A stretch of DNA of 26,010 nucleotides from a virus. The notes under the pieces are model-generated. The model did no database searches. It was given only the letters and a program-made list of their open reading frames with translations, and was not told the DNA's origin. Location of the stretch: positions 1 to 26,010 of the IMG/VR virus record IMGVR_UViG_3300018036_000056; one strand, given 5' to 3'. The position numbers and the translations under genes are program-made. Each line of letters begins with the position of its first letter. Within the stretch, counting starts at the first letter, position 1. Shown one piece after another: positions 1-26,010 of this stretch.

Positions 1-572
1 ACGTCTCCATCCATGCTATACACGGATTCAAAGACTATGCAAGGTGTGCCTTTGACGTCTCGCAGTTTCTGCTCAAGATCCTCCATATCATTGTGCTGCC
101 AAATGTGCTTGACTGCACCACTGTGTCGCATGCCTTGTATAAGACTAGCGTGATTCTTGCTATCACTTACGAATTCAATGTCGGGAATGATTTGTTTAAG
201 AGCGATCAGCGTCCATTCATTTGCAACATAAGCGGACGAATAAAGTAGTGCAGATGGTTTAGAATGTAGTTTCGCTAACTCTAATTCAAGTGCAACATGA
301 TAGTGACTAGTACCACCTATGTTGCGTGTACCACCTGAACCTGAACCTGTTTGATCTAATGCAGTATGCATAGCATCAATAACAACTTTGTGTTGTCCCA
401 TGCCAAGGTAATCATTACTGCACCAGTTTACTATGTTTTTAATGTTGTAAGGGCCATACCAGATGGCCTCAGGGAACTCTCCTCGTTCCCTTACGATATC
501 GTTGAATACCCTATACTTGTTTTGTTCTTTTAGGGTTTCTATTGTTTTTTGAAATGGGGTTAAATTTATCAT
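1..572 (-). CDS. hemA: 5-aminolevulinate synthase (ALA synthase), N-terminal part, cut by window edge
   Basis: ALA synthase condenses glycine with succinyl-CoA to 5-aminolevulinate, the first step of tetrapyrrole synthesis by the C4 (Shemin) route, with PLP as cofactor. Reading the minus strand from the ATG at 572 gives about 190 residues collinear with the alphaproteobacterial HemA N-terminus: KYRVFNDI, then IVNWCSNDYLGMGQH, the glycine-rich GSGSGGTRNIGGTSHYH, SDSKNHASLIQGMRHSG, WQHNDMEDLE, and FESVYSMDGD at the edge. The order and spacing of these blocks distinguish ALAS from the related KBL/BioF aminotransferases (the NHAS.I.G.RHS and ESVYSMDGD blocks are ALAS-like). The PLP lysine lies beyond the window, so integrity cannot be judged. 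The gene lies downstream of a small ORF on the same strand and has a late-promoter-like motif immediately before its ATG. The C4 route is typical of alphaproteobacteria, so the gene was probably acquired from such a host. Confidence 0.93.
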   Translation of the reverse strand, partial: MINLTPFQKTIETLKEQNKYRVFNDIVRERGEFPEAIWYGPYNIKNIVNWCSNDYLGMGQHKVVIDAMHTALDQTGSGSGGTRNIGGTSHYHVALELELAKLHSKPSALLYSSAYVANEWTLIALKQIIPDIEFVSDSKNHASLIQGMRHSGAVKHIWQHNDMEDLEQKLRDVKGTPCIVFESVYSMDGD

Positions 573-717
573 GCTGTGTATTTATGTACGCAGTTAATGA
601 AGGATCGTAATAACAACCTATGCCAACCCAAGGTTGCGGCATTATAATTCCTGCATCTTGCATTTCTTTTTGTGTAGCATTCCACTCTTTCCACCATTTC
701 TTAAGTAGTTTAAACAT
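511..717 (-). CDS. Small hypothetical protein upstream of ALA synthase
   Basis: A 68-residue ORF starting MFKLLKKWWKEWNATQKEM. The N-terminus is basic and aromatic, followed by a W.G.GCYYDPSL segment and a polar, basic tail. I do not recognise a family with certainty; the amphipathic start followed by a YYDP motif is the kind of small protein seen in T4-like marine phages. Its last 20 or so codons overlap the beginning of the ALA synthase gene in another frame, so if real it would be translated from the same or an upstream message. No convincing Shine-Dalgarno precedes its ATG, which keeps confidence moderate. It may be a shadow in its 3' half, but the part before 572 is not covered by any other gene. 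Confidence 0.5.
   Translation of the reverse strand: MFKLLKKWWKEWNATQKEMQDAGIIMPQPWVGIGCYYDPSLTAYINTQHDKFNPISKNNRNPKRTKQV
578..585 (-). promoter_or_regulatory. Late-promoter-like motif ahead of ALA synthase
   Basis: Minus-strand ATAAATAC lies five bases before the ATG at 572. T4-type late promoters (TATAAATA) start transcription a few bases downstream, which would give an almost leaderless message. No Shine-Dalgarno lies between the motif and the ATG. Confidence 0.4.
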
Positions 718-728
718 ACAGTTATTTA

Positions 729-738
729 ACTAAATATG
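729..738 (+). promoter_or_regulatory. T4-type late promoter motif
   Basis: ACTAAATATG lies about 20 bases before the ATG at 759, with a good AGGAG ribosome site between them. It matches the recurring CTAAATA/ATAAATA motif found in front of many genes in this window. Confidence 0.55.
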
Positions 739-758
739 TGTACAGGAGAAGATATCCA

Positions 759-2003
759 ATGGCAGATTACACATTCAAGGGCATTACAGGAGTATATGGC
801 ACTGCAACTGTGGCAGATCCTGATACAAATACCTTGGGCGATTTGATTGTTGCTATTGCAACAGCAGAAGGATTGCCCGCAGACTACTATGCAATTTCAG
901 TTGAAGGTAATCCTGCAATCAATGACACCGTACTGGATGATTCAAGTACAACTGTAACAGTTTCTGGTATTACGGTTAGTGATAGAATTATTTGTACCAC
1001 AAGGCAACAGGGTACAAAAGAACGCAGACAGATACAAAAATTAGAAATTGCACAGCTAAAACGCAAAGGCACATTTCGTGACACAGGAACCTACACAGAC
1101 CCAGAAGACACACCCTACTTTAGATCAAACAACACCTATGATGCTACAAGTTTACCAGATACCTACAACGGAAACCTACCAGGACCAGATGACAATCCAA
1201 ACACAGGCGGACTAATACAAAAACGTCCTTGGATAGCAGTAGGTGCTATTGCAGCACCGCAGAGTATTAACGAAGCTGTTGAAGGAGGAAGTATTACAGA
1301 TCTTGAGATATGGTATGATGGTGCTGACGAGTCGACTATTGTTCCAACAGGCATTGCTGATGAAGCTCCTGTTAACCAGTGGAATGACAAATCAGGACTT
1401 GCTCATAATTTAAACTTTTCAGGCGGCAACAATAAACCTTCTTACGAATCAAGTGATACACAAAATGGATATGGTTATGTTCAGTTTGCTGACGGAGACT
1501 TAATGAGCATTAATCCTCTAGCAAGTTTAAGTGGAGCAGATGATTATACAGTGTTTGTTATTGCTCGTGCAACCAGCCTAGCAACTAACTCGCCACAACT
1601 ATTAACTAGCACTGAAAACGGAGAGTTAAGCATACAGATAGATTCAGATGGCACAGCAAGATTCAAAGTAGGAGCACCCAATGCTACCACTGCCGCAGGA
1701 ACAGTTGTAGAAAACGAATGGTTTGTGTTCACTCTTGTTTATGACGGTAACAGCACCAGCATCACTGGTAGAGTTAACGATGGGAAACTACCTGATCCTC
1801 CAGGACAGACTATCACAACTACTACCGATGGCACAGCCCCAGCAACACTGAACGGTGGAACAACCTATCTTTATGTAGGCGGCGATCAATCAGGCGGAAC
1901 ATTCATAGGTGACATAGGTGAAGTTATCTTATTCAAAAAAGCACTCAACTCTACAGAATACGCCAATGTGGAAAACTATTTGACAACCAAGTGGGGCATA
2001 TAA
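759..2003 (+). CDS. Virion-associated protein with C-terminal LamG/concanavalin-type domain
   Basis: The start is set at the ATG at 759 (MADYTFKGITGVYG) because AGGAG lies 11 bases upstream; the open frame extends 7 codons further 5' through the ribosome site. The product has 414 residues. The N-terminal third is a small beta-rich domain followed by a charged stretch (QQGTKERRQIQK) and a Pro/Asn/Gly-rich linker. The last ~230 residues (LEIWYDGAD, QWNDKSG, YVQFADGD, DYTVFVIAR, GDIGEVILF, YANVENYLTTKWGI) have the layout of a laminin-G/concanavalin-like jelly roll, a fold used to bind sugars. This suggests a surface adhesin or capsid/tail decoration. It is followed four bases later by another virion-like gene. 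The family assignment is inferred from motif rhythm, not from a search. Confidence 0.75.
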   Translation: MADYTFKGITGVYGTATVADPDTNTLGDLIVAIATAEGLPADYYAISVEGNPAINDTVLDDSSTTVTVSGITVSDRIICTTRQQGTKERRQIQKLEIAQLKRKGTFRDTGTYTDPEDTPYFRSNNTYDATSLPDTYNGNLPGPDDNPNTGGLIQKRPWIAVGAIAAPQSINEAVEGGSITDLEIWYDGADESTIVPTGIADEAPVNQWNDKSGLAHNLNFSGGNNKPSYESSDTQNGYGYVQFADGDLMSINPLASLSGADDYTVFVIARATSLATNSPQLLTSTENGELSIQIDSDGTARFKVGAPNATTAAGTVVENEWFVFTLVYDGNSTSITGRVNDGKLPDPPGQTITTTTDGTAPATLNGGTTYLYVGGDQSGGTFIGDIGEVILFKKALNSTEYANVENYLTTKWGI

Positions 2004-2006
2004 TAG

Positions 2007-3314
2007 ATGCCAAATCTAAATCCCAACAGTACTAACTATGTTCATACACACCAGCCTAACACTAATGATTTAGTACAGGCAATGGACTATGATCCTTATG
2101 GTCAGCCAGTACTACGAATAGACGATACTACTAAACAGCACACATCAAAGAACCGTGTTAAGGTTAGTGGGCACGACATCACAGACTTTTCAACCTACAC
2201 ATTCTCAAAGAACCTATTAAACTGGGACGAACTGGTTACAGGAACAGCAAGTGTAGTACACGCTCCAGAATTAGGTATGGTAAAGTTTGAAGTAGGAGCA
2301 ACAGCAGGAAGTCAAATCATACGCCAGACAAGACGAGTACAGAGATACATTCCGGGCAGAAGTGCTGAAGTAGCAATGAGCGTTATCTTTGGCGCTCCTA
2401 CAACTGGCATACGCAAACGCATTGGATTGTTTGACAACACAGACGGCGCATACTTTGAAGATGGCGGCGACGGCACATACTATGTTGCTACTCGTAGAAA
2501 AGATGGTGCAAGTTATATTGACACACGAGTTGCTCGTGATGACTGGAACTACGACAAAATGGATGGCACAGGCCCAAGCGGCATTGTAGCAGACCCTACA
2601 GCAATACAGCACATTGTTATTGAGTATGAATGGTACGGTGCAGGACAAGTAGAGTTTAAGTTCATTATTGGCAACAACTCATTTCCTGTACACAGATTCG
2701 ATCACGCCAACCGTCAAGCATATCCGTGGTCTAGTAATGCTTCACTGCCTGTTAGATGTGAAATGACCAATGTAGCAGGAACACCAGGAACACACACATT
2801 CTATCAAGGTTCACACTCATTTGCCACAGAAGGCGCTACAGAACTACTGGGTAGACAGCAGAGTATTAGTACTGCTATCACAGGCAATACACTGACAACT
2901 GCTAACACATTCTATCCTGTTGTTGCAATCAGATTGAAAAGCACAGCACTCAACAGCGTGGTATTACCTGACTCATTCTCAGGCGCAACACTAGACAACA
3001 CCAGCGTGTTTGTTAGAGTATTAGATGGTGCCGCAGTCACAGGCGGAACCTGGGTAAGTTACAGTGCTGATTCACCCGTTGAGTACAACATAACCGCAAC
3101 AGGTTACACTGGCGGTACGCCTATTGAAACAATTTATGTAAGTGCAACCGGACAAGGTAGTGTGTTTAAATTTAACGACCGAGCAATCACACAGATTGAT
3201 AGAACTACTACAACCACGCTGGGCGATACCAGTGACACCTTCCTTATTGCTATGGCAGCAACCAACGCAAACAAATCAGGCTTTGCAAGTCTAGGTTGGA
3301 TCGAAGTTAGATAA
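2007..3314 (+). CDS. Probable virion structural protein, beta-rich, unknown family
   Basis: A 435-residue protein starting MPNLNPNSTNYVHTHQPN, directly after the stop codon of the preceding gene (TAA TAG ATG), so the two are co-transcribed and probably translationally coupled. It is rich in Thr, Gly, Ser and Asn and short beta-strand-like stretches, has no signal peptide or membrane segment, and has a low cysteine content typical of phage structural proteins. The middle section (FGAPTTGIRKRIGLFD, DGAYFEDGGDGTYYVATRR) and the C-terminal half (NTFYPVVAIRLKS, TFLIAMAATNANKSGF) resemble decoration or fibre proteins of marine myoviruses. I cannot name a family. A tail-fibre or capsid-decoration role is inferred from its partner and composition. 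It ends just before a large hairpin terminator. Confidence 0.72.
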   Translation: MPNLNPNSTNYVHTHQPNTNDLVQAMDYDPYGQPVLRIDDTTKQHTSKNRVKVSGHDITDFSTYTFSKNLLNWDELVTGTASVVHAPELGMVKFEVGATAGSQIIRQTRRVQRYIPGRSAEVAMSVIFGAPTTGIRKRIGLFDNTDGAYFEDGGDGTYYVATRRKDGASYIDTRVARDDWNYDKMDGTGPSGIVADPTAIQHIVIEYEWYGAGQVEFKFIIGNNSFPVHRFDHANRQAYPWSSNASLPVRCEMTNVAGTPGTHTFYQGSHSFATEGATELLGRQQSISTAITGNTLTTANTFYPVVAIRLKSTALNSVVLPDSFSGATLDNTSVFVRVLDGAAVTGGTWVSYSADSPVEYNITATGYTGGTPIETIYVSATGQGSVFKFNDRAITQIDRTTTTTLGDTSDTFLIAMAATNANKSGFASLGWIEVR

Positions 3315-3318
3315 GATT

Positions 3319-3398
3319 AACCCCTGCTAACTTTTGGAAAGTTTGAGTTTTCAAAGCTCAGTGACTTTCTCAATTTTGTTAGCAGGGGTTGCTTTTAC
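3319..3398 (+). terminator. Large hairpin terminator after the two virion genes
   Basis: AACCCCTGCTAAC (3319-3331) pairs perfectly over 13 bp with GTTAGCAGGGGTT (3378-3390), followed by a T-rich tail. The 46-base interior itself contains a smaller pairing (GAAAGT...ACTTTC with TGAG...CTCA), so the structure is unusually long for an intrinsic terminator. Confidence 0.82.
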
Positions 3399-3449
3399 TT
3401 TATTACTATTACAGGGCTATGCCCCAAATGTACTTTGTTTTTTATAGTA

Positions 3450-3770
3450 TTATTTATTAGTCTTGCCATTTACAAAGTCATAAAACTTCTCGGCAGCATC
3501 TAGTACTGCATCTGTTCCTGGTACTTCTGGCATTGTAACTGAACTTACAATCTCATTAGTTTCAGGATCACGCTTTACAGTTTGTTCCCATCCGCCAAAT
3601 TTAGCGTGATAGTCGTTCCAGACATTGCCTTGGGCCATCTCTAGAACCTTAGTACGAATTTCATATCCGTTTTTATTAGTTGTGATTTTTGGCATTGCCG
3701 CTTTAAACATCTCAGCCATTTCCTGAGTTTGCTTCATGATGGCTTCGCCATATTTTGTTTCTACGCTCAT
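3450..3770 (-). CDS. Conserved-type hypothetical phage protein, 106 residues
   Basis: Starts MSVETKYGEAIMKQTQEMAE with AAGGAGAA just upstream. The first 30 residues look like an amphipathic helix. The central NGYEIRTKVLEMAQ and WEQTVKRDPETNEIVSSV segments and the VPGTDAVLDAAEKFYDFVN tail give a compact alpha/beta protein without membrane segments. The pattern resembles a small protein conserved in T4-like marine phages; I know of no assigned function. It is the most promoter-proximal gene after a sigma-70-like promoter at 3822-3850 that overlaps a late motif, so it could be expressed both early and late. It converges on the terminator behind the structural genes at 3319-3398. Confidence 0.75.
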   Translation of the reverse strand: MSVETKYGEAIMKQTQEMAEMFKAAMPKITTNKNGYEIRTKVLEMAQGNVWNDYHAKFGGWEQTVKRDPETNEIVSSVTMPEVPGTDAVLDAAEKFYDFVNGKTNK

Positions 3771-3821
3771 AATATTCTCCTTGTGTGTATGTGTGTAGTG
3801 TTACTTTAATGTAACTTTATT

Positions 3822-3850
3822 AATGTAACAGATTATTTAGTCTTTGTCAA
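3822..3850 (-). promoter_or_regulatory. Sigma-70-like promoter overlapping a late motif
   Basis: On the minus strand, TTGACA (3850-3845) and TACATT (3827-3822) are separated by 17 bases. The spacer contains CTAAATAAT (3840-3832), the late-type motif of this genome. It would drive the gene at 3450-3770. Confidence 0.55.
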
Positions 3851-3908
3851 GAGCTAGTTTACCATTTAAGAAATCAGCTTCCTCATCAGTATAAGGCCAG
3901 TGAGACAT
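3837..3908 (-). CDS. 23-residue acidic microprotein
   Basis: ATG at 3908 (MSHWPYTDEEADFLNGKLALDKD) overlaps the stop codon of the upstream membrane peptide as TAATG, the layout of translational coupling. The peptide is acidic with a WPYTDEEADFL core. It is too short for family assignment. Its stop lies inside the promoter region of the next gene. It is supported by the coupled start, by the absence of any other reading of this stretch and by its position as the last link of a chain of overlapping small genes. Confidence 0.5.
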   Translation of the reverse strand: MSHWPYTDEEADFLNGKLALDKD

Positions 3909-4009
3909 TATAATACGCCTCCCCAGAACAATCCGTTTACAATCATCATACTGCATAGGATCGCCATCATGATACTAAATGGAACAAGAGCTTGTAAAAA
4001 ATTACGCAT
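3908..4009 (-). CDS. 33-residue single-pass membrane peptide
   Basis: ATG at 4009 (MRNFLQALVPFSIMMAILC...) overlaps the last codons of the DUF1127 gene (ATGCGTAA) by 8 bases, and its own stop overlaps the next ATG. Apart from the first few residues the whole peptide is one hydrophobic helix ending GLFWGGVL. I chose this start over the longer open frame to 4129 because that extension lies entirely inside the DUF1127 gene. It could be a small holin-like, antiholin-like or membrane-regulator peptide; no function can be assigned. Confidence 0.55.
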   Translation of the reverse strand: MRNFLQALVPFSIMMAILCSMMIVNGLFWGGVL

Positions 4010-4244
4010 GTGCCTTACCCTTCCATGTAGCAACAGACTTACCTTTAAAGTAATGATCGCCTGCTTCATAGTTTTCTTTTTTGATAAGCTCACGCACTGG
4101 TTCGTAAGCAATCCAATGTATTTCACCACGGCTAATGCCTAAGTCACTTAGTTCGTGATCAGTTAATGCACGAAGTTCGTTGTATGTTTTTTTAGCCAAT
4201 TTCTGTTCTGGAGTAAGTCCAAATAGTCTTTTAAAACTAATCAT
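4002..4244 (-). CDS. DUF1127-family small protein
   Basis: An 80-residue protein containing TYNELRALTDHELSDLGISR at residues ~20-39, which matches the DUF1127 consensus (hydrophobic helix, LR.L.D.EL.D.G..R). Members are short, often basic, and are very frequent in alphaproteobacteria, where some act in RNA turnover, phosphate stress or growth-phase adaptation. The C-terminal half (ISRGEIHWIAYEPV, GDHYFKGKSVATWKGKAHA) is longer than the usual 50-residue DUF1127 protein and not familiar to me. The ATG lies 8 bases inside the preceding gene. Finding DUF1127 in phage context suggests the virus uses a host-type small regulator. Family call is confident; function is not. Confidence 0.75.
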   Translation of the reverse strand: MISFKRLFGLTPEQKLAKKTYNELRALTDHELSDLGISRGEIHWIAYEPVRELIKKENYEAGDHYFKGKSVATWKGKAHA

Positions 4245-4440
4245 TTTTCTTTGCTCCTTCTAACATCAGTGCTTTTGCTTCTTCGTGATATCCTTGACGT
4301 GAAAGTTCTGCGGCAGCTCTTGCTCTACCTGCTGACTCTCCAAATGCAATCACTGCAACAAATGCAGTAAAAAGTGTTTTGCGAATTACTTCGCAGAACT
4401 TACAAGTGTAAGTCCAATATGTTTGTGCTAATGTACTCAT
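4237..4440 (-). CDS. Small hypothetical protein with RARAAAELSRQGYHEEA motif
   Basis: A 67-residue protein. Residues ~18-34 form a short hydrophobic helix (TLFTAFVAVIAFG), followed by GRARAAAELSRQGYHEEAKALML, a helix-turn-helix-like stretch that resembles the C-terminal segment of small alphaproteobacterial DUF1127-associated proteins. An early CKFC pair is also present. Its ATG overlaps the stop of the upstream gene as ATGA, and its end overlaps the DUF1127 gene, so the three are translated as a coupled unit. Function unknown. Confidence 0.62.
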   Translation of the reverse strand: MSTLAQTYWTYTCKFCEVIRKTLFTAFVAVIAFGESAGRARAAAELSRQGYHEEAKALMLEGAKKND

Positions 4441-4616
4441 TGATATACTCCTCTAATGCTTGGTACTTTTCCTGGATTTGTTTTCATTTGGTAATAGGCG
4501 TCTTGCCAGTCTGCGCCGTATTCCAGTTTCGCCCAACGAATTAGATCAGAGTCACTTGCTCTTGGTGTGAACAAGCCTTTCATCCAAGACATCAGACTGC
4601 TATTACTTTTAGCCAT
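4437..4616 (-). CDS. 59-residue hypothetical protein
   Basis: The start is set at the ATG at 4616 (MAKSNSSLMSWMKGLFTPRA) because AAGGAGAAATAAG immediately precedes it; the longer open frame to 4706 has no ribosome site. The rest reads SDSDLIRWAKLEYGADWQDAYYQMKTNP, a helical, charged segment. No family is recognised. It is the first well-supported gene of the leftward chain of small genes. Confidence 0.62.
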   Translation of the reverse strand: MAKSNSSLMSWMKGLFTPRASDSDLIRWAKLEYGADWQDAYYQMKTNPGKVPSIRGVYQ

Positions 4617-4650
4617 CTTATTTCTCCTTCGATGTATGGATGCTTTGTGG

Positions 4651-4734
4651 TTAGCATGATACCCCGGAACTTCCCCGGCGGTGCAAGTACCTTTGGTACT
4701 CGTCAATCACTTGTAAGGCATGGATAATGCCCAT
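4651..4734 (-). CDS. Possible 27-residue leader peptide
   Basis: An ATG at 4734 opens MGIIHALQVIDEYQRYLHRR followed by a short tail ending in Cys. The helical IHALQVIDEYQRYLHRR stretch looks protein-like rather than random, and it sits in the 5' leader between the late promoter (4795-4802) and the gene at 4616. The ribosome site is weak. It may be a regulatory leader peptide, or chance. Confidence 0.3.
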   Translation of the reverse strand: MGIIHALQVIDEYQRYLHRRGSSGVSC

Positions 4735-4761
4735 TGTCTATCCAATGTGTCTATGTGTGTA

Positions 4762-4789
4762 ATACAAAGAGCATTGCGCTTCTTTGTAT
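4762..4789 (-). promoter_or_regulatory. 5' leader hairpin of the small-gene chain
   Basis: ATACAAAG (4762-4769) pairs over 8 bp with CTTTGTAT (4782-4789). It lies where the leftward late transcript should begin, so the mRNA would start with a hairpin. There is no T-run, so it is not a terminator. Confidence 0.55.
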
Positions 4790-4794
4790 CATAC

Positions 4795-4802
4795 TATTTA
4801 TA
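4795..4802 (-). promoter_or_regulatory. Consensus T4-type late promoter
   Basis: Minus-strand TATAAATA, an exact match to the T4 late -10 consensus, drives the leftward small genes starting at 4616 (or 4734). Confidence 0.7.
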
Positions 4803-4917
4803 TAATAGTACAGTATTACTTACATAATGTCGACTGTTTTTTTAGCAAGACTGTGTTGCTATTTTTGCATGGGTCTGCCAACTTTATCGTTGTAATCATT
4901 CTGTAATCTTTTATCCA

Positions 4918-4926
4918 CTAAATAAA
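4918..4926 (+). promoter_or_regulatory. Late-type promoter motif of the PiT gene
   Basis: CTAAATAAA about 70 bases before the transporter start; same motif as before several other rightward genes. Confidence 0.5.
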
Positions 4927-4928
4927 AC

Positions 4929-4994
4929 GACAAGCACACGTCGAGCTTGTCACCAAAGTGAGCGACAGTGTTGTAGCTGTCAAACAGAGGAGAA
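4929..4994 (+). promoter_or_regulatory. Structured 5' leader of the PiT gene
   Basis: GACAAGC (4929-4935) pairs with GCTTGTC (4945-4951), and a second stem GACAG...CTGTC follows at about 4964-4980, directly ahead of GAGGAG. The first hairpin sits where the transcript would start, so it may stabilise the mRNA; a regulatory switch is possible but not shown. Confidence 0.45.
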
Positions 4995-4998
4995 AAAA

Positions 4999-5955
4999 AT
5001 GGACGCACTCACCCTATGGAGCCTAGTCGGGTTCCTATTTGCCGCGTATGCGGTTATTGCAAATGATTCAGTACAGACTCTCGGTACTTGGATTGCATCA
5101 AACAATGAGAGATTCAATTGGAAGATTATGTGGGCCGCCGCTAGTGCGGTTTTATTATGGGCCCTGTGGTATGGTTACTATATGTATGGAGACATTTCAT
5201 ATGGTAGACTGAACAAGATTCCTTTTGTAGAAGTACAATGGTATCATGCTATGGCGCCTGCTGTACTACTGTTATTGACACGGGTAGGTGTACCTGTATC
5301 AACATCCTTTCTAGTGTTGTCAGCGTTTGCTTCAACATTTGTGCTAGAAAAGATGTTGATGAAATCAATGATGGGCTATGTAGTTGCGGCAACAGCAGCA
5401 TATGGTATTTGGTTCTTTGTCAGTCGCTGGCTAGACGAAGCAAAGCCTGTACCAGAGTCACACAAGCCTTACTGGCGTGTAGCACAATGGGTTACAACAG
5501 GCTTCCTATGGTGGACATGGCTAAGTCATGATATGGCTAACATCGCAGTGTTCCTGCCACGCGAACTTGATGTAAGTCTAATGCTGTTGATCAGTGTAGT
5601 CTTTGTAGGCGGACTAGGATTTATGTTCCGTGAAGGCGGAGGCAAGATCCAAAAGATTGTATTAGAGAAACACAACACTCGATACATTCGTTCAGCAACA
5701 CTAATTGACTTGTTCTACTGGTTGATACTGTTCTTCTTTAAAGAACTAAATGATATTCCTATGAGCACGACTTGGGTGTTTGTCGGTTTACTAGCAGGCC
5801 GTGAGTTTGCTATTGCATCATTTATGGGCAAGAAGAAAACTCGCAGTGTATTCCCAATCGTGGGCAAAGACTTTGGTAAGATGATGATAGGACTAAGTGC
5901 ATCACTTGCTATTGTGCTGTTGATACACTATGTGATAGTTCCAAACGGTCTATAA
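4999..5955 (+). CDS. PiT-family (PHO4-like) inorganic phosphate transporter
   Basis: A 318-residue integral membrane protein with about 9 hydrophobic segments. It shows the internal repeat typical of PiT permeases: VIANDSVQTLGT (residues ~19-30) and LSHDMANIAVFLP (~175-187) match the duplicated (A/G)ND..N..GT/P signature, and each half also has a P-x-S-T element, GVPVSTSF (~97) and DIPMSTTW (~252). PiT proteins import phosphate with a cation. The protein is shorter than E. coli PitA (about 500) because the large central loop is missing. The start has GAGGAG upstream. The gene is monocistronic, with its own promoter, structured leader and terminator. A phage phosphate importer would make sense in P-limited ocean water. 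I have not seen whether it is functional. Confidence 0.75.
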   Translation: MDALTLWSLVGFLFAAYAVIANDSVQTLGTWIASNNERFNWKIMWAAASAVLLWALWYGYYMYGDISYGRLNKIPFVEVQWYHAMAPAVLLLLTRVGVPVSTSFLVLSAFASTFVLEKMLMKSMMGYVVAATAAYGIWFFVSRWLDEAKPVPESHKPYWRVAQWVTTGFLWWTWLSHDMANIAVFLPRELDVSLMLLISVVFVGGLGFMFREGGGKIQKIVLEKHNTRYIRSATLIDLFYWLILFFFKELNDIPMSTTWVFVGLLAGREFAIASFMGKKKTRSVFPIVGKDFGKMMIGLSASLAIVLLIHYVIVPNGL

Positions 5956-5961
5956 AAAGAT

Positions 5962-5993
5962 AAAAGCAGGGATATCGACGGCCCTGCTTTTTT
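5962..5993. terminator. Bidirectional terminator between PiT and lipase genes
   Basis: AAAAGCAGGG (5962-5971) and CCCTGCTTTT (5982-5991) form a 10-bp stem with A-run on one side and T-run on the other, so it works in both directions between two converging genes. Confidence 0.85.
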
Positions 5994-5996
5994 AAT

Positions 5997-6779
5997 TTAT
6001 GCTTGTGATGATTCCATATTGTTGGCATACATTTCTAAGTTAGCAACATAGTAACTCATACTGTGGTCAGCAAAATTATCTATTTTACCTTGCTTGAGTC
6101 CCATCCACATACCACGCATGCGATCTTTAAACATTTGGTAACCAGTTGGAGTACGCACATTACCATATGCATTCATATAATGTAATTCACCGTGATGTCT
6201 GTAGCCCATAATCCATAACGGAACACGAGTTACTATATCATTGTTGTTTACCCAACGATGGTGTGTTATTTCTAGACTGTTAACATACTTAGGCCATCCA
6301 ACTTTTGGTGAACCATATGTGTATAACTCTTGTACAGGAGCAATATCAGGATATAAATGACAGCGGCTTGCCATAATAGTTGCCATAGCGGCTCCAAGCG
6401 AGTGTCCACAAAACCAAATCTTTTTATTTTGATTTGATTTACGAGAAATATCTTCTAATATCATAGGCCATAGTTCGTCTACTTCTGCTTTAAATCCTTT
6501 GTGTACTCTGCTAATTGTTTCTGCCATGACAGGCAACGCTCGTAAATCTGCTTTGATATCGTTAAACTCTGTAGGTTGAGTACCGCGACATGCAATAACC
6601 AAATCGTGTTTGTTCATAAAGCGATATGCTTGAGCACCGTCTTTGTCGTAGAACTCTACAGTATTAAACGAGTATCTTTTTGCTTGACTTTCTACGTCTC
6701 TTTTGTTATTATAAGCAATCTGTGCTAAATTAGCGAATAATAAGGATCTTTCTTTGAAATTTAGTTTTGATATTTCCAT
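5997..6779 (-). CDS. Class 3 lipase (alpha/beta hydrolase)
   Basis: A 260-residue cytosolic-type protein with no signal peptide. It contains VIACRGTQ (~61-68, oxyanion-side strand), VHKGF (~92), the nucleophile elbow WFCGHSLGAAMATIMA with Ser127, TYGSPKVG (~154-161), NNNDIVTRVP with Asp181, and RHHGELH (~194-200) supplying the catalytic histidine. That is the full Ser-Asp-His order of the fungal-type Lipase_3 family, which hydrolyses acyl esters of glycerides or phospholipids. GGAGGG precedes the ATG at 6779. It has its own late-type promoter in a divergent pair with the operon starting at 6846. In a phage, lysis of the inner or outer membrane or membrane-lipid remodelling are possible roles. 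Confidence 0.88.
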   Translation of the reverse strand: MEISKLNFKERSLLFANLAQIAYNNKRDVESQAKRYSFNTVEFYDKDGAQAYRFMNKHDLVIACRGTQPTEFNDIKADLRALPVMAETISRVHKGFKAEVDELWPMILEDISRKSNQNKKIWFCGHSLGAAMATIMASRCHLYPDIAPVQELYTYGSPKVGWPKYVNSLEITHHRWVNNNDIVTRVPLWIMGYRHHGELHYMNAYGNVRTPTGYQMFKDRMRGMWMGLKQGKIDNFADHSMSYYVANLEMYANNMESSQA

Positions 6780-6801
6780 TATGGCCCTCCGTTATATAAT
6801 C

Positions 6802-6827
6802 GTATTTATTTTAGATACAATAAATAC
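6802..6827. promoter_or_regulatory. Divergent pair of late promoters
   Basis: Minus-strand ATAAATAC (6809-6802) faces the lipase, and plus-strand ATAAATAC (6820-6827) faces the gene at 6846. The two motifs are only 10 bases apart, so the promoters lie back to back. Confidence 0.6.
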
Positions 6828-6845
6828 ATTGTATAGGAAAGTGCA

Positions 6846-7115
6846 ATGAAAAAACACACTAGAAGTATTTTAGAAGAATTAAACAACCTTGGCTTAAACA
6901 GGGACAATGATCGCTTGATAGAAACAACTGCGAATAACATTATTAATAGTAGCATTAATTTAATTAACAGTATTAATAAAACTTATGACGCAGAAACTGC
7001 TGGTGAACTAGAACGCCGATTCCTTAATTCAATTAAAAGTGGAGACCCGCGAAAGTTTAAGCGTGGTATAGAAAAGATTATAGAAAACAAGCAGAGGCAA
7101 GACGATGATTCTTAA
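6846..7115 (+). CDS. Small conserved-type hypothetical protein
   Basis: An 89-residue, mostly helical, charged protein (MKKHTRSILEELNNLGLNRD..., then TANNIINSSINLINSINKTY and LERRFLNSIKSGDPRKFKRGI). ATAGGAAAG precedes the ATG. No membrane segment. The layout resembles a small protein found at this place in T4-like cyanophages, but I know no function. It starts the long rightward operon and overlaps the next gene by 11 bases. Confidence 0.75.
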   Translation: MKKHTRSILEELNNLGLNRDNDRLIETTANNIINSSINLINSINKTYDAETAGELERRFLNSIKSGDPRKFKRGIEKIIENKQRQDDDS

Positions 7116-7932
7116 CGAAGGCGGCAATGTATTCAAAACTGAAGAAGGTCCTATCACAAAAAGGATTGCAACTGCTGATGTCAAACCCACAGTAGATTGG
7201 TTAAATTCTACATTTGGCTTTAAATTTGTTGACGAAGATATGCTTGGAACCACAGGCAAAAAAAACAAGCCAGACGGATCATTTGAAGAAAATAGTTCAG
7301 GCGACATTGATCTGAATGTTGATGTAAGAGAATTACCTAAAGAAGAAATAATTGCAAAACTATCTAACTGGTGTCAACAGCAAGGCATACCTGATTTAGA
7401 AATTATGAACAAGGGCAGAACATTCACACAAGGATGGGTAGCCAATGCTGGATTACAGATACATTTCCGTACTCCGATCAAAGGTGACCCTGCTAACGGT
7501 TTCGTGCAAACAGATTTTATGCTTACAGACAATCCTGCTCTACAGCGTGGTGCCAAGCGTGGAGGCACAGAACACTACACAGGTGCAGACAGAGCTGTAC
7601 TACTTTCTAGTATTGCAAGAGGTAGAGGCTATAAGTTTAGCCCAACCAAAGGTGTTGTAGATCCTAACAATGGAGATGCTGTTGTTGCAGACGACTGGGA
7701 CGAAATTGCAGAAATACTATTAGGACCAGGAGCAAGAGAAGCTGACACATATACAGTTGAAAGTATGATAGCAAAACTTAGAGGTGATCCTCGCTTTGAT
7801 GAGTTAATTGCTCCATGGTTAGAAAATATGGAGAAGCAAGGCAAGGGTTTACCAGAGAGTACAGAAGATAAAGAACTTTTTAGAATAAAAGAACTTGCAG
7901 GACTTAATTTAAACAGTGTGAGAATGCTATGA
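7105..7932 (+). CDS. Putative pol-beta-type nucleotidyltransferase, possible capsid-packaged protein
   Basis: A 275-residue protein starting MILNEGGNVFK. Residues 65-70 (SGDIDL), with a second aspartate two residues on, and VQTDFML with Asp137 fit the D-x-D ... D metal triad of the pol-beta nucleotidyltransferase superfamily, which moves NMP from NTP to a hydroxyl on nucleic acid, protein or small molecule. A Gly-Thr-Thr-Gly stretch (residues 48-51) precedes it, where the family has its hG[GS] motif. The C-terminal part is helical (DEIAEILLGPGA, VESMIAKLRGD). The first residues include L-N-E|G, the consensus cut site of the T4 prohead protease. It overlaps the gene before by 11 bases and the ligase-like gene after by 4, so the two enzymes are probably made together. 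Substrate unknown. Confidence 0.62.
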   Translation: MILNEGGNVFKTEEGPITKRIATADVKPTVDWLNSTFGFKFVDEDMLGTTGKKNKPDGSFEENSSGDIDLNVDVRELPKEEIIAKLSNWCQQQGIPDLEIMNKGRTFTQGWVANAGLQIHFRTPIKGDPANGFVQTDFMLTDNPALQRGAKRGGTEHYTGADRAVLLSSIARGRGYKFSPTKGVVDPNNGDAVVADDWDEIAEILLGPGAREADTYTVESMIAKLRGDPRFDELIAPWLENMEKQGKGLPESTEDKELFRIKELAGLNLNSVRML

Positions 7933-9080
7933 GATTTTATGAATTTAAATATGTAAACAAGACGCCTCTTATGGAAGGTGCTCGTATTGACCATGCAGAA
8001 GATGTAGTTTTCTGGGAAGGTTCTAAAGGCGCCGCTCGCACTATCGAAAGTTTAAAGAAACTTGAACAAGGAGGACACAAAGATGTCACTATCAAATGGG
8101 ATGGATCTCCCGCAATCATTTTTGGACGCAATGCAAATGGAGAGTTTACACTTACAGATAAGTCCGGTTTCGGTGCAAAAGGATATGATGGAAAACCAAG
8201 TTCAGCAAAAGAAATTGAGCAAATGTTTCTCGGAAGAAAAGAGCGCAAAGGAATAGAAGCTGACAATTCGTATAAGAGCTTTGCCGCTAATATGGGAAGT
8301 ATATTTGATGAATACGAAAAAGCAGTTCCGAAAGACTTTGTAGGTTATTTTAAAGGAGACTTACTATATTATAACCGTCCACCTATACAAGACGGCCAGT
8401 TTGTTTTTAAACCACAAATGGTAACATATCGAGTAGGAGTCGACAGCCCACTAGGACAAAAAATTGCACAGTCTACCACAGGAGTTGTTGTACATCTTAT
8501 AATGGACGAGCAGGGTGTTGATAGACCTTTACCACCAGATTACCTTAATATTTTTCAAGGCAACGATGTATTAGTTTTTCCAAGTGTAACAGTTGAAAAG
8601 CCTGCACAAGTTGATGACAATGAAATAAAACAGTTACAACAAATAGTTTCTAAAAATGCGCCAGCAATGGATAAATTTTTAGATACTGCAACACTTGAAA
8701 GTATGAAGATGAAAGATGTACCAAACATTTTATACATGTACATGAATCAAAAAGTTGATACAGGACTAGAGAATATAAATTCAAATGACTTTATAAGATG
8801 GCTAGCTGGATCAAGCGTTAGCAAACCTAAACAAACAAAACTAATAGAATACATCAGCCAAAATCGTGCAGGACTTGATGCTATTTGGAATGTTGTTAAC
8901 GGTATTATGAAAGTAAAAAATGATATTATTGCTCAGTTTGACAGTCATGATTCTGAAGTATCAGCAAGCATTGGCGATGAACCAGGCGGCGAAGGGTATG
9001 TACTAGCTCACCCAGAAGGATCTATAAAACTTGTAAACAGAGCTGGCTTTACTGCGGCAAACAGAGCAGTCCAACGATAA
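7929..9080 (+). CDS. Putative ATP-dependent ligase-fold (covalent) nucleotidyltransferase
   Basis: A 383-residue protein. The motif order fits the covalent nucleotidyltransferase (DNA/RNA ligase, mRNA capping) superfamily: IKWDGSPAIIFGR with K56-x-D58-G59 (motif I, lysine to be adenylylated), VGYFKGDLLYY (~138-148, motif III-like), GGEGYVLAH with E355 (motif IV) and SIKLVNR with K367 (motif V, but without the usual second lysine). Motifs IV and V are unusually far from I, with a helical insertion of about 150 residues between. The N-terminus MRFYEFKYVNKTPLMEGAR contains L-M-E|G, the T4 prohead-protease site. The start overlaps the upstream nucleotidyltransferase gene by 4 bases (ATGA). It could seal nicks in RNA or DNA; the substrate cannot be read from sequence. 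Confidence 0.6.
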   Translation: MRFYEFKYVNKTPLMEGARIDHAEDVVFWEGSKGAARTIESLKKLEQGGHKDVTIKWDGSPAIIFGRNANGEFTLTDKSGFGAKGYDGKPSSAKEIEQMFLGRKERKGIEADNSYKSFAANMGSIFDEYEKAVPKDFVGYFKGDLLYYNRPPIQDGQFVFKPQMVTYRVGVDSPLGQKIAQSTTGVVVHLIMDEQGVDRPLPPDYLNIFQGNDVLVFPSVTVEKPAQVDDNEIKQLQQIVSKNAPAMDKFLDTATLESMKMKDVPNILYMYMNQKVDTGLENINSNDFIRWLAGSSVSKPKQTKLIEYISQNRAGLDAIWNVVNGIMKVKNDIIAQFDSHDSEVSASIGDEPGGEGYVLAHPEGSIKLVNRAGFTAANRAVQR

Positions 9081-9091
9081 GGAAGGAAACT

Positions 9092-9277
9092 ATGGAAATG
9101 GATACTAAACAAAAAACTATTACCGAAAAGAAAGGTAGTGCAAGCACTGCACAATATGGCGGAACAAATACTGCACAATATGGCGGCACTAAATCTGCAT
9201 TTTACGGTAGTGCAAATACTGCACACTATGGTGGAGCAAACTCTGCCCATTACTACGATAATGGAGAGTCGTCATGA
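9092..9277 (+). CDS. YGG-repeat protein, curlin-like repeats
   Basis: A 61-residue protein with a strong AAGGAAGG ribosome site. After a charged start (MEMDTKQKTITEKKGSAS) it consists of five imperfect 8-residue units around T-A-Q-Y-G-G-T-N, e.g. TAQYGGTN, TAQYGGTK, SAFYGSAN, TAHYGGAN, SAHYYDN. Curlin repeats have a related Q-x-G-x-x-N-x-A core, but with a period near 22, so kinship is only suggestive. Such Gly/Tyr/Asn repeats can form stacked beta structure or fibrils. It overlaps the next gene (ATGA). It may be a virion fibre or internal head protein; function unknown. Confidence 0.68.
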   Translation: MEMDTKQKTITEKKGSASTAQYGGTNTAQYGGTKSAFYGSANTAHYGGANSAHYYDNGESS

Positions 9278-9678
9278 AGATTACAGATATTTTAACAGAA
9301 GCTGATTTTGACTTTGATGATCTAAAACTAAAAGGACTAGGTAGCGAACTAGATAGAGATGATACTGATAAAGGATTTAATGCACCTGCAATGGTAGATC
9401 AACTAGGTAAAATACTAGACAGCAGAGGCAATCCTAATCCAATCACAAGTGTCAAAACAGATGATGGAAAAGAAGTAAAAATTACGATGGACCAAGCATC
9501 AACACTAATGGCATTGTTAAAGCGTGAGCCAAGAAACTATATCGACAGAGAAGAAAAGAATCGCTTTAGAGATGAGATTCAAACAAGTCCCGGATTAAAT
9601 CCATTCCTCGATGCCGGTGATGGCAAGAGTATGCAACAAGTGTTTGTGCAAAAATATGGTAAAGGATTACTAGCATAA
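9274..9678 (+). CDS. Hypothetical protein with capsid-targeting-like N-terminus
   Basis: A 134-residue acidic protein starting MKITDILTEADFDFDDL. The first nine residues end in L-T-E|A, which fits the T4 capsid-targeting peptide and gp21 cleavage consensus ([LI]-x-E before A/G). The rest is polar with a helix (TMDQASTLMALLKREP), a basic YIDREEKNRFRDEI segment and SMQQVFVQKYGKGL at the end. I know no family. Its ATG overlaps the YGG-repeat gene by 4 bases and its stop overlaps the next ATG (TAATG), so it is coupled both ways. Confidence 0.7.
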   Translation: MKITDILTEADFDFDDLKLKGLGSELDRDDTDKGFNAPAMVDQLGKILDSRGNPNPITSVKTDDGKEVKITMDQASTLMALLKREPRNYIDREEKNRFRDEIQTSPGLNPFLDAGDGKSMQQVFVQKYGKGLLA

Positions 9679-10541
9679 TGCAGTTCCTACAAGAACTAGA
9701 AGAAGCAAGAATGACTCGCAACGATCAGAACATGAAAGTTCTGACTTATGCAGATTGCTGTGAGAGATTATATCTTACACTATTAGTTCTTGACTTAATG
9801 AAAAACTTTCCAAAAGCTACTGCTTCAGTTAGAGACTATAGTAGAAAGTCATTAGACATACGATATGAGCGTTTTAAAATAAGTGGCACTGACCTATACA
9901 ACTTCATTTATTTTGTAACAGGTGATGAGAGAGCTATTGGCAAACTCAAAGATCCTGGAGCAGCAATGCGTTCAAGAGCGTCAACTATCCTTCCTGTTGA
10001 TCGTATCAAATCATATCTACAACAACTAAGCAGTGGCACTTTTAGTAGTTCGTCGCAACTGTTTATAAAATTAGAACGAGTTTTAAATATCGAAAACACA
10101 GATTACAAAAGTGTTAGAAGAAGCATAGGTAACTGGAATAGTCTTGATATACAAGCGAAAAAGTCAATAGCAACTAGATTACTCTATGCTGTACGAGCTA
10201 AATTAAGAAGTAGTGATATCATAGATGATTATGAAAAGCACATTGTTCTTAAAGATTTAGAAAGCGAATTAGTACCAGACAACGAGCCAGTATTCAGCAA
10301 GCCGGATGTTAGCGCCGCAAGCAGAGATTATATGTTTTATAGATACCTTGTAGGTACAGAAAATATAATGCTTGTAAAAGGATTCTTAGAGCTTGCAGCA
10401 GCAGGAAAACCTATACCAAGTAATATGGTAAAGGCTTATTTGCCAGCTATTAAAGCACTAGATGATGTAGTGAGAGCTGGCCCTAGCTACATATCAATGT
10501 TTAGATCTATTCAAAATCGAGCCAAAAAGACCTTAAAATAG
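9678..10541 (+). CDS. Hypothetical helical phage protein with capsid-targeting-like N-terminus
   Basis: A 287-residue, mostly alpha-helical protein without membrane segments, starting MQFLQELEEARMTRND. L-E-E|A near residue 9 matches the prohead-protease site. The helices continue as YADCCERLYLTLLVLDLM, ISGTDLYNFIYFVTGD, KSIATRLLYAVRAKLRSS and ENIMLVKGFLELAAAGK, ending in a basic QNRAKKTLK tail. It resembles a conserved protein in cyanomyoviruses of unassigned function. It ends the operon that starts at 6846; no clear terminator follows, but the next gene has its own promoter. Confidence 0.7.
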   Translation: MQFLQELEEARMTRNDQNMKVLTYADCCERLYLTLLVLDLMKNFPKATASVRDYSRKSLDIRYERFKISGTDLYNFIYFVTGDERAIGKLKDPGAAMRSRASTILPVDRIKSYLQQLSSGTFSSSSQLFIKLERVLNIENTDYKSVRRSIGNWNSLDIQAKKSIATRLLYAVRAKLRSSDIIDDYEKHIVLKDLESELVPDNEPVFSKPDVSAASRDYMFYRYLVGTENIMLVKGFLELAAAGKPIPSNMVKAYLPAIKALDDVVRAGPSYISMFRSIQNRAKKTLK

Positions 10542-10559
10542 CTTTTTTTCTTATATCGA

Positions 10560-10568
10560 CTAAATAAT
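10560..10568 (+). promoter_or_regulatory. Late-type promoter of a small structural gene
   Basis: CTAAATAAT, followed by a leader hairpin and AAGGAG before the gene at 10623. Same motif as at 13998. Confidence 0.6.
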
Positions 10569-10577
10569 ATTATACAA

Positions 10578-10596
10578 ACACACCGGAGCGGTGTGT
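10578..10596 (+). promoter_or_regulatory. 5' leader hairpin
   Basis: ACACACCG (10578-10585) pairs perfectly with CGGTGTGT (10589-10596) around a 3-base loop. It lies near the expected transcript start and has no T-run, so it probably stabilises the message rather than ending transcription. Confidence 0.6.
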
Positions 10597-10622
10597 GTCA
10601 TTTAAGATAAAAGGAGAATAAA

Positions 10623-11009
10623 ATGGCAATTAACTCAATCACACGCGATGTAACTCGCACAAACCCAACAGCAATCGCAATCGATACAGTTATCAAAACT
10701 GGTCAAATGGACTGCTTCCATGTTGTATTAAGCAACACAGGTGGAGCAACAGCAATTGACGCGGCAGCAGGACAGCAAATCTTAGAAGCTGTAGGTGCTC
10801 CAGTTCATCTTGCACAAGTTGAAAACGGCGGACTTGAAATGTTATTATTCATGGAAGGTCATGCAAACAACATTGACACAGTAGCACAGAACATTGGTGC
10901 TCTTTATGATACAACTGCAAAAGGTACAGTAGCAAGCGGCGTTTACACAATTGGTGGCGCAGGCGGAACAATTACTGTAACAATCGAAACAGATTTATTC
11001 GATATGTAA
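10623..11009 (+). CDS. Small structural protein, probably abundant
   Basis: A 128-residue protein starting MAINSITRDVTRTNPTAIAI, rich in Ala, Gly, Thr and Ile with short strands (CFHVVLSNTGG, LEMLLFMEGHANNID, GVYTIGGAGGTITVTIETDL). Its own late promoter, a perfect leader hairpin, AAGGAG and a strong downstream terminator mark a single, highly expressed gene, the layout of abundant virion components. It could be a capsid decoration or tail-associated protein; I cannot name a family. No signal peptide or membrane segment. Confidence 0.72.
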   Translation: MAINSITRDVTRTNPTAIAIDTVIKTGQMDCFHVVLSNTGGATAIDAAAGQQILEAVGAPVHLAQVENGGLEMLLFMEGHANNIDTVAQNIGALYDTTAKGTVASGVYTIGGAGGTITVTIETDLFDM

Positions 11010-11029
11010 TTCCCACTACCTTAGGGACC

Positions 11030-11079
11030 GTGACGGTAAGCGTCACACTAAAGCGCCACTTTATAGTGGCGCTTTTTTT
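11030..11079 (+). terminator. Tandem hairpins with strong intrinsic terminator
   Basis: GTGACG/CGTCAC (11030-11046) is followed by AAGCGCCACT (11051-11060) paired with AGTGGCGCTT (11065-11074) around TTAT, then a T-run. The second hairpin is a near-perfect Rho-independent terminator. Confidence 0.9.
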
Positions 11080-11098
11080 ATGACCGTTAAATATAGTC

Positions 11099-11491
11099 AT
11101 GAGAGTTACCTTAACCACAGTTGTAGATATTACCGAAACTAACGCCCGTAAAGGTGCTGATAAAATTGCTTGCAACCAACAAGCAAATTATCTTACTATG
11201 TTACAAACTGTAGGACTAAGGGTAAATGCCCAACCTATTAGTTGCATAGCCAAGGTTGCTGATGTTACAGAACTTGGCTTTGGTAGTGCAATCACAGGCA
11301 AGCAACGATATTGGGAATTTTTGTTTGAACATGACTATGAAGGCGCAGTTACAGAGCAAACACTTACACAAGACTTTGATCTTGTACCTATCATAACAGG
11401 ACTAAATGAGACTGCACACATAAATAATAGTGCGTTTAGAACACAAGACAAGACAGAACGCAACATAGTCTTTAAACTATCAGATAACTAA
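11099..11491 (+). CDS. Conserved-type hypothetical phage protein, 130 residues
   Basis: Starts MRVTLTTVVDITETNARKGAD at 11099. Features: a beta start, ADKIACNQQANYLTMLQTVGLR, WEFLFEHDYEGA, DFDLVPIITGLNET and a polar C-terminus. It resembles a small conserved protein of T4-like marine phages with no known function. It lies just after a strong terminator, so it needs its own start signal; GTTAAATATA at 11086-11095 resembles the late motif and is only 4 bases before the ATG. No Shine-Dalgarno is visible, so the message may be leaderless. Confidence 0.7.
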   Translation: MRVTLTTVVDITETNARKGADKIACNQQANYLTMLQTVGLRVNAQPISCIAKVADVTELGFGSAITGKQRYWEFLFEHDYEGAVTEQTLTQDFDLVPIITGLNETAHINNSAFRTQDKTERNIVFKLSDN

Positions 11492-11504
11492 TGGTAGTTA
11501 ATAC

Positions 11505-11512
11505 TATAAATA
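11505..11512 (+). promoter_or_regulatory. T4-type late promoter
   Basis: TATAAATA, an exact consensus match, about 80 bases before the gene at 11595. The leader has AACGGAGAG as ribosome site. Confidence 0.65.
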
Positions 11513-11594
11513 ACTTTATAAATTAGGCAAACATTACATCTACTAGGCATATTTAGGCCCCTTCCACGAGAATAAGGAACGGAGAGAAAATAAG

Positions 11595-11837
11595 ATGGCA
11601 AGAGCCAGAACAACAAGTTTAGAAAGAGAAAACCTTGAAGCGCATGTTGACTTGTGTCAGCAGAGGTATGAGAATTTAGAAAACCGCTTATTCAAGGTTG
11701 AAGAAAAACTCGAGCATGTGCATAATGATATTCAGCACGGCAACAAATCTATGATCAAAGTAATCATAGGAGCAACAGGAACTATTGTTGCAGGTCTACT
11801 TTCCACCATCGTCGTTCTATTAGTTAACTTCACTTAA
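11595..11837 (+). CDS. Coiled-coil protein with C-terminal membrane helix (XhlA-like)
   Basis: An 80-residue protein: residues ~8-52 form a charged coiled coil (LERENLEAHVDLCQQRYENL ..., VEEKLEHVHNDIQ), and residues ~55-80 a single transmembrane helix (VIIGATGTIVAGLLSTIVVLL). This architecture matches haemolysin XhlA-type phage proteins, which assist holins in lysis, and also small spanin-like proteins. It ends in NFT, leaving almost nothing outside the helix. It has its own consensus late promoter. A lysis role is likely but inferred; a virion-associated membrane protein is the alternative. Confidence 0.66.
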   Translation: MARARTTSLERENLEAHVDLCQQRYENLENRLFKVEEKLEHVHNDIQHGNKSMIKVIIGATGTIVAGLLSTIVVLLVNFT

Positions 11838-11841
11838 AACA

Positions 11842-11849
11842 TATAAATA
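11842..11849 (+). promoter_or_regulatory. Consensus T4-type late promoter
   Basis: TATAAATA lies 18 bases before the ATG at 11867, starting a tightly packed operon that runs to 13993. Confidence 0.72.
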
Positions 11850-11866
11850 CTGCATAGGATTATGCA

Positions 11867-12799
11867 ATGTTTTTAAGAGAACTCATCACCGAAGCACCAT
11901 TAAGAATTACAATTGATGACGGCGTACCAGCTTGGCTTATCTCTATGATAAGAATTGATACAGCTTCAAGTCAATGGCGTAAAACTAAAAAAGGTGCTAT
12001 CCAAACCAAAGAACTAAAATGTGTACAACTAGCACTTACAAGGCTAGGATATGAACCTGGCAAGGCAGATGGATGGTTTGGTAAGAAGACTGCTCGAGCA
12101 GTTATAGAGTTTCAAAAAGATAACGACCTAACTGTTGACGGTGATCCAGGCCGTAATACTATTGCTAAAATGATAGACATTGGCAAGAGCAAGTTTCCTG
12201 CTGCAGAAGACCTTACAAAAAATAATGTTGATGATAGATTTCCTTTAGAAAATTATCCTTTAGATAATTGTGCAGAAATAATTGTTCCTGAGCCTCAAGA
12301 TGATGACGAAGAAGATTATAAAGATGCTCCTGCTCCTGGTAGAGAAGATTTACCTGTAGGAGGATTACCTGCAGCTCCTTTTGATCCAGTAAACGCTATT
12401 CAAGGTAAGTCAGTAGAAGAAGTTAAAAAGATTTTAGTTAGTAAAATAAAACAAAAAAGATTTAAAGATGCTCTAGAAATATTAGACTATGACATGCGTC
12501 TTGATATATCAGACAAGGTTTATAATGATCTACAAAAGTTGGCTAACGAAAGTTTAGAAGAAAAACAAGTTTGGGCTCGTAGCGGAATGAAAGTAGTACG
12601 CAAGTATAGATGTAGTTCTGGTAGCCGACGAGGAAGAGTAGTAAAAGAACCTTCACAGTGTTTTAAAGCAAAAGACATCAAGAAACGAATGAAGTTAAAA
12701 CAAACTAAAGCTAGATTGGGTGCTAGAATGGCTAGAAAAGCCAAGCGCACCAAGAAGTTTAATCCAGCTTCTCGTAGAGTACAGGCGATGAATAGGTAG
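11867..12799 (+). CDS. Peptidoglycan-binding-domain protein with basic C-terminus, possible internal head protein
   Basis: A 310-residue protein starting MFLRELITEAPLRI; I-T-E|A fits the prohead-protease cut. Residues ~48-107 form a PG_binding_1 domain (CVQLALTRLGYEPGKADGWFG, then AVIEFQKDNDLTVDGDPG). An acidic linker (EPQDDDEEDYKDAP, ~142-155) and a helical segment follow, then a very basic tail (~235-310) with two cysteines in RKYRCSSG...PSQC and many Lys/Arg (KQTKARLGARMARKAKRTKK). The tail is paralogous to the next gene. It may bind DNA with the tail and the cell wall with the N-terminal domain. Such a mix suggests a packaged or injected protein; a host-wall or lysis role is possible too. 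Confidence 0.68.
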   Translation: MFLRELITEAPLRITIDDGVPAWLISMIRIDTASSQWRKTKKGAIQTKELKCVQLALTRLGYEPGKADGWFGKKTARAVIEFQKDNDLTVDGDPGRNTIAKMIDIGKSKFPAAEDLTKNNVDDRFPLENYPLDNCAEIIVPEPQDDDEEDYKDAPAPGREDLPVGGLPAAPFDPVNAIQGKSVEEVKKILVSKIKQKRFKDALEILDYDMRLDISDKVYNDLQKLANESLEEKQVWARSGMKVVRKYRCSSGSRRGRVVKEPSQCFKAKDIKKRMKLKQTKARLGARMARKAKRTKKFNPASRRVQAMNR

Positions 12800-12803
12800 A
12801 GTT

Positions 12804-13097
12804 ATGCAAGTATTAGAGATTGTAGAAGTAACAAGAGTATGGAGTAGATCGGGTGGTAAACAAACTCGCAAGTTCCGTTGTACTCACGGTGTTAGAAAAG
12901 GACAAGTAAGATCTAGTCCTGCCGCATGTAACGCTCCTATAAATGTTAGAAAGAGCGTTGGATTAAAAGCAACCAAAGCAAAAAGAAGCGGGCAGATTAA
13001 AATTAAATCAAAAATTGCTCGTAGAACTAATCCTGCAAGTATGAGATTAAAAACTTTAAATAAACCAGCATCTACCAGAAGGAAGAAATTCAAATGA
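12804..13097 (+). CDS. Basic DNA-binding-like protein, paralogue of the preceding gene's tail
   Basis: A 97-residue, very basic protein starting MQVLEIVEVTRVWSRSGGKQ. Residues ~12-97 align with the last ~75 residues of the gene before: VWSRSGGKQTRKFRCTHG vs VWARSGMKVVRKYRCSSG, then R.G.V...P..C, K.TKA, and NPAS.R...LN. Two conserved cysteines are kept. The charge points to binding of nucleic acid, perhaps packaging DNA inside the head. It starts four bases after the preceding stop and overlaps the next ATG by 4 bases. Function inferred from charge and repetition only. Confidence 0.68.
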   Translation: MQVLEIVEVTRVWSRSGGKQTRKFRCTHGVRKGQVRSSPAACNAPINVRKSVGLKATKAKRSGQIKIKSKIARRTNPASMRLKTLNKPASTRRKKFK

Positions 13098-13384
13098 AAA
13101 TTAGAGATTTAACAGAAGCACCTATTCCACCAGCAGGCAATATGCCTGCCGCACCTGCAGCTGGAACAAATTTAGCTGGTGCTCCAACAACTCCCCAAAC
13201 AACTGGCAACGCAACTACAAAAGCTGATCAACCAGGGCAGACAATGGATCCAGCCGCCGCGCAAAAACAAAAACAAGATCAGAAAAAAGCACTACAGATG
13301 CAACTTAGACAAGCTCAAGATGCTGTGAAAGCTGCACAAGATAATGTTAAAACAATACAACAACAGATAACATCAATGCAATGA
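13094..13384 (+). CDS. Pro/Ala/Gln-rich coiled-coil protein with capsid-targeting-like N-terminus
   Basis: A 96-residue protein starting MKIRDLTEAPIPPAGNM. L-T-E|A is a close match to the T4 capsid-targeting cut site. A Pro/Ala/Thr/Gly-rich low-complexity stretch follows, then a Gln/Lys-rich coiled coil (QKQKQDQKKALQMQLRQAQD to the end). No known family. Its ATG overlaps the gene before, and its stop overlaps the next ATG by 4 bases. It resembles a small internal head protein more than an enzyme. Confidence 0.68.
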   Translation: MKIRDLTEAPIPPAGNMPAAPAAGTNLAGAPTTPQTTGNATTKADQPGQTMDPAAAQKQKQDQKKALQMQLRQAQDAVKAAQDNVKTIQQQITSMQ

Positions 13385-13584
13385 GAGTAAATGAACTTAT
13401 AAATTCATTTGAAATATATAAAACCAACGAAGAAAAGGAGTTGTTGGAAAAAATAAGCACGACTCCGTTACCATTGAGCTCATATTCAGAAAGAGAACAA
13501 GTCATTATTAACAGTATGATACGAAAAAGTTTAGTAAGTAAAGTACACAGTAAAGGACTCTTTTTGGTTATGAGAAATGATTGA
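13381..13584 (+). CDS. Small protein, possible winged-helix-like
   Basis: A 67-residue protein (MRVNELINSFEIYKTNEEKE..., ending in LVSKVHSKGLFLVMRND). The second half, REQVIINSMIRKSLVSKV followed by a strand-turn-strand, looks like a winged helix, a nucleic-acid binding fold. It resembles a small protein conserved in T4-like marine phages. No function known. It overlaps both neighbours (4 and 8 bases). Confidence 0.66.
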   Translation: MRVNELINSFEIYKTNEEKELLEKISTTPLPLSSYSEREQVIINSMIRKSLVSKVHSKGLFLVMRND

Positions 13585-13993
13585 TCCTAGAATTCTAAAA
13601 CAGCTCGAAGAGATAGTAAACAGTGTAGATCTCACTGTTATTCCCTATCAAAAAGGCAACAGCATACGCATACGACAGTATGTTATTCGTAGAAGCAAGC
13701 ACGGATATCTAATTTATGATTGCAAAGAAAATAAACAAATTACTAGTTTATACAGCAAAACTGCCGCAGTTGCGTGGGCAAATTGTTTAATAAATAATAA
13801 AGATTACTTTAGATCTATCAGAGAACTTGATGATAATTTAAGTAAACATCACATAGATACTATATTTTATAAGAATACTATAGAAAATGCTCGTGATGAA
13901 ACTAGAAAAATGACGGCGGAAATGCGTTTAGATATAGCGTTAGCAAAAACACAAGAAGCTAAAGCCAAACTCATGCATTATATTCTGTCATAA
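13577..13993 (+). CDS. Conserved-type hypothetical protein
   Basis: A 138-residue protein. The start overlaps the previous gene by 8 bases. The middle, RIRQYVIRRSKHGYLIYDCKENKQI, reads as a beta-hairpin, followed by SKTAAVAWANCLINNKDYF and a long charged helix (NARDETRKMTAEMRLDIALAK, KLMHYILS). No membrane segment. It resembles a protein found beside the small head genes in T4-like phages; no function assigned. It closes the operon from 11867; the next gene has a fresh promoter. Confidence 0.7.
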   Translation: MIDPRILKQLEEIVNSVDLTVIPYQKGNSIRIRQYVIRRSKHGYLIYDCKENKQITSLYSKTAAVAWANCLINNKDYFRSIRELDDNLSKHHIDTIFYKNTIENARDETRKMTAEMRLDIALAKTQEAKAKLMHYILS

Positions 13994-13997
13994 ATGG

Positions 13998-14006
13998 CTA
14001 AATAAT
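13998..14006 (+). promoter_or_regulatory. Late-type promoter motif
   Basis: CTAAATAAT lies 33 bases before the gene at 14039, which has TTAGGAAGAG as ribosome site. It is the same nonamer as at 10560. Confidence 0.6.
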
Positions 14007-14038
14007 ATTAACAAATACAAATCATTAGGAAGAGACTG

Positions 14039-15139
14039 ATGCACATTAGAGAAATTAACAGACCGGTAACAGCTGCAAGCCTTAACGAGAGCTTGGCTAA
14101 AAAATTCGGCACCAAAATTAACTTGGAAGCCTTTACTACTGAGCAACTAGAAGATGCTCGAAACAAACTAAGAACTAAATTATCACAAGTTGAAACTACA
14201 GAAAGTTTTGATAGTGTTCATAATAGTCAGTCATATCAGAAATCAAAACTCTTCCTTGATGTATTGAATGCAGCTATTGTTGAGCGTGAAGATATTTTAG
14301 AAGCAGGCAAGCCAGACTTCCTAGACTTAGACAAAGACGGCGACAAGAAAGAGCCAATGAAGAAAGCCGCTAAAGAAAAAGGTAGCAAGCCTAAAAAAGG
14401 TGAAGTACCTGCACAGTTTAAAAAGAAAACTGATGAAGGAATCGCACTTGTTAATCCTAAGACTGGTGCGAAAATTGATATTACTACACCAAAAGGTAAT
14501 GCAGAATATAAAAGAGCAAAAGCTGCTGGCGATTTTGATGATGAGCCAGCAAAACAAAAGAAACTTCCAGCAGGTTTACAAAAGGCTATTGCTAAAAAAG
14601 ATGAAGGTAAAGAAATTATTAATAACTATTTCCAGACACTAGTTGAAGGCGAAGAAGACAAAGCAGAAATTGTTATGGCCGCAAAAGACATGGTCGACAG
14701 AATTACAGGCTGGATGGAAGACACAGCAGAAATGCAAGCAGAATCAATGCTAGAACTAGGCGATGCTATCCGTGACGAAATGGGCCAAGCACAATCAGAT
14801 TCATTTATTGGAGCAGTTAAGCCAGCACTAGAAGGTTTATACACAGCACTAGAAAGCACACGAGGTTCACTAACAGGAGGCGTAGCTCTCTTAACAGGCG
14901 AAGGCGGAGCACCTGCCGAAATGGGTAGTGAAGAAATGCCAGCTGAAGAGCCAGAAGCAGAAATGGAACCAACAGTTGATGCAGAAGCTGAAGTTGGCGG
15001 AGACGAGTTTGCTGCCGCAGAACCAGCAGCAGGTGGCGAAGAAGAAGCAGGCCGTGAAAAGCGTGAAAGCGTAAACAATAAATTAAACATGTTAGAAACT
15101 AGTCGCAGACTAGGAACAATCCTTTCAAAAAAAAAGTGA
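14039..15139 (+). CDS. Prohead-core/scaffold-like acidic protein
   Basis: A 366-residue protein starting MHIREINRPVTAASLNESLA. Layout: helical N-terminal third, then FLDLDKDGDKKEPMKKAAKE (~98-117), an EF-hand-like D-x-D-x-D-G loop followed by a basic helix, a Lys-rich middle, a helical segment with ITGWMEDTAEMQAESMLELG, a Gly/Ala-rich segment, a very acidic Glu/Pro/Ala stretch (MPAEEPEAEMEPTVDAEAEV), and a short basic helix at the end. Such long charged low-complexity regions are typical of head-assembly scaffold or internal core proteins. The N-terminus contains L-N-E|S, a weaker match to the prohead-protease site. I infer a structural or scaffold role; a specific T4 homologue is not recognised. 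Confidence 0.66.
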   Translation: MHIREINRPVTAASLNESLAKKFGTKINLEAFTTEQLEDARNKLRTKLSQVETTESFDSVHNSQSYQKSKLFLDVLNAAIVEREDILEAGKPDFLDLDKDGDKKEPMKKAAKEKGSKPKKGEVPAQFKKKTDEGIALVNPKTGAKIDITTPKGNAEYKRAKAAGDFDDEPAKQKKLPAGLQKAIAKKDEGKEIINNYFQTLVEGEEDKAEIVMAAKDMVDRITGWMEDTAEMQAESMLELGDAIRDEMGQAQSDSFIGAVKPALEGLYTALESTRGSLTGGVALLTGEGGAPAEMGSEEMPAEEPEAEMEPTVDAEAEVGGDEFAAAEPAAGGEEEAGREKRESVNNKLNMLETSRRLGTILSKKK

Positions 15140-15525
15140 GAATAAGTGAAGTAGACGCTGGCAGTTCATCAAAACTTGTACAAGTTCTGAGAACTGTAAT
15201 TAACAGCGCCGACCAAGCAGGTGCTTCAGTGTTTTTACACTTTGATACTCCTACAAAAGAAAATATTAAACAAGGCGCAAAAAACCTTGATCTAAATAAA
15301 CTAATGCAAAATGTGGGCGGCGAACAGTTTGACTACGGTACATTCAAAGCCGCCTACGATACTGACAGTCGTGTTAAAACAATGGTTAATAATTTTAGTG
15401 AAGCAGGTATAGAACCCAAGACTAAAGAAACTGCTAGTACAAGTGATACTCCCCAACAAGATGCAGAGGGAGATAAAGTATCACAAATGGCTAAGTCAGC
15501 AACTGACTTAGGCGATACACTATAA
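15136..15525 (+). CDS. Hypothetical protein downstream of the scaffold-like gene
   Basis: A 129-residue protein with a GTG start (MRISEVDAGSSSKLVQVLRT) overlapping the previous stop as GTGA, so it should be translationally coupled. The first ~90 residues are folded-looking (QVLRTVINSADQAGASVFLH, FDYGTFKAAYDTDSRVKTMV); the last ~35 are Ser/Thr/Asp-rich and probably disordered. No family recognised. As partner of the scaffold-like gene it probably takes part in head assembly. Confidence 0.66.
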   Translation: MRISEVDAGSSSKLVQVLRTVINSADQAGASVFLHFDTPTKENIKQGAKNLDLNKLMQNVGGEQFDYGTFKAAYDTDSRVKTMVNNFSEAGIEPKTKETASTSDTPQQDAEGDKVSQMAKSATDLGDTL

Positions 15526-15529
15526 CCAT

Positions 15530-15558
15530 TTGACAATCAATAGTTTTTGTGTTATACT
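15530..15558 (+). promoter_or_regulatory. Sigma-70-like promoter
   Basis: TTGACA (15530-15535) and TATACT (15553-15558) with a 17-base spacer, ahead of the NfuA-like gene. A near-consensus host-type promoter, suggesting early expression by unmodified host RNA polymerase. Confidence 0.82.
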
Positions 15559-15584
15559 AAGTAAAATTAGGAGACCGATATCTT

Positions 15585-15929
15585 ATGGCTGAACGAAGCA
15601 ACGAAGAAATAATTGAACAAATTAAATTACTTATAGAATCACATGTTAAACCTGCGGTTGCAAGCCACGGCGGCAATATAGAATTTATTAATTACGACAA
15701 CGGACATTTATTGTTAGAACTAGGTGGTGCCTGTTCTGGATGTGCAGGTAGCACTATGACACTAAAGTTTGGTGTCGAGAATATGATTAAGCATTATGTG
15801 CCTGAAGTACAAAGTATTGATGCACAGGACGACCCCTTCTCAACAGTTAACCCATTTTATTCAGATGACTTAGGGTATGCACACTGGGATACCATTCCTA
15901 AGGAGGGTGACGATGAGCCTAATACTTAA
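15585..15929 (+). CDS. NfuA/NifU C-terminal-type iron-sulfur scaffold protein
   Basis: A 114-residue protein. Residues ~7-80 match the NifU C-terminal domain: VKPAVASHGGNIEFINYD, LLLELGGACSGCAGSTMTLK with the C50-x-x-C53 cluster ligands, and FGVENMIKHYVPEV. This domain holds a transient 4Fe-4S cluster between two monomers and hands it to target proteins. The last ~30 residues are an acidic, Pro-containing tail (DDPFSTVNPFYSDDLGY). The gene is led by a strong sigma-70-like promoter and TTAGGAG, and it overlaps the nuclease gene after it by 17 bases. It may feed Fe-S enzymes such as the phage nuclease, but this is not shown. Confidence 0.88.
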   Translation: MAERSNEEIIEQIKLLIESHVKPAVASHGGNIEFINYDNGHLLLELGGACSGCAGSTMTLKFGVENMIKHYVPEVQSIDAQDDPFSTVNPFYSDDLGYAHWDTIPKEGDDEPNT

Positions 15930-16593
15930 TAAGTTTGATTATCAACCCATACAAAGAAAACAAGTAGAAGGTCGTAGATTATATGCTACCCCTGACGGAA
16001 ATGCAGTGGCCTCTGTCACTACCATCCTCGACGCTACCAAAGATAAGACACACCTCATCGCTTGGAAGAAGAGGGTAGGTGAACAAAAAGCACAAGAGAT
16101 TGTTACAGAAGCGGCGGGGGTCGGTACCCGTATGCACAAATACCTTGAGGACTACATTGATACAGGTGTTTGGCCAGAGCCAGGGTCTAACCCATATGCT
16201 CAACAAGCACACAGTATGGCTGAACAAATCAAGACCCAAGCACTTACAGATGTAGATGAGATATGGGGGTCTGAAGTAAATCTTTATATGCCTAACATGT
16301 ATGCTGGTACAACTGACTTGGTTGGACAGTATAAAGGTCAACCCTCTATCATGGACTTTAAGCAAACTAACAAGCCTAAGAAACTTGAATGGGTACAAGA
16401 CTATTTCTTACAACTAGTCGCATACGCAGAAGCACATAATGAAATTTATGGTACTAACATTTGCGAAGGACATGTATTCATGTGTAGTAGAGCAGGAGAA
16501 TATCAACAGTTTGATATTTGGCCAGATGAATATGCCGAGTGGCGTCACGAATGGTACAACAGAGTGTATCAATATTATGATAAACTAGCATAA
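15913..16593 (+). CDS. PD-(D/E)XK nuclease (RecB/Cas4-like exonuclease)
   Basis: The start is set at the ATG at 15913 (MSLILNKFDYQPIQ), 8 bases after AAGGAGG, inside the end of the NfuA-like gene; the open frame reaches 12 codons further 5'. The product has 226 residues with the conserved order of PD-(D/E)XK nucleases: GTRMHKYLEDYI (His75), Glu121 before LYMPNMYAGTTDLVG (Asp135), PSIMDFKQTNKPK with D148-x-K150, and DYFLQLVAYAEAH (Gln167, Tyr171). These enzymes cut DNA ends in repair, recombination or host DNA breakdown. There are no cysteines placed for a Cas4-type Fe-S cluster at the C-terminus that I can see, so it is more like a phage RecB-type exonuclease. It shares the sigma-70-like promoter with the NfuA-like gene. 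Confidence 0.85.
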   Translation: MSLILNKFDYQPIQRKQVEGRRLYATPDGNAVASVTTILDATKDKTHLIAWKKRVGEQKAQEIVTEAAGVGTRMHKYLEDYIDTGVWPEPGSNPYAQQAHSMAEQIKTQALTDVDEIWGSEVNLYMPNMYAGTTDLVGQYKGQPSIMDFKQTNKPKKLEWVQDYFLQLVAYAEAHNEIYGTNICEGHVFMCSRAGEYQQFDIWPDEYAEWRHEWYNRVYQYYDKLA

Positions 16594-16597
16594 ATAC
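16590..16597 (+). promoter_or_regulatory. Late-type promoter of the tail fibre
   Basis: ATAAATAC, starting at the end of the nuclease gene and 24 bases before the GTG at 16621, with TAGGAG between. Confidence 0.6.
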
Positions 16598-16620
16598 TAC
16601 AAATAATGTAGGAGAAATCA

Positions 16621-18249
16621 GTGGCAGTTGTACAGATATCAAGGATTCAAGTCCGCAGAGGACAAAAAAATGTAGGTTCAGGTTTACCGCAATTAGCAAG
16701 CGGAGAACTTGGATGGGCTATTGATACAAGAGAGCTTTACATTGGTAATGGTTCTGTAGCGGAAGGTGCGCCTGCTGTAGGTAATACTAAGGTATTAACA
16801 CAGTATGATGACATTTTTAGTTTAGCTGACACTTATACATATAGAGAAACAGATGCGTTTATACAAACTGGTAGTGCAAGTAGCAGTCCAGTCCAAAGAA
16901 CTTTACAGGCAAGATTAGACGATAGAGTAAGTGCTAGAAGTTTTGGTCTTACAGGCGTTGCGTCTGACAATGCTACAGTAGGGTTACAAAGAGCAATCGA
17001 TCAATTATTTTTAAATGATGCTACTAAAGGTAGTGAAGCAAGCAGAGTAGTCTTACATCTTGAGCCAGGTGTGTACACAATAACAGGACCTATATATGTT
17101 CCTCCACACGCAACTATAGTAGGTGCAGGTGCAGAAAAGACTGTTATAAAACAAACTTCAGATAGTGCTGGAATTATAACATGTACAAGTGCAAGTACTC
17201 CAGGCTCGCCTGATCTCAGTCCTACAAGTGTAACACAAGCACAAAATATTAGAATTGAAAATTTAACTATTCAAACTACACAACTAAACAGAGGATTGCA
17301 TTTACAGAGCTGTAAAGACAGTTACTTTTATAATGTTGATATAGTAGGTCCTTGGGAGTCTGCAGACTCAATTGATGCTGACTCAATTGGTATACAGATG
17401 GACAGCCTAAGTGGTAGTGTTGAAACAGCAAATAACATATTCCAAAATGTAAAAATTACAGGGTTTAGTTATGCAGTAGAGTCTAGTTGGGATATTAACA
17501 ACAACACATTTGATAAGTGTACATTTGATACACTAGGTTATGGAATAACATTTGGTAAAGGAATGATTATGGGCAGTGTTTCTGCTGGTATTGCAACTGG
17601 TCCAAGTGAAAATATTATTTCAAACAGTACTTTTAATGAAATTAACAAACAGGCAATTTATGTAGAACAAGGGCGTAAGAACCTAAGCAAGGCTAACAAG
17701 TTTAACTTGTGTGGTAACGAAGCTGGCAATGATGGCCAGCCACAAACCAGTGTTATACTATTTTCAAAATCAACTAACAATAGTGAAGATGACTATTTTA
17801 GCAGAACAGGAAATTTATCTTATAACCAGGAATACATTAATGGTGTAGCATATGTACCAGAAGTTGAAGGCAATTCAATTTATACACAAGGGTTTCATCA
17901 AGTTCTAGAAATTAATCCAGGAAGCAATGTAAAAACATTTAGACTTCCGGGTGCTGAACATCAATCATACGATATTGATTACTTAATCGTAAGTACAAAT
18001 TTTGAAGCAGTTAGAAGTGGAACACTAACTATTACTCAAGAAAACTACGGAACAGCCACTCTAAGTGTTGTAGATGAATACAACTACAGTGGTGCATCTG
18101 CTTACGAAAATGACATAGTGTTTACAGCATCACTTTTGGATGAAAATGGGGACTTGACAAATGAAACAATCTCTGTTACAGTAACAACTACAAGTTTACA
18201 AGCAGAGATGAAGTTTACTATTACATGCAAACAAAGCAATATTATTTAA
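16621..18249 (+). CDS. Tail fibre/tailspike with pectate-lyase-type beta-helix
   Basis: A 542-residue protein with a GTG start after TAGGAG. N-terminal domain (SRIQVRRGQKNVGSGLPQLA, then GELGWAIDTRELYIGNG) matches the phage tail-fibre attachment domain related to the Mtd N-terminus. Then ARSFGLTGVASDNATVGLQR (~105-125) opens a pectate-lyase superfamily beta-helix with the usual GVYTITGPIYVPPHATIVGAG and repeated short strands (IRIENLTIQTTQL, NNIFQNVKITGFSY, NNTFDKCTFDTLGYG). The last ~110 residues are a beta-rich, trimeric-looking tip that would contact the host. There are no obvious catalytic residues to judge. The protein recognises or digests host surface polysaccharide. The following gene abuts it without a gap. 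Confidence 0.88.
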   Translation: MAVVQISRIQVRRGQKNVGSGLPQLASGELGWAIDTRELYIGNGSVAEGAPAVGNTKVLTQYDDIFSLADTYTYRETDAFIQTGSASSSPVQRTLQARLDDRVSARSFGLTGVASDNATVGLQRAIDQLFLNDATKGSEASRVVLHLEPGVYTITGPIYVPPHATIVGAGAEKTVIKQTSDSAGIITCTSASTPGSPDLSPTSVTQAQNIRIENLTIQTTQLNRGLHLQSCKDSYFYNVDIVGPWESADSIDADSIGIQMDSLSGSVETANNIFQNVKITGFSYAVESSWDINNNTFDKCTFDTLGYGITFGKGMIMGSVSAGIATGPSENIISNSTFNEINKQAIYVEQGRKNLSKANKFNLCGNEAGNDGQPQTSVILFSKSTNNSEDDYFSRTGNLSYNQEYINGVAYVPEVEGNSIYTQGFHQVLEINPGSNVKTFRLPGAEHQSYDIDYLIVSTNFEAVRSGTLTITQENYGTATLSVVDEYNYSGASAYENDIVFTASLLDENGDLTNETISVTVTTTSLQAEMKFTITCKQSNII

Positions 18250-18678
18250 ATGTTCCATATTTTAAAGTATGAAGATAGGTTGGCCTCTTGGAGTAATTTT
18301 CGTAATACATTAGAAAATTGCGATGATCCGATTAAAGAGGTAATGGAATTTTACAATAACGCACCACGGGTAAGTATTAACACAGATCCCTGGGATAATT
18401 CAATATGGCCTAATCCTTGGGAACTAATAAACGAAAATCAATATTGCGATTTTTGTATATTACTAGGAATTTGTTACAGTTTACAGTTAACTAATCGTTT
18501 TACTGGTAGTAAATTTGAGATATATATTGGCACAGACACAAAAAAATCAAAGACTGTTTTTTTGCTTTGTGTTGACGACATAGTAATTGATGTTGAAAGT
18601 AACATCGTAGAAAATAAAAACAACATGCTCAAAAACATTCATATCGAAAAGTGTTATGTAATGGAAGAGCTCAACTAA
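18250..18678 (+). CDS. Hypothetical protein partnered with the tail fibre
   Basis: A 142-residue protein whose ATG directly follows the tail-fibre stop. It is rich in Trp, Asn and Cys: VSINTDPWDNSIWPNPWELI, then a CDFCILLGICYSLQL helix with three cysteines, a strand pair EIYIGTDT/SKTVFLLCVDDIVIDV, and a lysine/asparagine-rich end. A cysteine at a helix start followed by strand and aspartate is reminiscent of transglutaminase-like folds, but the expected histidine is not at the right place. It is more likely a fibre chaperone or host-specific accessory protein. No family recognised. Confidence 0.66.
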   Translation: MFHILKYEDRLASWSNFRNTLENCDDPIKEVMEFYNNAPRVSINTDPWDNSIWPNPWELINENQYCDFCILLGICYSLQLTNRFTGSKFEIYIGTDTKKSKTVFLLCVDDIVIDVESNIVENKNNMLKNIHIEKCYVMEELN

Positions 18679-18683
18679 ATATT
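18675..18683 (+). promoter_or_regulatory. Late-type promoter motif before nrdA
   Basis: CTAAATATT covers the end of the previous gene, 19 bases before the nrdA ATG, with AAGAGG as ribosome site. Confidence 0.45.
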
Positions 18684-18702
18684 GCATTAGAAAGAGGTAA
18701 AA

Positions 18703-21012
18703 ATGTCAAACGGAATTAACATCTATATAGTCAAGCGCAACGGCCAAAAAGAAGAACTAAACATAGATAAAATACACAAGGTAGTAGAATTTGCTTGTGA
18801 AGGGTTAGCAGGTGTTAGTAGTAGTCAAATAGAAATGAATGCAAATATACAATTCTATGATGGCATGAGTACCACAGAAATTCAAGAAATTTTAGTTAAG
18901 AGTGCAAATGATCTTATATCATTAGATAATCCAAACTATCAATTTGCCGCTGCAAGACTTTTAATGTACGGAACATACAAACAAGTATTTGGAGATTACA
19001 AAACTATACCTCTTAAAGACATGATCAAAGTTAACATTGAGCGTGGAGTATATGATAGTCAGATACTTGATATGTATTCTGATGAAGAGTTAACTAGATT
19101 AGATGCTTACATGCATCACAGACGCGATGAAAACTTTACCTATGCAGGACTACGTCAGGTAGTAGACAAATATCTTTGCCAAGATAGAAGCAGTGGAGAT
19201 TTATTTGAAACTCCACAGTATATGTATATGATGATTGCGGCAACTCTGTTTGCTAACTATCCAAAAGAAGATAGGTTATATTATGTAAGGAGATACTACG
19301 ATGCGACCTCATTATTTAAAATCAATATCCCAACGCCGGTCATGGCCGGAGTCCGTACTCCAGTTAGGCAGTTTGCCTCTTGTGTGCTTGTTGACAGTGA
19401 TGACACACTCGATTCGATCTTTGCGTCAGATATGTCCATCGGTAGATACACAGCTCAAAGAGCTGGCATCGGAATTAACTCGGGGCGTATCAGAGGAGTC
19501 AATGCAAAAATCCGAGGTGGAGAAGTCGCCCACACAGGAATCATCCCATTCTTAAAGAAGTTTGAAGCAACTGTTCGATGCTGTACACAAAACGGAGTAA
19601 GAGGCGGCAGTGCTACTGTTCACTTCCCAGTATGGCATCAAGAGATTGAAGACATCCTTGTGTTAAAGAACAACAAAGGCACAGAAGATAACCGTGTACG
19701 CAAACTAGATTATTCAATTCAACTTAACAAGTTGATGTATGAAAGACTATTGGCTGGTGGAGATATTACTCTTTTCTCGCCACATGATGTACCAGGATTG
19801 TATGAAGCGTTTTATGCTGATCAAGATAAGTTTAAAGAATTATATGAGAAGTACGAAAGAGCAACAAGTATTAAGAAAAAATCTATTCCAGCAATGGAAT
19901 TGTTTTCAGCATTAATTAAAGAAAGAGCCGAAACGGGTCGTATATACATTATGAATGTAGATCACGCTAACACACATAGCTCGTTTAAAGATACAGTTTA
20001 CATGAGTAACTTGTGTCAAGAAATTACATTACCTACGAAACCACTTACTCACATTGACGATCCAGAAGGTGAGATTGCATTGTGCATTCTAAGTGCAATC
20101 AATGTTGGAATTATTCGTAGCCTTGACGACCTAGAAGACTTGTGTGATCTAGCAGTTAGAGGTTTAGAAGAAATTATTGACTACCAACGCTATCCGATCA
20201 AGGCAGCAGAGATTAGCACAAAAGCAAGACGTTCACTAGGTATTGGTTACATTGGACTAGCACACTATCTTGCTAAAAACAAAGTTTACTATGATGATAA
20301 AGAAGCATGGAAACTAGTACACGATCTAACAGAAGCATTTCAGTATTACTTGTTGAAAGCATCAAACAAACTTGCAAAAGAGCGCGGTGCATGTGAGTAT
20401 TTTAACCGTACTAAATACAGTGACGGCATACTTCCTATTGATACATACAAGAAAGATGTTGATACTGTTGTGGAGAACAAGTTAAATTATGATTGGTCTG
20501 CTCTTAGAAAAGACATTACCCAACACGGACTACGGCACTCAACACTGTCCGCACAGATGCCATCGGAGAGCAGTTCCGTTGTGTCGAACGCAACAAACGG
20601 CATCGAGCCACCTAGAGGATACTTGTCCGTTAAAAAGTCAAAGAAAGGGCCTCTTAAGCAGATTGTTCCACAATATACAAGTCTTAAGCAACACTACACC
20701 TTGCTGTGGGACATGCCTAGCAACGAAGGTTACATCAACATTGTCGCGGTAATGCAAAAGTTCTTTGATCAAGCCATTAGTGGCAACTGGTCATATAATC
20801 CAACACAATATGAAAACAACGAAGTGCCTATGAGTGTTATGATGAAGGACTTGTTAACAACTTATAAAATGGGTTGGAAGACATCGTACTATCAAAATAC
20901 TTACGATTACAAGACTGATGATGATGTTGTTACAGAACAAGAGGCAGAACCACTAAATAGAACTTTTGAAGTACAAGAAGAAGATGGGGCTTGTGAAGCC
21001 TGCGAAATTTAG
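18703..21012 (+). CDS. nrdA: Class Ia ribonucleotide reductase large subunit
   Basis: Reduces ribonucleoside diphosphates to deoxy forms, feeding phage DNA synthesis. A 769-residue protein, normal length. An ATP-cone is at the N-terminus (IYIVKRNGQKEELNIDKIHK). Active-site cysteines are visible: C227 (ASCVLVDSDDT), C438 in NLCQE with N436 and E440, and C461 in ALCILSAIN. The YY pair (Y729/Y730, SYYQNT) for radical transfer is present, and the C-terminus ends CEACEI, the redox pair that is recycled by glutaredoxin or thioredoxin. The gene is complete, with no intron or intein visible. Two parts at the most conserved sites, ~19318-19560 and ~20519-20640, use noticeably more C/G-ending codons than the rest. 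It is followed by a sigma-70-like promoter and nrdB. Confidence 0.97.
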   Translation: MSNGINIYIVKRNGQKEELNIDKIHKVVEFACEGLAGVSSSQIEMNANIQFYDGMSTTEIQEILVKSANDLISLDNPNYQFAAARLLMYGTYKQVFGDYKTIPLKDMIKVNIERGVYDSQILDMYSDEELTRLDAYMHHRRDENFTYAGLRQVVDKYLCQDRSSGDLFETPQYMYMMIAATLFANYPKEDRLYYVRRYYDATSLFKINIPTPVMAGVRTPVRQFASCVLVDSDDTLDSIFASDMSIGRYTAQRAGIGINSGRIRGVNAKIRGGEVAHTGIIPFLKKFEATVRCCTQNGVRGGSATVHFPVWHQEIEDILVLKNNKGTEDNRVRKLDYSIQLNKLMYERLLAGGDITLFSPHDVPGLYEAFYADQDKFKELYEKYERATSIKKKSIPAMELFSALIKERAETGRIYIMNVDHANTHSSFKDTVYMSNLCQEITLPTKPLTHIDDPEGEIALCILSAINVGIIRSLDDLEDLCDLAVRGLEEIIDYQRYPIKAAEISTKARRSLGIGYIGLAHYLAKNKVYYDDKEAWKLVHDLTEAFQYYLLKASNKLAKERGACEYFNRTKYSDGILPIDTYKKDVDTVVENKLNYDWSALRKDITQHGLRHSTLSAQMPSESSSVVSNATNGIEPPRGYLSVKKSKKGPLKQIVPQYTSLKQHYTLLWDMPSNEGYINIVAVMQKFFDQAISGNWSYNPTQYENNEVPMSVMMKDLLTTYKMGWKTSYYQNTYDYKTDDDVVTEQEAEPLNRTFEVQEEDGACEACEI

Positions 21013-21041
21013 TTGACAAGCATATGAACATGTGTTACAGT
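21013..21041 (+). promoter_or_regulatory. Sigma-70-like promoter before nrdB
   Basis: TTGACA (21013-21018), 17-base spacer, TACAGT (21036-21041), between nrdA stop and the nrdB ribosome site TAAGGAAAG. Confidence 0.7.
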
Positions 21042-21065
21042 TACATACATTAAGGAAAGAGAGAC

Positions 21066-22169
21066 ATGGCAAAGACAGTATTCAATAGAGAAAAAGTAGA
21101 CTTTACCAAACAACATATGTTCTTTGGAGCAGATCAAAATACACAGCGTTATGATGTGTTTAAGTTTCCTGTGTTTGATAAACTAAATCAAACAATGCTT
21201 GGTTACTTTTGGAGACCAGAGGAAGTAAGTCTGCAGAAAGATCGCGCAGACTATCAAAACTTCCGTCCAGAGCAGAAACACATCTTTACTGCTAATTTAA
21301 AATATCAAACACTGTTGGACAGTGTACAAGGTCGTGGTCCATGTTTAGCATTCTTACCACATGTAAGTATTCCTGAACTAGAAGGCTGTATTGTTACTTG
21401 GGACTTCTTTGAAACAATTCACAGTCGCTCATATACACACATTATGAAAAATGTGTATTCTGACCCAAGTGAAGTATTTGATACTATTCTTGATGATGAA
21501 AAGATTATTGAAAGAGCAATTAGTGTAACTAAAAATTATGATGCTTTCACAGCAGCCGCAGATGCATTCCAGCATCGCAAAGAAGGCAGTATGCGTGATG
21601 TTAAAAAGAAACTGTTCCTTGCTATGATGAATGTAAATATTCTAGAAGGATTGCGTTTCTATGTGTCATTTGCTTGCACCTTTGGCTTTGGAGAACTAAA
21701 GCTAATGGAAGGTAGTGCTAAGATTATTAGTCTTATCGCTAGGGACGAAGCACAGCATTTAGCACTAAGCACACATGTTCTTAAGAACTGGATGAATGGC
21801 AAAGATGATCCAGAGATGGCAAAAATTGCAAAGAGCTGTGAAAAAGAAGTTTACGAGATGTGGCAGACTTGTGTTGCAGAAGAAAAGGCTTGGGCTGAAT
21901 ATCTATTTAAAGACGGTAGCATGATCGGATTGAATGCAACATTGCTTAATCAATATGTAGAATATATTGCTAACAGACGCTTAAAAGCATTAGGATATAA
22001 TGCAATATTTGATCAACCACAAAACAATAACCCACTACCTTGGACACAGCATTGGCTTTCTAGCTCAGGATTGCAAGTAGCACCTCAAGAGACAGAAGTT
22101 GAAAGCTATATCATTGGTGGTATTAAACAAGACGTAGACACTAATTCATTGAAAGGATTTAGTTTATGA
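21066..22169 (+). CDS. nrdB: Class Ia ribonucleotide reductase small subunit
   Basis: Makes the diiron-tyrosyl radical needed by NrdA. A 367-residue ferritin-like helical protein. WDFFETIHSRSYTHIMKN carries the iron ligands Glu and His and the radical Tyr in the E..H...Y order of E. coli R2 (E115, H118, Y122). ALSTHVLKNW and IARDEAQHLALS give the second helix pair of metal ligands. The C-terminus (NSLKGFSL) is the tail that docks to NrdA. Length and motifs indicate a full enzyme. It has its own sigma-70-like promoter, and its stop overlaps the glutaredoxin ATG as ATGA. Confidence 0.97.
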   Translation: MAKTVFNREKVDFTKQHMFFGADQNTQRYDVFKFPVFDKLNQTMLGYFWRPEEVSLQKDRADYQNFRPEQKHIFTANLKYQTLLDSVQGRGPCLAFLPHVSIPELEGCIVTWDFFETIHSRSYTHIMKNVYSDPSEVFDTILDDEKIIERAISVTKNYDAFTAAADAFQHRKEGSMRDVKKKLFLAMMNVNILEGLRFYVSFACTFGFGELKLMEGSAKIISLIARDEAQHLALSTHVLKNWMNGKDDPEMAKIAKSCEKEVYEMWQTCVAEEKAWAEYLFKDGSMIGLNATLLNQYVEYIANRRLKALGYNAIFDQPQNNNPLPWTQHWLSSSGLQVAPQETEVESYIIGGIKQDVDTNSLKGFSL

Positions 22170-22417
22170 TAGAAATATATGGCAAACCTTCTTGCCCAAG
22201 TTGTGCAAAAGCAAAAACATTTTGCGAAACAAAAGGATATGCATTCAAGTACTATACACTTGATGAAGACTTTACTAGAGATGAATTGTTTGAACAGTTT
22301 CCAACTGCAAGAACATTTCCACAAATTAAAATAGGCGATAATAAAGTTGGCGGGTATGAACAGATGCTAGACTATATTGAATCAACAGGTTATAACGGAA
22401 CAGGATTTGCATTATAA
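22166..22417 (+). CDS. Glutaredoxin
   Basis: An 83-residue thioredoxin-fold protein: MIEIYGKPSCPSCAKAKTFC with the C10-P-S-C13 active site, ARTFPQIKIGD with the cis-proline, and VGGYEQMLDYI for glutathione binding. It keeps the NrdA C-terminal cysteine pair reduced, and its coupling to nrdB (4-base overlap) supports this. CPSC replaces the more usual CPYC. The last residues (STGYNGTGFAL) are an extension past the fold. The next gene overlaps its stop by 1 base. Confidence 0.93.
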   Translation: MIEIYGKPSCPSCAKAKTFCETKGYAFKYYTLDEDFTRDELFEQFPTARTFPQIKIGDNKVGGYEQMLDYIESTGYNGTGFAL

Positions 22418-22707
22418 TGTTAATTGAAACACCATACAAAGACGGAGACACTGTCTCAGTAAAACTAAGTTCAGGAGAAGAACTAGTAGCAAGACTAGAC
22501 AGTGAAGATGACAAACATATTACTTTAAATAAACCGATGGTACTTGTTGCAAATCAGCAAGGACTAGGATTAGCACCGTTTATGTTTAGTGTGTCACCTG
22601 ATAACAAATTTAAAATTAACATTGGCAATGTCACTTGTGTTCTAAGAACTGAAAAGGGACTGTCAAATCAATACACAGAACAGACAACAGGAATTAAGTT
22701 ACCGTAA
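22417..22707 (+). CDS. Sm/Lsm-like small beta-barrel protein
   Basis: A 96-residue protein. GDTVSVKLSSGEELVARLDS (~9-28), followed by HITLNKPMVLVANQQG and SPDNKFKINIGNVTCVLRT, has the strand-turn-strand rhythm of the Sm/Lsm fold, which binds RNA in Hfq and its relatives. Sm1-like Gly-x-x-h-x-G spacing is only partly kept. The position between glutaredoxin and the PAAR/M15 gene says little about function; it may be a structural protein that uses the same fold, as phage tail proteins sometimes do. The family call is by motif pattern and moderately sure. Confidence 0.58.
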   Translation: MLIETPYKDGDTVSVKLSSGEELVARLDSEDDKHITLNKPMVLVANQQGLGLAPFMFSVSPDNKFKINIGNVTCVLRTEKGLSNQYTEQTTGIKLP

Positions 22708-23675
22708 TGTCTGTAGCTATTCATCGAGATACTGATCCAAGAGCATGTGGAGCAACAACAACTGTCGTAGGACAGGATAATGTTTTCGCAAATACTCTTC
22801 TCGTTTCAGTAGACGGTGATCCTAATACACACGGTGGCGGCGCTCTTAGTGCTGAAAACAATAATGTTTATATCAACAATAAACTAGTAGTCAACAACAC
22901 ACCAGAAAGTGCTGCTCCAGATGATTTATGTCCTCCACTAGGAGGAGCGCACTGTGCACCAGTAACAGCAGGTGGCTCAGACAATGTTTTTGTTGGAGAT
23001 CCTTCTCCGGCTGTACCACAACCAGAAGTTGCTGAACTACTAGGTGCAGAAACTGTCATTTTAAGTGTGCCTGAAGCACAATCAATACTAGCAGGCGCAG
23101 AAGTAGAAAGACAAGCAGGTAACGATCCAACTACATTTGAAGCAGTTGAATACGGAGACGGAGGTATTTCTACTGCAAGGAGAGGTAATACTAGTCCTGT
23201 AAATCAAGTTACAGGCCCACAAGATGCAAATGCTGTTAATGGCAATGCAAGCCCGCAACCTTCTAATGAAAGTGGACAGTATATACAATGGTTACCGCAT
23301 GTTGATAGTAGAGTAAAACCCCAAGTGGTGCAAAATCTTGAAAGACTTTCACAGATTGTAGGGTACCAACTACGCATTACAAGTGGCTACAGAAGTCCCG
23401 ATTATAACGAAAGCGTTGGTGGCGCAAGAAATAGCCAACATATGCAAGGCAACGCTGTTGATGTCAAACAAGACGGACTTACAATACCACAACGACAAGA
23501 ATTTATCCAAGCCGCAATTGATTCAGGATTTACTGCTATTGGTGTTTACAATTCGTTTACACACATAGATATCCGTGGACAAAGAGTAGCTTGGGGAAAT
23601 AATGGTAGTAGAACGACCTTGCCTAACTATCCATGGGCAGTACAAGTTCTAAGACAAAATGGTTATCCTATATAA
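22707..23675 (+). CDS. PAAR-like tip fused to M15 D-Ala-D-Ala-type peptidase
   Basis: A 322-residue protein. Residues 1-~100 (IHRDTDPRACGATTTVVGQD, VDGDPNTHGGGALS, VYINNKLVV, GGSDNVFVGDPSP) repeat the PAAR pattern of Asp/His/Cys turns that form the sharp tip of contractile spikes. After a Glu/Ala/Gly linker, residues ~190-322 form a peptidase_M15: ITSGYRSPDYNESVGG, then NSQHMQGNAVDVK with H245 and D252, and FTHIDIRG with H286 as the zinc ligands, in the usual H...D...H order. M15 peptidases cut peptidoglycan crosslinks. This looks like a spike-tip lysin that opens the cell wall at entry. It overlaps the preceding gene by one base. No signal peptide. Confidence 0.82.
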   Translation: MSVAIHRDTDPRACGATTTVVGQDNVFANTLLVSVDGDPNTHGGGALSAENNNVYINNKLVVNNTPESAAPDDLCPPLGGAHCAPVTAGGSDNVFVGDPSPAVPQPEVAELLGAETVILSVPEAQSILAGAEVERQAGNDPTTFEAVEYGDGGISTARRGNTSPVNQVTGPQDANAVNGNASPQPSNESGQYIQWLPHVDSRVKPQVVQNLERLSQIVGYQLRITSGYRSPDYNESVGGARNSQHMQGNAVDVKQDGLTIPQRQEFIQAAIDSGFTAIGVYNSFTHIDIRGQRVAWGNNGSRTTLPNYPWAVQVLRQNGYPI

Positions 23676-23680
23676 AAAGG

Positions 23681-23709
23681 TTGACAACCATAAAAAAATC
23701 AAATATAAT
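23681..23709 (+). promoter_or_regulatory. Consensus sigma-70 promoter
   Basis: TTGACA (23681-23686), 17-base spacer, TATAAT (23704-23709): perfect consensus, before the Hc1-like gene. Confidence 0.9.
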
Positions 23710-23733
23710 ATTAAACAATAAGGAGAAAATGTT

Positions 23734-23910
23734 ATGACATTACACGATCAAATCGTACAAGCCTTTAATAATTACATTACAGAATCAGAGTCATTTGATT
23801 CAAAAGGTGTAAAGGCTGCAGCAACAAGAGCCCGCAAAGCTCTAGGCGATCTAGGTAAACTTACCAAAGAGCGTAGAAAAGAAGTGCAAGATAAAAAGAA
23901 CGCAATGTAA
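23734..23910 (+). CDS. Histone Hc1-like basic peptide
   Basis: A 58-residue protein that is easily missed for its size. ATG at 23734 after AAGGAGAA. Residues 1-20 (MTLHDQIVQAFNNYITESES) form a helix ending I-T-E|S, a weaker form of the prohead-protease site. Residues ~25-58 (GVKAAATRARKALGDLGKLT, then KERRKEVQDKK) match the repeated helix of bacterial Hc1/H1-like histones (K.A..R.RK....L.KL....RKEVQ), which condense DNA. A perfect sigma-70 promoter precedes it, so it may be made early and in quantity. The stop overlaps the next ATG by 1 base. It may coat phage or host DNA. Confidence 0.72.
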   Translation: MTLHDQIVQAFNNYITESESFDSKGVKAAATRARKALGDLGKLTKERRKEVQDKKNAM

Positions 23911-24119
23911 TGAGCGGACAACGGCGCTGGCTTAAACTATGGGCTAGAACTGTTGGTATGCCCATTGGCATTACAGATGACGACAAGCCAGAGTTCCTTC
24001 CAATTACACAAACAGATGTAAAGAAGGCTCTGGCTTTTCGCACCTTTTGGATAGTCCTACATATTGTTACATGTTGTTTGATTATAGCGGGTAACGCAAA
24101 AATACTTTTCTTTACATAA
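23910..24119 (+). CDS. Small membrane protein with RRWLKLWART motif
   Basis: A 69-residue protein (MSGQRRWLKLWARTVGMPIG..., then an acidic DDDKPEF turn and a C-terminal transmembrane helix RTFWIVLHIVTCCLIIAG). The basic aromatic N-terminus plus single helix is a pattern seen in small T4-like marine phage proteins. Function unknown. Its ATG overlaps the Hc1-like gene's stop, so they are coupled. Confidence 0.68.
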   Translation: MSGQRRWLKLWARTVGMPIGITDDDKPEFLPITQTDVKKALAFRTFWIVLHIVTCCLIIAGNAKILFFT

Positions 24120-24123
24120 ATAA
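24116..24123 (+). promoter_or_regulatory. Late-type promoter motif
   Basis: ATAAATAA, starting at the stop of the membrane-protein gene; TAAGGAG follows before the ATG at 24155. Confidence 0.5.
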
Positions 24124-24154
24124 TAAAGTACGCAGTTTATTAAGGAGTACTTTT

Positions 24155-24397
24155 ATGATGTGGGTAGACTATAATATAGATAGTATGGGACAACAAGGAG
24201 AAGGCTTTCGTGTTGTTGGTGACTGGCCCGGCGAAGTAATGGGCATAGGCAAAGACGGCTCTCCCAAAAATAGTTGGTTATATAAACCAGGCGATGTCTT
24301 TGTTGTAGACCAAAATGGTTGGCTTCGCAAAAGTGATCATCTTTCATCCTTAATGATGAAGTATGAAGAATCAAAGATTGACAAACAATCAAATTAA
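24155..24397 (+). CDS. Hypothetical protein
   Basis: An 80-residue protein (MMWVDYNIDSMGQQGEGFRV, then VGDWPGEVMGIGKDGSPKNS and a WLYKPGDVFVVDQNGWLRKS strand pair), ending in a charged helix. It reads as a small beta domain; PGDVFVVDQNGWL could be a ligand or nucleic-acid loop, but I recognise no family. The final codons overlap the -35 box of the tmRNA promoter. TAAGGAG supports the start. Confidence 0.66.
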   Translation: MMWVDYNIDSMGQQGEGFRVVGDWPGEVMGIGKDGSPKNSWLYKPGDVFVVDQNGWLRKSDHLSSLMMKYEESKIDKQSN

Positions 24398-24406
24398 TGC
24401 TATAAA
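24378..24406 (+). promoter_or_regulatory. Sigma-70-like promoter of the tmRNA
   Basis: TTGACA (24378-24383), 17-base spacer, TATAAA (24401-24406). Expected start near 24413, just before the RNA. The -10 also reads TATAAATA, the late consensus, so it may be used both early and late. Confidence 0.8.
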
Positions 24407-24424
24407 TATAAGTGTAATTGATGA

Positions 24425-24755
24425 CAGCATCGTATGTCACAAGAACAGGACCGGGGGGCGGTACCCCGCACCTCCACCATAAGCACTCTATCCCAACCTG
24501 TCGAGGGTGGATCGCAAGAACTAAACAGAGTGCTTATGATGGGGGTGAACTAGGATCGACTGGCTTGTTAAGGATGAAAGAGATTACCGGTAAGACACGA
24601 CCGAAACTCAGTTCAAAAAAACTAAACGCAAACAATAACTTTGCACCTGAAGCGTTCACTTCTATAGACATGTCTATGGGCCGTGAACTACTTGCAGCTT
24701 AATAAACTGCAACTTCGCGGTATGGCTCCACCGGGCAACAGAACGGGCCATTTCA
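24425..24755 (+). ncRNA. ssrA: Circularly permuted (two-piece) tmRNA
   Basis: tmRNA rescues stalled ribosomes and tags proteins for proteolysis. Here the 3' acceptor piece comes first: T-stem CGGGG (24452-24456)/CCCCG (24464-24468), then CACCTCC and ACCA (24476-24479). An intervening loop (24480-24540) folds as a perfect stem (24480-24489 with 24527-24536) and would be cut out. The 5' coding piece opens with GGGGGTG (24541-24547), which pairs with CACCTCC as a 7-bp acceptor stem, then TAGGATCGAC. P2 can form from CTTGT (24564-24568) with ACAAG (24439-24443) and GATG (24573-24576) with CATC (24428-24431). The tag reads ANNNFAPEAFTSIDMSMGRE then LLAA (24628-24699), followed by tandem TAA stops in the loop of hairpin TTGCAG/CTGCAA, extended by CCGTG/CGCGG. 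The 3' hairpin ATGGC/GCCAT ends near 24751. The permuted layout matches alphaproteobacteria. Confidence 0.92.
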
Positions 24756-24796
24756 TATTCGGTTAACTTATATAAAAAGATATATAAGTAAGATAT

Positions 24797-24831
24797 CAAG
24801 AGTAGTGTTTAGACACCACTCTTGGTTTTTT
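24797..24831 (+). terminator. Intrinsic terminator of the tmRNA
   Basis: CAAGAGTAGTGT pairs with ACACCACTCTTG with one mismatch, followed by GGTTTTTT. It closes the tmRNA transcript before the porin gene. Confidence 0.88.
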
Positions 24832-24863
24832 ATATCGATATAATAAAAGGAAAGAGAAAACTA

Positions 24864-25877
24864 ATGAAAAAGACTATACTAATGTCTGTGTTATTCGCTT
24901 TGGCTTCATTTGGAGCGATGGCAGACGAAAAGACTCTTGAACAAAGAGTTACCGAGCTTGAGGCAAATGCTCCTAGCTTACCATCAGGGTTGTTTATTAA
25001 TGGTGAAATAGAAATGTACTATGATCCAGATACATACACTTCTGATATTGATTCTCGCGCAGAGATCATCACAGGACTACAAGGTGAGCTTGATGCAGGT
25101 CCAATCAATTGGGCAGGTGGTAGTGCAAGATTTGATTCACACTATTCACTAAACACTGCACTAAACAATACTATTGTCGAAAAGCAAATGGGTTTAGGTG
25201 TAGGTAATGCAAGAATTTACTTAGGTGAAACTGACGCACAGCGTTTAGGTTTTGCTAAAACTCCAAAGATTGGTGTGCCATTAATTATTACAGAATCTAA
25301 CTCAAGAATTGATCACAACGAAAAAATTGTACTGACATTTGGTGGTTGGGATAATAATAACGAATTTGATTTTGACACACACTCTTTAAAAAGAGATCTA
25401 CCAATTGGCGGATCAATTGCATATGATGCGAACACAGAAAAAGTGTACGCAGGTCTAACAGCAAGCCTAATGGGATATGCTGAAGTATCATATATGCAAA
25501 TCGGTGGCAAAGATGACATAACTGATACTGATAAAAATCAGCAAGGTTATGCTATCGGTACTAGTTTATACCGTTGGGATATTCCAGTTGTACTTGGTGT
25601 AGAAATGTGGGACGACAAGAACACAGGCACTTACACTAAAGAAAACAGAATGGACTACGGTGTAATGTATGGCTTAACTGACGAAGTACAGTTAGGTTTC
25701 CATCGTGTTGAAAACGATGATCTTGGTACAAACGGTGACTATCTAAGTGCTGTTTATACACAAGGACCTGTTGAAATGGGTGTTTACTATCACATGACAG
25801 AGAGCCAGAACCTAGGTACTGGTGTGATCACTGAAAATGATGATTCAGTAAAAGCATCTATCAAATATAAGTTCTAA
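24864..25877 (+). CDS. Outer-membrane porin with signal peptide
   Basis: The start is at the ATG at 24864 (MKKTILMSVLFALASFGAMA), after AAGGAAAGAG; the open frame extends 14 codons upstream through the terminator region and is not used. The first ~20 residues are a Sec signal peptide with A-M-A|D cleavage. A short coiled coil (LEQRVTELEANAP) follows, as in many porins, then about 300 residues of alternating strands with Gly/Asp/Asn turns, ending KASIKYKF. The C-terminal phenylalanine is the BAM recognition signal of outer-membrane barrels. The length of 337 residues fits a trimeric porin. No specificity can be read. It is unusual in a phage and may change the host surface, e.g. nutrient entry or exclusion of other phages. 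It ends in a perfect terminator. Confidence 0.85.
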   Translation: MKKTILMSVLFALASFGAMADEKTLEQRVTELEANAPSLPSGLFINGEIEMYYDPDTYTSDIDSRAEIITGLQGELDAGPINWAGGSARFDSHYSLNTALNNTIVEKQMGLGVGNARIYLGETDAQRLGFAKTPKIGVPLIITESNSRIDHNEKIVLTFGGWDNNNEFDFDTHSLKRDLPIGGSIAYDANTEKVYAGLTASLMGYAEVSYMQIGGKDDITDTDKNQQGYAIGTSLYRWDIPVVLGVEMWDDKNTGTYTKENRMDYGVMYGLTDEVQLGFHRVENDDLGTNGDYLSAVYTQGPVEMGVYYHMTESQNLGTGVITENDDSVKASIKYKF

Positions 25878-25890
25878 ATTATAAAGTACC

Positions 25891-25916
25891 AGAAAAGGCC
25901 CTTCGGGGCCTTTTCT
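25891..25916 (+). terminator. Perfect hairpin terminator with TTCG tetraloop
   Basis: AGAAAAGGCCC and GGGCCTTTTCT form an 11-bp stem closed by TTCG. Being symmetric, it can act in both directions. Confidence 0.92.
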
Positions 25917-25921
25917 AATGA

Positions 25922-25929
25922 CTAAATAG
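25922..25929 (+). promoter_or_regulatory. Late-type promoter motif at the window end
   Basis: CTAAATAG lies just after the terminator and would drive a gene beyond the window. In the last 80 bases I see no complete start with ribosome site. Confidence 0.4.
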
Positions 25930-26010
25930 ACATGAGACAAGAGTAATAAGACAAGACGCAGTAGAATTAACAAACCTCCCGCCCTAATATTAGATACAAA
26001 CTTCCTCAAA

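Follow-up and report, generated by a model that had tools for sequence, protein, structure and literature searches.

A circularly permuted tmRNA in a marine T4-like phage, and a spacer that probably serves as a cargo slot in its family

The window that we analysed is a virus record of 26,010 bases (IMGVR_UViG_3300018036_000056), a 26-kb fragment, and every feature of the tmRNA locus described here lies on its plus strand. Positions 24414-24752 hold a circularly permuted (two-piece) tmRNA of the alphaproteobacterial type. The Rfam model alpha_tmRNA (RF01849) matches 24374-24752 over model positions 1-355 of 355 with 123.2 bits (gathering score 50) and an E-value of 1.6e-33, which excludes a chance origin, and the model tmRNA_permuted (RF04321) matches 24414-24702 over positions 1-213 of 213 with 113.4 bits. 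These two are the only cmscan matches above gathering score in the whole window. ARAGORN calls a permuted tmRNA at 24383-24793, with the tag ANNNFAPEAFTSIDMSMGRELLAA followed by two stops. The coordinates, which we confirmed letter by letter, are as follows. The acceptor piece, the upstream half of the tRNA-like domain, spans 24414-24479, with a start taken from the RF04321 match that places the mature 5' end only approximately; it contains the T-arm with the loop GGCGGTA (24452-24468), the acceptor 3' strand CACCTCC (24469-24475), A73 (24476) and an encoded CCA (24477-24479). A non-coding spacer (intervening sequence) of 61 nt comes next, at 24480-24540, and ends in TGAT. The coding piece (24541-24752, its end taken from the RF01849 match) includes the acceptor 5' strand GGGGGTG (24541-24547), which pairs with CACCTCC and forms G3-U70, the D-loop side, the tag, helix 5 and the 3' pseudoknot region. 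The tag reading frame occupies 24628-24705: 24 codons (24628-24699) that start from the alanine resume codon GCA at 24628, and then a tandem TAATAA (24700-24705) in the loop of helix 5, which is formed by TTGCAG (24692-24697) and CTGCAA (24707-24712). The locus has the sequence features that mark this class of tmRNA, namely an acceptor piece 5' of the coding piece, a 7-bp stem with G3-U70, A73 and CCA, and a frame that runs from the alanine codon to stops in helix 5.

An earlier note, made from the letters alone, had proposed the acceptor end 5' of the coding piece, the 7-bp stem joining the two, the tandem stops in the helix-5 loop and the layout of an alphaproteobacterial tmRNA, and had suggested a covariance-model search as a check. 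Both models score above gathering, and together with the ARAGORN call and the pairings given above they bear out each of these points. The same note saw a perfect hairpin in the excised loop. That description holds for the 12 pairs at its base and fails for the remainder of the hairpin, which is imperfect. The joint fold of T-arm, acceptor stem and spacer has an energy of -51.8 kcal/mol (z -3.6), a value that 0 of 200 shuffles attain.

The tmRNA is preceded by a phage promoter at 24378-24408, in which TTGACA (24378-24383) and TATAAATA (24401-24408) are separated by 17 nt. Of 275 distinct viral tmRNAs, 124 have the arrangement TTGACA-N16-18-TATAWW upstream, where shuffles predict 0.1, and TATAAATA occurs in 179 of the same 275 upstream regions (5.5 expected from shuffles) but in 1 of 119 bacterial tmRNA loci; in the viral upstream regions the promoter lies nearly always 40-60 nt 5' of the T-arm. 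TATAAAT was the query for T4-like late promoters in PMC9004378. Since a -35 box of the sigma-70 kind coincides here with a late box of the phage kind, early and late transcription would both be possible. A probable intrinsic terminator, AAGAGTAGTGT-TTAG-ACACCACTCTT followed by GGTTTTTTA, lies at 24798-24832. A pattern scan for promoters and terminators listed neither the TATAAATA promoter nor this imperfect terminator, the latter probably because of its one stem mismatch, so that both rest on sequence reading and the promoter on comparison as well. Directly 3' of the terminator, the gene at 24861-25877 (plus strand) encodes a protein with a signal-peptide-like start and the look of a beta-barrel, for which we found no match in Pfam, PHROG, NCBIfam or by phage tblastn.

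The class Ia ribonucleotide reductase encoded in the window is closest to those of cyanophages and of Pelagibacter phage Mosig (NrdB 64-66%), and the window also encodes an M15 peptidase endolysin and an exonuclease. Two other genes are worth recording. At 3-572 on the minus strand is an N-terminal fragment of 5-aminolevulinate synthase, a host-type haem gene in a phage (TIGR01821, E 4e-73; the match is below the whole-protein cut-off because the gene is cut by the window edge), and at 15585-15929 on the plus strand a protein with a NifU/Nfu-type iron-sulphur carrier domain (PF01106, E 2.5e-23) stands among phage genes. Permuted tmRNAs in such phages have been described. The tmRNA of the marine T4-like Methylophilales phage Melnitz was reported in 2022, and that of Mosig likewise, in a study that listed 53 suggested two-piece tmRNAs from phage genomes, with marine or aquatic samples as the source of 50, and counted 17 permuted tmRNAs in 47 Melnitz-like contigs (PMC9004378). 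The headline of the finding is therefore known, and the window element itself belongs to a known phage tmRNA class; what appears to be new is the spacer slot seen at the level of the family.

The T-loop had been singled out as odd. Its letters were read correctly, but the oddity is ruled out by the RF01849 consensus, GGCgGUA, and by the SAR11 loci, where the parsed tmRNAs found with that model have GGCGGTA in 9 of 12 cases and GGCAGTA in 3 of 12. In an unbiased viral sample of 107 tmRNAs, retrieved by a coding-piece pattern, the commonest T-loops are GGCAGTA (56/107) and GGCGGTA (17/107), and phages with the same tag have GGCGGTA, TGCAATT, TGCGATT, GGCAGTG or TTCAACT. Counts from our other bacterial loci are biased by the T-arm pattern used to find them, and they are left out as evidence on the T-loop. 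The 12 SAR11 loci have tags of 9-10 aa and spacers of 5-12 nt, which indicates that the window RNA is no recent copy of the sampled SAR11 tmRNAs. G3-U70 and A73 are present in 130 of 130 viral matches, neither having been selected for: the scan asked for no more than T-arm pairing, an acceptor stem paired at 7 of 7 positions and the coding-piece motif, and it was used for this count in place of our spacer-length parse script, which requires G3-U70. The viral acceptor stems come in 21 sequence types, and within the phages that share the window's long tag the changes are compensatory (CACCTCC/GGGGGTG, CAGGTCC/GGGCCTG, CGGCTCC/GGGGCCG and CAGCTCC/GGGGCTG). These patterns indicate that selection maintains the RNA as a tmRNA.

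That a 24-codon tag is unusually long, as the earlier note claimed, is confirmed by the distinct tags, with a median of 12 residues in bacteria and 14 in viruses. Sixteen of 146 viral tags have at least 20 residues, so that the window tag stands at the long end, with company. The degenerate pattern PEAFTSxDxxM matched 29 viral stretches and had 0 matches in 385 alphaproteobacterial genomes. Those stretches and the window read A-N-x-N-F-x-P-E-A-F-T-S-[IL]-D-M-S-M-x-x-E-L-x-A-A or close variants, and a contig retrieved by another route (L049) adds a variant with DLSM; in all, about 30 viral contigs encode the long tag. For some of them ARAGORN gives 22 residues, starting from the second alanine, where the reading frame gives 24. 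Among 10 distinct cores the median dN is 0.05 and the median dS 0.64, with dN below dS in every pair. By these comparisons the 24-codon tag is real and, as far as searched, specific to phages. The RNA that encodes it forms a hairpin (z -4.1 in the window's coding RNA) that folds in all ten variants, in which one inner pair has gone from A-U to G-C by two synonymous substitutions, with wobble changes at two outer pairs; this is suggestive of RNA-level selection on the hairpin, though not proof. The idea that the phage has its own choice of proteolysis tag gains from the conservation of the tag among phages and its absence from the 385 genomes searched, and is weakened by the retained LAA end, which makes it look like a degradation tag. 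Set against the 9-14 residues usual in bacteria, a tag of this length might nevertheless have a role other than that of a plain degradation tag, and it offers another way to ask whether proteolysis is altered by phages.

Viral and bacterial tmRNAs differ in the length of the spacer. In the unbiased viral sample (n=107) the median spacer length is 78 nt, 37% are at least 100 nt long and the maximum is 499, whereas at 110 alphaproteobacterial loci the median is 27, the maximum 82, and none reaches 100 nt; the bacterial loci come from a search with a T-arm pattern, which is independent of the spacer and samples only part of the class. The window spacer is closed by the basal stem TAAGCACTCT/AGAGTGCTTA and has both the closing stem and the terminal TGAT of the family (TAAGCACTCT/AGAGTGCTTATGAT, 24480-24540). 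Among 177 distinct viral spacers of at least 40 nt, the ten basal pairs are formed in 93%, compared with 34-65% when the partner is shifted. In 50 distinct relatives, 10 of 10 pairs of the closing stem show changes on both sides, with a covariation of 0.761 against 0.246 for shuffled alignments (0/500) and at most 0.194 when the stem is slid. Because the spacer stem played no part in picking the sequences, except in one search that included some of its 5' strand, the covariation is good evidence for a precursor folded with the closing stem. Together with the compensatory acceptor stems, it agrees with the expectation of the earlier note that paired structure should be conserved among phage relatives.

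What the stem encloses is exchanged, a variability that the earlier note had overlooked. In the alignment of relatives the spacer content is wholly replaced between phages while the flanking RNA is conserved. The window spacer recurs with 1-3 differences at seven other loci (L005, L028 and L122-L126), and at two of these, L124 and L005, identity to the window is 95-100% over the acceptor piece, the spacer and the first bases of the coding piece, but the tags are ANENFASEDLRLAA and ANDNFASEDYALAA and the rest of the coding piece is 66-67% identical. Three loci (L245, L246 and L266) have the window's tag type with a different spacer. The window spacer itself has no significant ORF when compared with shuffles and no tRNA according to ARAGORN, and a cmscan search to E 10 gave nothing credible beyond the tmRNA; it is a non-coding member of the slot family, sharing its closing stem. 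The cultured phages Lacusarx, RcRudolph, MD18 and DSS3_MAL1 have spacers of 74-98 nt without convincing genes, and the 110-nt spacer of L388 holds a complete tRNA-Arg(TCT). Several non-coding types of spacer, 80-154 nt long and each shared by a pair of viral contigs (L016/L024, L047/L111, L050/L102 and L025/L107), look like structured RNAs. A riboswitch as spacer content was considered and dropped, as the glutamine riboswitch of Melnitz sits 3' of the tmRNA, outside the spacer. Two loci in named phages concern annotation. Sinorhizobium phage Phosso has an unannotated permuted tmRNA-like locus at about 700-1330, with a 317-nt spacer and the tag ANDNVSTKVALAA, that ARAGORN does not call, and in Rhodobacter phage RcRudolph (827-1253) the hypothetical protein UUV44828.1 is annotated across the acceptor piece and spacer of an unannotated tmRNA.

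Many of the longer spacers contain genes. Of 91 distinct viral spacers of at least 90 nt, 46 have an ORF that starts with ATG and, counting its stop, exceeds those of 95% of dinucleotide shuffles in length, where about 4.6 are expected; 37 of the 46 are preceded by a Shine-Dalgarno-like motif (5.1 expected), 28 stop on a TGA one base 5' of the coding piece and 14 more end 12 nt before it. About a quarter of the unbiased viral sample (27/107) bears such a gene. In the main group, a family of 38-44 aa that begins MKNPLVREVSKWMF, dN/dS is 0.18 (18 distinct), and in the five other families with at least two diverged members it is 0.04, 0.22, 0.07, 0.30 and 0.24, the last four resting on one to three pairs each; these ratios indicate that the spacer gene families are under purifying selection. 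A 63-aa family matches Pfam DUF6356 at 5e-12, above cut-off. For a 62-aa family the only match in a cultured phage is Melnitz gene 84 (44528-44728; 57% identity), immediately 5' of the tmRNA of that phage (44732-45184); the same type of gene is thus beside the tmRNA in Melnitz and inside the spacer in other phages. The spacer proteins have no convincing match in PHROGs, and the 38-aa family and the 63-aa DUF6356-like protein have none in cultured phages. The tmRNAs around the genes are intact by Rfam in those scanned, save some cut by contig ends, and thymidylate synthase, a T4-type helicase loader or NrdB as neighbours mark several of the contigs as T4-like phages.

A search of viral contigs for the 38-aa family without any tmRNA criterion returned 284 relatives, of which 80 were fetched. 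In 80 of 80 loci the gene adjoins a tmRNA coding piece, and in 76 of them it lies within an intact tmRNA spacer, all 76 with G3-U70. At two others (L523 and L562) the contig end is too near for the upstream piece to show. The last two, L544 and L545 (about 1455-1800), have the gene and an intact coding piece with the acceptor piece absent upstream, whether lost, moved elsewhere or missing through misassembly. Among 26 distinct genes (321 pairs) dN/dS is 0.09, and 61% of changes fall at third positions. By eye, the protein looks like a single-pass membrane protein. Thirteen different tags are found among the tmRNAs that carry the 38-44-aa gene. An overlapping upstream frame in the spacer of this family was rejected as coding, for it has no codon-position bias. 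Other arrangements include L523 (1-215), where two spacer gene families stand in tandem 5' of the coding piece (a frame ending YEDLCM, then MKNPLV), and L314, with two frames in its 499-nt spacer. In L268 (Melnitz-1, 4033-4216), an unannotated frame with Shine-Dalgarno and ATG starts within the spacer and runs about 14 codons into the coding piece, and its KIPKYLSGxR stretch resembles the first frame of the L314 spacer.

Taken as a whole, the locus is very likely a functional two-piece tmRNA gene carried by a marine T4-like phage, alphaproteobacterial by descent and transcribed as a precursor from a phage promoter, in a family whose spacer is a cargo slot. A single precursor would be made, in which the 7-bp acceptor stem pairs both ends of the tRNA-like domain and the 61-nt spacer forms an extended hairpin stacked on it. 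Removal of the spacer, for which the covarying precursor stem argues, would involve RNase P, acting at G24541, and 3' processing as far as the encoded CCA, and would leave an acceptor RNA and a coding RNA joined by base pairs. As in established tmRNA biology, from which we draw these steps of processing, charging, SmpB tagging and ClpXP-type degradation, the host alanyl-tRNA synthetase would charge the RNA through G3-U70, host SmpB would carry it to stalled ribosomes, and these would append the 24-residue tag ending LLAA, marking the product for degradation of the ClpXP type. Ribosome rescue by the phage is what the conserved anatomy suggests. Across the family, the covarying stem would close a slot whose contents are swapped (small protein genes, one tRNA, a short non-coding hairpin). 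We consider it probable that this slot is a dedicated one, for small genes, a tRNA and structured RNAs, and that one precursor would yield a separate small mRNA or RNA in addition to the tmRNA. Where a spacer bears a gene, as with AAAGGAG/CTTTTT, the Shine-Dalgarno is part of the 5' strand of the closing stem, so that translation and tmRNA folding may compete, and ribosomes may gain access mainly on the nascent transcript or after excision.

Could the relatives' spacer genes be unexpressed, as neutral inserts tolerated because the spacer is discarded? Many spacers, that of the window included, have no gene, and an insert would cost little since the spacer is removed from the mature RNA. We find this improbable nonetheless: dN/dS ratios of 0.04-0.30, the excess of third-position changes in the main family, the Shine-Dalgarno motifs, the DUF6356 match and the family shared with the gene directly upstream of the Melnitz tmRNA all speak for coding function. 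Even less credit is due to the view that the whole tmRNA has no function in the phage, being a relic or a host tmRNA captured recently. The alphaproteobacterial origin of the family is clear, and phages do acquire tmRNA sequence from their hosts (PMC9004378), but a relic would hardly show acceptor stems that change in a compensatory way and keep G3-U70, purifying selection on the tag, a phage-type promoter, and a tag and spacer unlike those of the sampled SAR11.

The purpose of the long tag leaves more room for doubt. Ribosomes might be freed while the tag serves otherwise, for example in slower or redirected proteolysis, or the RNA fold might matter and the peptide not. Conservation over about 30 loci, with no match in the 385 alphaproteobacterial genomes, fits another role for the tag, and the hairpin in all ten variants with its one full compensatory change fits a role for the fold. 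The ANxN start and an LAA, IAA or VAA end are retained, however, and a single compensatory change is thin evidence, so that we regard this alternative as possible but rather unlikely, and prefer a working tmRNA whose tag directs degradation.

This group of ocean phages appears to use a discarded tmRNA segment as gene space, with strong selection on both the genes and the stem. Several questions become testable: whether one transcript serves as both ribosome-rescue RNA and mRNA, whether translation of a spacer gene controls tmRNA maturation, and which small membrane proteins phages tie to ribosome rescue. For annotators, tmRNA spacers are a place of missed genes, the unannotated Melnitz spacer frame being an example. 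We found no report of protein genes in tmRNA spacers in PMC11915505, in PMC9004378 or in the other open-access literature searched, and the only precedent that we found for a gene nested in the discarded part of a tmRNA is one tRNA (PMC11915505). That study, with its 11,946 permuted tmRNAs, defines the intervening sequence and describes, as a single unique case, a tRNA-Ala in the intervening sequence of the permuted tmRNA of GCA-2688965, nominally archaeal; another permuted tmRNA there has a repetitive element in it. The GCA-2688965 spacer is like that of L388 in having a complete gene nested inside (tRNA-Ala there, tRNA-Arg in L388), and, as described there, unlike the phage spacers in having no protein genes, phage or shared closing stem. 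Melnitz and Mosig (PMC9004378) share with the window a permuted tmRNA in a marine T4-like myophage. Melnitz also has TTGACA-17-TATAAATA upstream and a long spacer, of 142 nt, but a tag of 14 codons (ANDNYVPVDYALAA) where the window has 24; its spacer contains a frame with Shine-Dalgarno and ATG, although we found no mention of a gene in the tmRNA spacer in PMC9004378. The alphaproteobacterial tmRNAs of RF01849, including SAR11, have the gene order, the GGCGGTA loop, G3-U70, the AN-type start and the AA end of the tag in common with the window, and differ from it in their short spacers (median 27; SAR11 5-12) and in tags mostly of 9-13 aa.
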